Source: Mesotoga infera
Lineage (GTDB): Bacteria; Thermotogota; Thermotogae; Petrotogales; Kosmotogaceae
NCBI GenBank assembly: GCA_011045915.1
Contig: DSBT01000410.1
Location: 1 to 64,000 of the forward strand
DNA: 64,000 nt
Direction of reading: 5' to 3'
Part shown: piece after piece, positions 1 through 64,000 of the stretch
Position numbering within the stretch: position 1 is the stretch's first letter
Layout of the letters: the number at the start of each line of letters is the position of its first letter
Program-made: the position numbers and the translations under genes
Notes under the pieces: model-generated
The model's input: the letters and a program-made list of their open reading frames with translations, nothing else
Told to the model about the DNA's origin: nothing
The model's database searches: none

Positions 1-636
1 GTAGCCGGAAATGGTCAGGAAGAGCTCCTGGAGGGAATTTTCGGGATGAGAAAGATTCCTTCGGGAAGGGTTCTTCTCGATGGAATGGATGTTACCAACA
101 TGCCTCCCCACAATCTCAGAAAGCTGGGGTTGGCAGCTCTGCCTTCGGACAGAGACGGCGTGGCAAGCTGCAAAACCGCAACGATAAAGGATAATCTCGT
201 TATCCACAAAGTTACTGAAGGTGGATGGATTATTGATGATAGGGAGCTAGACGCCTTTGCCAGAAGTCTTCTAAGCGATTACGGCGTTTTATATGGCAGT
301 ATCTTTGACCCGGCTTTCTCTCTATCTGGAGGCAACCTCCAGAAGCTGCTACTTTCAAGAGAGATCAGTTCTGAACCCAGAGTGCTTTTGCTTGGAGAAC
401 CCTCCAGAGGTCTTGATGTTAAGCATCTTCACATACTGCGCACAGTTTTAGCAAGGATAAAAGAAGAGATGGCGGTCATCGTTTTTACAGCAGATCTTGA
501 AGAAGCCCTCAGAGTCGGCGACAGGATCATAGTCATGTCTGAAGGAAGAATCGTCTTTAATGGCGTGAATAGACCTGGATTGAGTAAACGTATGATAGGT
601 AAACTCATACTGAAGGCAACGGGAGAGAGCCAGTGA
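1..636 (+). CDS. ABC transporter ATP-binding protein, 3' part (nucleoside/BMP-type)
   Basis: The gene enters the window already open: the frame reads VAGNGQEELLEGIFG from base 1, which is the usual start of the second nucleotide-binding domain in double-NBD sugar/nucleoside importers. The ABC signature LSGGNLQK, a Walker B-like LLLGEPSRGLD and the D-loop are visible. The protein would energise import through the two permeases that follow; its stop TGA overlaps their first start codon as GTGA. The first ATPase domain lies outside the window. Family assignment is firm; the substrate (nucleoside or simple sugar) is inferred from the permease type. Confidence 0.9.
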   Translation, partial: VAGNGQEELLEGIFGMRKIPSGRVLLDGMDVTNMPPHNLRKLGLAALPSDRDGVASCKTATIKDNLVIHKVTEGGWIIDDRELDAFARSLLSDYGVLYGSIFDPAFSLSGGNLQKLLLSREISSEPRVLLLGEPSRGLDVKHLHILRTVLARIKEEMAVIVFTADLEEALRVGDRIIVMSEGRIVFNGVNRPGLSKRMIGKLILKATGESQ

Positions 637-1667
637 TCAGACGATCTGGGATGAATGGTAGATCATTTCTTGTCATGGCCCTTGCTTTGGCTGTCGGGCT
701 CGTTCTAGTGCTTCTTATGAGTGAAGAGCCCTTGAATGTAACTAGAGCGTTCTTTCTGTCCGTCTTTTCGAATCGCTTTTATTTCGGTAATCTTCTAGCC
801 TATTCAATTTCACTGATTCTAACCGGACTGGCTGCATCTATAGCCTTCACCACCTCATGCTTCAATCTCGGTATGGAAGGACAGGTATATCTTGGAGCTC
901 TCACCGGAACGGCAACGGGCATTTTTCTGGCCGGAAGAGTATCTGGAGCTGCAGGAATTGTCATTATGATTGTTGTCAGTTTTTTTTCCGGAGCGACAGC
1001 TGCAAGTATCTCTGCGTTGCTGAAGAACCGTTTGGGTGTAAATGAATTGATCTCTTCGCTCTTGCTGAGTAACGGATTGGTACTGGTAGTTGATTACTTC
1101 ATTGAGGGTCCTCTTAATGATCGCCCATCCGGCCTTGCAGCCACAGTCAGTCTGCCAGACGAGTTTAGATTTGAAGGTTTGATGTCACCTTCGTATCTCC
1201 ATTCGGGAATCATTTTATCCATAGCTGCAGCGGTAATTCTCTGGTTTTTTTTATTTAGAACGAGAGCGGGATTCAAGATGAGGATCGCCGGAAAAAACCG
1301 GAGGTTCGCCTATTATTCTGGTGTTGACACTAAAAAAGTCATCTTCTGGTCCCTGTTTCTTAGTGGAGGGCTTGCGTCAACTGCAGGAATCATTGATGTC
1401 ATAGGCATCCACGGCAGAGTGATGAGGGGTTTTTCAAGTGGGTATGGCTGGAATGGAATTGCGATTGCCCTTATTGCAAGAAATCATCCTCTGATGGTGG
1501 TTCCTGCTGCTCTGTTCTTCGCATATCTGGAAAGCGGAGCGCAAATCGCTTCGCTTGAGGCAAATATTACGCCTGAAGTTGCCAAGATAGTTCAGGCCGT
1601 AATCTTTTTTCTGGTGACGGCGGAAGCTCTCATCCCCAAGCTTTTATGGAGAAAGAGTCATGCTTGA
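633..1667 (+). CDS. ABC transporter permease (BMP/nucleoside family, subunit 1)
   Basis: A 344-residue hydrophobic protein with about eight or more membrane segments. It has the EAA-like region of the BPD_transp_2 family, with FNLGMEGQVYLGA near residue 80 and GLASTAGIIDVIG around residue 250, as in NupP/YufP-type nucleoside permeases. It starts with GTG inside the stop of the ATPase gene (4-base overlap) and overlaps the next permease by 8 bases, so the three are translationally coupled. It would form the membrane channel as a heterodimer with the next product. Substrate is not determinable from sequence. Confidence 0.88.
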   Translation: MIRRSGMNGRSFLVMALALAVGLVLVLLMSEEPLNVTRAFFLSVFSNRFYFGNLLAYSISLILTGLAASIAFTTSCFNLGMEGQVYLGALTGTATGIFLAGRVSGAAGIVIMIVVSFFSGATAASISALLKNRLGVNELISSLLLSNGLVLVVDYFIEGPLNDRPSGLAATVSLPDEFRFEGLMSPSYLHSGIILSIAAAVILWFFLFRTRAGFKMRIAGKNRRFAYYSGVDTKKVIFWSLFLSGGLASTAGIIDVIGIHGRVMRGFSSGYGWNGIAIALIARNHPLMVVPAALFFAYLESGAQIASLEANITPEVAKIVQAVIFFLVTAEALIPKLLWRKSHA

Positions 1668-2547
1668 AGCGATAATTCGGGACACAGTGAAGAACTCTAC
1701 GCCGATTATTCTTGCGGCCACTGGCGGTCTGCTTACAGAGGTTTCCGGCTGGCTGAATATCGGGTTGGAAGGCAGCATTCTTTCGGGTGCTTTCTTTGCT
1801 GTTGTTGTCTCATCGGCAACCGGAAGCATACTTCTGGGTACTCTGGCTTCAGTCATTGTGGCAGTGATTCTTTCCACCATTGTATTCTTGACCGTAAGGT
1901 TTCTGAAGGCCAATCTTTACGTAGTTGGGATAGCTGCGAATCTCCTGTCAGTCGGGCTGACTGTTACGCTGACAGATGTATGGTTCAGAAGCAAGGGGAC
2001 GGTGGTCTTCAGTGGGTCACCGAGACCTGGAGTCCTTTCAATCGATTTTCTCAATGGTACAGTACTTGGTTGGCTGAATGGACTTGGCCTATTTGATCTA
2101 GCTGCCTTCGTTACTCCATTCCTTATTGCTTATTTCTTGAAGAAGACGGTTGTCGGTGTGAAGCTAAGAGCTTGTGGGTATGATGACGAAAGTGCTTTCT
2201 ATAGCGGCGTCAAGGTTAATAAGATCAGATTCATGGCATACATTGGAAGTGGAGTCTTTGCCGGACTTGCTGGCTCGGCGCTGTCTCTTCCGCTTGGAGC
2301 CTTCGTCTCGAATATGTCCGGTGGAAGAGGCTGGCTGGCACTTGTGGCAGTCATCATGGGAAGGAAGAACCCGATCCTAGTCATTCTATCTGCTATCATG
2401 CTGGGCTTTGTCACCGAGTTATCGATCTTTCTACAGGTTGCAACGGAAGTCTCTCCAAAGTTACTACTTTCACTGCCATACTTCGTCTCTTTCGTTATTC
2501 TAGCACTATCTCGCAGTGGAAACAGTAAGAAAAGGCTTCTGGATTAG
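1660..2547 (+). CDS. ABC transporter permease (BMP/nucleoside family, subunit 2)
   Basis: A 295-residue integral membrane protein, the shorter partner typical of NupQ/YufQ-type permeases. LTEVSGWLNIGLEG near the N terminus mirrors the family motif in the preceding subunit, and GVFAGLAGSALSLPLG near residue 200 is the matching internal motif. The ATG overlaps the end of the upstream permease gene. No solute-binding lipoprotein gene follows; it probably lies upstream of the window. Last gene of the transport operon. Confidence 0.87.
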   Translation: MLEAIIRDTVKNSTPIILAATGGLLTEVSGWLNIGLEGSILSGAFFAVVVSSATGSILLGTLASVIVAVILSTIVFLTVRFLKANLYVVGIAANLLSVGLTVTLTDVWFRSKGTVVFSGSPRPGVLSIDFLNGTVLGWLNGLGLFDLAAFVTPFLIAYFLKKTVVGVKLRACGYDDESAFYSGVKVNKIRFMAYIGSGVFAGLAGSALSLPLGAFVSNMSGGRGWLALVAVIMGRKNPILVILSAIMLGFVTELSIFLQVATEVSPKLLLSLPYFVSFVILALSRSGNSKKRLLD

Positions 2548-2560
2548 CCAAGTAAATGCG

Positions 2561-2569
2561 TGATATAAT
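2561..2569 (+). promoter_or_regulatory. extended -10 promoter for the M32 peptidase gene
   Basis: TGATATAAT is a perfect extended -10 (TG, one base, TATAAT). No good -35 is visible, as expected for this promoter class. It lies downstream of the ATG at 2556, so that ATG cannot be the start in this transcript; it supports the TTG at 2592. Confidence 0.5.
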
Positions 2570-2591
2570 TCATCGAATTGGAGGTGTGGCT

Positions 2592-4093
2592 TTGAAACTT
2601 ATAGATCAGCTTAAGTCTAAATACTCCGAGATCTCTTATCTTCATAGCGCTGCAGCGCTCATGGCATGGGACATGAGAACATACATCCCCTTGAAGGGGG
2701 TAGAGATAAGGGCGGAGGCTCTTGGATATATCTCGACTCTCGCATTCAGAAAGTCCGTTTCTGAAGAAGTAGGAGCTTTGGTTAGCCAGCTCAATGAGAG
2801 CAAAGTCCAAGAGGAACTGACTGAAGACGAGAAGGCGATGGTCAGGGTCGCAACGAAGTCCTATAAGAGGGCAAGAGCAATTCCACCTGAGCTTTATCAG
2901 AAGTACTCTGTTCTGACATCGAATAGTGAAAAAGTGTGGGAGAAAGCTCGGAAAGAGAACGATTTCAACAGCCTGGAGCCATATCTGGAGGAAATCGTTG
3001 CACTTTCTAGGGAGATGGCCCGCTTGTATGGATTTGAAGAGAATCCGTATGATGCGCTTCTCGAGGGCTTTGAAGAGGGTATGACAGCCAGAAAACTGCG
3101 GAAAATCATTGAGCCGTTGAAATCGGAGCTCATACCTTTTATAAAGAAGATTATGGAAGAGGGCGAATTACCCGATACCTCTGTTCTTGAGGGGAGATTC
3201 AACAGAAGAGCTCAGGAGAAACTGAGTAGAAAGGCTCTCAAACTCATAGGGTACGACTTCGATGCCGGCAGGCTTGACAAACGGTCCATCCCTTCACAAT
3301 AGGTATAGGGGTGAACGATGTCAGGGTAACGACTAAATACACATCAAACGAATTCACTCCTTCCCTTTTTGGATCGATCCATGAGGGGGGTCATGCGATC
3401 TATGAACAAGGGTTGCCTATTTCACTTAGAGAGACCCCGCTTTACGGTGCTTGTTCTCTAGGTATTCACGAATCTCAATCGAGAATGATGGAGAACATGG
3501 TCGGTAGGAGCAGGGAATTTCTGTCGTTCTTCTATCCTCAGATACAGAAGGCTTATACATCGAATTTCAAGAACGTTCCGCCAGGTGATTTCTATAGATC
3601 AGTGAATAGCGTAAAGCCATCTCTGATTAGAATAGAGGCCGATGAAGTAACATACAACCTGCATATCATGATTAGGTTTGAGCTTGAAGAAGCTCTTATC
3701 AAAGGAGACCTTCGAGTTTCGGATCTCCCGAGAGCTTGGAATGCAAAGATGAAAGAGTATCTCGGAATTGTGCCTGATAGTGACAGCGACGGTGTGCTCC
3801 AGGATGTCCACTGGCCGTCCGGAATGATCGGGTATTTCCCATCGTATATGCTGGGAAACCTGTATGCTGCACAGATGTATTCGAAAGCAAAGCAGGACAT
3901 TCAAGGACTTGAGAAGAGGATAGAAATGGGAGATGTTCTGTCTCTTGTCGACTGGTTAAGAAAGAACATTCATAACATGGGAAGGCGGTATGAGCCAGAG
4001 AAACTTCTGAAAGCAGCCACGGGTAAAGAGCTGGATCCCTCACATTTCCTGAGGTATGTCAAGGAGAAGTACTCGAGCATTTACCAAATATAG
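2592..4093 (+). pseudogene. Carboxypeptidase Taq (M32 metallopeptidase), frameshifted
   Basis: Two abutting frames together make one M32 metallocarboxypeptidase of about 500 residues, the normal family size. The first frame runs to a stop at 3300-3302. The second continues without loss from VHPFTIGIG and carries the catalytic zinc motif HEGGH (about 3382-3396), followed by the family sequence IHESQSRMMEN. The break is at 3279-3284: AAACGG should read AAAACGG to give K-T-V-H-P-F. The start is TTG at 2592 behind GGAGG with 7-base spacing; an in-frame ATG at 2556 has no ribosome site. If the deletion is real, the first frame lacks all catalytic residues and the enzyme is dead. A one-base error in an A run is equally possible. 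Confidence 0.85.
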
Positions 4094-4105
4094 TCATCAT
4101 CAAGC

Positions 4106-4531
4106 TTAAACTTCCAGAAGAAGAGCCTCTATTTTGGAGAACCTGTCTTGAGATAGCTTCAGGTTCTCCTTTCTACTTGCCAGGAAGTCTACGATTTCTA
4201 ATGGTTCTTCAAGACCCATGTCCTTCCAAATGAAGGAAATCACCTCGGGGTCGATAAGATCGTGAAAAGCAAGTAAATAGACAGCGGCTGGCATCATGCT
4301 CTTCAATTCGGAAGTCTTCTTTATTTCACCACTCTCCAGAAACTCGAGGGACTTCTCTTTTACAGCCTTCCCTATGCCCTTGATCGATGAAATGTCAGCA
4401 ATATCGTCACTAGTAAGCTCGCCTGAAGGCAAATTTAATCTGATGACTCTTGCTGCAAAGTCATAAGTTCTTACCTTGAATGGATTGTCCCTGTTGACCT
4501 TGAGAAGTCTTGAGAGCAAGTCAAACTGCAT
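4106..4531 (-). CDS. Helix-hairpin-helix protein resembling the N-terminal domain of PolX
   Basis: A 141-residue protein like the HHH_8 domain at the front of family X DNA polymerases: FDLLSRLLKVNRDNPFKVRTY followed by IKGIGKAVKEKSLEFLESG, a helix-hairpin-helix. The polymerase palm and PHP exonuclease are absent, so this is a free-standing DNA-binding module of unknown role. ATG at 4531 is chosen because AGAGG lies 8 bases upstream; a GTG at 4561 is in frame but its purine run touches the start codon. It converges on the M32 gene with 12 bases between stops. Confidence 0.7.
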   Translation of the reverse strand: MQFDLLSRLLKVNRDNPFKVRTYDFAARVIRLNLPSGELTSDDIADISSIKGIGKAVKEKSLEFLESGEIKKTSELKSMMPAAVYLLAFHDLIDPEVISFIWKDMGLEEPLEIVDFLASRKENLKLSQDRFSKIEALLLEV

Positions 4532-4641
4532 TGCCAGTTCCTCTTTTCTCACCGGTATCACCTCTCAGTGTATTTTACACCGCTGAGAGGCGGCAAAGAA
4601 ACCAAATGCTCGTAATTCTCTTCGGCTCCGTGAGAAATGTA

Positions 4642-4670
4642 CCTGTTTGTCCTGACTCAGTTCAAACAGG
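4642..4670. repeat. 29-bp near-perfect palindrome downstream of the nifX-like gene
   Basis: CCTGTTTG at 4642-4649 pairs with CAAACAGG at 4663-4670, and the centre holds CTGACTCAG, itself a dyad on the same axis. Only the two-base steps between the arms fail to match. No T run follows on either strand, so it is a poor intrinsic terminator. It may be an operator or a stabilising 3' hairpin for the minus-strand operon. Confidence 0.5.
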
Positions 4671-4727
4671 CAAAGAGCCTTTACGATTGACATAGAGATC
4701 GGGATATCAGAGGACAGGCCAGCGAAC

Positions 4728-5048
4728 TCATTTCTTTCTTTTGCTGAGAACAGCTTCAATGTTCTCCTTTGCCGTGCCAACAAAGGCTTCATAAAAGGCC
4801 ATGCCCGCAGCTTCTATCGCTTGAATGGCGTTGCCTCCAAGATGAAAGGCGATTATTGTGTCTATGCCTTGCTTTGTGAGCATGTTTACTGCCATGGGTC
4901 CGGCACCGTGCGCCACACTGTTGTCTGGTTCTACATATTCTTCGCTTCCCGTTTCCGGGTCATAGATCAGAAAGAACTTTGCTCTGGCAAATCTATCGTC
5001 TGGAATACTGTTGATAGTCTTTTCTTTAACTGGGATAGCTATTTTCAT
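4728..5048 (-). CDS. NifX/NifB-like dinitrogenase cofactor-binding domain protein
   Basis: A 106-residue single-domain protein of the Nitro_FeMo-Co family (PF02579 type): MKIAIPVKEKTINSIPDDRF, then AKFFLIYDPETG, then HGAGPMAVNMLTKQGIDTII and AFHLGGNAIQAIEAAG. In the nif context such domains bind iron-molybdenum cofactor precursors; here there is no nitrogenase. The start codon shares one base with the stop of the upstream ATPase gene (TAATG), so it ends a coupled operon with two Mrp/ferredoxin ATPases. A role in handling an Fe-S or metal cluster is inference from family and neighbours. Confidence 0.85.
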   Translation of the reverse strand: MKIAIPVKEKTINSIPDDRFARAKFFLIYDPETGSEEYVEPDNSVAHGAGPMAVNMLTKQGIDTIIAFHLGGNAIQAIEAAGMAFYEAFVGTAKENIEAVLSKRKK

Positions 5049-5929
5049 TATTCTTCTACACCTCCGGAAATTTTCCGTTTCAACCTCAGGATAATTCGCT
5101 TTATTGCTTGCGCTGCCTTAGAGTCTTCCATTGCAACAACCGGTTTTCCCATAATGGTCGCTTTCTCTACCTGTTCGTCAAAGGGAATTTTGCCCAGGAG
5201 CTCTATTCCGTTAGCTCCACACCAGGACTCTATGAAGGCGCTCTTGGAAGTATTCAAATCCCATTTGTTTATGACTATTCCGAAATCTCTCTTGAAATGT
5301 CTTATAGTCTCCACTATCCTCGCAAGATCGTGGTTTCCCGATACAGTCGGTTCGGCAACTGCGAGCACGTAAGTTGCCCCCGTAATCGATGAAGTTGCGG
5401 GGCACCCTATTCCTGGGGCACCATCTATTATGATTATTTCCTTTTTCCCCTTCTCCGCGACATTAATTGCCAGTTTTCTGACCTCGGCCACCAACCCTCC
5501 AGAAGTCTCTTCTCCTGGAGTCAATAAGGCGTGAACAAGAGGGATTTCATTCGACTGAGATAAGAAGTAATCTCCGGACTTATTGTCTTTAAGCGAAATT
5601 GCGTTCGCCGGACAGACTGCCACACACATGCCGCATCCCTCGCATGCGTAAGGATCGATTGAGTAGGGACCTCCCCTGATAATCGCATCGAATCTGCAGA
5701 ATTTCTCGCAGAGTCCGCATGATATGCATTGATCAGAGATTTCGGCCTTTTTACCACCATAATACTCAAATTTCTCGATCAGCTTATTCTCGAGAATGAG
5801 GTGAAGGTTTGGTGCGTCTACGTCACAATCGGCCATCACTATTGAGTCAAAGAGAGAGGAAAGCGATCCGGCAAGTGTTGTCTTTCCCGTTCCGCCCTTT
5901 CCGCTTACTATGGCAAGTTGGAACATCAT
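5048..5929 (-). CDS. MinD/Mrp-type P-loop ATPase with two 4Fe-4S motifs (second copy)
   Basis: A 293-residue protein beginning MMFQLAIVSGKGGTGKTT, the deviant Walker A of Mrp/NBP35/MinD ATPases at residues 10-17. A ferredoxin insert follows at about residues 60-110, with CISCGLCEKFC and CEGCGMCVAVC, each a CxxCxxCxxxC site. IIIDGAPGIGCP is the switch/Walker B region. ATG at 5929 is used because it overlaps the upstream stop as ATGA; a longer frame reaching 5986 runs back inside the previous gene. Paralogue of the upstream gene; the two may form a heterodimer that loads or transfers Fe-S clusters (inference). Confidence 0.88.
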   Translation of the reverse strand: MMFQLAIVSGKGGTGKTTLAGSLSSLFDSIVMADCDVDAPNLHLILENKLIEKFEYYGGKKAEISDQCISCGLCEKFCRFDAIIRGGPYSIDPYACEGCGMCVAVCPANAISLKDNKSGDYFLSQSNEIPLVHALLTPGEETSGGLVAEVRKLAINVAEKGKKEIIIIDGAPGIGCPATSSITGATYVLAVAEPTVSGNHDLARIVETIRHFKRDFGIVINKWDLNTSKSAFIESWCGANGIELLGKIPFDEQVEKATIMGKPVVAMEDSKAAQAIKRIILRLKRKISGGVEE

Positions 5930-6777
5930 GACACCCCCGATGAAGAGAAGATCTTCACAGCCAGTTGTTTGAACCGTATCTTCCATGATGGCGAAGTTTC
6001 AGTAAAGAGCTTGCCTTCTGAATAGGTTTCGGCTATACTGCGGTCAAAGGGTATTCTTTCGAGAACTTCAAGGTTTTCTTCACTGGCATATTCATCTATC
6101 ATTGTGTAGGAACCCGTATCTCTGTTGATTACTACCCCGAAAGGAATCTCCATCTCTCTTACAATTTGAACTGCCAGTTTCAAATCATGAAGACCAAATG
6201 GAGTGGGTTCGGTTACCAGTATCGCGAAATCTACCTTTCTTAGTGTCTCTACGACTGAACAGGACGTTCCCGGGGGAGAATCGATAATGACTACCTTGTT
6301 TCGATCAATATTCCCTTTAAGTTTTCTGATAACCCTTACAGGGGACGGTTCTCCAATTTCCAGTATTCCCATTCCAAAATCAATCTTGTCGTTTATTCTG
6401 CCTGTTTTAACTTTTCCAATGACTTTTGGCCTCTCGGTGATTGCCTTCTCGGGACAGACAAAAGTGCACAAACCGCAGCCATGACACAATGATTCGAAAA
6501 CCATTACACCCGTATCAAAAACGGAAAGCGCTCCAAACTGGCAGGCTTCGGCGCATTTGCCGCAACGAGTGCACTTCTCCTTATCTATTACGGGAAGCAT
6601 CAGCTCAATTTCCTCTTCGTGTTCAATCTTTGGGTCAAAAAACAGATGCACATCGGGTTCCTCAGCGTCTGCGTCCAGAAGTTGAACATCAAAATCGTCA
6701 GATATAGCGCTAGCGAGGTTTGTGGCAAGGGTGGTCTTTCCTGTGCCACCCTTACCACTTAGTACGGCAATAACCAA
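5926..6777 (-). CDS. MinD/Mrp-type P-loop ATPase with two 4Fe-4S motifs (first copy)
   Basis: A 283-residue protein starting MVIAVLSGKGGTGKTT with the deviant Walker A at residues 8-15. The ferredoxin insert shows CTRCGKCAEAC and CHGCGLCTFVC. IDSPPGTSCSVVETL is the second conserved ATPase motif. The start is a TTG three bases after the preceding stop, behind GGTGGTAG, an ordinary coupled start in this genome. Paired Mrp/ferredoxin ATPases next to NifX-like and DUF5320 genes are a recurring arrangement in anaerobes; its biochemical role is not established. Confidence 0.88.
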   Translation of the reverse strand: MVIAVLSGKGGTGKTTLATNLASAISDDFDVQLLDADAEEPDVHLFFDPKIEHEEEIELMLPVIDKEKCTRCGKCAEACQFGALSVFDTGVMVFESLCHGCGLCTFVCPEKAITERPKVIGKVKTGRINDKIDFGMGILEIGEPSPVRVIRKLKGNIDRNKVVIIDSPPGTSCSVVETLRKVDFAILVTEPTPFGLHDLKLAVQIVREMEIPFGVVINRDTGSYTMIDEYASEENLEVLERIPFDRSIAETYSEGKLFTETSPSWKIRFKQLAVKIFSSSGVS

Positions 6778-6780
6778 GGC

Positions 6781-7005
6781 CTACCACCATCTCCTGAAGC
6801 GATAGCCCATGCCTCTTCCGGCTCCAAATCCTCCCCCAAAACCCATCCTTCTTCCGAGAAACAGTCTTCTCCTCGGAAATGGTTGGTAGGAGTAGTTTCT
6901 TGCCGGCGTTTGCCTCGACACTTGATTATCGGGAGCACAGTTGCCCATACCCCAGCCAGTCATTGGTCCAGAACCCTCGGGTCCAGTTCCATCTCTCCAC
7001 GGCAT
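6781..7005 (-). CDS. Small DUF5320-like Gly/Arg-rich protein
   Basis: A 74-residue protein beginning MPWRDGTGPEGSGPMTGWG, the hallmark opening of DUF5320-type proteins, then a single Cys (MGNCAPDN) and a Gly/Arg/Phe-rich tail ending RRWW. ATG at 7005 is chosen for the GAGGAG site 7 bases upstream, which overlaps the end of the previous gene; the longer frame to 7044 has no such site. Function unknown; its place in the Mrp/NifX operon suggests a metal-cluster accessory or scaffold (inference). Confidence 0.75.
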   Translation of the reverse strand: MPWRDGTGPEGSGPMTGWGMGNCAPDNQVSRQTPARNYSYQPFPRRRLFLGRRMGFGGGFGAGRGMGYRFRRWW

Positions 7006-7009
7006 ATTC

Positions 7010-7321
7010 TCACTCCTCTTCTTCGGGACTGTTTGTGTTTTCAAGCGCTTCCAGTCTCTTCTCTATTTCCTTGAGCTCTTCGCCAATCATCTCGAGCTCT
7101 CTCTTTAGCATCGCTCGATACTCCTTTAGTTCCTGACTTTCCATTTCGGGGGAAATCTCCTGATCATAGGCATATGGCCCGTAATAACCGAACCCTCTTC
7201 CGGGTGCAAATCCTCTACCATATCCCATTCCTCTTCCGTAACCGGCTCCGTATCCAGGGCCATATCCGAAGTATCTACAGGAACCGTCTCTAAACCTCAT
7301 AGGACCAGATCCAAATGGCAT
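7010..7321 (-). CDS. Small DUF5320-like GYG-repeat protein with C-terminal coiled coil
   Basis: A 103-residue protein opening MPFGSGPMRFRDGSCRYFG, then a run of GYG/GRG repeats (about residues 20-50), then a charged helical tail (about 55-100) with heptad-like spacing, QELKEYRAMLKRELEMIGEE, probably a coiled coil. ATG at 7321 follows AGGAGGTGATTAT; the frame extends to 7456 but passes through the promoter. First gene of the five-gene minus-strand operon. Function unknown; the C-terminal helix suggests oligomerisation. Confidence 0.75.
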   Translation of the reverse strand: MPFGSGPMRFRDGSCRYFGYGPGYGAGYGRGMGYGRGFAPGRGFGYYGPYAYDQEISPEMESQELKEYRAMLKRELEMIGEELKEIEKRLEALENTNSPEEEE

Positions 7322-7355
7322 ATAATCACCTCCTATATATGCAGTAATCATATAT

Positions 7356-7384
7356 ATTATACTGGTTGGAGCTAACGATGTCAA
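7356..7384 (-). promoter_or_regulatory. consensus sigma70 promoter of the DUF5320-Mrp-NifX operon
   Basis: On the minus strand TTGACA (7384-7379) and TATAAT (7361-7356) are separated by exactly 17 bases, a perfect match to the housekeeping consensus. The predicted start of transcription is about 30 bases upstream of the ATG at 7321. Confidence 0.85.
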
Positions 7385-7445
7385 GACAAATCTAGCATTG
7401 CCGAATTCTGGAGAATTTCTGATAGTATCTAAGCAAGGAGGATAG

Positions 7446-8145
7446 ATGGGAAACAAAGCGCATGTTTTGCTGTTTTCACTAATAGCTCCGTTTTATAACG
7501 TCGCTTTCAAGTCGCAGCTGAAGAATTATCGAAGCCTTTTGAAAGAACATCGGTCTCTAATTGGCGAGGATATCGAAAGCGTCCTCGATATCGGTTGCGG
7601 AACTGGTGCTCTTGCCAAGGCATTCGATGAACTGGGATACGGAGTAACGGCTGTGGATGCTTCGACTTCAATGGTAGCGATAGCGAGGCACAATCTTAAG
7701 GAAAGCGGAGTCAAAGTCGTTCAAGGCGACTTTTTTGAGAAGCTTCCCTTTGAAGACAATAGTTTTGATCTTCTCGTTGCATCTTATGTCGTACACGGTC
7801 ATAAGATTGAGGGCAGGGAAAAGTTCTATAAAGAGAGTCGTAGAATATGCAGGAAAGAGGTTCTGATTCACGATTTCTTTCCAAATAGAAATCCCTTGGT
7901 CTTTGTTGTCGAGTTCTTCGAGAGAAGTGATTACAGAAACTTCGTTCCGAAAGCCTTCGAAGAGCTCAAAGAGAATTTTCCCGTTGTAAAAGACGTTAGG
8001 CTTTCCTCTACGACGGGGTGGTATCTATGTCGGTGCGACTAGGCTCTTAGGTAGTTGGGTCTTCAAGACTTTGAATAAGCACGCGTTCAAGGAAGGGCTG
8101 GTGTTTCATTATTTGAACAATAGCGTTCTGGGGGTCTACAGGTGA
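7446..8145 (+). CDS. Class I SAM-dependent methyltransferase, frameshifted near its 3' end
   Basis: Motif I VLDIGCGTGALAKAF, motif II VTAVDAS and NSFDLLVASYVVHG show a Rossmann SAM methyltransferase; the substrate is unknown. The frame from ATG 7446 (AGGAGG four bases upstream) stops at 8042. Removing one G from GGGG at 8015-8018 lets it continue as GGIYVGATRLLGSWVFK and on to a TGA at 8143-8145. That TGA overlaps the GTG of the next gene as GTGA, the coupling seen throughout this window, so the longer frame is the ancestral one. The truncated product keeps the SAM site but loses about 35 C-terminal residues; a sequencing error is possible. Confidence 0.8.
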
Positions 8146-9074
8146 AGAAAGCTATACCTTACATATTTATTGCACCTGCAGGTGCAATTATCGGCTTCTT
8201 TTTTCTATATCCGTTGATATACTCATTTGCCATCAGCTTTTATGAGTGGGACCTTTCTCCGACAATGACTTTCGTGGGTTTGGGGAACTACGCACAGATT
8301 CTATCATCGAGCGAATTCTGGGACTCAATGTTATACACCGCTTACTACATTCTCGGCGTTCTCCCTTTTTCGCTCCTTATCGGTTTTCTTTTCGCCAATC
8401 TTCTGAACGATTCGACTATGAGGGGAATAGGGTTCTTCCGAATGATCTATTTCCTTCCGGTTGTTACATCGCCTATTGCAGCCGGTATGGGATTCAGTTT
8501 TCTCTTCAGCACTGAATTAGGGTATGTTAATCACATAATCGGGTCGTTTGGAGGGGAGTATGTGAACTGGTTGACCAACCCAGAGGGGATCGTTCAAATC
8601 CTGTTAAGCTGGACTGGAATTCAGCTTCCGAAGGTATTGCAGGGTCCTAGCGTGGCGCTGTTCGTGATAATCCTAATGGGGATCTGGCAAAATGTTGGAT
8701 ACGCAATGGTCGTTTATCTTGCAGGCCTTCAGAATATCCCACCGACTTACTATGAAGCTGCCGCGCTAAGTGGAGCAACCAAGTTCCAGATGTTGAGAAA
8801 GATCACTGTGCCTCTTCTTTCGCCGACTACTTTCTTTCTACTGATAATGTTCAGCATAAGTTCCTTTCAGGTCTTTGGCCCAATAATGGTCATGACTCCC
8901 GACGGAGGACCGCTCAACACAACCTCGGTCCTTGTCTTTCGGCTCTATCGAGAGGCCTTCTCTTATTACAGGTTTGGTTACGCAGCGGCAATGGCCTTTG
9001 TTTTATTCCTATTCGTGATCTCTCTTACTGCCTTTCAGGTGAAAACTATCGAGAGGACTGTACATTATGACTAA
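8142..9074 (+). CDS. Carbohydrate ABC transporter permease, MalF/UgpA type
   Basis: A 310-residue membrane protein with about six segments, the N-terminal YIFIAPAGAIIGFFFLYP typical of CUT1 permeases, and the EAA loop YYEAAALSGATKFQMLRKITVPLL, which contacts the ATPase. GTG start overlapping the end of the methyltransferase frame; overlaps the next permease by 8 bases. It forms the channel with the MalG-type partner. No ATPase gene lies in the cluster, so a shared MsmK-like ATPase elsewhere is likely. Confidence 0.9.
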   Translation: MKKAIPYIFIAPAGAIIGFFFLYPLIYSFAISFYEWDLSPTMTFVGLGNYAQILSSSEFWDSMLYTAYYILGVLPFSLLIGFLFANLLNDSTMRGIGFFRMIYFLPVVTSPIAAGMGFSFLFSTELGYVNHIIGSFGGEYVNWLTNPEGIVQILLSWTGIQLPKVLQGPSVALFVIILMGIWQNVGYAMVVYLAGLQNIPPTYYEAAALSGATKFQMLRKITVPLLSPTTFFLLIMFSISSFQVFGPIMVMTPDGGPLNTTSVLVFRLYREAFSYYRFGYAAAMAFVLFLFVISLTAFQVKTIERTVHYD

Positions 9075-9888
9075 AAGGATCGGGAGAGTTTTCAAGTACG
9101 CGATACTTATAACCGGTGCAGTTGTAATGATCTTTCCGTTCTTCTGGTCTTTCATGACATCTTTCAAGGATTTGAGAGAGATTCTCAGAGATCCTTTTTC
9201 TCTTATTCCCAGGGAGTTTACTCTGAAGAATTATGTCAGTGTATTCACGAAGGTTCCATTTGCCAGATACCTTTTGAATAGCACAATTGTAGCGCTGGCT
9301 ACCACTCTTTTGCAGCTTGTGACGGCTTCTCTGGCAGCCTTCGCATTTGCCAGGATGAGATTCAGGGGCGGAGAAGTGATATTCTATGTCTTTCTGGCGA
9401 CTATGATGATTCCCCAGCAAGTTGTAATGATTCCTCAGTATCTGGTAGTAATGAGGCTCAATATGGACAACTCCTATTTTGGGCTGATTTTGCCTCACGC
9501 GGCCACCGCAATTTCAATATTCTTTCTCAGGCAGTTCTTCTTGACTATCCCGAGAGATCTTGAGGACGCTGCCACGATCGATGGTTGCGGCCCGCTCAGG
9601 ACTCTCTTCAATGTATTTCTTCCTTTGACCAAGCCAGCCATCGCTACCATTGCCGTTTTCTCCTTTATGTGGTCGTGGAATAACTACTTCTGGCCTTTGC
9701 TTGTCATAAGTGAACCGGAAATGAGAACCGTCCAACTGGGTCTGGCGATGTTCAAATCAGAGGGTGGAATCCAGTGGGGAGAGTTTATGGCTGCGACAGT
9801 TGTAGCCACGCTACCGATCATGATTGCTTATTTCATTGCCCAGAAACAATTTGTCAAGGGGATAACCCTTACGGGATTAAAAGGATAA
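9067..9888 (+). CDS. Carbohydrate ABC transporter permease, MalG/UgpE type
   Basis: A 273-residue CUT1 permease with six predicted membrane segments. Family markers are [17 protein letters not shown], the EAA loop around [20 protein letters not shown] followed by PLTKPA, and the tail [15 protein letters not shown] found at the end of nearly all MalG-type proteins. It pairs with the preceding permease and receives substrate from the binding protein encoded 16 bases downstream. Confidence 0.92.
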
Positions 9889-9904
9889 AGAGAAGGAGGA
9901 AAAG

Positions 9905-11149
9905 ATGAAAAGAATAACGACTGTACTTCTACTGTTAATCCTGGCAGTTGCTGGCCTCGGGTCCGTAACTCTCACATTCTGGCATTCGATGTCGGATTAT
10001 CAGAAGCCGATCATCGACAAGCTTGTTGCCGATTTCAACAAGGCTCACAAAGACATCACGGTGAGAGCAATATTTCAGGGATCCTACGATGATACTGTTA
10101 CAAAGCTGAAGACAGCTCTACTCACCGGGAAGGGTCCAGATATTGCTCAGGTCAACATAGAGCATATTCAGATCTTTTCCAAAGATGGTTCTTTACAGAA
10201 TCTCACTGATCTGATCGGCGGCGATTCCTTTTTGAGTCCGGAGGATTTTGTCGATAGCTTCTGGCAGACGATAATTCGTGACGGCAACCCTTACGCTCTT
10301 CCCTTCAACATAAGTGCTCTGATGCTGTATTACAACAAAGATCACTTCAAGGCGGCCGGACTGGACCCTGACAGACCTCCTCGAGACTGGGAGGAGTTGG
10401 AGGAGTATGCGCGAAAGCTGACAATCAGAAAGTCGGGTGATTCAAGGCCTTCACAGTATGGTCTCTTGTGGGGTGTTGACACAATGTTCTACCAGTTTGA
10501 ACCCCTGGTCTGGCAGAATGGCGGAGAGATCTTCAATGAGCAAATGACCGAGTGTATTATCAATTCCCCTGAGGGAATTGAGGCTCTGGAAACGTGGCGG
10601 AGATGGTTCAGTGAAGGCCTTTCTCCTGTTGATCTCACTATTGATGAAGGAATACAGTCCTTCACAATGGGGAGAATCTCGATGGGCCCCATGACGAGCG
10701 GAGGAATTCGTTACGCTCTCGAGAACATACCCTGGAGTCTGGGAGTGGCCCCTCTTCCTGAAGGCAGGCAGAAGGCCACAACGCTTGGAGGAGGGTCTCT
10801 TGCCATAATGGCCGGACTCTCAGAAGAGAAGCTTCAGGCAGCCTGGACCTTCATTAAATGGATGGTTTCAGAGAAGAACACATTGTTTTGGTACGAGGGA
10901 ACGGGATACATGCCGGTTCTGAAGTCTGCAATGAGTTCTCTTGAGATACAGCTGATCTGGCAGCGCTTCCCGCAGTTAAAGGCTCCTATTGACTCGATAG
11001 AATTTGCCAGACCCAGACCGGTTCACACAAATATCATTGAGATCAGGAATATTCTTTACAACGCTGTTGAGCAGGTAAGAAAAGGGGTTTCAGAGCCAAA
11101 ACCGGCTTTCGATGATGCCGTGACGAAAGTCGACGAGTTGCTCGAGTGA
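9905..11149 (+). CDS. ABC transporter sugar-binding protein (extracellular solute-binding family 1)
   Basis: A 414-residue secreted protein with a Sec signal peptide (residues 1 to about 20, hydrophobic core LLLLILAVAGLG) and no lipobox Cys. The mature part opens with VTLTFWHSMSDYQKP, as in family 1 sugar-binding proteins, and carries the typical GKGPDIAQVNIEHI and MVSEKNTLFWYEGTGYMPV segments. AGGAGG precedes the ATG. It would capture an oligosaccharide or glycerol-phosphate-type ligand outside the cytoplasmic membrane for the two permeases upstream; the ligand cannot be read from sequence. Confidence 0.9.
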   Translation: MKRITTVLLLLILAVAGLGSVTLTFWHSMSDYQKPIIDKLVADFNKAHKDITVRAIFQGSYDDTVTKLKTALLTGKGPDIAQVNIEHIQIFSKDGSLQNLTDLIGGDSFLSPEDFVDSFWQTIIRDGNPYALPFNISALMLYYNKDHFKAAGLDPDRPPRDWEELEEYARKLTIRKSGDSRPSQYGLLWGVDTMFYQFEPLVWQNGGEIFNEQMTECIINSPEGIEALETWRRWFSEGLSPVDLTIDEGIQSFTMGRISMGPMTSGGIRYALENIPWSLGVAPLPEGRQKATTLGGGSLAIMAGLSEEKLQAAWTFIKWMVSEKNTLFWYEGTGYMPVLKSAMSSLEIQLIWQRFPQLKAPIDSIEFARPRPVHTNIIEIRNILYNAVEQVRKGVSEPKPAFDDAVTKVDELLE

Positions 11150-11158
11150 GGTGATGAG

Positions 11159-12346
11159 ATGAAGCGAATACTTCTGTCGGTAATGTTCATTTTCTTTTCT
11201 TTGACGGTTTTTGCTAGCAAAATCGTTGAAATTGAAGTAACAGGAATTGAAAAGACACTTCCACAAGTGGTGATAAATATTTCCGGGCTCAAGATCGGTG
11301 AAGAGCTTGATATCGAGAGAGTTTACAGGGCCAAGAGAAATCTGGAAGAGTGCGGTCTCTTTACAGATGTATATCTTCAGCTTGGAGATGTCGGCGGTGA
11401 TTACAAGCTGGTGATTTCGGTTCAGGAAAGTTCTTCTTTCTACCCGTATTTTGGCGAGTATCTTACATTCGGAGCGGGAGATCGAAATCTTCTGGGTTCT
11501 GGGGTGAACGTTTATGGGGGAATCCGGTTTCTGAGGTTCACCGACAAAAGACTACTTGGCTTTCTTCCCCAACCCGAGTTTTTCTGGGGCGGATTGAGAT
11601 TTGGCGCGAGAACCCTCAGCGCCTTTGGAACAGGAATCAATCCCTTTATTGAGGTGACTCTCTTTAAAGAGGTTCCGTGGCAATCCGATACTATGCTTTC
11701 TTTGAATTCTGTAGAACTGGGTGGAACCTATCCCTTTGGAGAGTATGTTGCCGGAATTTCCTATACATACGAGAATGCGTCATTTGATGCCACGCCTTCA
11801 AACAACTACTCGGTTTCGATACTTACTGGAGCCTTTTCTTTTGGCGACGAAAATAACTACCAGGAGAAAAGAGGAAACTTATTCGGAAAAACGACTCTCT
11901 CCTACGGATTTGGAGACGGAATTAATTATCTTCAGCAGAAGGCGTCTGTTAATTACTGGTACAGAATCATAGGAAGAATCTATGTCGAGAGTGAGACAAA
12001 AGCAGGCGTAACTTATTTTGGAGAAGCTCCGGTGACCAGGCGTTTCTACCTGGGAGGAAGTGCCGATCTCAAGGGTTGGAACCCCTATGCATTTAATCCC
12101 AGATTCTATGCGCTGGAGATACTTCAGGCAGGAGTCCCTCTCACTGAGAGCTTCGCTGTTGCTCCTTCTGATGATATGAGCACCTTCATTCCCAAGCTCT
12201 ACTTGATGGCGGCTGCCGGTGACAACGCCACTCTCGGTCTGTCGATAGGAATAGGTTTCGAGTGGAGAACATCACTGGGAATTGGAGTTGAGCCTCAGGT
12301 GTTCTTCGGAGGAGACGGTTTCAAATTCTACTTCGAACTGAGGTAG
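11159..12346 (+). CDS. Omp85/BamA-family outer membrane protein with a single POTRA domain
   Basis: A 395-residue protein: signal peptide 1-19, one POTRA-like domain at about 21-90 (KIVEIEVTGI, then RAKRNLEECGLFTDVYL, ending VISVQE), then an alternating-strand beta barrel to the terminal Phe-Glu-Leu-Arg. RRFYLGGSADLKGW at 294-307 aligns with the Omp85 lid-loop motif, but the usual R-G-F/Y is K-G-W. Classical BamA has five POTRA domains and about 750-800 residues, so this is a minimal form. It follows the sugar-binding protein by 9 bases with GAGGTG, so it is probably co-transcribed with the ABC genes. It may insert or export a partner protein across the toga. Confidence 0.75.
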   Translation: MKRILLSVMFIFFSLTVFASKIVEIEVTGIEKTLPQVVINISGLKIGEELDIERVYRAKRNLEECGLFTDVYLQLGDVGGDYKLVISVQESSSFYPYFGEYLTFGAGDRNLLGSGVNVYGGIRFLRFTDKRLLGFLPQPEFFWGGLRFGARTLSAFGTGINPFIEVTLFKEVPWQSDTMLSLNSVELGGTYPFGEYVAGISYTYENASFDATPSNNYSVSILTGAFSFGDENNYQEKRGNLFGKTTLSYGFGDGINYLQQKASVNYWYRIIGRIYVESETKAGVTYFGEAPVTRRFYLGGSADLKGWNPYAFNPRFYALEILQAGVPLTESFAVAPSDDMSTFIPKLYLMAAAGDNATLGLSIGIGFEWRTSLGIGVEPQVFFGGDGFKFYFELR

Positions 12347-12402
12347 CTTCCTGACTAGCTTCGCAATGAAATGAATCGCTCTTCTATACTAGCGTACAAC
12401 GA

Positions 12403-12435
12403 AAGAACCGGTCGCGAAAAAAACGGCCGGTTCTT
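12403..12435. terminator. hairpin between convergent omp85 and nrdG genes
   Basis: A 12-bp stem (AAGAACCGGTCG with CGGCCGGTTCTT, one G-T wobble) closes a 9-base loop of mainly A. It sits between the two convergent genes. The downstream T run is short, so bidirectional terminator activity is probable rather than certain. Confidence 0.55.
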
Positions 12436-12454
12436 CTGCCACCTCATAATTCTT

Positions 12455-13117
12455 TTACTCTCTAACGGAAACGTTCTGCACATATCCGGAGAGCAAGTCG
12501 GCGAATTCTCTTAAGATTGGACCGGGATAAGGTGGCGATTCGCAGAACCCGGTTACCGGTCTATACTGCTGAACTGAAACCAACGACGCTCCGCTGCATA
12601 TTCTCGCGAGCTCTTCGAAATCCTTTTCAGGGACGTAAGGTGGAAACATTGTGATCCTTATTTCATGACTGGAGAAAATTTTCGCCAATTCAACACTTTT
12701 CTGAATTTGCTTCAGATTTACAGTAGAGAACTGTTCATAGTGCAAAGACTTGAGATCAACTGCGACATAGTCGATAACGTCCAGGAACTTCCTGAGAATA
12801 TCTGAACTCCAGCCATTAGTATCAAGTTTAACCAGTACAGCCGGAAATTGGGCTTTGAGTCTTTCAACAAAGGGGATCAGATCATCTGCCCTGAGTGTTG
12901 GCTCTCCCCCGGTAATAACAACCGCGTCTATGAGAGCTGCCCTTTTGTCAAGGTATTTGAAGACCTCCGATTCACCGACCTTCTCCTCTACCATTTTTTT
13001 CAGTTCAGGATTGTGGCAATAAGCACAGTCGAAATTACAGCTTGAGGTAAACAGTGTCAGGGCTACTTTGCCCGGATAGTCCACTAGACTGACCCTCTCC
13101 ATTCCTGCGAAATTCAT
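12455..13117 (-). CDS. nrdG: Anaerobic ribonucleoside-triphosphate reductase activating protein
   Basis: A 220-residue radical SAM activase. The cluster motif is CNFDCAYC (CxxxCxxC), preceded by VDYPGKVALTLFTSSC, and TGGEPTLRADDL is the SAM-binding GGE region. It generates the glycyl radical on NrdD. The ATG follows immediately after an out-of-frame TAG within the 3' end of the nrdD frame, and the two frames overlap by 83 bases. Family identity is clear; this longer NrdG type (about 220 residues) is common in Thermotogota and Firmicutes. Confidence 0.92.
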   Translation of the reverse strand: MNFAGMERVSLVDYPGKVALTLFTSSCNFDCAYCHNPELKKMVEEKVGESEVFKYLDKRAALIDAVVITGGEPTLRADDLIPFVERLKAQFPAVLVKLDTNGWSSDILRKFLDVIDYVAVDLKSLHYEQFSTVNLKQIQKSVELAKIFSSHEIRITMFPPYVPEKDFEELARICSGASLVSVQQYRPVTGFCESPPYPGPILREFADLLSGYVQNVSVRE

Positions 13118-15188
13118 CTACTTTCTCTCTCCCAACTCTGTAAGTCTCTCTCGTTTTGAATTCTTCCTGTTTTCCAGTGTTCCAGTTCTGTACTGGTCTG
13201 TAGTAGCCTGTAATCCTTGAATACACCTCGGTTGGCTTTCCGCATTCGGGACAGGTGAACTGTTCTCCTCTTATATATCCGTGGTTTTGACAGACCGAGT
13301 AGGTGGGTGAAATCGTGAAGTAAGGAATTCTGTAATTCTCGGCGATCTTCCTTACAAGTTGCCTGGTCGTTTCCCAGTCAGATATTCTCTCTCCAAGGAA
13401 GGCGTGAAACACTGTGCCTCCTGTATACTTCTGCTGTAGTTCCTCCTGAAGGTCTAGCGCGCTGAAAATATCCTTCGTGTAGTCCACTGGCAGATGTGAA
13501 GAGTTCGTGTAATACGGATTGTCCTTTCCCGCAGTAAGTATTTGAGGGAATTTCTTTTTGTCCATCTTGGCGAGCCTGTAAGCCGTTGATTCGGCCGGTG
13601 TCGCCTCAAGGTTGTAGAGATGGTCTGTAGTCTCCTGATAGCCGATCATCTTGTCTCTCATGAAGTTCAGCACTCTCAATGCAAACAGATAGCCCTCTTC
13701 TTCGGCTATAGTCTTTCTAATCCAGCGGGCATTCATACTTGCTTCATTCATTCCTATCAAGCCAATCGTAGAAAAATGGTTATCGAAGTTCTTCAGATAT
13801 CTCTTTGTGTATGGATAAAGGCCTTCACTGTTCAATTTCTCCACGACCGATCTCTTTATTTCAAGGCTTCTGCTCGACAGATCCATCACTTTCGAAAGTC
13901 TTCCAAAAAACTCTTCTTCATTCTTGCTGAGGTATGCAATTCTAGGAAGGTTTATTGTAACTACGCCTATTGAACCTGTGAACTCATCCGAACCGAAGAG
14001 CCCGCCGCCTCTCCTTTTCAGTTCGCGTTTGTCCAGTTGCAGCCTGCAACACATGCTCCTCACATCATCGGGATTGAGGTCAGAGTTTATGAAGTTTTGA
14101 AAGTAGGGAGTGCCATATTTGCTGGTTATCTCAAAGAGAAGCTCTGCATCCTCATTCTCCCAGTCAAAATCCTTGGTGATATTGTAGGTCGGTATTGGAT
14201 ACTGGAAGCCTCGACCATTTGCATCTCCCTCGTCAAGAATCTCAAGGAAGGCGCGGTTTATCATCTTCATTTCTTCCTGACAGTCCCCATAAGTGAAGTC
14301 CACCGCCTCCCCTCCAACTATTGCCGGCTCATTCTTCAATTTGGCCGGGACTACCCAGTCGAGGGTGATATTCGTGAAGGGGGCCTGTGTACCCCATCTG
14401 GAAGGTGTATTTACTCCGAAGACAAATGACTGGATGTTCTGTTTGACTTCCTTGAGCGAAAGGTTGTCGATCTTTACAAAGGGCGCAAGATACGTATCAA
14501 ATGAAGAAAATGCTTGAGCGCCGGCCCATTCATTCTGGAGTATTCCAAGGAAGTTCACCATCTGATTCACAAGTGTAGAAAGGTGTTTTGCCGGTGATGA
14601 CGACACCTTTCCCGTCACTCCTCCGAGACCTTCCTCAATGAGCTGTTTCAGGCTCCAGCCGGCACAGTATCCCGAGAGCATTGAGAGATCATGAATATGG
14701 ATGTCACCCTCACGGTGGGCGTTGCCTATCTGCGGATCATAGACCTCCCTAAGCCAGTAATTGGCGGTTACCGTACCGCTGTTGTGCAGAATCAGCCCTC
14801 CGATTGAGTATGTGACTGTGGAGTTCTCATGTACCCGCCAGTCAAGCATATCGAGATAGCTGTTAACTGTCTTTGAGAAGTCAAGCATGGAGGAATCAAG
14901 TTCTCTGAGTTTTTCCCTGTGTCTTCTATAAAGTATATACGCCTTGGCAGCATCGGCAAATGCAAGGTTTTCAAGCGTTCTTTCTACAGAGTCCTGGATA
15001 TCCTCTATGTCTACGAGATTGTCTTTGTTTTTTGGCTGAAAATCTGCCACGACTCTCAGTGCGACCCTCTCAAGTATGTCTTCGTTATAGTGGGTTTCGG
15101 TTGCCTCAAATGCTTTCTTCATGGCGTTGATTATCTTCTCCAGTTCGAATTCGACTATGGCACCGTTTCTTTTCCTAACATTCAACAT
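13035..15188 (-). CDS. nrdD: Anaerobic ribonucleoside-triphosphate reductase (class III)
   Basis: A 717-residue protein with an N-terminal ATP cone (NVRKRNGAIVEFELEKII), the large ten-stranded barrel, a C-terminal zinc site (CQNHG with CPECGKP) and the glycyl-radical region RITGYYRPVQNWNTGKQEEF. It makes deoxyribonucleotides without oxygen. ATG at 15188 is chosen for GGAGGTAATGAG just upstream; the frame itself extends to 15245. The last ~30 residues beyond KTRETY are unlike the family and lie inside nrdG. A frame change there would give a short tail ending at the TAG that touches the nrdG start, so a frameshift is possible. Confidence 0.92.
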   Translation of the reverse strand: MLNVRKRNGAIVEFELEKIINAMKKAFEATETHYNEDILERVALRVVADFQPKNKDNLVDIEDIQDSVERTLENLAFADAAKAYILYRRHREKLRELDSSMLDFSKTVNSYLDMLDWRVHENSTVTYSIGGLILHNSGTVTANYWLREVYDPQIGNAHREGDIHIHDLSMLSGYCAGWSLKQLIEEGLGGVTGKVSSSPAKHLSTLVNQMVNFLGILQNEWAGAQAFSSFDTYLAPFVKIDNLSLKEVKQNIQSFVFGVNTPSRWGTQAPFTNITLDWVVPAKLKNEPAIVGGEAVDFTYGDCQEEMKMINRAFLEILDEGDANGRGFQYPIPTYNITKDFDWENEDAELLFEITSKYGTPYFQNFINSDLNPDDVRSMCCRLQLDKRELKRRGGGLFGSDEFTGSIGVVTINLPRIAYLSKNEEEFFGRLSKVMDLSSRSLEIKRSVVEKLNSEGLYPYTKRYLKNFDNHFSTIGLIGMNEASMNARWIRKTIAEEEGYLFALRVLNFMRDKMIGYQETTDHLYNLEATPAESTAYRLAKMDKKKFPQILTAGKDNPYYTNSSHLPVDYTKDIFSALDLQEELQQKYTGGTVFHAFLGERISDWETTRQLVRKIAENYRIPYFTISPTYSVCQNHGYIRGEQFTCPECGKPTEVYSRITGYYRPVQNWNTGKQEEFKTRETYRVGREKVDEFRRNGEGQSSGLSGQSSPDTVYLKL

Positions 15189-15208
15189 CTCATTACCTCC
15201 ATGAATAG

Positions 15209-15224
15209 CCTCAATAAATAGTGG
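15209..15224. promoter_or_regulatory. NrdR box, downstream copy
   Basis: On the minus strand CCACTATTTATTGAGG matches the 16-base NrdR box ACACWATATATWGTGT at 12 positions, including the CWAT and TWG core. Its start is 31 bases from the upstream copy, the spacing normal for tandem NrdR boxes. It would overlap the start of the nrdD transcript. Confidence 0.65.
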
Positions 15225-15233
15225 ACAATGATC

Positions 15234-15262
15234 ATTGTAGCACAATATATTGATAATTCCAA
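15234..15262 (-). promoter_or_regulatory. nrdD-nrdG promoter
   Basis: TTGGAA (15262-15257), a 17-base spacer and TACAAT (15239-15234) on the minus strand. The spacer contains one NrdR box and a second lies just past the expected transcription start, giving the layout of an NrdR-repressed ribonucleotide reductase operon. Confidence 0.65.
15240..15255. promoter_or_regulatory. NrdR box, upstream copy
   Basis: The minus-strand sequence TATCAATATATTGTGC keeps the whole core CAATATATTGTG and matches 12 of 16 consensus positions. It fills the spacer between the -35 and -10 elements of the nrdD promoter, a position where a bound repressor would exclude polymerase. Confidence 0.7.
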
Positions 15263-15263
15263 A

Positions 15264-15359
15264 GAAAAGTGCTGTTTCAGAACCCGATCATTAAGACTCC
15301 TCTCAACAGCACAAGAGAGGTTGAAGCGACCTTCAAAATCCTTCCTGGAAGCACTTTTT
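15264..15359. other. multi-hairpin segment, candidate structured RNA or complex terminator
   Basis: AAAAGTGCT (15265-15273) pairs perfectly with AGCACTTTT (15350-15358) and closes a segment holding two directly adjacent hairpins: CCTCTC with GAGAGG (15299-15320) and TTGAAG with CTTCAA around a CGAC loop (15321-15336). On the plus strand the closing stem ends in a T run. The segment lies between the dnaQ-like gene and the nrdD promoter. No known RNA family was recognised; it could be the dnaQ 3' terminator region or a small RNA. Confidence 0.4.
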
Positions 15360-15401
15360 AGATAAGGCGAAAAACGTTGCACCATATGAAGATCGGAAAG
15401 T

Positions 15402-15950
15402 TTACCTTTGAGGTCTCCTTATGAATTTGGTTACATTATTTGTACCAATTCTAGTTAACATTGCTACGAATGCTTCGGCTGTTGCCAATGCGTCTCCAAG
15501 AGCTCTATGGCGAGATTCTGGGACTATCCCCAATCTTGCAAGCAGTATGTCTAGATTGTTTCTCCCATATCTGAACACGGCTTTCGACATTTCTACGGTA
15601 TCAATATATGCGTTCTGGAGCCTGCCCAATCCGGATTGTTGGCCGTAATAGTCGAGAAAGGAGAGATCGAACGGGGCATTGTGAATCACAAGGGTTGCGT
15701 CTTCAACGAAGGAAAAGAAGTCTTCGAGAACATCTTTGACCGGCGGCTTCCCCTTAACGGTCAAATTGCTAATTCCGGTCAAGGCAGTTATCGTGATAGG
15801 AATCATGCATGAGGGATCTATGAGCGAATCGAAACAATCGCTCTTACAGACTTTCCAGTCGCGCACACGCACTCCCGCAACCTCGATCAGTCTCGCCCCG
15901 CGTTGCGGACTCATTCCTGTGGTTTCCGTGTCCAGAACGACAAATTCCAA
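15402..15950 (-). CDS. DEDDh 3'-5' exonuclease, DnaQ/epsilon-like (first paralogue)
   Basis: A 182-residue exonuclease domain: VVLDTETTG (Exo I, Asp and Glu), HNAPFDLSFLD (Exo II) and HRALGDALATAEAF (Exo III His and Asp). Start TTG at 15950 is chosen because GGGAGGGGAG stands just upstream; the frame extends to 16121 but the added residues resemble no exonuclease. No polymerase domain is attached, so it may proofread in trans or act in repair or RNA turnover. A second paralogue lies at 32543-33100. Confidence 0.82.
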   Translation of the reverse strand: MEFVVLDTETTGMSPQRGARLIEVAGVRVRDWKVCKSDCFDSLIDPSCMIPITITALTGISNLTVKGKPPVKDVLEDFFSFVEDATLVIHNAPFDLSFLDYYGQQSGLGRLQNAYIDTVEMSKAVFRYGRNNLDILLARLGIVPESRHRALGDALATAEAFVAMLTRIGTNNVTKFIRRPQR

Positions 15951-16100
15951 AAGACTCCCCTCCCATTTCATTCTACAATGAATGAAGTTTCTTCGGAAAG
16001 AGACAGAGATTTTGTTTGTGAAGAATTGGGCAAATCTGTTAAGCCGCCTTTCCAATCTAAAGGCATTACATAGAGTATAATTTTTATGAGGTGAACCACG

Positions 16101-16418
16101 ATGGATGACAAGGTAAATCATTCCGAAGAGGAAATAAGGGAACGCTATAGAAAGGCTCTTGAATCAGCAATTCAAAAAGCTCCGATCAGATCTGGAGAGA
16201 GATTGTATCTAACAGATCTCTGGGCTGTCACCTCAATTCCTGAAGAGGTTATTGTAGAGACTCTTGCTTCTTCCGAGTTGAAGCTGCCCGAAGGGGTATC
16301 CTGCATAGTCGATGATAGAAGGAAAAAGAAGAGGATCATTTATGGGAAACGAGAATCTAATGAAAAGAGTGGCGGTCCTAAGCAGCCCAGAATACGCAAG
16401 GTGCAGGGAGAAGATTAG
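16101..16418 (+). CDS. Hypothetical protein, 105 residues
   Basis: Not recognised. It is a charged, soluble protein with an N-terminal helix rich in Glu and Arg, a central segment RLYLTDLWAVTSIPEEVIVE that looks like a small folded helical domain, and a basic C-terminal tail from about residue 73 (DDRRKKKRIIYGKR). GAGGTG precedes the ATG and a TATAAT lies about 20 bases upstream, so it is probably expressed. Its 3' end overlaps the next gene by about 77 bases, so the last 25 residues are doubtful. Confidence 0.6.
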   Translation: MDDKVNHSEEEIRERYRKALESAIQKAPIRSGERLYLTDLWAVTSIPEEVIVETLASSELKLPEGVSCIVDDRRKKKRIIYGKRESNEKSGGPKQPRIRKVQGED

Positions 16419-17415
16419 CGAAGGGCTCGACCTGATCGAGTTCAACGAAACTCTGCAGGGAAAGAAAGTTCTTCTGAAAGTGAATCTTCTATCGGCAAGG
16501 TTACCTGATAGTTGTGTCACCACTAATCCAGCCTTTGTTCGAGCTGTGGCAGAGGTCTTTCTCAGCAAGGGAGCGATAGTCAGCATCGGAGACTCTCCAG
16601 CGAGCGTTCGTGTTGAGGCTGCAGCTTATGCTGCAGGAATTACCGAAGTCTGTGAAGATCTCAGGGTTCCGCTCGCAGATTTTGATGATCCCGTTCCTGT
16701 AGTCCTGGAGCAGGGTGTGTACAGAAGCTTTGAAATTGCCAGGCCGGTTCTTGAAACCGACCTTCTAGTGAATCTTCCGAAGCTTAAGACACATTCACTC
16801 ACTCAGGTCACATTCGGAGTCAAGAATCTTTTTGGCTGTGTTCCCGGGGTTAAGAAGCAGGGTTGGCATTTCAGAGTGAGAAACATGAAGGAGTTCTCGG
16901 CTATGCTTCTTGACCTTGCCGGCTATCTTAGGCCGTCCCTGACGATAATCGACGGCGTTGAAGGCATGGATGGCAACGGCCCGTCGAACGGGCGGATTGT
17001 AAAGCCGGGGATAATTGGTATTTCAAGAGATGTTTTCGCACTTGACGATGCCATTGCAGAACTCTTTGGAGTGATACATTCAAAGGTACCGATTCTACGT
17101 TTGGCAAGAGAAAAAGGACTAGTAGGCGATTACGAGGTTGTTGGAGATGAAGTCGAGCCGAAAAGTCTGTCTCTCCCCGAGACGAATTTGATCGGGGTTT
17201 ACGGTGCAGCCCTATTGAGGAGATTAGTAACGAAGTTTCCGAAAATAGATAAGAAGAAGTGTGTGAGCTGCCGTGTTTGCGAGAGGGCCTGTCCGGCTGG
17301 AGCAATCGACATAAGCAGGTTCAATATCGATTACGGTAAGTGCATAGCATGCTACGTGTGTCATGAACTTTGCCCGGAAAATGCTATCGTCTTCAGAAGA
17401 CGCATTCATAGATAG
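16342..17415 (+). CDS. DUF362 protein with C-terminal 2x[4Fe-4S] ferredoxin domain
   Basis: A 357-residue protein. The N-terminal DUF362 domain has VLLKVNLLSARLPDSCVTTNP, SIGDSPAS, NLPKLKTHSLTQVTFGVKN and TIIDGVEGMDGNGPSNG. The C terminus has two clusters, CVSCRVCERACP and CIACYVCHELCP. ATG at 16342 follows GAGG with 7-base spacing; the frame opens at 16312 and another ATG lies at 16360. DUF362 proteins are probable iron-sulphur flavin-independent redox proteins of unknown substrate. glpK follows after 10 bases, so glycerol metabolism is one possible context (inference). Confidence 0.85.
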   Translation: MGNENLMKRVAVLSSPEYARCREKISEGLDLIEFNETLQGKKVLLKVNLLSARLPDSCVTTNPAFVRAVAEVFLSKGAIVSIGDSPASVRVEAAAYAAGITEVCEDLRVPLADFDDPVPVVLEQGVYRSFEIARPVLETDLLVNLPKLKTHSLTQVTFGVKNLFGCVPGVKKQGWHFRVRNMKEFSAMLLDLAGYLRPSLTIIDGVEGMDGNGPSNGRIVKPGIIGISRDVFALDDAIAELFGVIHSKVPILRLAREKGLVGDYEVVGDEVEPKSLSLPETNLIGVYGAALLRRLVTKFPKIDKKKCVSCRVCERACPAGAIDISRFNIDYGKCIACYVCHELCPENAIVFRRRIHR

Positions 17416-17425
17416 GAGGGGTTAG

Positions 17426-18886
17426 ATGAGCTATATTCTCGCTATCGATCAGGGAACGAGCAGCAGCAAAGCCGTTCTTTTTGATGAAGAACTTTATCAA
17501 GTTGCCGTTGCTCAGGAGGAGTTTACGCAGATCTATCCCAAACCCGGGTGGGTAGAACACGATCCCAGAGATATCATCTTAAGCACAATGGGTGCAATTG
17601 AGAAAGTAGTCTCGGATGCCAGGATCTCATTCAGAGAAATTGCGGCAATCGGCATCACAAATCAAAGAGAAACTGTCGTTGCCTGGGATGCGGTGACTGA
17701 TCAGCCGCTTTACAATGCAATAGTGTGGCAGGATCGAAGAACTGCCGACAGATGCAGAGAGATCGAAGAATCTCATGGAGAACTGATAAGACGAAAGACC
17801 GGCCTCAAGCCGGATCCCTATTTCTCCGCGACGAAGATGGAATGGTTGCTGGAGAATGTACCGGTAGTTCGAGAGGCGGCTAGAAAGGGGAGATTGAGAT
17901 TCGGAACGATTGACTCCTGGCTAATCTGGAATCTGACGAGAGAGAACCTCCATGTGTGTGATTTCTCGAACGCGTCGAGAACGATGTTGTTCAACATCGA
18001 GAAGCTTGAATGGGATCGCGACCTCCTCAATCTCTTTGGAGTGGAGGAAGAGTTTCTGCCTGAAGTTGTGGAATCATGTAAGCTTCTCGGTCCTTCGATC
18101 TATGGCCCGAAAATTGGAGGAATAGCTGGAGATCAGCAGGCTTCACTGTTCGGTCAGACGGCCTTTCAGACCGGTGACGCAAAATGCACATATGGAACGG
18201 GTTCATTTATACTTATGAACATTGGAAACAAACCAAAGATTTCCGATCATGGATTGCTTACAACAATAGGCTGGAAGTCAACGGAAGAGACAGTCTACGC
18301 CGTGGAAGGTTCGATTTTTGCCACCGGAGCTTTGATAGGCTGGTTGAAAGATGGACTGGGAATCATAAACAGCCCTTCCGATACGGAGCCGCTTGCCAGA
18401 GAAGTCAATGACAATGGTGGAGTTTTTTTCTCCGGCGCCCTGACAGGTCTGGGAGCTCCTTACTGGAACTCCTCAGCGAGAGGCATGATGATCGGTTTGA
18501 CAAGGGGAACGAGTAAAGCACATATTGTGAGAGCCGTTCTCGAATACATTGCTTTCAGAACAAGAGAGATTCTTGAGCTGATGGAAAAGGAAACGGGAAT
18601 CAGGCTCAACAAACTGCTTGTTGACGGAGGAGTTACGCGAAACAACTTCCTGATGGAGATGCAGGCAAATATCCTGAATATCCCGGTTGACAGATCTCTT
18701 ATAAAGGAAACGACGGCGCTTGGTGCTGCAATGCTTGCGGGAATATGCACTGACCTCTGGGATCAGGAGAGCTTGAAGAACAAGAGGATAAGCGAAGTTG
18801 TCTTCGAACCGTCGGGAGATAGAATGGAGGAAGAGTTCAAGAGGTGGAAAGAGGCGTTGAAGAGATCTATGAACTGGGCAAACTAG
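17426..18886 (+). CDS. glpK: Glycerol kinase
   Basis: A 486-residue FGGY kinase. ILAIDQGTSSSKAVLFD is the phosphate-1 motif, NQRETVVAWD and WQDRRTADRC are glycerol-kinase signatures, and GIAGDQQASLFGQ and TYGTGSFIL follow in the usual order, with VDGGVTRNN near the C terminus. It phosphorylates glycerol to sn-glycerol 3-phosphate. AGGAGGGG precedes the ATG. Length is about the family norm (495). No glpF or glpD is adjacent. Its last 43 bases overlap tsaE. Confidence 0.93.
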   Translation: MSYILAIDQGTSSSKAVLFDEELYQVAVAQEEFTQIYPKPGWVEHDPRDIILSTMGAIEKVVSDARISFREIAAIGITNQRETVVAWDAVTDQPLYNAIVWQDRRTADRCREIEESHGELIRRKTGLKPDPYFSATKMEWLLENVPVVREAARKGRLRFGTIDSWLIWNLTRENLHVCDFSNASRTMLFNIEKLEWDRDLLNLFGVEEEFLPEVVESCKLLGPSIYGPKIGGIAGDQQASLFGQTAFQTGDAKCTYGTGSFILMNIGNKPKISDHGLLTTIGWKSTEETVYAVEGSIFATGALIGWLKDGLGIINSPSDTEPLAREVNDNGGVFFSGALTGLGAPYWNSSARGMMIGLTRGTSKAHIVRAVLEYIAFRTREILELMEKETGIRLNKLLVDGGVTRNNFLMEMQANILNIPVDRSLIKETTALGAAMLAGICTDLWDQESLKNKRISEVVFEPSGDRMEEEFKRWKEALKRSMNWAN

Positions 18887-19398
18887 AACTGAAGGATCTC
18901 GAGCGTTTTGCGCAAGAACTTGGAGCGACGCTTGAAGGAGGAGAGACGGTCCTCCTATTCGGTGATCTGGGCAGTGGAAAAACCACGTTTGTAAAGGCGC
19001 TAGCCAGTGGGTTGGGCATTGATCAGGATTATGTGAGAAGTCCGACTTTCAACATTGTCAACTTCTATCCCGGTCGATTATCGACTGGCAGAAGCGAAGA
19101 TGCCGGAACGGAGAGAGCGCATCACGCTCTTATTCACGTTGATTTATACAGGATTACATGTGAAGAAGAGGTTTTGGATCTCGCTCTCCACGATCTCATG
19201 AATTGCGATACGGTTCTAGCGATAGAGTGGCCGGAGCTTTACCTTGAGTTTGTTAGCGAACCATATCTCGTCGTTGAACTGGAGCATTTCGACGAGATGA
19301 AACGAACAGTGAAATTGAAGCCATTCGGGAGCAGAATGAAGAACATTCTGGACCGTCTGACTATTAGAATAGATCGAGATAAGAATGAAGGAAGGTGA
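18844..19398 (+). CDS. tsaE: tRNA threonylcarbamoyladenosine biosynthesis ATPase TsaE
   Basis: A 184-residue P-loop protein: LLFGDLGSGKTTFVKALA (Walker A), VRSPTFNIVNFY, then HVDLYRI and AIEWPELY, all TsaE landmarks. It regulates the TsaB-TsaD complex that makes t6A37 on ANN-decoding tRNAs; tsaD lies at 49433 in this window. GTG start within glpK, behind GGAGGAAGAG. An insertion of about 17 residues (starting GRLSTGRSEDAG) separates the SPTF and DLYR motifs, which are closer together in most bacterial TsaE. Confidence 0.9.
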   Translation: MERGVEEIYELGKLELKDLERFAQELGATLEGGETVLLFGDLGSGKTTFVKALASGLGIDQDYVRSPTFNIVNFYPGRLSTGRSEDAGTERAHHALIHVDLYRITCEEEVLDLALHDLMNCDTVLAIEWPELYLEFVSEPYLVVELEHFDEMKRTVKLKPFGSRMKNILDRLTIRIDRDKNEGR

Positions 19399-19402
19399 AT
19401 AG

Positions 19403-21778
19403 ATGGCTCAGAAGTTTGAATTGCTGGAAAAAGCAGCTGTAGGAAGCGAACGGAAGATAGAGATACCCGATAAACTGCCGGTTATACCGACGAGAACAAA
19501 CATGTTAGTATATCCTTCTGCGGTGATGCCCTTGTATGTTGGACGCGAGAAGTCGCTGGCGGCACTGGAGGAGTCAATTGGCAAATTCAATCAGATGGTA
19601 TTTCTCGTTTCTCAAAGGGACATTACTAAAGAGGACCCCGAGATCGAAGATTTGTTCGAGATAGGGACGATAGCGAGAATAGTACAGCTGATGAAGATGC
19701 CCGATGGGAACTACAAGATTCTTGTTGAAGGGTTGACAAGAGCCAGGCTCTCTTCAGTGGAGGAAGGAGAAAACACGTTTATTGTCGTTGCAGAGAAGCT
19801 CAAGTCCAAGGGCAGAAAGAGCAAGATGCTTCAGGCGCTTGTTAGAAGGGTGAAGGAACTTGCGCTGAGGTATGTATCGATGAGCAGACGTTTCCCCGAC
19901 GAAGCGATAATGGCGCTGGAAGACACTTCCGATGCAGATAAGTTTGCAGATTTCGTTTCTTCAATGGTGCCATTTTCTTTAGAGGAGAAACAACGTCTTC
20001 TCGAGGAAATAGAAGCGAAGGATCGTCTCAATACGCTTATGGAGTTACTTACAAGAGAGATTGAAATTCTCTCTCTAGAGGAGGAACTCGACAAGAGGGT
20101 TAAAGAGAAGATTGAGCAGGGGCAGAAGGAGTACTACCTGAGAGAAAAGATGAGAGCGATCCAGGAGGAGCTCGAGGGCGAAGAAGACGAGGAAATCAAA
20201 GAGCTTAAAGAGATGGCGGAGTCCGGCGAGCTTCCGCAGGAGATAAAGGAGAAGGCAGAGCAGGAGATCTCGAGACTGGAGAAGATGTCTCCATATTCTC
20301 CGGAAGCGACGGTCGTGAGAACCTATCTCGATTGGCTCTTGAACCTTCCCTGGCAGGAAGAGACGGATGATGAGATAGTGATCAAGGACGTTAGGAAGAC
20401 TCTCGATAACAATCACTATGGACTTGACGATGTGAAGGAGAGGATCCTTGAATTCCTGGCGGCCAGGAGGTTTTCGAAGAATCTTCGCGCTCCGATTCTC
20501 TGTCTCGTTGGGCCTCCAGGTGTTGGAAAGACTTCACTTGGTCGGTCTGTTTCCGAAGCTATGGGAAGGAAGTTCGGCAGAATCTCGTTGGGAGGCATGA
20601 GAGACGAGGCCGAAATAAGGGGCCACAGACGCACTTATGTGGGAGCGCTTCCGGGCAGAATAATGCAGATGATCAGAAAGCTGAAGTCAAGGAATCCGGT
20701 AATTGTGCTGGACGAAGTCGACAAGATGGGAATCAGTTTTCAAGGAGACCCCGCTTCTGCTCTTCTAGAGGTTCTTGATCCCGAGCAGAACAACAGTTTT
20801 GCCGATCATTTTCTGGAAGTGCCTTTTGATCTTTCCAGAGTCCTGTTCATTACTACGGCAAACGTTCTTTATTCGATCCCTGCAGCTTTGAAAGACAGGA
20901 TGGAGATTATCGAGATTCCAGGTTATACGGAGTCTGAGAAGTATCACATAGCCAGGGACCATATACTGCCGAAGCTTCTTGATGAATACAACATGAAGGA
21001 TAGCAAGCTGAAAATAACACCGGCCGCCACCAGGGACGTAATTAGAGACTACACAAGAGAAGCCGGAGTTAGGGAACTCGATAGAAATCTGGCGAAGATC
21101 ATCAGAAAGGCCACTCTGAAAATAGCCGAGGGTGGCGATTCAATCTCGGTCGGTGTCAATGAACTGGGGGAGTATCTTGGAGCACCTCTATTCAAAGAGA
21201 GTGATTTCAGGAAGCATCCAGAGGTTGGCGTGGTGACTGGCCTTGCTTGGACATCGGTTGGGGGAGAAATCATGTACATCGAAGTTCTGCCCGTCTCCGG
21301 GAAAGGAAAGACTATCATAACAGGTCAGCTGGGAGATGTTATGAAGGAATCGGCGCAGATCGCGGCGTCGCTCGCCAGAAAGCTTTGTGGAGATGAGAAG
21401 TTTACCGAGATCTTCGAGAAGAAGGACTTCCATATTCACGTTCCCGAAGGAGCCGTCCCTAAGGATGGACCCAGCGCCGGGATTACTCTCACGACGGCGA
21501 TTGTCTCGGCCGTCACCGGAAGAAAAGTGAGAAGCGACATTGCAATGACTGGGGAGATAACTCTAAGAGGGAAGGTACTGCCCATTGGTGGTTTGAAAGA
21601 AAAGCTGATGGCAGCTTACCGTGCCAGAATGAAGAAAGTTCTGATCCCTCTCGCAAACAAGAGAGATCTCGATAAAGTCCCCGAAGAGATAAAGTCGAAA
21701 CTGGAATTCGTCTTTGTCGAGGATATAAATGAAGTACTTGAGGAGGCTCTGATTCCCGGTGACGGTAAAGAGTGCTGA
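19403..21778 (+). CDS. lon: ATP-dependent Lon protease
   Basis: A 791-residue three-domain protease: LAN substrate-binding domain (1-200, opening [15 protein letters not shown]), coiled-coil linker rich in Glu/Lys, AAA module ([21 protein letters not shown]) and proteolytic domain with Ser in KDGPSAGI and Lys in [13 protein letters not shown]. It degrades misfolded and regulatory proteins in the cytoplasm. Length is canonical. It starts 4 bases after tsaE and its last 20 bases overlap engB, so tsaE-lon-engB are coupled. No heat-shock operator was recognised upstream. Confidence 0.96.
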
Positions 21779-22331
21779 ACTAATAAAGACTGTCTTCGCA
21801 AAGGGCGAGTATCCGCCTTCTGTGAAAAGAGAAATCGCTTTCGCAGGCAGGTCTAATGTCGGGAAGTCTTCCCTTCTGAATTCGCTGTTTGGAAGGAGGC
21901 TTGCAAAGACAAGCTCAACTCCGGGCAAGACAAGGTCAATCAATTTCTATGTGGTAAACGGAGAGGTCTTTTTCGTTGATCTTCCCGGCTACGGCTACGC
22001 GAAAGCTTCCATGTCTGAAAGAGAGAAGTGGCAGAGGCTGATAACAGACTATTTCGAATCGAGGGAAGGGATCTCTTTAGTGGTCCTGCTTGTTGACATA
22101 AGACATCCGCTACAGCCTGCAGACAAACAGATGCTTGACTGGGTTACGTACTACGCCATTCCGTATGTTCTGGTTCTTACAAAGGCAGACAAGCTTTCAA
22201 AGAGCCGCCAACAGCAATCGAAGAAATCAATAAGCGAAGAAGTCGCTGCATGGGGAAGACCACCGGTTTTCCCCGTGTCCGCAGAGAATCGTCAAGGTAT
22301 AGAAGAGCTGCTCAAAACTCTTTTGCAGTAA
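21759..22331 (+). CDS. engB: Ribosome biogenesis GTPase EngB/YsxC
   Basis: A 190-residue TrmE-Era GTPase: GRSNVGKSSLLN (G1), TSSTPGKTRSINFY (G2), DLPGYGYAKAS (G3), TKADKLSKS (G4) and PVSAENRQGI (G5). It assists assembly of the large ribosomal subunit. GTG start inside the end of lon. lon followed by engB is a common gene pair in bacteria. A strong hairpin follows at 22349. Confidence 0.95.
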   Translation: MTVKSAELIKTVFAKGEYPPSVKREIAFAGRSNVGKSSLLNSLFGRRLAKTSSTPGKTRSINFYVVNGEVFFVDLPGYGYAKASMSEREKWQRLITDYFESREGISLVVLLVDIRHPLQPADKQMLDWVTYYAIPYVLVLTKADKLSKSRQQQSKKSISEEVAAWGRPPVFPVSAENRQGIEELLKTLLQ

Positions 22332-22348
22332 CAGAGTTTTTCCTGTTT

Positions 22349-22382
22349 GAAGGACCAATGCAATTCTTTGTATTGGTCCTTC
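22349..22382 (+). terminator. intrinsic terminator after engB
   Basis: GAAGGACCAATGCAA pairs with TTGTATTGGTCCTTC around a TTCT loop (15 bp, one G-T wobble). It is followed by TTCATTTTCTC. It ends the glpK-tsaE-lon-engB run. Confidence 0.8.
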
Positions 22383-22708
22383 TTCATTTTCTCAGGCCGT
22401 CCGGGGTGGTTACATTGATGAGGGCAGCCAGACTTCTGTTCAAGCGGATCTTACGCATAGAAAATCCAGAAACTCACGGAAGGGTCAATTCTCTGTCCCA
22501 AACATGAAACCCGAAACGCACGAATCGCTTCCATGCTCGGCATTTGCAGCGCCCTTTACTATTCATCAAGACTGTATTCGTGCTTCAGCTCTTGAAGGAA
22601 ACAAGCCCGACTTCCGCTGAAGGATATTGCAGGTTGATCAGCCAGTTCCAGATGGCGTAATTTGGAATCTCACACCTGTTGAGGGTCTTGTCATACTATT
22701 CCCAAGTC
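22383..22708. other. 326-bp gap with no recognisable gene
   Basis: Between the engB terminator and the 3' end of the GH1 gene. A 38-codon frame from ATG 22504 has no ribosome site and no coding character. No hairpin with a T run, no tRNA-like fold and no repeat was found. It may be decayed sequence. Confidence 0.5.
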
Positions 22709-23950
22709 CTAAGTGAGGCTCTTGCTAATAAAATCTCTGAATTTCCCGGCGCTTTCTCGCGGTTTCAATTCCAGCGTCTCCTGAACGGTCTCGTAGAGGC
22801 CGAATTTCATTGAGTAGCCTTCCTTCCATTCGAAATTATCCATCAAAGACCAGTACATGTACCCGAAAACACGCGCCCCCTTCTCCATTGCATTTCTTAC
22901 CCCTGTAAGTGCACGTTCTATGTACTCCCATCTCCTGGTGTCTGATGCATCGGCGATTCCGTTTTCCGTTATGATTATCGGTAACTGATAGCGCTTATAC
23001 GCTTTCAGGACAACGTCTTCAATTCCCTGCGGGAAGAACTCGTATCCCATCTCCGTTTTTTCGAATTCATCTCCCACAGCGATTTTAGGAAGGGGTTTCG
23101 AATACTTGACAAAAATGCGAGTATAGTAGTTGATCCCGATAAAATCAAGCTTCGATGAAATCTCTGGAGTTGCCTCTCCATTTCCCAATGGCTTGACCAG
23201 CTTCCCCTTAAGCAGACTATCCAGGTAACTATAGTTGTAGACTCTGTCCAGATAGTTCGATACTAATCTGTCGCCGGGATGAAGCTTTCTCAGGGGGAAG
23301 AAAGGCATCATGTTTATTGCCGCGCCGACCATTGACGTAGGATAAAACTCCTTTATCGCATCATAGGCCTCGCTATGAACGAACAGAAGGTTGGAAAGAA
23401 CCTTCATCGCCCTGCCCATGTCTTTGATTTCGGGAGGCCATTCTCCCATGAGGTAAGACATTACCGCATAAACGTTCGGTTCGTTCACGGTTACCCAGAA
23501 GTGGATAAATCGTCCCATATATTCAACAATCTTTGAAACGAAACGCCTGAAATATCGAAGGTTCTCCCTGTTTTCCCAGCCTCCCATATCCGAAAACCAT
23601 TGAGGAAGCACGAAGTGATTGAGAGTCAAGATCGGCTGTATTCCATTCTCTATTAGAGCTTTGCAGAAGTCTCTGTATCTTTCGAGAGCACTCTCTTCGA
23701 ATCTGTTGGCCTTCGGCTCAATTCTTGCCCATTCAACTGAGAATCTGTATGCCTTAACGCCGAGATGCTTAACGGCCTCGATGTCTCGATCTAGATTCTC
23801 CCAGCTTCCACAGGCAATATCGGAAGTATCACCGTTCTTCACCTTTCCCTGGTGTTCCCAGGTGTACCAGTCGGAGAAGACATTGTTGCCTTCTATTTGA
23901 TGACCGGCCGTTGCAACGCCCCAAATAAAACCATCTGGAAAAGAAAGCAT
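22709..23950 (-). CDS. GH1 family beta-glycosidase (beta-glucosidase-like)
   Basis: A 413-residue TIM-barrel glycosidase. FPDGFIWGVATAGHQIEGN is the GH1 N-terminal signature; the acid/base Glu is in TVNEPN and the nucleophile Glu in ITENGI, followed by YWSLMDNFEW. It would retainingly hydrolyse beta-linked glucosides or galactosides in the cytoplasm (no signal peptide). ATG 23950 with GGGAGGG upstream; the frame opens 135 codons earlier, but that stretch lies in the divergent promoter region and the kinase gene. Slightly shorter than the usual 440-450 residues. Divergent from a PfkB kinase, so a sugar-use locus. Confidence 0.92.
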   Translation of the reverse strand: MLSFPDGFIWGVATAGHQIEGNNVFSDWYTWEHQGKVKNGDTSDIACGSWENLDRDIEAVKHLGVKAYRFSVEWARIEPKANRFEESALERYRDFCKALIENGIQPILTLNHFVLPQWFSDMGGWENRENLRYFRRFVSKIVEYMGRFIHFWVTVNEPNVYAVMSYLMGEWPPEIKDMGRAMKVLSNLLFVHSEAYDAIKEFYPTSMVGAAINMMPFFPLRKLHPGDRLVSNYLDRVYNYSYLDSLLKGKLVKPLGNGEATPEISSKLDFIGINYYTRIFVKYSKPLPKIAVGDEFEKTEMGYEFFPQGIEDVVLKAYKRYQLPIIITENGIADASDTRRWEYIERALTGVRNAMEKGARVFGYMYWSLMDNFEWKEGYSMKFGLYETVQETLELKPRESAGKFRDFISKSLT

Positions 23951-23968
23951 ATTCGAACCCTCCCGAGT

Positions 23969-23998
23969 TTGTTTTTGTCCGTTCCTCACAATTATAAT
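23969..23998 (+). promoter_or_regulatory. promoter of the PfkB kinase gene
   Basis: TTGTTT (23969-23974), an 18-base spacer and TATAAT (23993-23998). It shares the palindromic ATTATAAT with the divergent GH1 promoter, so the two should compete or be co-regulated. Confidence 0.5.
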
Positions 23999-24019
23999 CG
24001 TGAAAGGAAGCAAAGCCAA
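23991..24019 (-). promoter_or_regulatory. promoter of the GH1 gene
   Basis: On the minus strand TTGGCT (24019-24014), a 17-base spacer and TATAAT (23996-23991), overlapping the -10 of the divergent kinase promoter. Confidence 0.5.
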
Positions 24020-24046
24020 TACGAGCGAAAGGATGAGGTAGAAGAG

Positions 24047-24889
24047 ATGAAGATTTCTGTGGTAGGCAATGTGAATATTGATCTGAGCGCCTTCATAATC
24101 AACAGCGGCAACAGTGAAGAGAATAGAGTCAGAGAGATAATGTTTTCGGTCGGAGGAAGTGCAGCAAATACGGCGATTATGCTCAACAGACTGAGAAAGA
24201 ATGTCCACTTGCAGGGGGCGGTTGGAAAAGATCAATTCGGAGAGATGGCAATCGAAAGTCTGAAGAGAGAAGGGGTGGACACAGAGCATCTCTCCAGGTT
24301 GGAAGGAAGGACGGGATTCTGCTTTTCTGCAGTGTCTACCGATGGGCAGAGGCACCTCTTTACATATAGAGGCGTGAATGAAGCGAACTATTCGATAGAT
24401 GAATCATCCGACTTCTACCACTTCGGAGGAATAAGGCCCGATCAGATTGAAAGACTTATAAAAAATCTTCGAAGGCCGAGATTCTCTTATAACCCCGGAG
24501 GAATAGTGTCTTTCGAAAGAGGCCCTCAGGTGGCCGAAATCGCTGCTCAGAGCGAAATTCTCTTCGTAAATGAGAGCGAATGGCGCTATCTAGAGAAGTT
24601 AATGACTGTAAAACCGCTGATTATTGTAACGCTGGGAGCTGAAGGAGCGAGAATTGAAAACGGTCCACTCGTCGATGCTTTTGAAGTGAAGGTAGTTGAT
24701 ACGACGGGAGCGGGAGATGCCTTCAACGCAGGCTTCTTACATGGGTATCTCGCTGATAGAAAAGTGAGCAACTGCCTGCAGATCGGGAATCTGCTTGCGG
24801 CTCTCGTTGTATCGAGGCAGGGAGCCAGTCCGGGCTTCATATACAACGATGTACAACGTCTTGCCCGTATATACAATGTATCGTTGTAG
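24047..24889 (+). CDS. PfkB family carbohydrate kinase (ribokinase/fructokinase-like)
   Basis: A 280-residue sugar kinase: VVGNVNIDLSAF at the N terminus, VGGSAANTAIMLNRL (PfkB signature 1) and DTTGAGDAFNAGF (signature 2, with the catalytic Asp and anion hole). It phosphorylates a sugar or nucleoside; which one is not readable. ATG 24047 follows GAGGTAGAAG; the frame extends back over the GH1 start but that part has no kinase homology. It may phosphorylate sugar released by the divergent GH1 enzyme (inference). Confidence 0.88.
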   Translation: MKISVVGNVNIDLSAFIINSGNSEENRVREIMFSVGGSAANTAIMLNRLRKNVHLQGAVGKDQFGEMAIESLKREGVDTEHLSRLEGRTGFCFSAVSTDGQRHLFTYRGVNEANYSIDESSDFYHFGGIRPDQIERLIKNLRRPRFSYNPGGIVSFERGPQVAEIAAQSEILFVNESEWRYLEKLMTVKPLIIVTLGAEGARIENGPLVDAFEVKVVDTTGAGDAFNAGFLHGYLADRKVSNCLQIGNLLAALVVSRQGASPGFIYNDVQRLARIYNVSL

Positions 24890-25010
24890 GAGTAGCAAGA
24901 TACATGGTACATTGTGCGCAAATAATATACACTGTACATAGTGCCCAACACGAATAATAGTACCGATATTGATAATATTTTGCGTGATGAGTATATACAA
25001 AGTAATAGTA
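24838..25010. repeat. TACAA/TGTACA-rich AT-rich patch with inverted repeats
   Basis: Spanning the last codons of the kinase gene and the gap after it are repeated ATACAA (24841, 24871, 24995), GTACAA (24851) and GTACA (24907, 24934) words. Two inverted repeats stand out: TACAACGAT (24842-24850) with ATCGTTGTA (24880-24888), and ACAATGTA (24873-24880) with TACATTGT (24908-24915). No gene is seen. It could be a hairpin-rich 3' region or a cluster of protein-binding sites. Confidence 0.4.
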
Positions 25011-25072
25011 GTATACTAAGTCACTTGTGAAAGAACCAGCTTATATGATAGTATATTTGCAGAGGTGATATC

Positions 25073-26014
25073 ATGCCAGCACAGATTGCATCGGTGGATG
25101 TTGTTAGAATACTGGGTAAGCTCAGTGATGACGGCGGCGAACAGTCCAGTAGAAACAGGTTTATAAAGGAGTACCTCTCAAAATACAAGTCCCCTGAGTC
25201 AATAATAAACGATATCGAAGGGCTTCTCGACGCATATCCCACTTTTGAAGGTGATTCGGAGAGCCTTGCGAGAGCCTTTGCCGATCTAGTAAATAGGCTT
25301 GCAGAGATTTCGGGTTTCTCGGTTGATTACGTAAAGTACTCTGGAAGAGACAAGATCACAGGAGTCTGGAAAGTTGGAGAAGACGTTCAGATTAGGGTCG
25401 CGGCGATTATCTGCACAAGTTTCGAGGAGGCCAAGGGTGTCGCGAGAAATGCCTTGCTGATTCTGCCTGAAGCAATCGATCTCGGGAGGCCTTTCGTCAC
25501 TGTTGAACGCCTTGGAAAGCTATTCTCAATGATAGAACAGATAGAGCTTCCGGTGAGTTCGATAGCGTCGATACTCGTTACAGACGATAATTACGACAAG
25601 AGGATTTCTTCTTTTATGGAACTCATGTTTCTCGCTTTCAAAAAGGAACTCGCTCGAAAGCCTCAAATGTCACTCCAAAAGGAATGGACTAAAGACGAAC
25701 TGCAGGATTTCATTATGCAGCGGTTGAAGCTTCCCACGATAGGGATGCTATTTTCCCTGCTCGATTCTCCCATGGTAGGAGAAGAACTCGTGGAGAATAT
25801 AAACGAATTTCTTAAGGAAAATGAAAGTGAACTCGTGAAGGGACCTATGGCGCTTGGGGCAATTATGGGTGCCCTTTCAAAACACTATTCCGGTATCAAA
25901 GAAGAGCTTGTATTGAGAGAGGGAAAGAAGTACAGTCTGGCAGAAAAATACAGACCTGTGATCTCGGAAATCAAAACACGCTTCGAAAGCGGAAAACAGA
26001 CAGTAACTCGATAA
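25073..26014 (+). CDS. Hypothetical protein, 313 residues, upstream of the Xer/dif locus
   Basis: Not recognised. It appears soluble and largely helical, with no membrane segment, signal peptide or clear nucleotide-binding or catalytic motif. A mixed central region (GVWKVGEDVQIRVAAIICTS) may be a small alpha/beta fold, and the remainder is acidic and helical. ATG follows AGAGGTGATATC. It precedes the dif-like palindrome and the recombinase gene on the same strand with a 214-base gap. Codon use matches the window, so it is a resident gene; perhaps specific to Thermotogota. Confidence 0.75.
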   Translation: MPAQIASVDVVRILGKLSDDGGEQSSRNRFIKEYLSKYKSPESIINDIEGLLDAYPTFEGDSESLARAFADLVNRLAEISGFSVDYVKYSGRDKITGVWKVGEDVQIRVAAIICTSFEEAKGVARNALLILPEAIDLGRPFVTVERLGKLFSMIEQIELPVSSIASILVTDDNYDKRISSFMELMFLAFKKELARKPQMSLQKEWTKDELQDFIMQRLKLPTIGMLFSLLDSPMVGEELVENINEFLKENESELVKGPMALGAIMGALSKHYSGIKEELVLREGKKYSLAEKYRPVISEIKTRFESGKQTVTR

Positions 26015-26162
26015 ACGGCTCATAGCGCTAGTTTCTTGCCGCGACAATATAATTAGACATCACATATAGAAAAAAATGCAATACCGGGCAATTTCCGAGG
26101 TCGGGCTTCGTAACTCTTATTAGATGAGGCATTCAGAGTCAATACTGTGAAGCAGGCTGTGT

Positions 26163-26168
26163 TATAAT
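26163..26168 (+). promoter_or_regulatory. -10 element upstream of the xer gene
   Basis: TATAAT, with no convincing -35. The dif-like palindrome begins 4 bases downstream, so transcription would start inside it and recombinase bound there could repress its own gene (inference). Confidence 0.4.
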
Positions 26169-26171
26169 ACG

Positions 26172-26207
26172 AAATATGAGTCATAATGACTATTATGACT
26201 CATATTT
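26172..26207. other. dif-like recombination site (36-bp perfect inverted repeat)
   Basis: Two perfect 16-base arms (26172-26187 and 26192-26207) flank GACT. The inner 28 bases (26176-26203) have the layout of a dif site: an 11-base arm ending CATAA, a 6-base centre TGACTA, and an 11-base arm beginning TTATG. The central 16 bases differ from E. coli dif (CATAATGTATATTATG) at only two or three positions. The site lies 21 bases upstream of a tyrosine recombinase gene, as in the single-recombinase XerS and XerH systems. Full symmetry fits one protein binding both arms. A plain operator or an mRNA hairpin remains possible. Confidence 0.7.
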
Positions 26208-26228
26208 ACAATAATCTGGGGGTTGATT

Positions 26229-27128
26229 ATGAATTTCAACGAATCCATTGAGAGGTTCAAGGAGAACATGGAGTTTGTCAGGAATATGTCTTCCAATACT
26301 ATTGGCGCATATCTTTCCGATCTCCGCCATTTCGAATGCTTCCTCAGCAATCACGATGTCGACTACACCGAAGTGAAGAGAAGAGACATCGAGCTGTTCG
26401 TGAAAGAGTATTCGCAGGGGAAGTATTCCAAAAAGAGGCCTTCGGCAACAACTGTAGCGAGAAATCTTTCTACAATCAGATCCTTTTACACGTTCCTATA
26501 CATTAGCGGAATAGTGGGCAAGGTTCCTACTGAACTTATAAAGAATCCCAAGACGCGGCGCAGGATCCCAGACTATATTAGCCATGATGAAGTCATGGAG
26601 ATTCTCTCCTCTTTCAGGGAAACGAATCTCGGTAAGAGGAATAGAGCCATTGTAGCAACGATGTACTTCTGCGGGCTGAGGGTCAGTGAAGTATGTAAGC
26701 TCAGACTTGGCGATCTGCGTCTGGGAAGCTCTCCCGCAGTCAGGGTTATGAGTGGAAAGGGAAACCGTGACAGGGAGGTCCCGATGAATGACCAGGTTCT
26801 TTCCATCTTGAGAGATTATCTCTCAATAAGAAAGGACTTTCCTGTTGATGAGTTCGAAGATCACGTCTTCGTTGGAACTCGTGGGGAGCCAATGGCAAGA
26901 AACGTAATTCCCAAAGTGCTAAATACACAAGTAAAAGTAGTATATCCAGACAAAAGAATTCATCCTCATTTATTCAGGCATAGTTTTGCAACACAACTCT
27001 TACAAAAAGGTGCAAGTATAAAAACTGTACAAGAATTATTAGGTCATGCAAATTTATCTACTACAAGTATATACTTACATATTACTGATAGAGAGAAACG
27101 AGCGGCGGTACAATTGTTATCAGATTAA
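26229..27128 (+). CDS. Xer-type tyrosine recombinase (XerC/XerD-like)
   Basis: A 299-residue recombinase with an N-terminal SAM-like core-binding domain (1-100) and a catalytic domain holding Arg151 (CGLRVSEV), Lys177 (GKGNRDR), His247-x-x-Arg250 (HLFRHSFA), His273 (GHANLSTT) and Tyr282 (SIYLH). This is the complete set for site-specific cleavage and strand exchange. ATG 26229 follows GGGGG with 6-base spacing; a TTG at 26223 is in frame. The likely job is chromosome dimer resolution at the adjacent dif-like site. From about 26914 the codons change sharply: 7 of the last 10 Leu codons are TTA, against none of about 17 before. Confidence 0.9.
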   Translation: MNFNESIERFKENMEFVRNMSSNTIGAYLSDLRHFECFLSNHDVDYTEVKRRDIELFVKEYSQGKYSKKRPSATTVARNLSTIRSFYTFLYISGIVGKVPTELIKNPKTRRRIPDYISHDEVMEILSSFRETNLGKRNRAIVATMYFCGLRVSEVCKLRLGDLRLGSSPAVRVMSGKGNRDREVPMNDQVLSILRDYLSIRKDFPVDEFEDHVFVGTRGEPMARNVIPKVLNTQVKVVYPDKRIHPHLFRHSFATQLLQKGASIKTVQELLGHANLSTTSIYLHITDREKRAAVQLLSD

Positions 27129-27157
27129 TGTACAAGTATAAATTGCGGAGATTCTAA
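26914..27157. other. AT-rich, codon-atypical patch at the 3' end of xer
   Basis: The last 71 codons of xer and the gap after it use TTA, GTA, CAA, ACA and CAT codons and are visibly richer in A+T than the first 690 bases of the same gene. GTACAA occurs at 27027, 27108 and 27130. The protein motifs stay intact, so the segment may have been exchanged from an AT-rich homologue. Confidence 0.6.
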
Positions 27158-27910
27158 ATGATTGATATACACAATCACACAACTTTTTCAGACGGAAGGA
27201 ATTCTGTGGAGCAGGTAATACGGTCAGCAGTAGAAGCAGGACTACGGGTCATAGGTATTTCTGATCATTTCGATCCCTATGTCTGTCAGGAAGTCTGTCT
27301 CCAAGCTGAACAGATCATCGGCTATCTGAAGGAAATAAGACGTTTCGAAGGAGAATTTCCAATCAAAATCCTTGCGGGTCTTGAACTCGGGCTGCAGTCT
27401 GAAGGAATTCTCTGGCCCGGGGAGGAGATGGATTACTACATCTACTCAGTTCACACTGTCCCTGGTAAGCCTGATCTGAAGAGTCTCGAAGACCCGTGGG
27501 AGATCTACCTTAAAGAAGCTATTCTAGCCGTCGATCTCATAGATAGGCCGGGCTTCTTTGGACACCTGGATTTTTTGAGGAGACACATTCCGCATGGAAG
27601 GCCGCCGAAACCCGGACCCCTGATTGATCGTCTTCTCATGAAGTTGGCTTCGAATCATGTTGGACTAGAAGTGAACACTTCAGGCTGGATGTATGGACTT
27701 GGAGATCCATCGCCCCAGTCGTGGGTAATAGAAAGGTATCTCGAACTGGGTGGCAATCTATTGACAATAGGATCTGACTCTCACAGAGCATTGCAGGTCG
27801 GTAAATACAGCGATCAAGCCGTTTCATTGTTAAGGGGAATTGGAGTGGAAGAGGTATTCTATTGCGAGAAAGGCAGTTACGTACCTTTCAGCATACTGGG
27901 GGAAGAATGA
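27158..27910 (+). CDS. PHP-domain metal-dependent phosphoesterase (first paralogue)
   Basis: A 250-residue PHP domain: IDIHNHTTFSDG (metal-binding HxH), GISDHFDPY, GLELGLQ, YYIYSVH, GHLDFLRR and TIGSDSHRA near the C terminus, covering the expected metal ligands. Relatives include histidinol phosphatase (HisK) and other phosphoesterases; no his genes are nearby, so the substrate is unknown. GCGGAG precedes the ATG. The stop overlaps the next start as ATGA. A clear paralogue of equal length lies in the opposite orientation at 31392-32144. Confidence 0.85.
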   Translation: MIDIHNHTTFSDGRNSVEQVIRSAVEAGLRVIGISDHFDPYVCQEVCLQAEQIIGYLKEIRRFEGEFPIKILAGLELGLQSEGILWPGEEMDYYIYSVHTVPGKPDLKSLEDPWEIYLKEAILAVDLIDRPGFFGHLDFLRRHIPHGRPPKPGPLIDRLLMKLASNHVGLEVNTSGWMYGLGDPSPQSWVIERYLELGGNLLTIGSDSHRALQVGKYSDQAVSLLRGIGVEEVFYCEKGSYVPFSILGEE

Positions 27911-28611
27911 CTGAAGAAAAGTTTTCTGGGTTTTCCAGCGAGACGCTTTCGTTTTTGATTGATTTGGGAATTAATAACAACCGCTCATGGATGGAAAGGA
28001 ACAGGGATCGGTATCGTCGAGTCTTGCTTGAACCATTCAGGAGCCTCGTAAAAAGCATCGGGCCTTTTATGGAGGATCTAGATCCATTCATCGAGATCAG
28101 CCCTCAAGTTGGAAAGACGATAAGCAGAATCAACAGGGACGCGAGGCGGAACAAGGGGAAGACTCCATACAGAACCAATATGTGGTTCACCTTCAGGGTT
28201 CCCGTTCCAGATTGGAAGGACTCCCCGGGCTTCTTTTTTGAGCTCTTTCCCGACTGGTACAGATACGGAATGGGTTTTTACCTACCTTCGCGCGAGACGA
28301 TGGCCAAGCTTCACGAAGAGATCCAGACGAATCCCAAAAGGTTTGTTGACAAAACCAGAATCCTTAGGGAGAGCGACTTTTCAGTGTTCGGAGAGAAGTA
28401 TAAGAGAAGAAGAAAGAGAGACGATGTTCCGACAGAGTTGCTGGAGTGGTTCCAGTACAGAGATTTCTATATAGCCGCCAATCGTGAGGCCGATGAAGTA
28501 CTGCTTTCTTCGGCGCTTGTGGAGCATCTGAGGATCGCGTTCTCCTCACTCTCAGAGCTGTATGAGTATTTCTGGGAGCTAAAGATGAGAGAAGGCGGAG
28601 ACTTGCCTTAG
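27907..28611 (+). CDS. DUF2461 family protein
   Basis: A 234-residue soluble protein of the DUF2461 (TIGR02453) type: FSSETLSFLIDLGINNNRSW, then RINRDARRNKGKTPYRTNMW and GFYLPSRETMAKL, the family's conserved blocks. Function is unknown across bacteria. ATG 27907 lies in the stop of the PHP gene (ATGA) behind GGGGGAAGA; the longer frame from 27862 is rejected. Confidence 0.85.
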   Translation: MTEEKFSGFSSETLSFLIDLGINNNRSWMERNRDRYRRVLLEPFRSLVKSIGPFMEDLDPFIEISPQVGKTISRINRDARRNKGKTPYRTNMWFTFRVPVPDWKDSPGFFFELFPDWYRYGMGFYLPSRETMAKLHEEIQTNPKRFVDKTRILRESDFSVFGEKYKRRRKRDDVPTELLEWFQYRDFYIAANREADEVLLSSALVEHLRIAFSSLSELYEYFWELKMREGGDLP

Positions 28612-28621
28612 ACAATAGGAT

Positions 28622-29734
28622 CTAGAGACTATCGCAGAGATGCTTGACGATTCTCTGTGAGGCCTTGCCGTCCCCAAAGGGATTTGTTGCTCTCGCCATC
28701 CGGGAGTATTCCTGCGGATCGCTTAGAAGTCTGACCGTCTCGCCGAATACTGCTTTTCTTTCGGTTCCTACAAGTCTTGCAGTTCCTGCCTGGATTGCTT
28801 CAGGTCTTTCAGTCGTGCGCCTAAGAACGAGGGTAGGCTTTCCAAGTGCGGGGGCCTCTTCCTGTATTCCGCCAGAATCGGTAAGTATCAGCTTTGATTT
28901 CTCCATGAGCGATACGAATGGTAGATAGTCTAGAGGGTCGGTCAAAACGATTCTCTCGTGTTTCTCCAGCTCCGGAAATACAATCTCTCTAACGGCGGGG
29001 TTGAGATGAACCGGGAAGACGACTTTCAAATTCGGGAATTCGATAAGAACATCCTTAATGGCCTTCATGACCTCTCGCATCGGCTCGCCCCAATTCTCCC
29101 TTCTGTGCATCGTTACGAGAATGTACTCATCTCCCTCTACACCTAGGGCCTCCCTGTAGCCGGAAGTTAGTTTGGACTTGTTATCGGTCACCCAAAGCAA
29201 TGCATCGATCACGGTGTTGCCTGTCACAAGCAAATGGTCCTCCCGAATGCCCTCATTCATCAAGTTCCTCTTTGCAGTTTCAGTGGGAGGGTAGTGAAAG
29301 GTAGAGATCACTCCATTCAGCCTCCGATTGATTTCTTCGGGGAATGGATCATAAACATTTTCGGTCCTGAGTCCGGCCTCGACGTGACCCACCGGAACTT
29401 TGTGGTAGAAAGAAACCAGCGCGCCGGCGAATGTCGATGTCGTGTCGCCCTGGACGAGAGTCGTACGGAAATCATTCTCCGAGTAGATCTCATCAAGCTT
29501 GTCGATCAGCCTGGAAGTGAGATTCGCCAGAGACTGTCTCTGGCGCATGATGTTCAGATCGAAATCCGGTTCTATGCCGAAAAGAGAGAGAACCTGATCA
29601 AGCATCTCTCTGTGCTGCGCAGTAGCAATAACGACAGGCTTAAGAGGTGAATTCCTGAGGGCGAGGTATACGGGAGCCATCTTCACCGCCTCGGGTCTGG
29701 TCCCAAAAATCAGAGCGACCTTTTTCATTTTCAT
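28622..29734 (-). CDS. wecB: UDP-N-acetylglucosamine 2-epimerase (non-hydrolysing)
   Basis: A 370-residue GT-B fold epimerase: FGTRPEAVKMAPVYLAL at the N terminus, GHVEAGLRTENVYDPFPEE, HRRENWGEPM and LTDSGGIQEEAP are all diagnostic. It interconverts UDP-GlcNAc and UDP-ManNAc for surface polysaccharide or cell-wall glycopolymer synthesis. Two starts (29734 and 29728) are close together. Its neighbours are not other polysaccharide genes. Converges on DUF2461 with 10 bases between. Confidence 0.93.
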   Translation of the reverse strand: MKMKKVALIFGTRPEAVKMAPVYLALRNSPLKPVVIATAQHREMLDQVLSLFGIEPDFDLNIMRQRQSLANLTSRLIDKLDEIYSENDFRTTLVQGDTTSTFAGALVSFYHKVPVGHVEAGLRTENVYDPFPEEINRRLNGVISTFHYPPTETAKRNLMNEGIREDHLLVTGNTVIDALLWVTDNKSKLTSGYREALGVEGDEYILVTMHRRENWGEPMREVMKAIKDVLIEFPNLKVVFPVHLNPAVREIVFPELEKHERIVLTDPLDYLPFVSLMEKSKLILTDSGGIQEEAPALGKPTLVLRRTTERPEAIQAGTARLVGTERKAVFGETVRLLSDPQEYSRMARATNPFGDGKASQRIVKHLCDSL

Positions 29735-29857
29735 CAGCTTTCAGGCCTTCCCCCCTATAACATTCGTAAGCGCCATTTCAGTATATCATAGTTCTCTTTT
29801 CTGCTTATTTCAAGAGATCTCGACAAGGATCGACTTTCTCTCGCATCCTCCGTGTAT

Positions 29858-29863
29858 TATAAT
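29858..29863 (+). promoter_or_regulatory. -10 element for murJ
   Basis: TATAAT 17 bases upstream of the ATG at 29881. The -35 region is poor. It leaves only a short leader carrying GTGGAGG. Confidence 0.4.
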
Positions 29864-29880
29864 CTTTTGTGGAGGTCTCT

Positions 29881-31395
29881 ATGACGGCAAGCACAGCAAG
29901 AAGCACGGCTCTCTTTGCTATAGCAACCATGTTATCAAGGATAACGGGTCTCGCCAGAGACTCTCTATTTGCAAACTACTTCGGTACGTCAGCTCAGTAT
30001 GATGCCTATCTTGTTGCAATCATGATCCCCTTCTTTCTAAGGAAGATCTTTGCCGATGGAGCTATGACGATGGCCTTTGTTCCTCTCTTCAACGAAAAGC
30101 TTAAGAACTCCGCTAAGAGGGCTTTTATATTTGCCTCAACAGTGCTGGTATTCGTTTTAATCGTTTCCGGATCGATTTCGGCGGGGGGGATGGTTTTCTC
30201 CGAAGGGGTTGCCTCAGTCTTCGCCGGCGGCTTCGATGAGGCTGCTCTTGAGCTGACATCAAGACTCATCAGAATCTCCTTCCCCTTTATTATCCTTGTT
30301 TCTCTATGGGCTGTCTACTGCGGAGTCCTGAATAGTCTCGATGCCTTCTTCATCGCGGCGATAACTCCCATGTTCATCAACCTTTCGACGATTGCGGGTA
30401 TTCTGCTTTCAGCCAGGTTTTCTCCTCCGATCCTTGGACCCACTATTGGCTTTCTGGCTGGAGGAGCGATACAGCTTCTTGTTGTAGTACTGGCAGCCCG
30501 ATCGAAAGGCTTTGTCTTCAAGCCGGGATATAACAAGAGCGATGTGAAGGAATTCCTTCTTCTCTTTCTGTTCTCGGCTATATCTCCGGCAATAAACGAG
30601 ATCAATTCCTTTGTTGATATACGCGTCTCAACCGAACTGGGAAGAGGGGCCGTCTCCAGCCTTGGTTACGCTCAGCGGCTCTATCAGCTTCCTCTTGGTG
30701 TGTTTGCCATTGCCGTGGCAACTGTGGCTCTTCCGAAGCTTTCAAAGCTGACTTCCGCAGATTCGAAGGATAGGTTCAGAAAATCTCTGTGGGATTCTCT
30801 TACAGTGCTTGCCTTCCTGATAATTCCTTCTACTCTTGGGCTGCTCGTTTTGGGTGAAGGCATAGTCCGTCTTCTCTTCGAAAGGGGCTCATTTACGCCT
30901 GGCGATACTGCAATGACCACATCGCTGCTTTACGGTTACACTCTGGGACTGCCTTTCTATGGATCCTATGGTGTTCTATCGAGAGCCTATTACGCCAGAA
31001 AGAGTCCCAAAACACCCACAATAATCTCTGCGATTATGGTGAGCGTAAATGTTGTTCTTGACATCGTCCTCGGCTTCACAATAGGGCCTCTGGGCGTAGC
31101 GCTGGCTACAAGCGCGGCAGGGATAGTGGGGACCGTCACAGTCTCTGCTGCACTTCTGAGATGGACGGGATACGAAAAAGAGAACCTTTTTGAAATAGTC
31201 AAAGTGATTCTTGCATCTCTGGTCATGTCTGCTTTGATGCTCCTGGGTAGAATCTTCTTCGGTACCGGAAACATTTCCACTCTTGTCACACTCGTATCTG
31301 GAATAGGGGTGTACTTTCTAATGGCCAGAGCCTTTGGCCTGGGAAACCTGTTCAAGCTGAAGGATTTGCTTGGCAAGAACAAGAGAGGCAATTAG
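29881..31395 (+). CDS. murJ: Lipid II flippase MurJ (MviN family)
   Basis: A 504-residue membrane protein with about 14 transmembrane segments. The family start is TALFAIATMLSRITGLARDSLFANYFG, followed by MIPFFLRKIFADGAMTMAFVPLF and GAVSSLGYAQRLYQLPLGVFAIA. It moves lipid-linked peptidoglycan precursor across the cytoplasmic membrane. ATG 29881 follows GTGGAGGTCTCT. Its TAG stop interlocks with the stop of the convergent PHP gene over four bases. Confidence 0.93.
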   Translation: MTASTARSTALFAIATMLSRITGLARDSLFANYFGTSAQYDAYLVAIMIPFFLRKIFADGAMTMAFVPLFNEKLKNSAKRAFIFASTVLVFVLIVSGSISAGGMVFSEGVASVFAGGFDEAALELTSRLIRISFPFIILVSLWAVYCGVLNSLDAFFIAAITPMFINLSTIAGILLSARFSPPILGPTIGFLAGGAIQLLVVVLAARSKGFVFKPGYNKSDVKEFLLLFLFSAISPAINEINSFVDIRVSTELGRGAVSSLGYAQRLYQLPLGVFAIAVATVALPKLSKLTSADSKDRFRKSLWDSLTVLAFLIIPSTLGLLVLGEGIVRLLFERGSFTPGDTAMTTSLLYGYTLGLPFYGSYGVLSRAYYARKSPKTPTIISAIMVSVNVVLDIVLGFTIGPLGVALATSAAGIVGTVTVSAALLRWTGYEKENLFEIVKVILASLVMSALMLLGRIFFGTGNISTLVTLVSGIGVYFLMARAFGLGNLFKLKDLLGKNKRGN

Positions 31396-32144
31396 CAGTC
31401 GTCAATCTGAAATGGCACATAATTCATTTTTTCACAGTAGAAGATCTCTCTGATCCCGATTTCTCTCAGCAGCAATATGGCATCTCCAATGTGGCTGCCG
31501 ACATCTTCTCTTCGATGAGAATCTGAACCGATAGTGATCAGTCTGCCTCCATGTGAGAGGTATCTCTCAATTATCCATCTCTGGGGACTTGGCTCTCTAT
31601 ATGGATAACGCCAGCCGGAAGTGTTAATCTCAATCCCGATGCTGGTCCTTATCAGCCTCTTCAACAGCTCGTTCAGAAGAGTTTCGTTGTCCAGAGGTCT
31701 GTGTTCAGGAATGTATCTTCGAAGGAAATCGATGTGGCCGAAGAAGCCGGGTCCCTTAACATCGTAAATCGCCTCAATTGCCTCTTCTAGATACAGCGTC
31801 CAAACATTTTCTACATCTAGGTTTTTTGCTCCCGGTATTCCGTGCACGGAGTATATGAAATAGTCGAAATCTCCTTCTGGAGGTATCCTGGCACACGACT
31901 GCAGACCCACCTCAAGTCCTGAGAGGATCTTTGCTGTTGAGTTGTCCTTCAGCCGGGAGAGATTCCTCAAATAGCCTTTGAGATCTCTAAGTCTATAATT
32001 GAACGAAAGGGAAGTGTCCAGATCATCGTGATCTGAGATCCCGACCACCTTCAGACCCTTAATGCAAGCTTCCTCAACAATCTCCTCCATTGGTGTACGA
32101 CTGTCTGGTGAAAAGGAACTGTGATTGTGAAGATCTACAGGCAC
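31392..32144 (-). CDS. PHP-domain metal-dependent phosphoesterase (second paralogue)
   Basis: A 250-residue PHP protein: VDLHNHSSFSPDSRTP, VVGISDHDD, GLEVGLQSC, YFIYSVHGIPG, GHIDFLRRYIP and TIGSDSHRRE. It aligns end to end with the protein at 27158-27910 and shares the terminal FYCEK-x-x-YVPF, so the two arose by duplication. GTG start just after the stop of the upstream small gene, in weak ribosome-site context. Substrate unknown. Confidence 0.84.
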   Translation of the reverse strand: MPVDLHNHSSFSPDSRTPMEEIVEEACIKGLKVVGISDHDDLDTSLSFNYRLRDLKGYLRNLSRLKDNSTAKILSGLEVGLQSCARIPPEGDFDYFIYSVHGIPGAKNLDVENVWTLYLEEAIEAIYDVKGPGFFGHIDFLRRYIPEHRPLDNETLLNELLKRLIRTSIGIEINTSGWRYPYREPSPQRWIIERYLSHGGRLITIGSDSHRREDVGSHIGDAILLLREIGIREIFYCEKMNYVPFQIDDC

Positions 32145-32147
32145 CTC

Positions 32148-32456
32148 TCAATCACCTTCTACAAGGATCTTCTCAAGCTCTGCCTTCAGTGTAGACTCGA
32201 TCTTCCCCCTGAAGGGGGTCAATGCGAACGGCAGCGTTCCGACAAGTGATACGCTAGCGTCGGAGACTTTCAAGAGACCACGCATCTTTATACCTGCCGC
32301 TTTCAATTGAAATTTCAGGGAGTCGTCTTCCCAGAGAGAGTCAAGAGTGAACTTCCCTTTGAACTCCTTCTGCAGTTCTTCGATTTTTTTCGCCAGTCTC
32401 CTTTTGGCGCGATCGCTTCCGAGGCAGTGACTGACCTTTACTCCAAGCTCTTTCAA
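32148..32456 (-). CDS. Small protein like the polyhydroxyalkanoate-system family (PHA_gran_rgn type)
   Basis: A 102-residue protein with the family pattern: an N-terminal helix rich in Arg/Lys (DRAKRRLAKKIEELQKEF), then four to five beta strands ending PFALTPFRGKIESTLKAELEKIL. In other bacteria such proteins are annotated as putative PHA-system proteins; no PHA genes are near, so the name is only a fold label. TTG at 32456 is chosen because GAGGTG lies 5 bases upstream; the frame begins at 32516. It precedes a PHP gene by 3 bases. Confidence 0.6.
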   Translation of the reverse strand: MKELGVKVSHCLGSDRAKRRLAKKIEELQKEFKGKFTLDSLWEDDSLKFQLKAAGIKMRGLLKVSDASVSLVGTLPFALTPFRGKIESTLKAELEKILVEGD

Positions 32457-32542
32457 ATCTATCACCTCACTCAATTGTATAGTAAAGAAGAAGTCAGGAG
32501 TGCAAGGCCTTCTCATGGTAGAATTTTTACGGAGGGTTTGAA

Positions 32543-33100
32543 ATGAAGAAGATCTACTTAGTCATTGACACAGAGACCACTGGATCGAGTCCCCTAGGAG
32601 GAGACAGAATTCTAGAAATAGCGGCTATTCCAATATACGGGAATAAGATCTTGCACAATCTTTCATTCCAATCCCTGGTTAACCCGCTAGTTCTGATTCC
32701 GGCGCAGATTACCGGGATACATGGACTGAAGAATGAAGATGTCTCTCAAGAACCGACGATGGCCGAGGTTTTTCCGAGATTCCGCGACTACGTTGGTAGT
32801 GCGACTATAGTTGGTCATAATATCGTGAACGACATGACCTTCTTCGATATTGCATCAAAGGAAACTGGAGTGCTTCCGCTGACCAACAATTACATCGATA
32901 CCATAGAAATAGCACATGAGGTTTTTTCAGAAGGGTCGTACAGTCTTAAGAGCGTTGCCGGCAGGCTGAAGATTAGAGATGTACCCACTCACAGGGCGAT
33001 GGACGATGCCAGAGTGACTGCAAAGGTTTTCCTGGCACTCGCGAGACGGCTTGGAGGTATTTCCGAGATGATCAAATACGAGAAGAAGTGGAGGGGTTAG
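32543..33100 (+). CDS. DEDDh 3'-5' exonuclease, DnaQ/epsilon-like (second paralogue)
   Basis: A 185-residue exonuclease: VIDTETTGSSPLGGDRILEIAA (Exo I), GHNIVNDMTFFD (Exo II) and HRAMDDARVTAKVF (Exo III). It could be the proofreading subunit for DNA polymerase III or a repair/RNA exonuclease; the phoH gene two bases downstream slightly favours nucleic-acid turnover (inference). An extended -10, TGGTAGAAT (32516-32524), lies just upstream of a GGAGGG site. Similar in layout to the exonuclease at 15402-15950. Confidence 0.85.
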   Translation: MKKIYLVIDTETTGSSPLGGDRILEIAAIPIYGNKILHNLSFQSLVNPLVLIPAQITGIHGLKNEDVSQEPTMAEVFPRFRDYVGSATIVGHNIVNDMTFFDIASKETGVLPLTNNYIDTIEIAHEVFSEGSYSLKSVAGRLKIRDVPTHRAMDDARVTAKVFLALARRLGGISEMIKYEKKWRG

Positions 33101-33102
33101 GT

Positions 33103-34389
33103 TTGATAAAGAACTTTATTCTCGATACCAACGTTCTGGTTCATGATCCCTATTGTTTCGAGAATTTTGAAGACAACAACATAATTATCCCTTTTCCCGT
33201 TCTTGAGGAAATAGATAAACTGAAGAAGAACTCCGGATCCGTTGGCCAGAATGCCAGGAAAGTAAATAGATTTCTTGATTCGCTTAGATCGAAAGGCAGG
33301 CTGACTGAAGGCGTAAGACTGGAGTCTGGGGGTACGTTACGAATTGCGGTATTTGATGAATTCAAGAGCAAGCTACCGCCGTTTGCCGAAAACAATTACA
33401 AAGACAACGCAATTTTGCTGTATATGATGGAGCTCAGTAACATGGACAAACTGCCAGTCATTCTGGTCAGCAAAGACATAAACATGCGAGTGAAGGCCGA
33501 TATAATGGGTCTTAAGGCCGATGATTACCTTTACGACAAAGTGGAAATCGACGACAAACTGTCGGGAATAAATATTGTAGACAATCCGTCTTTCAGGGAT
33601 AAGTTCATTGACCGGGACGAACTATCATCAGATGAACTTCACGAATCTGTTGGGGCAAACGAATTTGTGGACTTTGGCGGAGACATCTTTGGAAGAGTCT
33701 CTCCCGACGGTAAGAGGATTGTTCCGCTAAGAATTACTATGGAAACTAGCAGTTGGGGGATAATGCCCCGGAACAAGGAACAGATGATGGCGATGGAGCT
33801 GTTGCTTGACGACGACGTGAGGGTAGTCTTCATACCCGGTATGGCTGGAACTGGCAAGACGCTGATCTCTCTTGCCTGCGGATTGAGAAAGGTTGTTGAC
33901 GAGAGAAAATATGAAAGACTTATGGTTGCCAGGCCGATCATCCCAATGGGACAGGATATTGGCTATCTTCCAGGCTCCATGGAAGAGAAGATAGATCCCT
34001 GGATGACCCCAATATACGACAACCTCTATATGTTGTTCAACAACCGTCATACGGATCTGGAAACATTCCTGAAGAAGGGCGAGCAGCTGCAGGTGGAAGT
34101 TCTCAGCTACATAAGGGGAAGGTCAATACCAAACCAGTATTTCATAATCGACGAGGCTCAGAACCTCTCGCCCCATGAGATCAAGACGATAATTACCAGA
34201 GTGGGGGAAAACACTAAGATAGTTGTCATAGGAGACCCCTATCAAATTGACAATTCCTATCTCGATGCATACAGCAATGGACTCACATATGCTGCTTCGA
34301 GATTGACAAACAAATCATTGGCGGGCCATATAACCCTAACTAAGGGTGAGCGTTCAGAACTTGCTAGTCTGGCGGCCGAGCTGCTGTGA
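33103..34389 (+). CDS. PIN domain-PhoH family ATPase (YlaK/PhoH2 type)
   Basis: A 428-residue fusion. Residues 1 to about 140 are a PIN nuclease-like domain (FILDTNVLVHDP with the first acidic residue, VLEEIDKLK, then LVSKDINMRVKAD). The C-terminal half is a PhoH ATPase with GMAGTGKTLISLACG (Walker A) and YFIIDEAQNLSPHEIKT (Walker B). PIN-PhoH proteins are RNA helicase-nucleases in the cases studied. TTG 33103 is chosen: GGAGGGG lies upstream across the previous stop, and the GTG at 33088 would sit inside the exonuclease gene. Confidence 0.88.
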   Translation: MIKNFILDTNVLVHDPYCFENFEDNNIIIPFPVLEEIDKLKKNSGSVGQNARKVNRFLDSLRSKGRLTEGVRLESGGTLRIAVFDEFKSKLPPFAENNYKDNAILLYMMELSNMDKLPVILVSKDINMRVKADIMGLKADDYLYDKVEIDDKLSGINIVDNPSFRDKFIDRDELSSDELHESVGANEFVDFGGDIFGRVSPDGKRIVPLRITMETSSWGIMPRNKEQMMAMELLLDDDVRVVFIPGMAGTGKTLISLACGLRKVVDERKYERLMVARPIIPMGQDIGYLPGSMEEKIDPWMTPIYDNLYMLFNNRHTDLETFLKKGEQLQVEVLSYIRGRSIPNQYFIIDEAQNLSPHEIKTIITRVGENTKIVVIGDPYQIDNSYLDAYSNGLTYAASRLTNKSLAGHITLTKGERSELASLAAELL

Positions 34390-34398
34390 GGTTTTTAT

Positions 34399-34641
34399 AT
34401 GAATGAAGTGGTGGAGTACGATCTCTTTGTTAAAATAAGGCCCGAAGATATTCATGTGCTTTGCTACATAGCCGAAGCCGAAGATAATCTTATGAACATC
34501 AGGCATGTTACAGATGAGGGCCTTCTGAAGATTATCGTTCCCGCAGATCTGCTGGATGAAGTGAAGAGTTTTCTGAAGAGCATTAAGTACCGTATCGATC
34601 TGGAAGTGGTGGAGATTCGTGCGAATCCTGGACATACTTGA
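34399..34641 (+). CDS. DUF4911-like small protein
   Basis: An 80-residue protein: YDLFVKIRPEDIHVLCYIAEAEDNLMNIR, then LLKIIVPADLLDEVKSFLKSIK, an alpha/beta pattern matching DUF4911. Function unknown. It starts 9 bases after phoH and overlaps the HAD gene by 23 bases, so it is part of the same operon. Family call is from memory of the pattern and is moderate. Confidence 0.65.
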   Translation: MNEVVEYDLFVKIRPEDIHVLCYIAEAEDNLMNIRHVTDEGLLKIIVPADLLDEVKSFLKSIKYRIDLEVVEIRANPGHT

Positions 34642-35671
34642 TAGCGCAGTACCAAACGACAAGGCTGAGAATGTCAGAGAAGTCGATTATGAAAGGCTCC
34701 AGAAGCTCGGCTACAATACAATTCTCTTTGATTACGACAACACCATTGCAGTCTGGAGAGAGCCTTTCGATATGCGGAACAAACCCGTAATCGATAACCT
34801 GATCTCTGCCGGTATGAAGGTTGGTGTTGTAACCAATGGACCCCAATCGAGAGTTAAGAATCTCAAAGATCTCTTTGGGGACGAGTTGAAGGTATACCAC
34901 TCGATGAGAAAGCCGGGCACGAAGGAACTGCGGAAGGTTCTGAGCGATATGAAATCGAGACCCGAGAAGACGGTAATAATTGGAGATCTCTTTTTCACGG
35001 ACATTATTGCTGGAAATAGAATGGGTATGTATTCTATTCTTGTGGCTCCGCTAGTAGATATAAGTCAGAAGTGGTACAAGAGGTTGTTGGGGAAGATCAC
35101 CATTGCGGCATATCTTGTATTCTTCTTCACAGTTGGCTGGGTATTTAGATTGGGAAGGCTAACCACCCCCCATCTCTTTGCCGACAGTGTTATGGATATA
35201 GATTTCGATTCTCTGAAAGATTCCGGGCACAGGCTTGTGATATTCGACTTCGACAATACTCTCGAGAGCTGGGGGGCAAGCGCCGTCTCAAAAGAGAAGC
35301 GGTTGCTTCTGAACAGAGTCGAGCGACTTGGTTTGAAAGTACTTCTGATTTCTAACGGGAAGGCCGACAGGCTCGGCAAAATAGATGAGGAGCTCGATAC
35401 AATTAAGGTTATTGGGCGCGCAAGGAAACCGTTGACATTCAAATCGAAACGGGTTCTGAAGGACTACGGAATACCTCCGTACAAGACAGTAGTTGTTGGC
35501 GACCAGCTCTTTACGGATATTATCATGGGAAACCTTCTCGGAGCATACACTGTTAAAGTGGAACCGATCTCTGAAAAGGAGTTCTTCTGGACTAAGCTGG
35601 TCAGGAGAGTGGAGGGTCTTTTCTTGAGCAAAATGAGGAAGCATCCCGAAGTGGAGGCGCTGGACAAATGA
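34619..35671 (+). CDS. Tandem HAD-IIIA phosphatase-like protein (YqeG duplicated)
   Basis: A 350-residue protein with two YqeG-like HAD domains. The first has the DYDNT nucleophile motif at 38-42 and GDLFFTDIIAGN near 122; the second has DFDNT at 210-214 and GDQLFTDIIMGN near 310. Both keep the Asp pair, the Thr/Ser-N-G step (VTNG, ISNG) and a Lys, so both may be active. A hydrophobic stretch (about 158-176, AAYLVFFFTVGWVF) links them and may touch the membrane. Known YqeG is one domain of about 170 residues. It overlaps yqeH as ATGA, the usual yqeG-yqeH pairing. Substrate unknown. Confidence 0.8.
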   Translation: MRILDILDSAVPNDKAENVREVDYERLQKLGYNTILFDYDNTIAVWREPFDMRNKPVIDNLISAGMKVGVVTNGPQSRVKNLKDLFGDELKVYHSMRKPGTKELRKVLSDMKSRPEKTVIIGDLFFTDIIAGNRMGMYSILVAPLVDISQKWYKRLLGKITIAAYLVFFFTVGWVFRLGRLTTPHLFADSVMDIDFDSLKDSGHRLVIFDFDNTLESWGASAVSKEKRLLLNRVERLGLKVLLISNGKADRLGKIDEELDTIKVIGRARKPLTFKSKRVLKDYGIPPYKTVVVGDQLFTDIIMGNLLGAYTVKVEPISEKEFFWTKLVRRVEGLFLSKMRKHPEVEALDK

Positions 35672-36768
35672 AATGTAATGGGTGCGGTGTTGAGCTGCAG
35701 CATGAGGACCCGGCCGGTCTGGGATACATATCCGAGTCGGTGATGGAATCACGACTCCTTTCAGGAAAGGAAATCCTGTGTCGAAGATGTTTCCTTATGA
35801 AACATTATAGTTCGCTGCCAGAGGGTAATATGGTTGCTCATTCACTCGACAATATGAAGGATTATCTCCGTCTCGCTCATGATGTAATCTATGTAATCGA
35901 TATTTCTGACTTTGACGGAACTTTCAGGAAGGACATCGCAGACCTCCTGAAAGATCACTCTGTTCACTACATTCTGAACAAGATCGATTTACTTCCCAGA
36001 GAGGTTAAGGTGGATGAAATGAGAGACTGGGCCTCGGGCATTCTCAAGGCACCGGTTAGCAGAGTAAGGCTTGTCTCGGTTTTGGGACAGTATGGACTTA
36101 ACTCGCTTTTTGCCTATCTAAAATCCAGTGCTGCTGAGTACGTTTCGGTAGGAGTTACTAACGTTGGGAAGTCCTCACTTCTGAACGGCTTGACTCATTC
36201 CGAAGAGATTACTGTCAGTCGATTTCCTGGAACCACGGTAGAGGTGACATCGAGGACGCTGTACAACTCTTCAGTTAGCATTTACGATACGCCTGGAATC
36301 TTCACTGAAGACAGGGTGACCGACCTTCTGAGTGTTGAAGACCAGAGCAGATTTCTTCCCCGCAAGAAGCTTGTCAGCTCGACCTTTCAATTTCACGAAA
36401 CCCGAACTGTTTTTCTGAGTGGATTTGTACGAATAGATGCGAAAAGTGAGACCGATCCCGTAGGAATAATGCATACCTTTGTTCCAGAAAGTGTTTCAGT
36501 CCATGAGACTAACTCGAATACCGGGGTCGAGGAATGGGATAGATGGTTTGGAGGACTTTTGAAACCTCCTTTTTCCAGTTCCGCAAGGGGTGAGTATAAG
36601 TGGAAAAGCGAGAAATTCAGGCTGAGAACCGGCCAGGAGCTTCACATTTGTGGCCTTGGCTGGATAAACGTCGCCAAAGGTCCAATAACGCTTGTTCTTG
36701 CTACTCCGGAAAACGTAGCTATGAAAGTGAGAAAGGGACTTGTTGGTCCGAAAAAATTCAAGAAGTGA
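35668..36768 (+). CDS. yqeH: Circularly permuted ribosome biogenesis GTPase YqeH
   Basis: A 366-residue cpGTPase: N-terminal zinc finger (CNGCG with CRRC), then G4 (NKIDLLPRE) preceding G1 (GVTNVGKSSLLNGL) and G3 (DTPGIF), the order that defines circular permutation. It assists small-subunit assembly. G1 in most homologues is GxxNVGKS, as here. It is coupled to the HAD gene by an ATGA overlap; the C-terminal half, about 170 residues, is the usual treble-clef and RNA-binding part. Confidence 0.9.
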   Translation: MKCNGCGVELQHEDPAGLGYISESVMESRLLSGKEILCRRCFLMKHYSSLPEGNMVAHSLDNMKDYLRLAHDVIYVIDISDFDGTFRKDIADLLKDHSVHYILNKIDLLPREVKVDEMRDWASGILKAPVSRVRLVSVLGQYGLNSLFAYLKSSAAEYVSVGVTNVGKSSLLNGLTHSEEITVSRFPGTTVEVTSRTLYNSSVSIYDTPGIFTEDRVTDLLSVEDQSRFLPRKKLVSSTFQFHETRTVFLSGFVRIDAKSETDPVGIMHTFVPESVSVHETNSNTGVEEWDRWFGGLLKPPFSSSARGEYKWKSEKFRLRTGQELHICGLGWINVAKGPITLVLATPENVAMKVRKGLVGPKKFKK

Positions 36769-36789
36769 AGATAACTGGAGGTGTATTTT

Positions 36790-37383
36790 GTGAAGCTGAA
36801 GCAACCGGCAATCAAGGCAGGCGTTTCAAATCGCCATCTTCATTTGAGTGCGGAAGATATCGAAAGGCTCTTCGGCAAGGGTCATGAGCTAACTCCTATA
36901 AAGGATCTCGGTCAACCCGGGCAGTATGCCTGTGATGAAAAGGTGATTCTTGTCGGTCCAAAGGGAGCAATCACGGGAGTGAGGGTACTTGGTCCTGCGA
37001 GAAAGGCCACTCAGATAGAAGTATCGAGAACCGACGCTTTTTCCCTGGGAATAAGGCCGCCCATAAAGGATTCAGGTGACCACGCGGATACTCCCGGGCT
37101 AACGATTGTCGGTCCTAAAGGAACTGTCGTTCTCAATTCCGGAGTGATGCTTGCCAAGCGGCATATTCATATGACACCCGAGGACGCCAGGGTTTATGGT
37201 GTGGAGGACAAGGAGATAGTGATGGTTTATGCCGAGGGCGCTGGAACGCGGAGGGTGATCTTCGACGACGTTCTGGTTAGGGTGCACTCAAGTTACGCTC
37301 TGGAATTCCATGTTGATGTGGATGAAGCAAATGCTGCAATATTGAACAACAACGATCCAGTATTCATTATTGAGGAGTTATAG
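36790..37383 (+). CDS. pduL: Phosphate propanoyltransferase, PduL family
   Basis: A 197-residue phosphotransacylase unrelated to Pta: zinc-binding NRHLHLSAED near the N terminus and AKRHIHMTPEDARVYGV in the second half, with VGPKGAITGVRVLGPAR and VGPKGTVVLNSG repeats. It converts acyl-CoA to acyl phosphate, here probably acetyl-CoA for ATP formation through acetate kinase. No N-terminal microcompartment-targeting extension is present. GTG 36790 follows GGAGGT by 7 bases; a GTG at 36781 overlaps that site. It shares one base with the next gene. Confidence 0.9.
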   Translation: MKLKQPAIKAGVSNRHLHLSAEDIERLFGKGHELTPIKDLGQPGQYACDEKVILVGPKGAITGVRVLGPARKATQIEVSRTDAFSLGIRPPIKDSGDHADTPGLTIVGPKGTVVLNSGVMLAKRHIHMTPEDARVYGVEDKEIVMVYAEGAGTRRVIFDDVLVRVHSSYALEFHVDVDEANAAILNNNDPVFIIEEL

Positions 37384-38177
37384 TGGTCTATATTGGGACG
37401 AGCGGCTATTCATTTCCCGATTGGGTGGGGACGGCATACCCTTCAGGGATCGACTCATCCCAGATGCTCAGATATTACCATTCAGTATGGAGATTCAACT
37501 CCGTCGAACTGAATTTCACATATTATCGAATGCCATCTATAAAGACTATAACAGGCATCTTGAGGAAGATACCCGGAGAGATGACATTTGCAGTTAAAGC
37601 ACCTGGACAGGCAACGCATGATCTATGGAAGGGCAGTTCAGGAGAGTTGAGAAAAGTATCCAGTGAATTCTATCGGGCTCTTCAGCCCATGAGAGAAGAG
37701 GGCAGCCTGGGGCCAATACTCTTCCAATTCCCATGGTCGTTCAAGTTCAATGAGAGAAGCAGGGAGTATATTGAAGAAATCGCCGGATCTTTCGACCCGG
37801 GCAGTAATATCCTGGCCTTCGAATTCAGACACGATAGCTGGGCAAATGAAGCTGCCTTTGAAGCGGTCGAGGAGGCAGGTGGAATACCTGTAACAGTTGA
37901 TGAACCGACTATCGGCGGGTTGTTTCCATATATTCCCAGAGCGGGCCAAATGGGTGCTTACTTCAGATTTCACGGAAGAAATCCCGACTGGTTCAACAGT
38001 AACGGAAGTGAAAGATACAACTATGATTACTCGGAAGATGACTTGAGAAGTTTTGCCATCGATGTGCTAGAATTTCATAAACGTGATCTGCCTGTCTTTG
38101 TTTTTTTTAATAATTGCTACATGGGAAGAGCCGTTCACAACGCTCTTCTCCTGAGAGATCTGTTAGGAGGTGCCTGA
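37383..38177 (+). CDS. DUF72 family protein (YecE-like)
   Basis: A 264-residue TIM-barrel-like protein: YIGTSGYSFPDWVGTAYP, FNSVELNFTYYRMPS, FAVKAPGQATHDL, GPILFQFPWSF, AFEFRHDSW and YFRFHGRN are the DUF72 signatures. Function unknown despite wide occurrence. GTG start overlaps the pduL stop as TAGTG. Confidence 0.9.
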   Translation: MVYIGTSGYSFPDWVGTAYPSGIDSSQMLRYYHSVWRFNSVELNFTYYRMPSIKTITGILRKIPGEMTFAVKAPGQATHDLWKGSSGELRKVSSEFYRALQPMREEGSLGPILFQFPWSFKFNERSREYIEEIAGSFDPGSNILAFEFRHDSWANEAAFEAVEEAGGIPVTVDEPTIGGLFPYIPRAGQMGAYFRFHGRNPDWFNSNGSERYNYDYSEDDLRSFAIDVLEFHKRDLPVFVFFNNCYMGRAVHNALLLRDLLGGA

Positions 38178-38184
38178 ATAAACA

Positions 38185-38514
38185 ATGACTTTTCCTGATT
38201 ACATAAATGTGGTTCTGAGGATGATAGCAGAGGGAAATGAGAGCCATGAGATCTACGAACAGCTGCATAAGCTTGGATTGAGAGAAGTAGAGATTGCTGA
38301 AGTATACAACGCCGTGATCGGAATGATCACATCTGGTTCGGAATCTACGGAGATCATTATCGACGGCGATTACAACCCGAGAAAGAGAGTTTTTCTGGAA
38401 GAGGAACTCAAGGCGATTATTACCGTTCCCGGTCTTTACAAATCGCTTCTCTGGGGCGACATTTCTCCTGGAGATTTCGAAAGGACTCTCTCCGATTTCT
38501 CAGCCAATAACTAG
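38185..38514 (+). CDS. Hypothetical protein, 109 residues
   Basis: Not recognised with confidence. A small helical protein: INVVLRMIAEGNESHEIYEQLHKLGL looks like a helical N-terminal domain, and LLWGDISPGDFERTLSDFS resembles the end of Smg/DUF494 proteins, but the match is too weak to name. It follows DUF72 by 7 bases and is the last gene before a strong terminator. Confidence 0.65.
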   Translation: MTFPDYINVVLRMIAEGNESHEIYEQLHKLGLREVEIAEVYNAVIGMITSGSESTEIIIDGDYNPRKRVFLEEELKAIITVPGLYKSLLWGDISPGDFERTLSDFSANN

Positions 38515-38545
38515 AAAAAAACCCGCCATGAAGGCGGGCTTTTTT
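38515..38545. terminator. bidirectional intrinsic terminator
   Basis: An A7 run, CCCGCC, loop ATGAA, GGCGGG, C and a T6 run: a strong terminator on both strands. The glgP stop codon (38546-38544, minus) lies inside the T run, so the hairpin directly abuts that gene. Confidence 0.92.
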
Positions 38546-41111
38546 ATACGATCCATTTTGCAACGGGTATGAAGTATCTGTCAGGCAGTTTTTGAGGATT
38601 CGGGATTACTCTGACAGTATACGCCAGATTACCCTCTTCAGCAACGATAAACTTGCCTCCGTATACGTATTCGCCGTGGACGTCTTCTTTCATTAGCTTC
38701 ATTGGATAGAGACTGAAGCTGTCCATCTCGCCTTCGTCGTTCATCTTTGCCACAAAAATCTCAGCTTGAACCTCAGATGGATCTAGAGTTCCAAGGTAGA
38801 TGTTTGCCGAGAGCGCGATCTCCTGCCCGACCTTTATCGATTTGGCAGAAGACTCGGCCTGCACATTTGGCTTTATTCTTATGGCATTCCAGCTGGCACT
38901 GAACTTGTCCTTCCAGACGGCAACGCTCTTAGCAAGTTTGTAACCCTCTCTCTCGGCCTCTACGGAAAGGTCGGCAGCCGGGAAATAGAGATCTGTTGCA
39001 TACTCTGCAATCATTCTGTGAGTATTGAACTTGCTACCGATTTCCTTGATGGAGCTCTTCATCTTCTTCGCCCAGTCCCTCGCCACTCCTTCTTCATCCC
39101 TCGAGTAGTAAAGAGGAATTATCTCCTTCTCAAGTGCGCTGTAAATCGACACAGAGTCTATCCTATCCTGAAGCTCGTGGTCTCTGTAGTCTCTGTTATC
39201 GCCGATAGCCCAGCCGTTTTCACCGTTGAAACCTTCCACCCACCAGCCATCGAGGACGCTGAAGTTCAGAACTCCATTCATTCCGGCTTTTTCGCCGCTG
39301 GTTCCGCTTGCTTCGTGGGGTCTTCTCGGCGTATTGAGCCAGATATCCACACCGCTCACCAAGTGGCGAGCGATATTCATGTCGTAATTCTCTACAATAA
39401 TCACACGGCTTTTGAATTCCGGTGTTCTGGAGATTTCATACAACTTCCTTATCAGCTCTTTTCCAGGATCGTCCGCTGGATGGGCCTTTCCTGCGAAAAC
39501 GAATTGAACGGGTCGTTCGGAGTTTGCGATTATCGATTTAAGTCTGTTAATGTCTTTGAAGATCAGCGTTGCACGCTTATACGTAGCAAATCTCCTTGCA
39601 AATCCAATAGTGAGAACATTTTCGGGTAAGGCTTCTTCGACTTCCAGCAGGTCTTCTATGGTTTCACCCAGCCTCATCCTCTGTCTCTTCAACCTTCCCT
39701 GCAGAAAGCCTCTTGCTCTGGATTTAAGTGACATGTGCAGCTCCCAGATCTCGCTTTCCGGAATCTTATCGACTCCTTCCCAGATCTCTGGATCATAAAC
39801 TCTCTCATGCCAGTCCACGGGAAGGTATTTGTCCAGCAACTCGACCAGGTTTGGATTCAGCCAAGTCCAGATGTGAACTCCGTTAGTCACGTGAGTTATC
39901 GGAACCTCTACTGCGGGAAGATCCGGGTAGATGTGATTCCAGAGATTCCTGCTGACTCTTCCATGAAGCTTGCTAACTCCATTAGCAAGAGCAGAAAGCC
40001 TGAGCGCAAGGACCGTCATGCTGAAGTGCTGCCCGCCGCCCTGGGGTTTTTCGATGCCGAGGTTCAAAAATTCATCCCTATCGGCGCGCATCTTACTCCA
40101 GAAATCACGGAAGTACTTGTCAATCATGTCAAGTGTGAACGTGTCATTACCGGCCGGCACCGGCGTATGTGTCGTGAAGACGTTGCCGGATTTTACAATC
40201 ATCGACGCGGTCGAAAACTCAATCGAGTTTCTCTGGACCAGTTCTCGAATTCTCTCGAGGGACAAGAAGGCCGCGTGGCCTTCATTCATATGCCATACAT
40301 TTGGAGAGTAGCCCAGCATTCTGAGAGCTCTTACTCCGCCGATGCCGAGAAGAATCTCCTGTTGTATCCTGGTTTCACGATCGCCGCCATAGAGCGTGCC
40401 GGTAATCTTCCTGTCTTCAAGTTCATTTTGAGGAATGTCCGTATCCAAAAGATAAAGAGATGTCCTGCCAATTCTGGCCTTCCAGATCTTCGCCCATACC
40501 TTTCTCCCCGGAAAGTCTATATTAATGAAAACCTCGTCTCCGGCTTTGTCGAGTGCAGGAACTACGGGAAAATCTTCAAACTCATATGAGTGATAAATGT
40601 TCTGCTGCCATCCCGATTCGTCGATTCTCTGTTCGAAGTATCCGTTCCTGTATAGAAGTCCTACTGCAACGAAATTAAGGCCCATGTCGCTGGCCGTTTT
40701 CAGGTGGTCTCCGGCAAGAATGCCGAGGCCTCCAGAATAGATTGGAAATGATTCATGGAATCCATATTCCGCGCAGAAATAGGCTATGCATTGTTCCTTT
40801 CTGTCCGGGTGTTCTCTCTCCATCCATGTGTTATTTCCACCCATGTATTTGTCGAACTCTTCTACGGTGTTCTCATACATCTTGATGAACTCTTTGTCTT
40901 CGGCCAGTTCATACAATCTAGTTTGGCGTACCCTTCGGAGAAGCCTCACGGGGCTCCGCTTTTCCTGATACCACATCTCGGGATCTATGTATTTGAACAT
41001 CTGTTGAGCATGGTAGTTCCAGCTCCACCATAGGTTCTTTGACAGTTCTTCGAGTCTGCTCAGCTTTTCGGGCAATCTAGGAACCGCCATTACTCTTTCG
41101 AGGAAGTACAT
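38544..41111 (-). CDS. glgP: Alpha-glucan (maltodextrin/glycogen) phosphorylase
   Basis: An 855-residue GT35 phosphorylase of the short alpha-glucan type (TIGR02094-like): LSRLEELSKNLWWSWNYHAQ at the N terminus, YFCAEYGFHESFPIYSGGLGILAGDHLK, WHMNEGHAAF, and the PLP region RRPHEASGTSGEKAGMNGVLNFSV. It releases glucose 1-phosphate from alpha-1,4-glucans. A C-terminal domain of about 150 residues after residue 700 is typical of this subfamily. GGAGG precedes the ATG. Single-gene unit ended by a strong terminator. Confidence 0.95.
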   Translation of the reverse strand: MYFLERVMAVPRLPEKLSRLEELSKNLWWSWNYHAQQMFKYIDPEMWYQEKRSPVRLLRRVRQTRLYELAEDKEFIKMYENTVEEFDKYMGGNNTWMEREHPDRKEQCIAYFCAEYGFHESFPIYSGGLGILAGDHLKTASDMGLNFVAVGLLYRNGYFEQRIDESGWQQNIYHSYEFEDFPVVPALDKAGDEVFINIDFPGRKVWAKIWKARIGRTSLYLLDTDIPQNELEDRKITGTLYGGDRETRIQQEILLGIGGVRALRMLGYSPNVWHMNEGHAAFLSLERIRELVQRNSIEFSTASMIVKSGNVFTTHTPVPAGNDTFTLDMIDKYFRDFWSKMRADRDEFLNLGIEKPQGGGQHFSMTVLALRLSALANGVSKLHGRVSRNLWNHIYPDLPAVEVPITHVTNGVHIWTWLNPNLVELLDKYLPVDWHERVYDPEIWEGVDKIPESEIWELHMSLKSRARGFLQGRLKRQRMRLGETIEDLLEVEEALPENVLTIGFARRFATYKRATLIFKDINRLKSIIANSERPVQFVFAGKAHPADDPGKELIRKLYEISRTPEFKSRVIIVENYDMNIARHLVSGVDIWLNTPRRPHEASGTSGEKAGMNGVLNFSVLDGWWVEGFNGENGWAIGDNRDYRDHELQDRIDSVSIYSALEKEIIPLYYSRDEEGVARDWAKKMKSSIKEIGSKFNTHRMIAEYATDLYFPAADLSVEAEREGYKLAKSVAVWKDKFSASWNAIRIKPNVQAESSAKSIKVGQEIALSANIYLGTLDPSEVQAEIFVAKMNDEGEMDSFSLYPMKLMKEDVHGEYVYGGKFIVAEEGNLAYTVRVIPNPQKLPDRYFIPVAKWIV

Positions 41112-41220
41112 CAGTATAACCTCCTATTTTGGCATCTATGTCCAATTATACCCTTTCATGCGCTACTGTGCTTTCCTATGATGTTTTCACTCGTTCTTGC
41201 TACCTTTTTCGCCATTTCAC

Positions 41221-41243
41221 GAAAAAAGGGAGCTAAGCTCCCT
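41221..41243 (-). terminator. intrinsic terminator after the S1-domain gene
   Basis: On the minus strand GGGAGC, loop TTA, GCTCCC and a T6 run. It ends the rpmE/S1 unit before glgP. Confidence 0.85.
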
Positions 41244-41271
41244 CAATTCTATTTCACGGTACTTCCAATTT

Positions 41272-41640
41272 TTATGGTCTTTTACGGATACCTCTTTTCT
41301 TGTCGAGTCTTCTCTTAAAGGCGGAGATTTTTTCGCCGCTATCTCTCATGAACTTGGCCAATTTCTTTTCGAAGTCTTGACTTGACGGTCCTTCATCAGA
41401 GCCTTTGCTCTTCAGATCCTTGATCGACAGCTCCCATTTTCCGTCTTTTGTCGTTCCAAGAACCTTTGCCTCCACTTTCTGACCAACTTTGAGATAGTCT
41501 TCAATGTTCTTCACGTACTCTCGCGCCACTTTGGAAATATGAATGAACCCTTCCTCACCGCTTTCAAGATTTACGTACGCTCCGAATTTCTTGACAGAAG
41601 TCACATTACCCTCAACAACGGTACCCACTTTCACACTCAC
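41272..41640 (-). CDS. S1 RNA-binding domain protein (GSP13/YugI-like)
   Basis: A 122-residue protein with one S1 domain at about residues 4-73 (VGTVVEGNVTSVKKFGAYVNL, then EGFIHISKVAREYVKN, VEAKVLGTTKDGKWELSIKD) and a basic tail ending KKRGIRKRP. It probably binds RNA or the ribosome. GTG 41640 is chosen for GGAGGT 7 bases upstream; an in-frame TTG at 41655 touches that site. Located 50 bases after rpmE and probably co-transcribed. Confidence 0.85.
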   Translation of the reverse strand: MSVKVGTVVEGNVTSVKKFGAYVNLESGEEGFIHISKVAREYVKNIEDYLKVGQKVEAKVLGTTKDGKWELSIKDLKSKGSDEGPSSQDFEKKLAKFMRDSGEKISAFKRRLDKKRGIRKRP

Positions 41641-41690
41641 ATGACTAACCTCCAATTGACTATATACTTGAGGGAGCGCAAAGCGCTAAC

Positions 41691-41900
41691 TCAGTAATTG
41701 TCTCCGTATTTGTTTCTGAACTTCTGAACTCTTCCCTCAGTGTCGAGAATCATTGAAGATGCGTCTCCACGGAAGTAGGGGTGGCAGCTGGAGCAAAGGT
41801 CAACCTTAATGGTGTCCTTTGTAGAATAAAACTTGTGTTCTGCGCCACAGGTACACTTTACAGTAATCAGCTTCATCTCGGGGTGCATTTCTTTTTTCAT
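41691..41900 (-). CDS. rpmE: 50S ribosomal protein L31
   Basis: A 69-residue L31 of the zinc-binding (C+) type: [19 protein letters not shown] with CxC and CSSCHPYF with CxxC, then [11 protein letters not shown]. The four Cys coordinate zinc. GAGGTGAAGC precedes the ATG. It has its own consensus promoter. Confidence 0.96.
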
Positions 41901-41940
41901 CGGGGCTTCACCTCTTCATGTTGTAATTTGCACAAAACTC

Positions 41941-41969
41941 ATTATATCATAGAGAGGAAAGCGTGTCAA
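41941..41969 (-). promoter_or_regulatory. consensus promoter of rpmE
   Basis: TTGACA (41969-41964), exactly 17 bases, TATAAT (41946-41941) on the minus strand; a perfect sigma70 match, as expected for a ribosomal protein gene. Confidence 0.88.
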
Positions 41970-42012
41970 AGACTTACTTGTGGCAAACGTTAGCACAGAT
42001 AGGAGAATCGTG

Positions 42013-43014
42013 ATGATTGATGACATACGAAAACATTTGGAAGAAGCCGCCTCTTCCGAGGGCTTCTATAGTTATTACGGAAAGAGAAAGGAAAGCCTTG
42101 GAAGGCTTTCCAGCGGACTCCGAAAGAATCCCGTGAGCAGCTCGATAATCGAGAAGGTCGTTAAGACAATTCCCGGTCTCAGAAGCCTGTCTTATGAAGA
42201 AATCGAGTTCTCAATCGACATATTGAGAGAGCGAGACAGAGAACCGGAAGAGCGAGTGCAGTACGTATCCTCGTTATCTGCGGCACCTGTTGCCGATATT
42301 GCGCAATTGCTCTTCTTGATAGATCCGAGGAACAATCCACCTGTTAGTGGGAGGGTCAGAAAGAAGATCAAGTCGCTAGCCGATTACAGAAAGTGGCTTT
42401 CAACTGCAAGATCGATTGGTGAGTACGGAATCCAAGACAATATAATGCTCGAAGCGGCACTCCTTTACGAGAAGCCGGAGATCGCTGAGAAATCCGGTCT
42501 TGCGGAAAGGATAACTAGAGTTCTGCATACAAATATCTCGGAGCTGGAGACTCTGCGAAACGCGGTCTCTTCTCTTTCGAAGTCGGCAAGAGGAGAACTC
42601 GGCAATCTGAAGTTCACACACCCTTACGTCAAGAGTGTGCTTTTCTCACGTCGTTCAAGAGCCGTTGTTGTTGACGGCAGCAACATCGTTTTTTCTATGA
42701 GCGATCACGCGGATTTGAACAGAATTGACGATCTCTTTCTCAGGATGTCTTCGTGCAGGATTGCTTTATTTCCATACAGGATAATCTTTGATGCAAATAT
42801 AAGATTCACTCTTGGCGGTTTCCAGCAAGAGAATTTGAACAGGCTGCTTTCCTTGCCGCAAGTGGAGACTTACTCGCCAGCCGATGATAGAATAATCTTC
42901 CTGGCCAGAGAAGACAATTCCATTGTGATAAGCTACGACAGATTTCTCGATCACGGGGTTGCCGACATAACGATAATAAGGCCGGAGGAAATAGATGAAA
43001 GTCTCAGAGTTTGA
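42013..43014 (+). CDS. Protein with C-terminal NYN/PIN-like nuclease domain
   Basis: A 333-residue protein. The C-terminal third (from about 215) has VVVDGSNIVFSMSD, IIFDANIRF and DDRIIFLAREDNSIVISYDRF, the acidic positions of a Zc3h12a/NYN-type PIN ribonuclease. The N-terminal ~200 residues are helical and unrecognised, perhaps an RNA-binding or regulatory part. ATG 42013 follows AGGAG with 7-base spacing; the frame opens at 41980. It overlaps queA by 20 bases, so a tRNA or RNA role is plausible (inference). Confidence 0.7.
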   Translation: MIDDIRKHLEEAASSEGFYSYYGKRKESLGRLSSGLRKNPVSSSIIEKVVKTIPGLRSLSYEEIEFSIDILRERDREPEERVQYVSSLSAAPVADIAQLLFLIDPRNNPPVSGRVRKKIKSLADYRKWLSTARSIGEYGIQDNIMLEAALLYEKPEIAEKSGLAERITRVLHTNISELETLRNAVSSLSKSARGELGNLKFTHPYVKSVLFSRRSRAVVVDGSNIVFSMSDHADLNRIDDLFLRMSSCRIALFPYRIIFDANIRFTLGGFQQENLNRLLSLPQVETYSPADDRIIFLAREDNSIVISYDRFLDHGVADITIIRPEEIDESLRV

Positions 43015-44005
43015 TTACTATCTTCCTGAAGAACTAATCGCCCAGGAGCCCGCCGTTCCGAGAGACAGTTCTCGGTTGCTGGTTGTTGACAGAAAGAGTG
43101 GCGTCCTGGAACACAGGATATTCGCCGAAATCGTCGAATTTCTCAATCCCGGCGATGTCGTTGTGCTAAACAACAGTCGCGTCATTCCTGCAAGACTGCT
43201 TGGGATCAAGGAGACTGGAGCAAAAGTAGAGGCCGTGCTGATAGAAAGACTTGGCCGGGGCCTCTGGAAGGCGATAGTCAGACCCGGATCAAAGATTAAG
43301 CCTGGAAACGAGCTTCTGTTCGGCGAAATTTCATGCAGAGTTATTGAGCACTGCGAAGATTCTGGCAGGATCCTTGATTTTCACGGGGCAAGCGATGAAG
43401 AGATCAAGAAATCGGGCTTGCTTGCGATTCCCCCGTATATTCAGACTTACCCGGAGAATCCGGAGTCTTACCAGACGGTCTACTCGCGGCCGGAAGGGTC
43501 CGTGGCAGCCCCCACCGCCGGTCTGCACTTTACCGAGAGCCTGCTTGAAAGACTCGCCGGTAATGGAGTTGCCGTCGAATTCATCACGCTTCATGTCGGT
43601 ATCGGAACTTTCAGACCTGTAAAGTCGGAGATGATAGAAGAACACAAAATGCATGGAGAATACTACACTGTGTCTCCTGAAGCTGCGGAAACAATCAACA
43701 AGACCAAGGCCGATAAGGGAAGGATTATTGCCGTTGGCACTACGACCGTAAGGACTCTGGAAAGCATAGCTGCCCGCCACGGCTCAGTTGTAAGTGATAG
43801 CGGCCAGACGAGTATATTTATCTATCCCCCTTATGATTTCAAGATTGTAGATTCTCTTGTCACAAACTTTCACCTTCCAAAATCGACTCTTCTGATGTTG
43901 GTTTCGGCATTTGCCGGAAGAGAATTAATTCTATCGGCTTATAGAGAAGCCATTTCAAGCAGATATAGATTCTTCTCCTTTGGAGATGCCTGTCTCTTAT
44001 TGTAG
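42995..44005 (+). CDS. queA: S-adenosylmethionine:tRNA ribosyltransferase-isomerase
   Basis: A 336-residue enzyme: FDYYLPEELIAQEPAVPRDSSRL at the N terminus, VVVLNNSRVIPARL, RPEGSVAAPTAGLHFTE, VGIGTFRPVKSE, HKMHGEYYTV and TNFHLPKSTLLMLVSAFAG. It transfers the ribosyl part of SAM to 7-aminomethyl-7-deazaguanine in tRNA to make epoxyqueuosine. Normal length. No tgt or queG adjacent. A weak hairpin lies at 44008-44030 after its stop. Confidence 0.95.
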   Translation: MKVSEFDYYLPEELIAQEPAVPRDSSRLLVVDRKSGVLEHRIFAEIVEFLNPGDVVVLNNSRVIPARLLGIKETGAKVEAVLIERLGRGLWKAIVRPGSKIKPGNELLFGEISCRVIEHCEDSGRILDFHGASDEEIKKSGLLAIPPYIQTYPENPESYQTVYSRPEGSVAAPTAGLHFTESLLERLAGNGVAVEFITLHVGIGTFRPVKSEMIEEHKMHGEYYTVSPEAAETINKTKADKGRIIAVGTTTVRTLESIAARHGSVVSDSGQTSIFIYPPYDFKIVDSLVTNFHLPKSTLLMLVSAFAGRELILSAYREAISSRYRFFSFGDACLLL

Positions 44006-44079
44006 GAGACTCTTTGAACTAAAGGAGTCTTCGGCAAATCGTCGGCACGGATTCTCCCTTTCCGCGAAAAGCCACAGTA

Positions 44080-45516
44080 TCAATCTTCTTCTTCGAGCAT
44101 CGGTGAGAAGAAGTGGATCCACATCATTTTCAGGATAATGGCAAACGGCACTGCCACAATCGCTCCGAAAAGCCCCAGCAGCTGTCCTGCAACAACGATC
44201 ATCAAGATGATTATTACTGGGTTGATTCTATTGTAGCCTTTCATGAATACCAGAAAAAGGATGAAGGCCGCCGCATGAACAATCACGAGGACTAGCAGAA
44301 GCACAAGAACGAGAACGAGATTTTGTGTCGATACGGCCAGCAGGAAGAGCGGAATGAATTCAAGCGGGACCCCCACGATGGGTATTAGATTTGTAAAGGC
44401 GGCCCAAAGGCCCATCAGCAGACTGTACTTCAGACCCATTGACCGGACTACTATGCCGACCACCACGCCGACAATCAGGGCAATCACGACTACCGAGATC
44501 ACATACCTTTCGAGATTCTTGTAAGTGTCGGATAGAAAACTTAAAGCCGAGCCGCGGATTCTTTTCGGGTAGAACTTTGGAGTGAACTCCTTGACCGAGA
44601 GGAAGTAGTAGCTTAGATAGATTGCGCCCACTATTGTAAAGAATAGGACCAGCCCCGTACTGGTTACGAAACTGGGCACTTTTTCAAGTATTCCCGGAAG
44701 GAATTTCATAAGACTGTTCTGCACTTGAATGAGGAAATATCTTACGCTTTCGTAAGTTGCCCTCCGCCTTACCTGATCGATGTTCTTCGGCATGAAGTAT
44801 TCAACAACGTCCTTCCACAGTTCTTGCGACTGAACCAGCATCGCGTTTTCCATGACATTAGCTGAAAGCAGTTCCGTCGCTTCGCGATTAAGATATTTCG
44901 AGACAATCCCTTCTATCTCATCGTAAAGAGGCTGTCTCCGGTTACTGCTGCTTATAATCACAAGATAGTCGCTTCTCTCTTTCAGGCTTTCCTCAAGCAA
45001 GGAGAGGTCCTTTTCCAGGTTTTCTGCATTTGAAGGCATCGGTTTCAACAAGTCCGAGTAGTAGTCTTTCAAATCTTTAGAAACCAGATCGAGAGATTCG
45101 ATCTCTTCGGCGGAAAGCTTTTCGAGCAGATTCTCATCGGAAAGAAACCTGTCGATGTTCGCATTCACTTCGAAAGAGGTAATCTCAGCCTCCTGAACTG
45201 AAGGGAAGAAATCCCTGACAATATTGTAGAATTTCGAGGCTTCCTTCGCCACAGGAGTCGTAAGAAAGACGATAAGGAGTACTAAACCTGTAAAAATCAC
45301 GGCCAATCCAATGCCGAGAGAGATCGAACGCTTGAGTTTCAAATATCGCTGCGCGAATCTCGCCCACGGTTCAAGTACCATAACCACGGTGAACGTTGCA
45401 AATAGAATCACCGCAGTCCTTAGTGAAACGGAGAACACAGCGAAACAGATTGCCAGGTAGAACAGCGTAAACAGCGCCGCTTGAAAGCGGGGTTTCTTCA
45501 GAAGCTCTCGACTCAC
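44080..45516 (-). CDS. AI-2E family transporter (PerM-like membrane protein)
   Basis: A 478-residue membrane protein: two N-terminal segments (residues 12-50), one near 70-85, a large soluble insert (about 90-265) and a C-terminal group of five segments containing GLWAAFTNLIPIVGVPLEFIPL, the family's conserved core. The insert is longer than in many members. Relatives export AI-2 or act as Na+/H+ antiporters; the function here is unknown. GTG start one base after the asparaginase stop, behind AAGGGGG, so the two are coupled. Confidence 0.85.
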   Translation of the reverse strand: MSRELLKKPRFQAALFTLFYLAICFAVFSVSLRTAVILFATFTVVMVLEPWARFAQRYLKLKRSISLGIGLAVIFTGLVLLIVFLTTPVAKEASKFYNIVRDFFPSVQEAEITSFEVNANIDRFLSDENLLEKLSAEEIESLDLVSKDLKDYYSDLLKPMPSNAENLEKDLSLLEESLKERSDYLVIISSSNRRQPLYDEIEGIVSKYLNREATELLSANVMENAMLVQSQELWKDVVEYFMPKNIDQVRRRATYESVRYFLIQVQNSLMKFLPGILEKVPSFVTSTGLVLFFTIVGAIYLSYYFLSVKEFTPKFYPKRIRGSALSFLSDTYKNLERYVISVVVIALIVGVVVGIVVRSMGLKYSLLMGLWAAFTNLIPIVGVPLEFIPLFLLAVSTQNLVLVLVLLLVLVIVHAAAFILFLVFMKGYNRINPVIIILMIVVAGQLLGLFGAIVAVPFAIILKMMWIHFFSPMLEEED

Positions 45517-45517
45517 A

Positions 45518-46519
45518 TTATGCCCCCTTCAAAGGGAGTTTGAAGAGCCTTTCAATCTCCGCCATATCATTTGTGATCCCCATTATGACCATCAACTTGA
45601 TTCTAGCCTTGATCGAGGACAACTCCTGTGCAAAAATTGCGCCTAAGTCGGCCAGACTCTTTCCTCCTCCAACATATCCATAAACTCCAAGAACACGGCC
45701 TTTAAAGCACCTTGAAGTAATAATAACAGGAACCCTTTTCTCCTCTATTAGGTATTTTACTACGTGATACACTTCCACCGGTACATTGCCCCTTCCGAAT
45801 GTTTCAAGAACTACTCCTTTGAAGCCCAGCTGGGGCAGGCTTCTAAGGATTGAGCCGTCATCGCCTGTGAAGGTCTTGACAAGAGCTACTTTCGATTCGA
45901 TATTGTCAACATTGAATACCGCTCTAAGCAATGGTTTTCTGAAGAAAATCACCGAGTCTTCATCGACAATTCCCAGGGGTCCGTGGCCAGGGGAGTCAAA
46001 AGTTGCAACGTTGCTTGTGTAGGTCTTGGTGACCTCTCTAGCTGCATGAATCTCATCATTCAAACAGACCATAGTTCCCATTCCGACTGCAAGAGGGTTG
46101 ACGGCAACTCTTACAGAAGAGAGAACATTTCTGGGACCGTCTGTTCCCATCTCGTCGATATTTCTCATTGCAGCGGTGCAGACTATCGGCTTCTCGCTTC
46201 TGACAGTAAGGTCAAGGAAATAGGCCGTTTCTTCAAGCGTGTCCGTCCCGTGCGTAATCACTGCGCCACACACGTCTTCTCTATCTAGAAGCCTTTGTAC
46301 CGTTTTCGAGAGTTTCCACATCGTCTCGGGGTTGATGTACGGACTGGGGATGTTGGAGAACTCGTGGTGCTCGGCGCAGGCAACCTCTTCCAATCCGTCT
46401 ACGTCAGCGACATGTTTGCTCATACCCTGAGCTGGAACGGAAGCTCCTGTAACGGGATCGGTTACCATTGCAATTGTGCCTCCCGTTGTAACTACAACGA
46501 CTCTCTGTTTCACAGCCAT
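45518..46519 (-). CDS. L-asparaginase (type I)
   Basis: A 333-residue enzyme: VVVTTGGTIAMV with the first catalytic Thr, VITHGTDTLEETAYFL with the second Thr-Asp pair, and VVLETFGRGNVP in the C-terminal half. It hydrolyses asparagine to aspartate and ammonia. No signal peptide, so cytoplasmic. AGGAGGAAA precedes the ATG, which lies within the 3' end of the radical SAM gene (10-base overlap). Confidence 0.92.
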   Translation of the reverse strand: MAVKQRVVVVTTGGTIAMVTDPVTGASVPAQGMSKHVADVDGLEEVACAEHHEFSNIPSPYINPETMWKLSKTVQRLLDREDVCGAVITHGTDTLEETAYFLDLTVRSEKPIVCTAAMRNIDEMGTDGPRNVLSSVRVAVNPLAVGMGTMVCLNDEIHAAREVTKTYTSNVATFDSPGHGPLGIVDEDSVIFFRKPLLRAVFNVDNIESKVALVKTFTGDDGSILRSLPQLGFKGVVLETFGRGNVPVEVYHVVKYLIEEKRVPVIITSRCFKGRVLGVYGYVGGGKSLADLGAIFAQELSSIKARIKLMVIMGITNDMAEIERLFKLPLKGA

Positions 46520-48150
46520 TTTCCTCCTAGTCTTGTCTTGATCAAAGATAACGTCTTCAATACCTCAGGGCCGACAATCGGTAAAAGCTCCCCAACCGCC
46601 TTCGGTCTCTTGATGACCAGAGTCCTCGCCCGGTCTCTTCCGATTCCTGGGAGAAATTTCAACTCTCTCTCCCCCAGTTCGTTGAGCTCTGTTCCCACCG
46701 GTATACCTGTTAACGATCTCATACCGTGATCAATAACTGCGAAGTCAGTCTTCTTTTCAAATGCGACCGGTGTGCCGACAAGAATCGGATAAGTGCCTAG
46801 GGGTCTGCCGAAGTGAATCAGACCTTCGCTGAACTCAGGAATTACCCCCCGGACAATCGCTCCTACCGGGAAGACTTTTTTTAGCATTTCTGCATCAATT
46901 TCCTCTCTTATTCGCTGCTTGTGCTTTTCGAACAGCCTGTGATTTACCTTCGGCCTTGCCATTTTCGATATTCTCGCGTTGGGAAAGATCATGACCTGCC
47001 TTATGTTTATTCTCCTCAGAAGGAGTTCCTCTTGCTGAATACTTGCAAGATGTTCATAATCTGTCTGGAAGCTGTCACAGCTTTGTCCAGGAAGACCATA
47101 GAGCAGGTTTATTCCAGGTAGTAACTTGGGTATCCCATCCACTCTGTTCTTACCGATTTCATTGACCAGCTCTATCGCGAAAATTATATCTTCGACTCCG
47201 CCACCAAGGTTGTTTCTTCTTCGGGCTTCTTTGTCGAAGCTCTCTACACCGAAGGAAATCGTGTCTCCTGCAGTACCGTATTTTGCAATTGATTCGATAA
47301 CTGCTCTCGATTCACTGGGGTGGCCGGCAATGAAAATTGGATTCCCGTTGTCTATATGAAGCACATCGGGCTCAAGTATGGTACTAGCTGACTTGAAAAG
47401 CTCTTCGGAGAGTGCCGGATCGAGTCTGTCTCTGCTCCTGTCGTATCCGTAAGCAACAACATTTGCGCTTCTTCCGAACCTAATAGCCTTTACGCCCTTG
47501 CTTCTGAGTTTCTCGAACTCCTGAACGATTCCTTCGATGCTTCTCCATTCGAAAGAACTGTAAAGAATTGATTCAGTGCAGAATGAGCAATAACCGTCGC
47601 TTCTCTCACAACCTGAGGATATGTCGATTTCAACTATCACTTCCGGATAGGAAGGATGTAAGGCAACAATTTCAGCGCCTTCCACATATAGTCTGTTAAG
47701 AAGAGAGTATCTCGATTCGTTCGATGCGATTCCGAGAAAAGCCGCAACCTCAAACTCATCTCTCAGAAGCCGATCGGCTCCTCGAAAGTCTGGATAGAAA
47801 GCGGTCGTTCCTCCTCTAAGGGTGTAACCGACAGATACGACCGGGCCGCTAACGATCCTTAAAGTCTCGTGATTTGATTGGAGCAGCTTTGAGATTTCAG
47901 AGCTGGTGATAGGCGTTCCACCAATGTATCTCCCTGAAGTAGTCACTCCTCCGTAGATTATCAGGTAGTCGTAGTTGTTTCCTTCTTGCCAAAGGTCCTT
48001 ACTCCTGACTGTGTCTATCGTAAGGTAGTCGATTTCACAGCCTTTTAGCAGAAAGGCACCGGCAATTGCACGTATTCTAGGCGAGATGTACGGTGGTACC
48101 CCAAAGGCCGCCGGCTCATCGGTGTATCCGTCTATAATAAGAGCGTTCAT
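46510..48150 (-). CDS. Radical SAM protein with C-terminal helix-hairpin-helix (COG1031 type)
   Basis: A 546-residue protein. Residues 1-160 resemble a B12-binding-like N-terminal fold (ALIIDGYTDEPAAFGVPPYISP, YLIIYGGVT). The cluster motif is C181, C188, C191 (CX6CX2C), as in COG1031 proteins rather than the common CX3CX2C. A TIM barrel follows (FGVESFDKEARRRNN, GINLLYGLPGQ). The tail (about 500-530) has LKFLPGIGRDRARTLV, a helix-hairpin-helix for nucleic acid. The substrate is unknown; HHH suggests a tRNA or DNA target. GGAGG precedes the ATG. Confidence 0.82.
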   Translation of the reverse strand: MNALIIDGYTDEPAAFGVPPYISPRIRAIAGAFLLKGCEIDYLTIDTVRSKDLWQEGNNYDYLIIYGGVTTSGRYIGGTPITSSEISKLLQSNHETLRIVSGPVVSVGYTLRGGTTAFYPDFRGADRLLRDEFEVAAFLGIASNESRYSLLNRLYVEGAEIVALHPSYPEVIVEIDISSGCERSDGYCSFCTESILYSSFEWRSIEGIVQEFEKLRSKGVKAIRFGRSANVVAYGYDRSRDRLDPALSEELFKSASTILEPDVLHIDNGNPIFIAGHPSESRAVIESIAKYGTAGDTISFGVESFDKEARRRNNLGGGVEDIIFAIELVNEIGKNRVDGIPKLLPGINLLYGLPGQSCDSFQTDYEHLASIQQEELLLRRINIRQVMIFPNARISKMARPKVNHRLFEKHKQRIREEIDAEMLKKVFPVGAIVRGVIPEFSEGLIHFGRPLGTYPILVGTPVAFEKKTDFAVIDHGMRSLTGIPVGTELNELGERELKFLPGIGRDRARTLVIKRPKAVGELLPIVGPEVLKTLSLIKTRLGGKWL

Positions 48151-48186
48151 CCATTACCTCCGCGTGCGAGCTATCTTATTCCAGTG

Positions 48187-48192
48187 TATAAT
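48187..48192 (+). promoter_or_regulatory. -10 element for clpX
   Basis: TATAAT about 30 bases upstream of the TTG start; the -35 region is weak. Confidence 0.4.
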
Positions 48193-48221
48193 AAAAACAG
48201 CAATTAATGGGAGGGAAAGTT

Positions 48222-49433
48222 TTGCCTTTTGAAAGACACTGTTCATTTTGTGGAAGACCGGCCGCTCAGGTTAAAAAGCTAATATCTGGAACGGAAGGAT
48301 ACATTTGCAATGAATGTGTAGACCTTTTCTACGACATTATTCAGCAGGATCAGAAAGCAAAGAAAGAGCCTGGAAAGAAGCTCCCTACTCCTGCCGATAT
48401 TAAGAAGGAGCTTGACCGCTATGTGATCGGTCAGGAAAACGCGAAGAGGACTATCTCTGTCTCGGTCTATAACCATTACAAGAGGGTCTTCAACGACGTG
48501 GACGACGTTGAGATTGAGAAATCAAATATTATGCTGGTTGGACCTACAGGTTCAGGAAAGACGCTTATTGCCAGAATCCTTGCTCGCATTCTCGATGTAC
48601 CGTTTGCTATTGCAGATGCGACACCGCTCACAGAAGCGGGGTATGTTGGTGAGGATGTCGAGAATATCGTTCTAAGGCTTCTTCAGTCATCAAACTACGA
48701 TGTCGAGAAGGCCCAGCTTGGGATAATCTATATCGATGAGATCGACAAGATAGCAAGAAAATCGCCCAACCCCTCTATTACGAGAGACGTTTCCGGAGAG
48801 GGAGTACAGCAGGCGCTGCTGAAGATTGTTGAGGGCACTGTCGCGAATGTTCCTCCTCAAGGCGGAAGGAAGCACCCTTATCAGGAGTTCATCAAAGTGG
48901 ATACCAGCAACATTCTATTCATTGTTGGCGGAGCTTTTGGCGGACTGGACAGCATAATAAAACAGAGAGTTCTTGATTCTTCCATGGGATTTGGCGCGAA
49001 GGTCAAAGGAAAGAACCAGCTAAGACTTGGTGAGGTCCTTCAACAGGTTGTGCCTGATGACCTCATTCAGTACGGACTGATTCCAGAATTCGTGGGGAGA
49101 TTTCCGGTACTGGCGGCGCTGAACGATCTCGACGTAGAGGATCTGAAGAGAATAATGAGTGAGCCGAGAAATGCCATTCTGAAGCAGTACCAGAAGTTGC
49201 TCGGACTCGATGGCGTCGAGCTTGAATTCTCCGAAGGGGCATTAACTGCGATCGCTGAAAGAGCTATGAAGAGAGGAACTGGCGCGAGAGCTCTTAAGAG
49301 CGTGATGGAGCAGGTAATGCTTGATATAATGTATGACATTCCTACCATGAACAATGTGGAGAAGGTCGTCATCAACGAAGATGTCATAGTACATAACTCT
49401 TCTCCGGAGATAATTTCGAGAGAATCTGCCTGA
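48222..49433 (+). CDS. clpX: ATP-dependent Clp protease ATP-binding subunit ClpX
   Basis: A 403-residue AAA+ unfoldase: N-terminal zinc domain (CSFCGRP with CNECVD), Walker [12 protein letters not shown], Walker [12 protein letters not shown], pore loop region and RFPVLAAL sensor-2 domain. It unfolds substrates for ClpP, which is not in the window. TTG 48222 is preferred since GGGAGG is 7 bases upstream; the ATG at 48207 overlaps that site. Its stop overlaps the tsaD start as TGATG. Confidence 0.95.
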
Positions 49434-50425
49434 TGAAAGTTCTGGCTCTCGAGAGTTCTTGCGATGAAACAGCGGTGGCCATCATTGAAGATGGCCACCT
49501 TCTCTCTTCTGTAGTCTCCTCTCAAATAGATATCCACAGAAGATTCGGGGGAGTGGTTCCGGAAATCGCGGCGAGAAATCATCTCGAGATCATCGACAAA
49601 ATAGTTGAGAGTTCTCTTGAAGAAGCCCATATGACGCTAGATGATATCGATGTATTCGCTTCCACAATGGGGCCCGGACTTGTCGGGTCGTTGCTTGTAG
49701 GTCTTTCTTTCGCGAAGGCGATGGCTCTCTCGACGAACAAACCCTTCATAGGTATAAACCATCTCTTTGGACATGTTTATGCGAACTTTCTGAAGTATCC
49801 GTTTCTGAGGCCTCCTTTCATGGTGCTTCTAGTATCGGGCGGACACACTGAAATACTTGTCTTGAGGGATTGGGACAAAATCGAGTTGATAGGCAAGACC
49901 AGAGATGACGCGGCTGGCGAGGCGTTTGACAAGATTGCGAGGCTGCTGGAACTGGGGTATCCGGGAGGTCCGGCGATACAGAAGGCCGCAATGAAGGGAG
50001 AGGTGTTGTATCACTTTCCCAGGCCGCTTCAAGAAAAGGGAAATTTTGACTTCTCATTCAGCGGTCTCAAGACTTCCGTTCTCTATTTCTTGAGGAAAAA
50101 TCCCTCTGCTTCTGTAAACGATGTCGCAGCATCGGCCCAGGAAGCGATAGTCGATTCACTTGTTACTAAGGCCTTTGATGCTGCCGGCAACTCAGGTCTT
50201 AATGAGATTGCCTTTGCAGGTGGGGTCGCGTCTAACTCTCTTTTGCGAGATAGGGCAGAGAATCTATCTGAAGAGACGGGCGTAAGGGTATACTTTCCTC
50301 CCGTCGATCTTTGCACGGACAACGCTGCCATGATTGCCATGGTCGCCTATGAAAAGGCAAAGAGGGGATTGTTCTCCCCTCTTTCAACAAACGCAGTTCC
50401 TTACCTTAGCTTAGATGTCTTCTAG
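49433..50425 (+). CDS. tsaD: tRNA N6-adenosine threonylcarbamoyltransferase TsaD
   Basis: A 330-residue ASKHA-fold enzyme: VLALESSCDETAVAIIE, GLVGSLLVGLSFAKAMA, NHLFGHVYANFL with the metal-binding His pair, LVSGGHTEI, GEAFDKIARLLELGYPGGP and FAGGVASNSLLR. It transfers the threonylcarbamoyl group to A37 of tRNA, with TsaE (18844) and TsaB (not here). Normal length. It ends with its stop directly against the stop of the convergent zinc-ribbon gene. Confidence 0.96.
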   Translation: MKVLALESSCDETAVAIIEDGHLLSSVVSSQIDIHRRFGGVVPEIAARNHLEIIDKIVESSLEEAHMTLDDIDVFASTMGPGLVGSLLVGLSFAKAMALSTNKPFIGINHLFGHVYANFLKYPFLRPPFMVLLVSGGHTEILVLRDWDKIELIGKTRDDAAGEAFDKIARLLELGYPGGPAIQKAAMKGEVLYHFPRPLQEKGNFDFSFSGLKTSVLYFLRKNPSASVNDVAASAQEAIVDSLVTKAFDAAGNSGLNEIAFAGGVASNSLLRDRAENLSEETGVRVYFPPVDLCTDNAAMIAMVAYEKAKRGLFSPLSTNAVPYLSLDVF

Positions 50426-50659
50426 TTATTCTGATTTGCTGGTAGAAGTTGAAGGCTTCTTGCTGCTATCTGCTGTCGAAGATTTCTTTGAATCTGTGCT
50501 GTAGTAGCCTCCACCCTTAAAAACAACTCCCACGCTGTTCAGCAGTTTCTTCAGATGGCCCCCGCATGCTGGGCAGACCGTAAGGGGTTCATCGGACATT
50601 TTCTGGAAGGCTTCGGTTTCTTCTTCACAGTCTTCGCACTTATATCTGTAAAACGGCAT
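50426..50659 (-). CDS. FmdB-type zinc ribbon protein
   Basis: A 77-residue protein: MPFYRYKCEDCEEETEAFQKMSD and CPACGGHLKKLLNSVGVVFKGGG, with two CxxC pairs for zinc, then a Ser/Thr/Lys-rich disordered tail. FmdB-family proteins are small putative regulators of unknown target. It is preceded by GGAGGAACC. Confidence 0.88.
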   Translation of the reverse strand: MPFYRYKCEDCEEETEAFQKMSDEPLTVCPACGGHLKKLLNSVGVVFKGGGYYSTDSKKSSTADSSKKPSTSTSKSE

Positions 50660-50706
50660 GTCGGTTCCTCCTTCGCATCAAATTCTACTTATCAACTGTA
50701 TATATT

Positions 50707-51075
50707 CTATTCCTCATCTGCCGAAGATGGAATCACGCAGATAAATTCAAGATTTCCCTTTCCCCTGTTCTTGAACTGATGCTTCACTCCAGATGGAATA
50801 AAAACGTAACTCCCGGCCGGGGCTTCCACTTCGCCCTGGTCAGTTACGACTCCCGCTTCACCAGCTACAATGAAGACCTCGTGTTCCCATGGATGACTGT
50901 GGTGAGGGCTGTATCCACCCTCTCCGACAGTGAACAGCCTCATCACGAAGTTCGAGGCACCTTGTGCCTTTCCTATCAATACGCGCTTTGAAACGCTCTT
51001 CACATTCTCATTGTCGAAGAGCTGTGGATTGACTTCAAGCGCTCTGCCTATCAGAATTCTGTCTGACACTGTCAT
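50707..51075 (-). CDS. Cupin-domain metalloprotein (TM1459-like)
   Basis: A 122-residue single cupin: KSVSKRVLIGKAQGASNFVM, then GGYSPHHSHPWEHEVFIV with the metal-binding His cluster, and FIPSGVKHQF with the C-terminal His. The pattern KRVLIG...NFVMRLFTV and HSHPWEHE closely resembles Thermotoga maritima TM1459, a manganese cupin with alkene-cleaving activity in vitro; the natural substrate is unknown. ATG 51075 follows GGAGG; it overlaps the khpB frame by 41 bases. Confidence 0.85.
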   Translation of the reverse strand: MTVSDRILIGRALEVNPQLFDNENVKSVSKRVLIGKAQGASNFVMRLFTVGEGGYSPHHSHPWEHEVFIVAGEAGVVTDQGEVEAPAGSYVFIPSGVKHQFKNRGKGNLEFICVIPSSADEE

Positions 51076-51742
51076 AGCGCCTCCTCTTTGAATCCGATCT
51101 TCTGTCGTAAGAGAACTTTCTTTCGCTATATTCGACCACGACTTTTCTGTAAGGCTCGAAACCAACGGAATAGCTCTTCAGATCCTCATACTGAGAGACT
51201 ACCTCGTGAACCAGCCTGCGCTCGAAGGCAAACATAGGTTCCATGACTATCTTGCTCTTCTTAGATAAAGCGGACTTCGCCGTCCTGTGGGCTATTTCTT
51301 CAACCAGCCTCTTTCTTTCAAGTCTGTAATCACCTATGTCCACGGTGACATTGACTTTCGTCGGAGCCATTCTGTTTGCATAGATGTTAAGTATATGCTG
51401 CAGCGCGGCCACTGTCTTTCCATGTTTTCCGATAAGTCTTGCGACCTCCTCGCCTTCGATTCTCACTCTATAAGTTCTTCCAACAAGCTTGATCTCGGAG
51501 AAGGTCTCTTCGTCGAAGTTTTTTAGGATTCCCTTCAGGAAATCGTGAAGCTTTCTCTCCCAATGTTTATCAAGCAGGGTTACTTCAATAACTGATTCTT
51601 TCGATCCGAAGATTCCAAGAAAGCCTTTTGAGCCCTTCTCTTTGACAGAAACTTCAATTTCATCATCATAGGCGCCAAGATCCGCCTGAGCTGATCTGAT
51701 TGCTTCCTCGACTGTCTCGGCCCTGTATTCAACTGGCTTCAT
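51035..51742 (-). CDS. khpB: RNA-binding protein KhpB/Jag (Jag-N, KH, R3H)
   Basis: A 235-residue protein: Jag-N domain (1 to about 52, AETVEEAIRSAQADLG and GFLGIFGSKES), a KH domain (about 90-140, ARLIGKHGKTVAALQHILN) and an R3H domain with ERRLVHEV and SYSVGFEPYRKVVVEY. It binds RNA and influences cell shape and division in Firmicutes. ATG 51742 is chosen with AGGAGG 11 bases upstream; a GTG at 51754 overlaps that site. An Arg/Ser-rich tail of about 25 residues is unusual. yidC-khpB order is conserved in many bacteria. Confidence 0.87.
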   Translation of the reverse strand: MKPVEYRAETVEEAIRSAQADLGAYDDEIEVSVKEKGSKGFLGIFGSKESVIEVTLLDKHWERKLHDFLKGILKNFDEETFSEIKLVGRTYRVRIEGEEVARLIGKHGKTVAALQHILNIYANRMAPTKVNVTVDIGDYRLERKRLVEEIAHRTAKSALSKKSKIVMEPMFAFERRLVHEVVSQYEDLKSYSVGFEPYRKVVVEYSERKFSYDRRSDSKRRRYDSVRQNSDRQSA

Positions 51743-51773
51743 TTCGACTAACACCTCCTGAGCATATCTCCAT

Positions 51774-53120
51774 CTACTTCGCAGGTTTCTCCGATAAACC
51801 GAGCATCTGCCTCAATGTCAGCCCCTTTATCCCATGGCGTTTGTAGACTACCCAGCTTATTAAGAGCTGAAGTACACTCTGGGTGGTCCAGTAAAGCAAC
51901 AGTCCAGAGGGGAATGTGGCAAACAGTATCGGGAATATGACCTGCATAATGACTCCTGATCTTGCCGATCTGGCATCCTGAGCCGTGAGTAACGAACTGA
52001 ATATTCCTACGACCACCGTGATAATAATAAACGGTATGTTCTGCACGAAGTTTCCAACGGATAGATCCTTCCATATGAGAAATCCCGGCGTATATGCCAT
52101 CACTTCACTGAAATACCTTATTGCATTGTACAGAAGGATAAGAACGGGCAACTGAAGAAGGATTGGAAGACATCCCGAAGCAGGATTATAACCCTTTTCC
52201 TTATAGAGAGCCATCATTGCTTCCTGCTGCTTTTTGGGATCCTTGTACTTCTTCTTGATTCTATCCACTTCCGGCTGGAGCATTCTCATCATAAGCATAG
52301 ATTTGGTCTGGATATGATAGAGAGGATAGAGAATGAATCTCGTCACAATAGTGAAGAGAATCAACGCCCAACCGAAATTTCCAGACCACTGATAGAGCCA
52401 GAAAAGGAAGTATACTATCCCGTGATAAATCCAGGAGAAGAAGGTCACTCCCCCAAAGTCCTGAAGATCCTTGACTATTGCATCATATTGTTGAGGAAGA
52501 GCCTGTTTTATATGTATCAACCTCATAGGACCGGCAAATGATTCGAGAAGACCTCTGCCGCTCTCCGCCACATACCTCTGGAACTTAAAGCTTCCCTGCA
52601 TAGACGTTATGGCAAAGAGTGTCTTCTGACCGCTGAATTTATCATAGGTTAAGTAATATGAGGAATCCGGTCCAAGCGTTTGATTCTCGTACGAGATGAA
52701 TGGCAGAGCGACCTCTATCTTCTGATTGAAATCAAGCTCGACTTTGAAATCATAATAAGGGCTGTTGAGAATGATATAGGATTTGCTGCCTTGCTCATAG
52801 TTGAAGGTCACGATAACATTTCCATCGACATCCTTCCTGTACGAAAACGAAGTAGGCAGAAGCTCGTTGCCTTCAACATCGAAAATGTTGAAACCGTCTT
52901 TCCCTAAAGTCTCATTATAGACGTAAAACTCGACAGACTTGTTATCGGCATAACTCGTAACTCCTAGAATCAGCCCGTTAGCAGTATCAAGTGTTACCTT
53001 AAGCGTCTTGCCCGAAACTATGAGCGTGCTGGTACCTTCCTGAGTAAGAAGCTCTTTGCCCGATACAGAGAGCGTGAATAAAGTTATGAAGATTAGAGTC
53101 AGAATTATCGCTCTTCTCAT
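51774..53120 (-). CDS. yidC: Membrane protein insertase YidC
   Basis: A 448-residue protein with an N-terminal membrane/signal segment (1-20), a periplasmic domain (to about 220) and the conserved C-terminal insertase core with several membrane segments: [55 protein letters not shown]. The positively charged groove Arg is in the first core segment (TRFILYP). It inserts membrane proteins alone or with SecYEG. ATG 53120 overlaps the yidD stop as ATGA and follows GAGGAGG; the longer frame to 53291 lies inside yidD. Confidence 0.95.
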
Positions 53121-53359
53121 TTTTCGTGCCTCCTCAATAGCGTGAAGTGATCTGGTACTTCGTCGAAGCCTCCTGGATTGAAGGGATTGCATCTTAGTAT
53201 TCTCCATGTTCCGAGAATGAGCCCCTTTAGGGCTCCAAATCTTTCTATAGCCTCGTATGTGTATGCTGAACAAGTGGGATAAAACCTGCATCTAGGGCGG
53301 GTTCTAGGTGAGATCTTTCTTCTGTAGAAATCTATCAGAAACAGCAGTATCTTTTTCAT
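53117..53359 (-). CDS. yidD: Membrane protein insertion efficiency factor YidD
   Basis: An 80-residue protein: [63 protein letters not shown], all YidD hallmarks including three conserved Cys. ATG 53359 follows GGAGAAACG. It overlaps the 3' end of rnpA by 56 bases and yidC by 4. Confidence 0.94.
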
Positions 53360-53732
53360 CGGACGTTTCTCCAATTTTCTCAGCAATTCGCATGACAACA
53401 GGCACCATATCAATGAATCCAACTTTTCTCTTCTTAAACAGGTCGGATAGATCCTTTCTTGCAATAAAAAGTATATCACACCCATTGGGAAACGCTGATT
53501 TATTAGTTCTAAAGACCTCTTTAACCAGTCTTCTGAGTCGATTTCTCAAATTCGCCTTTCCGAATTTCCGTCTTATCGATACGCCTATACGAGAAAAAGG
53601 CAGACCATTCTTAACATACAATACAACAAAAAAAGGGTCAACAATAGATTTTCCCTTTTTGAAGACTCTGTCGAAGTCTGCCTTCCTTCTTAGCCTTTCA
53701 TTTTTACTCAGGGACTGGTCTTTCAGATTCAC
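53304..53732 (-). CDS. rnpA: Ribonuclease P protein component
   Basis: A 142-residue basic protein: [40 protein letters not shown], and the RNA-contact motif [20 protein letters not shown]. It binds the RNase P RNA and assists tRNA 5' processing. GTG 53732 overlaps the rpmH stop as GTGA. The C-terminal ~25 residues extend into yidD and are longer than usual. Confidence 0.93.
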
Positions 53733-53863
53733 ACAGAAAGTCTCTTTCTTCCCTTTCTTCGTCTACTCGCAAGCACTTTTCTGCCTCCGACTGTTCTGGA
53801 TCTGACAAGGAAGCCGTGTGTTCTGTTTCTCTTGACTTTCGATGGTTGGTATGTTCTTTTCAT
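53729..53863 (-). CDS. rpmH: 50S ribosomal protein L34
   Basis: A 44-residue protein, very short: begins [19 protein letters not shown] and ends GRKRLSV, matching L34 throughout ([20 protein letters not shown]). GGAGGTTATTAATC precedes the ATG. The rpmH-rnpA-yidD-yidC-khpB order is the conserved bacterial block often near oriC; dnaA is not next to it here, as recN lies on the other side. Confidence 0.97.
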
Positions 53864-53898
53864 GATTAATAACCTCCAATTAATGCGTCACAGTGAAC

Positions 53899-53927
53899 AT
53901 TATACGGAGTGCAACCGTGACTGTCAA
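53899..53927 (-). promoter_or_regulatory. consensus promoter of the rpmH operon
   Basis: TTGACA (53927-53922), exactly 17 bases, TATAAT (53904-53899) on the minus strand. It sits about 35 bases upstream of the rpmH ATG. Confidence 0.9.
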
Positions 53928-54061
53928 GGCGCTCGCGAATCTCTTACCCGGTGTGCCGCACGTAAATCAGAGTTACTGAAGGTGCAATTGATCAATAGTA
54001 TAATAGACTGATAGATAGATTAGTATAAAGACGCCGATCTGTTGCGAAAATGGAGGAAAAT

Positions 54062-55651
54062 ATGCTGCTGTCGCTGGCAGGAAATGATTTTCTCACTTTC
54101 AAGGAGTTCTATGTTGAGTTCTCCAGCGGTATGAATGCTATAACCGGTGAATCTGGAGCAGGCAAAACAATTTTTCTGAAGGCTCTTTGGGCAGTTCTTG
54201 GCTTTCCTCCACAGTGGGACAACGAAAACGCTGGAAGCATTGAGGGAAACTTCGAAGTCGATAATTCTTTGTCGTCAAGACTTGAGGAGATGGGGATAGA
54301 AATCGACGGAGATCAGCTACTCGTTACCGTTAGTTTTACCGGGCAGAGGACTATTTATAGAATCAATGGAAGGATGGTGCCTAGGCAGATAGTTCAGACT
54401 GCCTTTCGCGACAGAGTGGAGATACATTCTCAGCACAGCAGCGTGAGCTTGCTTGATGAATCGAAACACCACGAGATTCTCGATCATGCCCTCAGGGGAG
54501 AGGAAAGCCTAAACCAGTATAGAGAACTATATGGTGAGTTTATGAAGGTGAGACGGGAGTTTGATTCATTTAGCGTCGACCCGGCTCAGATCGAAAGAGA
54601 AAAGGATTTCCTGAGTTTTCAGATAAGTGAGATTGAGCAGGCAGAGCTTCAGCCAGGGGAAGACCAGGCCCTTGAAATGAAGTATACCAGATACAGAAAC
54701 GCCCAGACTCTCATTGAAACCTTTCAGGAACTTCGAGAGATCCTGAAGGACGGCGAGCTCTCCATATATAACTCTCTCAATGATGCAGTGACTATCATTG
54801 AAAGGATAGAGGATTTCGGATACAAGGGATGGCATGAGAATCTGCAGATTGCCCTTGAGGAACTGGACTCTCTTTACTCAATGGTCGAAGAGGAGAGAGA
54901 CTCACTCGAAATCGATGACGAGGAATTCACCGCTATCGAAAACAGGATGACGCTGATTCAAGGTCTCAAGAGAAAGTACGGAGATTCTGCCGAAAATATT
55001 CTCTCGAGGCTTGGAGCATTCAAGAGGGAGCTCGGCACACTTCAAGAGCTCGAGGAGAGGAAAGAGAAACTTAAGAGACTTGAAGAGGCCCTCTTGGTCA
55101 GAATGAGGAAAACCGGACAGGTCCTTGATCAAAAGAGAGCCGCAAGGGCGGGGGAGATAGAAGATCAAATCAAATTGCATCTTGAGGGTCTCAGGATGAA
55201 GGGTGCGGAGCTGAGATTCCACCTCCAGCCAGAGGAGATGCCCAGGAGTTATGGAACCTCCCGGGTCACCATGATGGTAAAGACTAATCCGGGAATGGAA
55301 TACATGGAGATAGGAAAAGTTGCCTCGGGCGGTGAGCTTTCAAGATTCTTGCTGGCTCTGGAGTCGGCTTTGAAGGACCAGCTGGATCTTGAGACAATAG
55401 TATTCGATGAAGTTGATTCCGGAGTTGGCCAGAGGCTGGGAACAGTAGTTGCGGAGAAACTCAGGGAGATCTCGAGCGAGATTCAGACTATCGTAATAAC
55501 TCATCTTCCTCAAATTGCGCTGATTGCGGACAGGCATTTTGTTGTAAGGAAGGAGCAGGTAGGCCCGGAGACAATCTCCAGGATTGAAGAGCTTCACGGC
55601 TGCTCAAGGGAAAAGGAAATTGAGGAAATGAGCGGTCAGATTCCAGAGTAG
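54062..55651 (+). CDS. recN: DNA repair protein RecN
   Basis: A 529-residue SMC-like ATPase. Walker A GESGAGKTIFLKAL is at about residues 29-42, a long coiled coil occupies the middle, and the C terminus has KVASGGELSRFLLALE (ABC signature) and TIVFDEVDSGVG (Walker B/D-loop). It acts in double-strand break repair. ATG 54062 follows GGAGG; an ATG at 54050 covers that site. A TATAAT at 53999-54004 is a likely -10. No LexA-like operator was recognised. Confidence 0.92.
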   Translation: MLLSLAGNDFLTFKEFYVEFSSGMNAITGESGAGKTIFLKALWAVLGFPPQWDNENAGSIEGNFEVDNSLSSRLEEMGIEIDGDQLLVTVSFTGQRTIYRINGRMVPRQIVQTAFRDRVEIHSQHSSVSLLDESKHHEILDHALRGEESLNQYRELYGEFMKVRREFDSFSVDPAQIEREKDFLSFQISEIEQAELQPGEDQALEMKYTRYRNAQTLIETFQELREILKDGELSIYNSLNDAVTIIERIEDFGYKGWHENLQIALEELDSLYSMVEEERDSLEIDDEEFTAIENRMTLIQGLKRKYGDSAENILSRLGAFKRELGTLQELEERKEKLKRLEEALLVRMRKTGQVLDQKRAARAGEIEDQIKLHLEGLRMKGAELRFHLQPEEMPRSYGTSRVTMMVKTNPGMEYMEIGKVASGGELSRFLLALESALKDQLDLETIVFDEVDSGVGQRLGTVVAEKLREISSEIQTIVITHLPQIALIADRHFVVRKEQVGPETISRIEELHGCSREKEIEEMSGQIPE

Positions 55652-55666
55652 AAGTAGAGGTGAAGC

Positions 55667-56284
55667 ATGAATAGAGAAGAGTTGATAAACAGAATCATAG
55701 ACGAAAAGGGAACAGAGGCAGTCCCGGTGCTTCTGGAACTTATGGTAAGCGAGGATAGCGAGACAGCGCAGATCTGTTTTGAAGCGTTGCTACAGATGGG
55801 TGAGGCTGTCGTTCCTCTCTTGCTAGACAAAATGAGAATGAAGGAAATCGATCCCGTCTCGAGACTGTATCTTGCAGATCTCGCGGGTGAGATTGGAGAC
55901 AGAAGGGCCGTGCCGCATCTTTACGAAATGTTGAGAGATTACAGCGACGAGAGATCGCAAATAGTCATCTACGAAGCGCTTGCGCGCTTGGGTGAGGGAG
56001 AGAATGTCGTTGACGTTCTGGTCTTGCTTCTAGATGAGAACAGTGATTCCGAACTGCGGGATCAGTTAATAATGGCCCTCAGCAGCACGAATTCTTCGGT
56101 TGCGGTGAAAGCGCTTGCAAGAGTGTATGGGGATAAGTTGACTGACAAGTCTACGAAAGCCTTCGTTCTGGAGGGTATCCACTCGATTCTTTCGAAGAGA
56201 CTTGAATTGAAGAATTACTTATTGAGTCTACACAATGGCAAGGAGATTGCTGAAAGGCTTTATCAATGGCAAAAAGAGAGTTAA
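55667..56284 (+). CDS. HEAT-repeat protein
   Basis: A 205-residue all-helical protein with about five HEAT-like repeats; the clearest are around AVPVLLELMVSEDSETAQI and RRAVPHLYEMLRDYSDERS. Such scaffolds bind proteins; no catalytic motif. It follows recN by 15 bases and overlaps murB by 19, so it is part of that operon. Specific role unknown. Confidence 0.75.
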   Translation: MNREELINRIIDEKGTEAVPVLLELMVSEDSETAQICFEALLQMGEAVVPLLLDKMRMKEIDPVSRLYLADLAGEIGDRRAVPHLYEMLRDYSDERSQIVIYEALARLGEGENVVDVLVLLLDENSDSELRDQLIMALSSTNSSVAVKALARVYGDKLTDKSTKAFVLEGIHSILSKRLELKNYLLSLHNGKEIAERLYQWQKES

Positions 56285-57183
56285 TTGACTACTTCGGCTC
56301 ACTGTACACGCGAGGGGCGGACGTGAGGCTTAATGAGCCTTTAAAATGGCACACAACGATCAGGATCGGTGGTCCTGCAAGAGTTTTCGTCTCGCCTTAC
56401 TCCGGCGAAGCATTTTCAGAGATAATTGGTTTTGTCAGATCGGAGGGAATCCCGTACAGGATAATCGGCGGAGGCTCGAATGTCGTCTGTCCCGATCGCT
56501 ACGAAGGTGTAGTAGTATCGACAAGAAATCTGAATCTGATTAAGTCGTCCGGCGAGAGAGTTTTCGTTGAGGCCGGAGCCAGTGTCAACTCTCTACTGTG
56601 GCATTGTTTGTCGAAAGGACTCGCGGGTATGGAGTTCCTGACTGGTCTGCCCGGTTCCATTGGAGGAGCGGTCTTGATGAACGCCGGCGCTTTCGGCGGG
56701 GAGATCGCAGAGCGGGTGACGAAGATCCTCTATCTTGATGATAAGAGCAGATTGATCGAGATCGATGGCAAATCCGCAGGGTTCTCCTACAGGAACAGCA
56801 TCTTCAGATTCGGAGATGGAATAGTGGTTGGCGCGGAGTTCTCCCTTGAAAGGGGAGAAAAGTCCGAAATCGGAAGAAAGATGACGGAGATCCTGGGCAA
56901 GAGGTTAGAGAAACAGCCGCTCGAGGAACCGAGTGCCGGCAGCGTCTTCATGAGACCGAGGCCGGATTTCTATGTCGGGTCAACCATTGAAGGGCTCGGC
57001 CTGAAATCTTTGAGGGTCGGAGGGGCTGAAGTATCGGCAAAACATGCCGGTTTCATTGTGAATAAGCAAAGCGCCAGTCAGAGCGACGTCGTGACTCTGG
57101 TAGAAATAGTGAGGAAAAGAGTTAAGGATGCTACTGGCGTAGAACTAAGAACCGAGATAGAAATCTGGAAGGAGGTTGAATAA
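56266..57183 (+). CDS. murB: UDP-N-acetylenolpyruvoylglucosamine reductase
   Basis: A 305-residue FAD enzyme: TTIRIGGPARVFVSP, RIIGGGSNVVCPD, GLAGMEFLTGLPGSIGGAVLMNAGAFGGEI, FSYRNSIF and EPSAGSVFMRP with the catalytic Ser region. It makes UDP-MurNAc for peptidoglycan. The C-terminal GGAEVSAKHAGFIVN is the type IIa/b-like ending. Overlaps the HEAT gene and shares a base with hflK (TAATG). Confidence 0.95.
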   Translation: MAKRELIDYFGSLYTRGADVRLNEPLKWHTTIRIGGPARVFVSPYSGEAFSEIIGFVRSEGIPYRIIGGGSNVVCPDRYEGVVVSTRNLNLIKSSGERVFVEAGASVNSLLWHCLSKGLAGMEFLTGLPGSIGGAVLMNAGAFGGEIAERVTKILYLDDKSRLIEIDGKSAGFSYRNSIFRFGDGIVVGAEFSLERGEKSEIGRKMTEILGKRLEKQPLEEPSAGSVFMRPRPDFYVGSTIEGLGLKSLRVGGAEVSAKHAGFIVNKQSASQSDVVTLVEIVRKRVKDATGVELRTEIEIWKEVE

Positions 57184-58160
57184 TGGTTGATGTAAGAATT
57201 GAAGAGCCTGAAGATAATATCCCCAGCAGTGGAGGCCCAAGAAAGAGTTTTCTATGGTCCGGACTTTTTGTGTTGCTAATAGTCGCAGCAATAGTGGTGG
57301 TCTATTTCTTGAGCGGTTTCTTTCTGGTTGGACCCGACCAGGTTGGGCTAATCAAGCGATTTGGAAAGTATACAAAGACCGTTGGTCCGGGACTTGGGTA
57401 TCATCTGCCCTTTCCCATTGAGAATGCCGTTATAGTTGATACTTCAAATCTCAGGAAGCAGGAAATCGGTTTCATGACGATCAGAACAGGTACTTACCAG
57501 ACTTTGGCCAATGAGGCTCTGATGCTAACCGGAGACGGAAACATAGTATCGGTGGAGTTGGTTATCCAGTACTATGTTGGAGATCCAGTGAAACTTGCTT
57601 TCAACATCGTGGATGATGCCGACATAGTGAAATTCACGACTGAGTCGGTGCTCAGAGAGGAAGTGGCTTCAAGCACTGTCGACTCGATCCTCACAACGGA
57701 GAGGGACACAATCTCCACAAAGACTGCAGAGAGGGTTCAAGCGGAGCTTGAAAGGCTTAACACTGGTATTATCGTTAAGAATGTCTTCCTGCAGGAAGTT
57801 GCCCCTCCAAAGCAGGTCATCACTGCCTTTGACGATGTGAACAGTGCCAAGCAGGACAAGGAAAAGCTCATCTATGAGGCCGAAAAATACAGGAACGATC
57901 TGATTCCAAAGGCCGAGGGTGAAGCGGCTCAGATGACTAGAGACGCTGAAGGCTATGCCCAGGAGAGGGTTCTCAATGCCGAGGGTGAAGCCGAGAGATT
58001 TCTTTCAATTCTTGAGGAGTACGAAAAGGCGCCGGACGTTACTCGAACGAGAATGTATCTCGAGACCCTGGGAAAATTGCTGGGAGAAACAAGCAAAACG
58101 GTCGTACTCGACCAGAGCAGTCTGCTTAAACTCCTTGAGCTTGAAGGGAGCGTGAGGTGA
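57183..58160 (+). CDS. hflK: SPFH protease modulator HflK
   Basis: A 325-residue protein with one membrane segment at about 27-48 (WSGLFVLLIVAAIVVVYFL) and an SPFH domain (FFLVGPDQVGLIKRFGKYTK, GPGLGYHLPFPIE), then a helical coiled-coil tail with EAEKYRNDLIPKAEGEAA. It forms a ring with HflC around membrane proteins and regulates FtsH in other bacteria. The start and stop overlap its neighbours by one base and one to four bases. Confidence 0.92.
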   Translation: MVDVRIEEPEDNIPSSGGPRKSFLWSGLFVLLIVAAIVVVYFLSGFFLVGPDQVGLIKRFGKYTKTVGPGLGYHLPFPIENAVIVDTSNLRKQEIGFMTIRTGTYQTLANEALMLTGDGNIVSVELVIQYYVGDPVKLAFNIVDDADIVKFTTESVLREEVASSTVDSILTTERDTISTKTAERVQAELERLNTGIIVKNVFLQEVAPPKQVITAFDDVNSAKQDKEKLIYEAEKYRNDLIPKAEGEAAQMTRDAEGYAQERVLNAEGEAERFLSILEEYEKAPDVTRTRMYLETLGKLLGETSKTVVLDQSSLLKLLELEGSVR

Positions 58161-59017
58161 TGAAGTACAAGTTTATTATTCCAATAGCTATCCTTGTGGT
58201 AATCGCCGCGATTCTTCTGCCCAGTTTCTTCTTCATAATTGATGAGACTGAGCAGGCCGTAGTCTTGCGATTTGGAGAGATTCAGAAATCGGTCACAGAA
58301 GCCGGTCTGTACACAAAGACTCCTTTTATCGATAACGTAAGAAAATTCGATAAGCGAATCCAGATTTACGATGTCGATGCCGAAAGAATATACTCAAAAG
58401 ACAAGAAGACAATCCTTACCGACACTTTCGCGCTATGGAGGATAGTGGATCCGAGGAAGTTCATAGAGACAATGAAGTCAGAGCAGATCGCGCTTACTAG
58501 AATAGATGACGTAGTGTATTCGCACGTTAGAAATACTTTCGGAAAGCTCGATTACGACGATATCATTTCGGGCAAGAGAACTGATGTTCTCGATGAGATC
58601 ACGACACTTGCCGCCAACGATATGAAAGATTTCGGCATCGAGATTATCTCCGTTCGCGTGAAGAGAGCCGATCTACCGGATGAGAATAGAAACGCAGTCT
58701 TCGAAAGAATGAAGTCCGAAAGAATTCAGGAGGCTTCTCTCATTAGAGCCGAGGGAAACAGGGAAGCACAGAAACTCAGGGCCGAGGCTGATAAAGAAGC
58801 CCAGATAATGATAGCTACCGCTCAGAAGGAAGCTGACATAATAATCGGAACCGGAGATGCAAAGGCTCTTGCGGTCTATGCAGATGCGTACAACAAGGAT
58901 CCAGATTTCTATGAGTTTATGAAGAGGCTGGAAGTATACGAAAAGACTCTGGCAGATGCCAACTACATTCTTGGTCCCTCGATGGACTTCATTGACAAGC
59001 TGTCAAGAGGAGAATAA
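58160..59017 (+). CDS. hflC: SPFH protease modulator HflC
   Basis: A 285-residue partner of HflK: an N-terminal membrane segment (KFIIPIAILVVIAAILLP), SPFH domain (IDETEQAVVLRFGEIQKSV, AGLYTKTPFID, ERIYSKDKKTILTD) and a coiled-coil tail rich in Ala/Glu/Lys. ATG 58160 overlaps the hflK TGA; a GTG at 58157 is an alternative one codon earlier. Its stop overlaps yigZ as TAATG. Confidence 0.92.
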   Translation: MKYKFIIPIAILVVIAAILLPSFFFIIDETEQAVVLRFGEIQKSVTEAGLYTKTPFIDNVRKFDKRIQIYDVDAERIYSKDKKTILTDTFALWRIVDPRKFIETMKSEQIALTRIDDVVYSHVRNTFGKLDYDDIISGKRTDVLDEITTLAANDMKDFGIEIISVRVKRADLPDENRNAVFERMKSERIQEASLIRAEGNREAQKLRAEADKEAQIMIATAQKEADIIIGTGDAKALAVYADAYNKDPDFYEFMKRLEVYEKTLADANYILGPSMDFIDKLSRGE

Positions 59018-59646
59018 TGGGTTGCAGCAAGTCTATTCTCGAAACAGGATACTTTGAGATCAACGTCAAGAGATCAAGGTTCATTGGCAGCAGCCGGAGA
59101 TGTGAAAGTGAGGAAGAGGCGAAGTCTTTTATCAAGAACGTCTCTCAGGAGCATGCAAGTGCCAGCCACTCCTGCTGGGCCTACCGCATTTCGCTTCCAG
59201 GAAGGGAAGTCGCCAATTACTCGGATGCGGGAGAGCCTCATGGATCTGCCGGGCAACCGATTCTGGGAGCCATCGATAGTCTAGAACTTACGAATGTAGT
59301 AGTAGTCGTGACTAGATACTTCGGTGGAGTTAAGCTGGGAATAAGAGGTCTGATAGACGCTTATGGCGGGACTGCTCTAGAGTCTCTCAAGGCTGCAAAA
59401 CCAGTAACTTTTCGCCCGGGCATTGAGTTGATCGCAGAGATGGCATACACCCAGTGGAACGACTTCAGCAGACTCTTTCGGGAGAATAAGGACTTCTCTT
59501 TGCAGAGGGTCGATTATTCCGACAGAGTTCTCTGTGTAATCGCCGTTAGGAAAGATGAAGTTGAAAGAGTCACCGGCTTCTTCGAAGAGAGAAGAATCTC
59601 TTTCAGATTTGGAGATGAATTAAATTTTGTGAGCCCGGTAGAATGA
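59017..59646 (+). CDS. yigZ: YigZ/IMPACT family protein
   Basis: A 209-residue protein: RFIGSSRRCESEEEAKSFI, SDAGEPHGSAGQPILGAID and VTRYFGGVKLGIRGLIDAYG are the UPF0029 signature. The C-terminal DUF1949-like domain follows. Human IMPACT regulates translation; the bacterial role is unsettled. Last gene of the recN-murB-hfl run; its stop codon sits in the loop of a hairpin shared with the convergent gene. Confidence 0.93.
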   Translation: MGCSKSILETGYFEINVKRSRFIGSSRRCESEEEAKSFIKNVSQEHASASHSCWAYRISLPGREVANYSDAGEPHGSAGQPILGAIDSLELTNVVVVVTRYFGGVKLGIRGLIDAYGGTALESLKAAKPVTFRPGIELIAEMAYTQWNDFSRLFRENKDFSLQRVDYSDRVLCVIAVRKDEVERVTGFFEERRISFRFGDELNFVSPVE

Positions 59647-59658
59647 TTTTCTACCGGG
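59634..59658. terminator. hairpin formed by the 3' ends of yigZ and mrdA
   Basis: CCCGGTAGAA (59634-59643) pairs perfectly with TTCTACCGGG (59649-59658) around TGATT. The yigZ TGA lies in the loop and the convergent gene's TAG in the right arm, so one coding hairpin may end both transcripts. T runs are short. Confidence 0.55.
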
Positions 59659-61315
59659 TATATTCTTCTATATAATAATCCATGATCTTTCTCGATATCT
59701 GAGTGGCCAATCCCGACCCGTAGCCCCCCTCATGAATAAATACCGTAACAACGATCTCTGGTTCGTAAAGCGGCATGAATCCTGTGAACCATGAATGAGT
59801 CGGCTTTGAACCTCCTTGCTCGGCTGTTCCGGTCTTTCCAGCGGCCGTCTCTGCGAAATCTCTGAAAGAGGAATAAGCGGTTCCTGCATCGGCCGAACTT
59901 CCTCCCTTGCTTACTACATCTCCCATTGCGTTGATGACTAGATCCCATTCGCTGTCTCCCAGCTTGATTCGCACTTTTTCGCTCTCTTGCTTTGAACCGA
60001 CAAAAGGAATGATTTCTCTGCCTCTCATCGCAATCTCCCCGGTCATTTTAGCCAGTTGCAGAGGAGTTATGCTGAGATATCCCTGTCCTATCGATATCTG
60101 GATCGTGTCTCCAGGAAACCAGCTCTCTTCAAGGTTCTCACGTTTCCAGTCGCGCGAAGGCATTAGTCCGACCGATTCTTCAGGCAAATCAATGCCGGTA
60201 GGCTCAAAGACCTGCCAGATTTCAGCGTATCTGTCGAGAGTATCGATTCCTAGTTCCAATCCAAGCTGGTAGAAATAGATGTTGCAAGAAACGGTAATGG
60301 CCTTGCTGAGATTGGTCTCTCCATGTCCATAGAGGTTCCAATCCCTGTATACTCCCTGAACCACACCCTGGCTGTCCTTATACTGGAAGATGCCCCCGCA
60401 GTCTATTTCCTTCGTGCTGTCTACTCCTTCAGCCAGGGCTACCATGGCAATGAACGGCTTAATCACGGAGCCTGGCGAAAAGGGACTGACCGCTCTATTG
60501 ACCAGCGGTCTGGAAGGATCCAGATTTAGGCGCTCCCAATCCCTTGTTGAAATTCCCCTCGTGAAAAACATGTTCTCGAAACTCGGTACCGAAACGAGAG
60601 CGAGAACCTCTCCGTCGGTCTTCATAACAACTGCGGCGCCGCTCTTCCCGGTTTCGTTTATTAGATCGTAAATGTATCTGCTGAGCTTGGAGTCAATCGT
60701 GACGTTCAGATCCTGCCCGGCCACAGGAGGCCTTTCGCCCTCAAGACTGATCTGTGTTCCCAGAGCATCGACACGTATCAGTTTCTCACCGGGAGTCCCT
60801 CTGAGAAGATCATTGTATTGCTTCTCGATTCCCATAACCGGCTCTCCGTCAAATTTTATGTAGCCTGCAACATGTGCTATTCCGGGGTTGTTCTGATAAT
60901 ACCTTATGATTCTCTCAGAGATTTCCAGTTCGGGGTAGTCGCCGAGCCTTTCTGCTACTGCAGCGGGAAGGCTTGTCTCTACGCTGCCGAAGATCTCAAG
61001 CCGCTTAAGAAGTATTTCCGCTTGCTCGCTCTCATCGAATGAGTTAATAATCATTCTCTTCAAATCCTCAGGAAGAAAGACCACTTTCTTCTTTATTTCG
61101 TAGTAAGGCGCGTCCCATGCAATAGGAATCCCGTTTCTATCGAGAATCATCCCTCTTGGAGGCAGTATGGAAATCGAGCGACGGCTTATACTCTCGACCT
61201 GCTCTGCATACTTCTCGGAATTGACTATCTGGTAGTCGTAGAGTTTGTATATGAAGAAGCCTATCGTGAGAAGAAAAAGCACGAAGAAAAGGTCGAACCT
61301 CTTAGTCCTCAACAC
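59651..61315 (-). CDS. mrdA: Penicillin-binding protein 2 (elongasome transpeptidase)
   Basis: A 554-residue class B PBP: an N-terminal membrane anchor (FFVLFLLTIGFFIYKLYDY), dimerisation domain with PPRGMILDRNGIPIA, then the transpeptidase with SPGSVIKPF (SxxK), TVSCNIYF (SxN) and AGKTGTAEQGG (KTG). It cross-links peptidoglycan during lateral growth with MreBCD. GTG 61315, or the TTG just after, behind GGAGG; overlaps mreD by 14 bases. Confidence 0.94.
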   Translation of the reverse strand: MLRTKRFDLFFVLFLLTIGFFIYKLYDYQIVNSEKYAEQVESISRRSISILPPRGMILDRNGIPIAWDAPYYEIKKKVVFLPEDLKRMIINSFDESEQAEILLKRLEIFGSVETSLPAAVAERLGDYPELEISERIIRYYQNNPGIAHVAGYIKFDGEPVMGIEKQYNDLLRGTPGEKLIRVDALGTQISLEGERPPVAGQDLNVTIDSKLSRYIYDLINETGKSGAAVVMKTDGEVLALVSVPSFENMFFTRGISTRDWERLNLDPSRPLVNRAVSPFSPGSVIKPFIAMVALAEGVDSTKEIDCGGIFQYKDSQGVVQGVYRDWNLYGHGETNLSKAITVSCNIYFYQLGLELGIDTLDRYAEIWQVFEPTGIDLPEESVGLMPSRDWKRENLEESWFPGDTIQISIGQGYLSITPLQLAKMTGEIAMRGREIIPFVGSKQESEKVRIKLGDSEWDLVINAMGDVVSKGGSSADAGTAYSSFRDFAETAAGKTGTAEQGGSKPTHSWFTGFMPLYEPEIVVTVFIHEGGYGSGLATQISRKIMDYYIEEYTR

Positions 61316-61682
61316 TCAACCTCCTAAGGACAAGAAATGTTATGAAAAAAGGAATGAGAACGCCAAAACCCGTGCCTGCGAAAAAGACTCCTGCAAGACC
61401 CAGCAAAGCCGAAGTAAGAGTACCGAAACTCGGTGTCCTGTAGCGACCGTGGATAGCCATCGCGGAAAATGTAACGATAGCTGCCAGGGCAATAACCATA
61501 CTGATACCGGAAAGAGCCATCCCGACTATCCATGACAGGAGCAGAGCAAGAGATAGGGCAAAGGGGATATTCCTCGTGGGAAGAAAAACGAGCAACGTGA
61601 GATAAGTCGGGTACAGAGGGATCAGATCTCCGAATCCAAGATCAAGGTAAAGAGCCGGAATTATCAGCAAAAGCCAGATCAT
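61302..61682 (-). CDS. mreD: Rod shape-determining membrane protein MreD
   Basis: A 126-residue hydrophobic protein with about four to five membrane segments (IWLLLIIPALYLDLGFGDL, FALSLALLLSWIVGMALSG). MreD sequences diverge, so the call rests partly on position between mreC and PBP2. ATG 61682 overlaps the mreC stop as ATGA with GGAG upstream. Confidence 0.85.
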   Translation of the reverse strand: MIWLLLIIPALYLDLGFGDLIPLYPTYLTLLVFLPTRNIPFALSLALLLSWIVGMALSGISMVIALAAIVTFSAMAIHGRYRTPSFGTLTSALLGLAGVFFAGTGFGVLIPFFITFLVLRRLSVED

Positions 61683-62377
61683 TCCTGCCACTCCAGATAT
61701 ACGAAGTAGTCGCCGAAGACATTGGGAGACTTCACAAGATAATCGCTTCCGTGGGGACCAGCGATTTCACCGATCAGATCAAGATTCATGGCCTTGTAGT
61801 AGCCATATCCCGGAACCGTTGTGGCGATTCTCACAGGATCGCCTTCAGTCAGATAGTAGGGATCGAAAGTCGAGAAATACAGTCTGCCCGCGCTAGAATA
61901 GACAACCCCTTCGACAACCTTTCCCTCTCTGTCAACTGAGGCTGAAATCCTTGCACCGGGAGACGTCAAGGGCGAGACTATCAGATATCCTTCACTCGAG
62001 CTCTTCACTATGCCATAGATTGTTGACGAAAAAATCGAGGCAACAGGAACACCCTGAGATGCTCTGCTGTCAGTTGTCATGATGGCCATGTTGTTTCTCT
62101 CGAAACTGAAGAATGCGACTCTCATAGGTACAGGAAATTCGAACCTGTCAGCGAAGGAATCTGCATATCTATTCAGATCCCTGATGACCCGATCGATGCT
62201 CCTCGTTTGGAAGACGGCTCTAAAGAAGTTTTCAACATCTACCCTTACGTTTATCAAGGGCAAGGCAGCACCATCGAGTATTTCAGAAACCTTTCTATTA
62301 ATTCCCGTTACTTCCAGCAATGATAATAGGATAAGAAAAATCATTAGGATTACTACCGCCGCTTCAGCGAACTTCAC
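61679..62377 (-). CDS. mreC: Rod shape-determining protein MreC
   Basis: A 232-residue protein with one N-terminal membrane segment (AAVVILMIFLILLSLLEVTG), a coiled-coil part and a beta-rich periplasmic core (GVPVASIFSSTIYGIVKSSS, GYLIVSPLTSPGARI, YYKAMNLDLIGEI). It scaffolds the elongasome in the periplasm. Shorter than E. coli MreC (367) but normal for Gram-positives and Thermotogota. GTG start, 15 bases after mreB. Confidence 0.88.
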   Translation of the reverse strand: MKFAEAAVVILMIFLILLSLLEVTGINRKVSEILDGAALPLINVRVDVENFFRAVFQTRSIDRVIRDLNRYADSFADRFEFPVPMRVAFFSFERNNMAIMTTDSRASQGVPVASIFSSTIYGIVKSSSEGYLIVSPLTSPGARISASVDREGKVVEGVVYSSAGRLYFSTFDPYYLTEGDPVRIATTVPGYGYYKAMNLDLIGEIAGPHGSDYLVKSPNVFGDYFVYLEWQE

Positions 62378-62392
62378 CTGAGATGTCTCTCC

Positions 62393-63412
62393 TTATCTCA
62401 AGTTGCCTTTTTCAAGTCTTTCAAGTATTGAGACTCTCTCCAGAACCTGACCTGCCCCTCTAGCCACACAGGTTAAGGGATCGTCGGCAATCACAACGGT
62501 AATGCCGGTTTCTCTCTGAATCAATTCCTGCATTCCGTTGAGAAGAGAACCTCCGCCGGCAATAACAATGCCGCTTTGAACAATATCCGAAATAAGTTCG
62601 GGAGGTGTGTTCTCCACCGTGAGCTTAACCGCCTCCACGATTCTAGCAACAGGTTCGACAATTGCTTCGCGGACCTCGGCGCCTGAGATAGATATCTTTC
62701 TTGGCAGTCCCGAGTTGAGGTCAAGTCCCACAATCTCGGCGTAATGACTATCGTCTTCCTCGGTTTCGACGACATTTCCAATCTCAATTTTGATTCGCTC
62801 CGCCGTCTTTTCACCGATCATGAGTCTGTACTTCTCCTTGATATACTGGACGATATAGTCATCCATTTCATCTCCGCCGACTCTTATTGACTGACTCAAA
62901 ACTATGCTTCCGAGAGAGATCACTGCTATCTCGGTTGTTCCTCCGCCGATGTCAACTATCATATTGCCGGTCGGTTCTTCAACATTCAGACCGGCGCCGA
63001 TTGAACTTGCCATCGGTTCTTCGATGAGAAAGACCTTTTTTGCTCCTGCTTCCATTCCAGCATCGACAATGGCCTTTCTTTCAACTTCCGTCGCTCCCGA
63101 AGGCACTCCGATTACTATTCTCGGCTTGACAAAGCTGCGTCTTCCAGTCGCTCTACCCATGAAATACTTCAACATGGCGAGCGCAATGTCGTAGTCCGCA
63201 ATTACTCCGTCTTTCAGCGGGCGAGTAGCAACGATACTGGCCGGCGTCTTTCCAACCATTCTTTTTGCCTCCAGGCCAACCTGAAGGATCTTCCCGGAAT
63301 TTACATCGATCGCAACAACTGAGGGTTCATTAGTCACTACGCCCTGGCCTCTTACATAGACCAGAGTGTTGGCAGTTCCCAAATCAATACCCATGTCTTG
63401 CCTTAAGAACAT
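62393..63412 (-). CDS. mreB: Rod shape-determining protein MreB
   Basis: A 339-residue bacterial actin: [11 protein letters not shown] (phosphate 1), [20 protein letters not shown] (connect 1), [15 protein letters not shown] (phosphate 2) and [12 protein letters not shown] (adenosine). It positions cell-wall synthesis with MreC, MreD and PBP2. GGAGGCC precedes the ATG. First gene of the operon; a promoter lies at 63528-63557. Confidence 0.96.
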
Positions 63413-63527
63413 TCGAAGGCCTCCTGTCAGGGAAAGTCTTTACTCCCAATTCTACCATCACGATGCGACCGAATGACGAAGAGTGTGGAAAATCAACACA
63501 GTTGTCAAATGAGCCTCTGAAAATGGT

Positions 63528-63557
63528 ATTACACAAGTTTGACTCCTCCTTAATCAA
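63528..63557 (-). promoter_or_regulatory. candidate promoter of the mre operon
   Basis: On the minus strand TTGATT (63557-63552), 18 bases, TGTAAT (63533-63528). The leader before mreB would be about 110 bases. It overlaps the divergent promoter. Confidence 0.45.
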
Positions 63558-63568
63558 AGTGATAGAAT
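63539..63568 (+). promoter_or_regulatory. candidate promoter of speE
   Basis: TTGACT (63539-63544), 18 bases, TAGAAT (63563-63568), overlapping the mreB promoter. The leader to speE would be about 125 bases; no known riboswitch was recognised in it. Confidence 0.5.
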
Positions 63569-63701
63569 CATTTGGCCTCGTTGCCCGTATATTCGGCTCT
63601 TGATGGCATTCGATGACTGAAGACAAAGGGTGGGATTGAACAAGAAGCGTTGCTGCTCGAGAGTGATGAGATAATTGCGTTGATAATTTGGAGGTGAAGA
63701 A

Positions 63702-64000
63702 ATGGAAGATAGAGAGCTGAGAACTCTGAATCATCTTATGTACATGGAGTACTACACGGGAGGAAACGCAGGACTTTTCATGAAAATGAAGCGACTCGTC
63801 TATTCATTTCAGAGTCCATTTCAGAGAATAGATATTTTCGAGCATCCCGAGTTTGGCATGGTTCTTGTTCTGGATGGCATAACGATGTTCACTGAAGCCG
63901 ATGAGTTTATGTATCACGAGATGTTGGTTCACGTGCCGCTATTTACTCACCCCGACCCTAAGCGAGTCTTGATAATCGGAGGAGGCGACGGGGGAAGTCT
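63702..64000 (+). CDS. speE: Spermidine/polyamine synthase, 5' part
   Basis: Open at the right edge: 99 codons from ATG 63702 (GAGGTGAAGAA upstream). The N-terminal beta domain is followed by FQRIDIFEHPEFGMVLVLDG, DEFMYHEMLVHVPLFTHP and KRVLIIGGGDGG, the aminopropyltransferase signature through the SAM-binding loop. It transfers aminopropyl groups from decarboxylated SAM to a polyamine. The rest of the gene is outside the window. Confidence 0.93.
   Translation, partial: MEDRELRTLNHLMYMEYYTGGNAGLFMKMKRLVYSFQSPFQRIDIFEHPEFGMVLVLDGITMFTEADEFMYHEMLVHVPLFTHPDPKRVLIIGGGDGGS

Follow-up and report, generated by a model that had tools for sequence, protein, structure and literature searches.

What would an Omp85 protein do at the end of an ABC importer operon? 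To our knowledge, the Omp85 proteins with a known job all act on outer-membrane proteins or, possibly, on lipids of that membrane. In the window analysed here (the whole 64,000-nucleotide stretch of Mesotoga infera contig DSBT01000410.1), a gene encoding a small BamA-like Omp85 protein of 395 aa (P0001; 11159..12346, + strand, ATG start) is the final gene of an operon unit whose other members lie on the same strand: a first, UgpA-like ABC permease (8142..9074), a second, UgpE-like permease (9067..9888), both named after their best NCBIfam match and both under the equivalog cut-off, and a soluble periplasmic, UgpB-like binding protein (P0002; 9905..11149). The 9-base distance on which the first-pass annotation had remarked was borne out: the P0002 stop and the Omp85 start are separated by ggtgatgag (11150..11158, + strand), which contains a ribosome-binding site. 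An independent promoter had been named there as a finding that would speak against its reading; no promoter-like site was found in this gap, and around the locus such sites were no commoner than in shuffled sequence. An ABC ATPase gene is absent from the unit, and the next gene 3' of the Omp85 gene (12455..13117) is on the opposite strand. We infer that these four genes are transcribed together.

Approximately the first 19 residues of P0001 (11159..11215, +) were judged by eye to be a signal peptide, with a helix at residues 2-15 in the predicted model. Residues 21-90 (11219..11428, +) correspond to a single predicted POTRA, matched by Pfam PF07244 with an E value of 0.0016, just under the curated cut-off. 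The same model matched 15 of the 15 small Omp85 family members scanned (best E 6.4e-9), as did the BamA model TIGR03303, which gave P0001 an E value of 5.5e-8 and 31.6 bits against an equivalog cut-off of 297. The Pfam Omp85 barrel model gave no match to P0001 (PF01103 matched 6 of the 15 members), and a PDB search with P0001 as a single sequence returned no match; the fold was settled by profile comparison and fold comparison. For these, an alignment of the 15 family members (A1) served as input to AlphaFold2 and to the profile searches. The resulting model (pLDDT 85.0, pTM 0.76) featured a strand-helix-helix-strand-strand arrangement (residues 21-90), forming one POTRA, followed by 16 strands from residue 94 to residue 394, and the barrel (11438..12340, +) was also supported by structural comparison. 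The structure prediction thus agreed with the one POTRA and 16-strand barrel envisaged in the first-pass annotation.

Comparison of the P0001 model with known structures using Foldseek gave BamA and TamA as the best PDB matches. Using VIA-align, where rows at most Z 1 apart count as tied, the model aligned with TamA 8us1 (Z 26.0, 354 aligned, rmsd 5.1), FhaC 4ql0 (Z 24.4, 335 aligned, rmsd 4.0), CdiB 6wil (Z 23.4, 343 aligned, rmsd 3.9), BamA 8pzu (Z 23.3, 367 aligned, rmsd 5.7), and Sam50 7e4h (Z 21.9, 347 aligned, rmsd 4.8), and the best 50 matches listed were all Omp85/TpsB proteins, Z ranging from 20 to 26 for TamA, FhaC, BamA, and Sam50. At the profile level, A1 matched BamA chains in the PDB (best E 1.1e-13), and hhalign placed it on a set of 17 Thermotogota BamA proteins, over their last POTRA and barrel (probability 99.3, E 4e-19). 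Given the model, the structural matches, and the profile match to BamA, P0001 is an Omp85 protein with one POTRA and a predicted 16-strand barrel.

P0001 shares with BamA the last POTRA, the barrel, and the VRG-type lid position; however, it has one POTRA where BamA usually has 4-5, is half the size, carries a lid Lys, and falls into a separate clade. A full BamA of 823 aa is encoded elsewhere in the same genome, which answers the question of paralogues raised by the first-pass annotation and confirms that 395 residues are far fewer than a BamA has. The single POTRA, the TIGR03303 score far under its cut-off, and this separate BamA show that P0001 is not BamA. A larger POTRA-containing frame accompanies the small Omp85 in all 16 genomes found to carry it (partial in G017, at a contig end). 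Mitochondrial Sam50 likewise combines one POTRA with a 16-strand barrel (Z 21.9), but Sam50 is a general assembly factor, whereas in the window's genome BamA does assembly separately. TamA heads the structural matches (Z 26.0), but it carries three POTRAs and works with TamB, whereas P0001 has one POTRA and the TamB model PF04357 matched 0 of 103 Thermotogota genomes, the control genomes, among them E. coli, Thermus, and Deinobacterium, being positive; a TAM role for P0001 is therefore unlikely.

The closest published description is the BamA-like subfamily, whose members have 1-3 POTRAs and a barrel, as P0001 does, and always occur in addition to BamA; an association with ABC importers is not mentioned in the available sections of that survey (Heinz and Lithgow, 2014; PMC4104836). 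The same sections state that Thermotogae and other early-branching phyla often possess just one BamA, with no further members (PMC4104836). In the part available of a second survey, BamA was found in Thermotogae and nearly no other outer-membrane genes of the survey's set (PMC8871954), and a third text, whose accessible portion names neither Omp85 nor BamA, identifies OmpB as the principal porin of the T. maritima toga and reports a relative in Mesotoga prima (PMC3387000). As a separate observation, one contig of the window's genus (L085, 1131-4130, +) encodes an enzyme-Omp85 fusion of ~1000 aa consisting of an acyltransferase (AAT, PF03417), one POTRA, and an Omp85-like barrel; this genome is listed with 7% contamination, and the contig may be foreign.

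The lid-loop motif of P0001, K-G-W (residues 305-307; 12071..12079, +), is the counterpart of the R-G-F/Y motif and, by profile comparison, aligns with the V-R-G-x lid motif position of BamA. Among the 15 small Omp85 proteins, nine have KGW, five have KGY, and one has lost the motif (L031). The BamA proteins read from the window's own genus have VRGS (4/4), and those from Mesoaciditogaceae have VRGW (six of six complete proteins, plus one partial). Judging from these alignments, the trailing Trp is ordinary for the phylum, and the unusual residue is the Lys only. The departure from R-G-F/Y flagged in the first-pass annotation is thus real as regards the replacement of Arg by Lys, but the Trp is not unusual. 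BamA of the sister genus (L075, L076) lacks the R-G pair altogether (LRVGPK/LRVSPK), so that the lid motif varies among the BamA proteins of the family.

A search of 103 Thermotogota genomes for the small Omp85 returned 17 hits, of which 16 were kept; the hit in G068 was left out of the count as it falls on a BamA POTRA, in a 752-aa frame. The 16 carriers belong to the families Kosmotogaceae and Mesoaciditogaceae and comprise 9 of 10 genomes of the window's genus, 2 of 2 of the sister genus, and 5 of 10 Mesoaciditogaceae. In all 16, the order permease-permease-binding protein-Omp85 is kept, with the Omp85 gene directly behind that of the binding protein (the first permease of G025 is cut by the contig start, and the Omp85 gene of G032 contains a run of N). 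The pairing with the ABC genes is therefore conserved, and the unrelated neighbours that had been named as a possible contrary result were not the case. The genes flanking the four-gene unit differ among the three groups (the window's genus, the sister genus, and Mesoaciditogaceae), and in each of the five Mesoaciditogaceae loci the binding-protein and Omp85 genes share a 4-base overlap. In two loci of that family, L034 (10484-15956) and L037 (11144-15984), the unit lies right behind, and runs in the same direction as, a Dpp/Opp-type ABC operon, and in L037 the two meet in a 4-base gene overlap.

Orthologues of P0002 (55-97% identity) were present, among the 103 genomes, only in the 16 carriers and in G030, the remaining genome of the window's genus, whose contig breaks off within this gene; the next-best binding proteins have 32-35% identity. 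No small Omp85 was found without a P0002 orthologue in the 103 genomes. With P0002 orthologues confined in this way, the two genes are either both present or both absent (Fisher p ~1e-18 over the 103 genomes, a value inflated by their kinship). The Omp85 and binding-protein trees agree in every supported branch, with conflicts only on weak Mesoaciditogaceae branches, and sequence identity among the small Omp85 proteins falls to ~30% across the three groups. In a quick tree with long branches, the 15 small Omp85 proteins formed one group against 18 other Omp85 proteins (SH-aLRT 99). A pattern scan of 84,980 species, based on two short motifs and thus liable to miss distant relatives, gave 28 stretches with 8 true relatives, all Thermotogota: going by their titles, five belong to Kosmotogaceae or Mesoaciditogaceae or bear a Mesoaciditoga name, and the other three belong to Thermotogales or Thermotogae.

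We then considered what the importer might carry. P0002 is an SBP_bac_1 protein (Pfam) whose best NCBIfam match is UgpB (NF008211; 137.5 bits, cut-off 411 bits) and whose best PDB match is also UgpB (E 1.8e-34). Together with the two permeases, it has the Ugp models (UgpB, UgpA, and UgpE) as best matches, all well under the equivalog cut-offs. The label "sugar" that the first-pass annotation gave this ABC operon is therefore doubtful, P0002 being closest to UgpB rather than to a plain sugar-binding protein. The structure prediction for P0002 reached a pLDDT of only 44. The ligand residues of UgpB were mapped by alignment, using what we take to be their E. coli numbering. According to the portion available of the UgpB report, the phosphate contacts come from two Tyr and two Ser, and the glycerol contacts from Gly, Arg, and Glu (PMC12718374). 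The Tyr/Ser positions map to Y61, S137, T264 (with S265 adjacent), and Y335 of P0002, and the Gly/Arg/Glu positions to G296, R381, and I85 (with E86 adjacent). Residues Y61, S137, S265, G296, Y335, R381, and E86 are invariant in 13 P0002 orthologues. The same set is kept in a second UgpB-like paralogue in the window's genus (L065, L066; the paralogue comparison rests on L065, L066, L068, and L069), whereas the binding proteins 7bvt and 4qrz, in an alignment read by eye, lack most residues of the UgpB ligand positions. No same residues are aligned in P0002 with the UgpB Trp clamp.

The likeness to the UgpB-UgpAE glycerol-3-phosphate importer thus extends to the best models for all three proteins and to most of the phosphate-site residues; however, the scores are under the equivalog cut-offs, the Glu and Trp-clamp positions differ, and Ugp has no Omp85 of its own. 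Because P0002 keeps most residues of the phosphate site, its substrate may bear a phosphate or phosphodiester group, perhaps as a glycerophospho compound, which we offer as a lead. The substrate class is unsure, given that the Glu and Trp-clamp positions are not aligned and that a Dpp/Opp-type ABC operon lies upstream in two Mesoaciditogaceae. Elsewhere in the window, an FGGY-family kinase (17426-18886, +), glycerol-kinase-like by eye, is encoded ~5 kb 3' of the Omp85 gene; it lies outside the four-gene unit, is kept nearby in those same-genus relatives whose stretch extends that far, and would be compatible with a glycerol-phosphate substrate.

The gene order in 16 of 16 carriers, the co-inheritance, the separate BamA, and the predicted fold with its single POTRA all point to a partnership, and we consider it very probable that P0001 is a BamA-like Omp85 protein acting as the dedicated outer-membrane partner of this one ABC importer. 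As a whole explanation, a dedicated partner whose most likely job is that of a substrate entry gate is plausible, and we favour it with reserve; the entry-gate mechanism as such is tentative. In this mechanism, the P0001 barrel would be located in the outer membrane, its lumen would admit the substrate, the POTRA would dock the binding protein or shut the pore from below, and the substrate would be passed to the binding protein and then to the permeases. It is doubtful that an Omp85 protein has turned from an assembly machine into an importer entry channel whose POTRA docks the binding protein. LamB, which feeds MalE and the maltose permease, is a functional analogue of the proposed gate role. 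Like P0001, it is an outer-membrane protein whose gene is tied to a binding-protein-dependent importer, but it is an unrelated 18-strand trimeric porin without a POTRA.

Some features of the P0001 family speak against a gate. The predicted lumen-facing residues are approximately neutral (7-12 K/R vs 8-15 D/E in the 15 members), and conservation along the barrel follows a BamA-like gradient, with conserved last strands, suggesting that insertase-type constraints may remain. A lid-type loop spanning residues 289-315 might also block the lumen. Three further ideas were considered and dropped: an anion-selective pore read from lumen charge, the predicted lumen being about neutral in the 15 members; a conservation pattern marking a lost lateral gate, the pattern being the same in kind as that of BamA; and a loss of the acidic residue that pairs with the lid Arg, as the sequences align too uncertainly there.

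The main rival to the entry gate is an importer-linked assembly factor, a BamA-like insertase that would fold one or a few outer-membrane proteins, such as an unlinked porin for the substrate. The relatedness to BamA over its last POTRA and barrel (hhalign probability 99.3; PDB profile matches) and the conservation gradient would suit such a function, and Heinz and Lithgow, in the sections available, anticipate an assembly role for BamA-like proteins (PMC4104836). We nevertheless regard it as rather unlikely, since the small Omp85 has no second outer-membrane protein gene as a conserved neighbour, its partners are permeases and a soluble binding protein, every carrier examined also has a full BamA, and the lid Arg is replaced by Lys in 14 of 15 members, with the motif lost in one.

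The first-pass annotation had suggested that P0001 might translocate or anchor a specific partner, such as the binding protein or a toga component, rather than serve general assembly. A specific partner instead of general assembly agrees with the full BamA encoded elsewhere and with the one ABC importer found in 16 of 16 carriers; the particular partners fared less well. In the two-partner-like version, the barrel would bring the binding protein to the surface, or the POTRA would hold it at the outer membrane, in keeping with a binding-protein gene directly upstream in all 16 carriers, its 4-base overlap in 5 of 5 Mesoaciditogaceae, and the structural likeness to FhaC and CdiB. These TpsB proteins share with P0001 a 16-strand barrel and a gene linked to that of a secreted partner, but they have two POTRAs and a TpsA exoprotein, whereas P0001 has one POTRA and an SBP_bac_1 binding protein. 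P0002 is an ordinary member of that family, always beside permeases, and should therefore act in the periplasm; no sign of translocation or anchoring was seen in it, as it has a plain signal peptide, no lipobox (by eye), and no secretion domain. It is accordingly improbable that P0001 secretes or anchors P0002, although it may anchor P0002 without secreting it. No toga gene was found among the neighbourhoods of the carriers.

A role in envelope lipid turnover, in which the unit would salvage what phospholipid breakdown releases or transport lipid in an Mla/TAM-like manner, draws on the UgpB-like ligand residues and on TamA being among the best structural matches; with no lipid enzyme conserved in the unit, no TamB in 103 genomes, and UgpB-type importers taking up small soluble compounds, we consider it quite improbable. 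That the small Omp85 merely sits in the operon is very improbable: linkage is not proof of joint function and only two families carry the gene, but the arrangement is conserved over three groups with different flanks though Omp85 identity falls to ~30%, and the Omp85 and binding-protein genes occur together or not at all.

In the literature searched, mostly open-access, no description of an Omp85 in an ABC importer operon was found. The small Omp85 corrects the picture of Thermotogota as having BamA only. Inherited strictly with a small-molecule importer, it offers a compact, genetically clean case for asking whether nutrient uptake or importer-specific assembly can be the task of an Omp85 barrel. 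If P0001 is indeed an entry channel, the four genes would provide a complete two-membrane import line with a non-porin outer-membrane step.

Follow-up and report, generated by a model that had tools for sequence, protein, structure and literature searches.

The window, the whole stretch of 64,000 nucleotides of Mesotoga infera DNA analysed here, carries the gene of an Xer-type tyrosine recombinase (xer) and, just upstream of it, a site like dif, the chromosome-separation site normally controlled by FtsK. A second gene, called gene X here, lies on the other side of the site, and an array of short AT-rich words is found at each end of the group. The arrays, gene X, dif and xer make up a module that spans 2.4 kb, with the following features.

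about 24830-25060, no strand: left site array (zone 1), AT-rich and TpA-rich, covering the final ~13 codons of a PfkB-type kinase gene plus the spacer that precedes gene X
24840, 24850, 24870, 24994 (+), 25009 (-), 25012 (+) and 25049 (-): TRTACWA cores of the left array
25073-26014, + strand: gene X, 313 aa, a candidate array-binding protein
26176-26203, no strand: dif-like site, ATGAGTCATAA TGACTA TTATGACTCAT, 11+6+11, 25 bp upstream of the xer start
26229-27128, + strand: xer, 299 aa, PF00589 (E 3e-41) with an N-terminal PF02899, the sole Phage_integrase-family match in the genome
26914-27157, no strand: right site array (zone 2), inside xer codons 229-299 and the downstream gap
26938 (-), 27026 (+) and 27129 (+): TRTACWA cores of the right array
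26939, 27015, 27066-27075 and 27135: AGTATA/ATATAC words of the right array

The xer translation contains the catalytic blocks HPHLFRHS, LLGHANL and SIYLH, and thus the R...HxxR...H...Y arrangement of an Xer tyrosine recombinase. Codon usage within this gene changes abruptly. In codons 1-228, TTA is used for 0 of 17 Leu, GTA for 4 of 19 Val and CAA for 0 of 2 Gln; in codons 229-299, these become 7 of 10, 5 of 6 and 5 of 5, respectively. The counts in the original prediction were exact on recount, and its placement of a sharp boundary near codon 229 was confirmed by GC3, which falls from 0.53 before that codon to 0.14 across the remaining 71. The AT-rich composition had also been said to continue through the intergenic gap. 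The low-GC stretch does cross the 29-bp gap, and even reaches the beginning of the next gene.

The GC3 difference of the xer 3' part (-0.39) is the most extreme of 51 window genes (mean -0.016, sd 0.084). xer again has the most extreme 3' drop among 255 genes sampled in the Mesotoga genome G001 (-0.39) and among 118 sampled in G007 (-0.37), where the standard deviation across the window and the two genome samples is 0.07-0.08. Because this is the largest GC3 drop among the genes sampled, the switch is neither chance nor a general 3'-end effect, and AT drift at gene 3' ends was rejected on the rank of xer in all three samples. No Rfam structured RNA was found in the AT-rich stretch, with a chance-level match elsewhere only. 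Further genomic copies of the xer 3' end are likewise absent, save for short chance matches.

The genus Mesotoga has nine other sequenced species, and eight Mesotoga genomes with a complete xer were compared. The switch occurs at the same codon in all eight and in two genomes of the related genus g2, and the GC3 of the 3' stretch in the eight Mesotoga is 0.12-0.25 compared to about 0.5 elsewhere in xer. The xer genes of three Kosmotoga genomes have no codon switch. Two readings had been offered for the switch: replacement of the xer 3' end by an AT-rich homologue, or selection for some other role of the DNA, binding sites among them. The former did not survive the comparison and the latter did. 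Split trees of codons 1-228 and 229-end give no supported conflict, with the C-part tree weakly resolved, and the orthologues of the congeners and of g2 have the same codon pattern, so no recent replacement took place. Though its boundary at codon ~229 is abrupt, replacement is therefore very improbable, as a twin array lies in unrelated DNA across dif and a very old event would still require selection to hold GC3 low.

Distant species show differences of 0.5-0.8 at fourfold sites of the stretch while GC3 remains low, and thus the composition has been maintained during sequence turnover. Counting against a reading of embedded sites, comparisons of close species reveal no reduction of synonymous divergence here. 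Over the eight Mesotoga, Val is encoded by GTA 40 times and GTT 2 times in the stretch, and by GTA 26 times and GTT 45 times in the remaining xer. The 40:2 ratio points to more than AT content alone.

The left zone was found by ranking 246-bp windows on TpA ratio and AT content. It has the top TpA ratio among AT-rich windows, and both zones are high in TpA. In Mesotoga, there is strong overlap between the words enriched in the left zone (ATATAC, AGTATA, ATACAA, TATACA, ATACTA) and the right-zone words. Seven 6-mers were learned solely from Mesotoga left zones and scanned in 250-bp windows; the left zone is the densest such window for the learned words in the 64 kb. For these words, the two arrays hold the top two places in G001 (570 kb scanned), G007 (579 kb) and the Kosmotoga genome G012 (631 kb), the last of which played no part in word learning. 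Across the xer loci of 14 Kosmotogaceae genomes from five genera, they are likewise among the best windows, except that the left zone is missing at a contig end in G008, truncated by one in G014 and level with an intervening window in G015. In the assembly of G002 (locus L015 on contig C73), a run of N crosses the right array and gene X is cut at the end of another contig, which leaves the module unassembled in that genome.

The selection half of the original prediction was examined against synonymous-codon nulls. Left-array words match the right array 7-10 times in seven Mesotoga and 5 times in the eighth (G007). Genome codon usage predicts 0.5-0.8 matches (p<=0.0025, eight Mesotoga), and 1.8-2.8 are expected when the GC3 class of each codon is fixed (p 0.0005-0.018; G007 p 0.11). 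With GC3 class fixed, the excess is found in seven of the eight Mesotoga and in both g2 genomes (p 0.0005-0.018). The excess over shuffles of the stretch's own codons is moderate (p 0.007-0.41), giving weak support for an ordering of the sites beyond codon choice. Since the genomes are related, tests across them are not independent.

An expectation-maximisation motif search of the left zones of nine genomes and three non-coding right zones returned TAGTATRTACAA, with the core TRTACAA; the site core is given here as TRTACWA. The motif is short and degenerate. The window has 23 TRTACWA in its 64 kb: 7 are in the left array and 3 in the right, while gene X, the dif region and the body of xer have none. 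AT-matched windows elsewhere (n=1189) have a mean of 0.17, and none reaches 4. Right zones that were kept out of the motif search (Mesotoga, g2 and g5) contain 1-6, and there is a single core in the right arrays of G007 and G011 and in the left array of G013. When a motif from Kosmotoga arrays alone was tried on the coding stretches, the p-values were marginal; the Mesotoga left-array words and the combined motif were clearer than this Kosmotoga-only motif.

The codon bias of xer is very probably caused by a conserved array of DNA sites. The codon switch would be the trace, in coding sequence, of a DNA element. In Mesotoga and g2, the right array lies within the last ~71 xer codons, where synonymous positions (GTA, CAA, TTA, ATA) would be picked for the sites. 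Codon choice thus appears to serve the sites and, less surely, so does codon order. Were AT-richness itself what matters, through melting, silencer coating or local mutation bias, the words would be a by-product; the high TpA ratios of both zones and the word excess retained by own-codon shuffles would fit. However, the GTA:GTT ratio, the excess that persists with GC3 class fixed and the AT-matched windows without the sites make this a quite improbable account.

The order left array, gene X, dif, xer, right array is kept in every Kosmotogaceae locus with enough flank, contig ends excepted. The outer neighbours of the module vary between genera (14 loci). Each array is ~250 bp long; the left one is centred about 1.2 kb from dif and the right one about 0.8-1.0 kb from it. 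In Kosmotoga, the right array is non-coding and lies directly past the xer stop, with a GC content of 0.19-0.36 per 75 bp.

A dif-like palindrome is found at the same place in all Kosmotogaceae. It has the 11-bp inverted arms and 6-bp centre of dif, with one per chromosome, and is single-copy at <=3 mismatches in the four Mesotoga with this form (G000, G001, G003, G009) and in three Kosmotoga. The Kosmotoga dif has CATAATGTATATTA in common with E. coli dif (sequence from PMC3025954). In the complete genomes G001 and G012, dif lies within about 70-180 kb of the strand-composition switch and not at it. dnaA was rejected as an origin opposite dif: the distance between it and xer is 8-28% of the chromosome, and the strand composition points to genome rearrangements. 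Given a position near the strand-composition switch and not opposite dnaA, location of dif at the chromosome terminus is plausible, not proved.

Gene X is full-length in 16 of 17 Kosmotogaceae genomes, two of these being cut by contig ends. The genome that lacks it (G006) also lacks xer. The full-length protein is known only in Kosmotogaceae, always beside dif; it is absent from plasmid and phage collections and has no match in Pfam, NCBIfam or PDB sequences. In its AF2 model (mean pLDDT 83.9), a C-terminal winged-helix domain (residues ~205-310) is preceded by a restriction-endonuclease-like alpha/beta region. The best Foldseek matches of the winged helix are PadR, MarR and the plasmid protein TubR (weak, E 0.03-0.05). 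The match to Bacillus cereus TubR has a probability of 1.00 and a TM of 0.58 on the target, at 23% identity and E 0.05. The preceding region has weak fold matches to FokI/HindIII (E 0.03-0.2), and on reading of the X alignment, the usual PD-(D/E)XK acids are not evident.

A protein of ~235 aa in Petrotogaceae (G018, G020-G022, G024, G025, G027-G029, G031, G033, G034; loci L193-L200) has a C-terminus similar to the winged-helix portion of X. These X-like proteins are encoded away from xer in the genomes that were compared, and no array was seen beside them, which weighs against the module reading given below.

E. coli FtsK has two roles here, bringing the dif sites together and activating XerD (PMC2958812). 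That paper leaves unanswered how Xer is restricted to dimers without FtsK in archaea. FtsK_SpoIIIE is over the cut-off in 0 of 17 Kosmotogaceae genomes. Across 61 Thermotogota genomes there is one match over the cut-off, short and partial, in another family; among the controls, E. coli and B. subtilis are positive and Thermotoga maritima is negative. With no clear FtsK, the Kosmotogaceae Xer would lack the FtsK activation seen with E. coli XerCD. No description of dif, Xer or FtsK of Thermotogae was found in the open-access papers searched. In Kosmotogaceae, conserved and paired arrays are linked to gene X and dif in genomes without a clear FtsK.

Overall, these observations are best explained by a conserved module in which the codon bias arises from embedded sites, X binds the arrays and Xer is controlled at dif, and this is probably correct as a whole. 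Its parts differ in strength. The winged-helix protein X may well bind the left and right arrays, for which the chances appear about even. That X and the arrays have an accessory role in Xer recombination or terminus handling is somewhat less certain. From two arrays astride dif, a DNA-binding protein encoded between them and the lack of FtsK, we infer that X could shape the dif region and gate Xer. X on the paired arrays would fold or pair the dif region and, in so doing, gate Xer at dif. X and the arrays would then do part of the job of E. coli FtsK, or that of PepA/ArgR with the accessory sequences at cer. In its fullest form, which we put forward only tentatively, Kosmotogaceae control the resolution of chromosome dimers without FtsK: X on the two arrays would form a topological complex that limits their single Xer to paired dif, with one array kept in xer by codon choice.

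Several known systems share features with the module. In the plasmid cer/psi systems (PepA, ArgR/ArcA), accessory DNA by the Xer core is bound by a DNA-binding protein that controls recombination (PMC5357621). The Kosmotogaceae arrays differ in that they flank a chromosomal site at a distance of about 1 kb, and the candidate protein is encoded within the module. By analogy, the module may work like a cer/psi-type accessory complex. XerS/difSL of streptococci and lactococci also has a single recombinase gene immediately by its site (PMC5357621, PMC2731167). However, XerS is FtsK-dependent and difSL is atypical (PMC5357621, PMC2958812), whereas the Kosmotogaceae dif has the ordinary 11+6+11 form and a clear FtsK is missing. 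Archaeal XerA/dif is alike in having a single Xer, no FtsK homologue and a dif that is sometimes near xerA; the relevant passages of PMC2958812 and PMC5357621 describe no flanking arrays with a dedicated protein. Compared with this FtsK-free type, the module has arrays and a protein in addition.

TubZRC resembles the module in that a winged-helix protein, in X a predicted one, is encoded beside clusters of short repeats, and the tubC repeats are split into blocks (PMC5016525). The arrays could accordingly be a centromere-like or terminus-anchoring site, involved in partition or nucleoid organisation, that incidentally contains dif, with X a TubR/ParR-like or MatP-like binder. The fold match to TubR (probability 1.00, but E 0.05) and the distance of about 70-180 kb between dif and the strand-composition switch are in keeping with this. 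Unlike TubZRC, the module is chromosomal, and dif and xer lie between its repeat blocks. Against this reading, no tubZ GTPase gene adjoins X in 14 loci, with neighbours judged from their sequences; no parA adjoins X either, and full-length X is absent from plasmid and phage collections. Unlike matS sites of MatP, the dense arrays are confined to the flanks of dif-xer and are not spread over the terminus (570-631 kb samples). A centromere-like or anchoring site is improbable.

A somewhat better case, though still an unlikely one, can be made for the arrays as operators, through which X or another regulator controls transcription of gene X, xer and downstream genes with no role in recombination. 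The likely promoter of gene X lies at the end of the left array, the winged helix of X is PadR/MarR-like, and TubR and similar plasmid proteins that bind centromeres double as repressors of their own operons (PMC5016525). Yet the right array is at the 3' end of xer, an odd spot for an xer operator, and it persists though the downstream gene differs among Mesotoga, g2, Kosmotoga and g5. Because the downstream genes differ in this way, the promoter of the downstream PHP-domain gene is also unlikely as the sole cause of the right array.

Control of Xer at dif by X and the arrays would bear on how Xer recombination stays confined to chromosome dimers without FtsK in Thermotogota and archaea. The arrays may belong to an unrecognised control system for dif in a family without a clear FtsK. 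As a candidate protein, putative sites and the target site all lie within 2.4 kb, the question can be tested with one protein and one DNA fragment. The xer gene is, moreover, a clear example of a conserved gene whose abrupt shift in codon usage reflects embedded DNA sites and not gene transfer.

The PHP-domain gene (27158-27910, + strand) is directly 3' of xer in all Mesotoga loci examined. A second, similar PHP-domain protein is encoded 4 kb away on the opposite strand (31392-32144, - strand).

In another family of Thermotogota, f8 (G049, G043, G053; loci L206-L208), a dif-like palindrome, ATGCATGATAA ... TTATCATGCAT, lies just upstream of xer, and there is no gene X. In G049 of this family, a few similar words occur about 3.1 kb upstream and 1.7 kb downstream, which counts against the proposed module.

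The extra dif-like site of G007 is part of an inserted element of ~3.13 kb, present in two tandem copies (L212:6430-12730; G007:C1 about 847,430-853,730) that interrupt an apparent cation-antiporter operon. Each copy encodes a 123-aa HTH protein and a 443-aa protein. The inter-copy junction is dif-like, ATGAGTCATAA TTGTTA TTATGAATCAT, both outer ends carry TTGTTATTATGAA, and no TRTACWA array is present at the element. Judged from its sequence, it looks like a mobile element that exploits the host Xer, and its dif-like junctions would give indirect support for recombination of dif by Xer.
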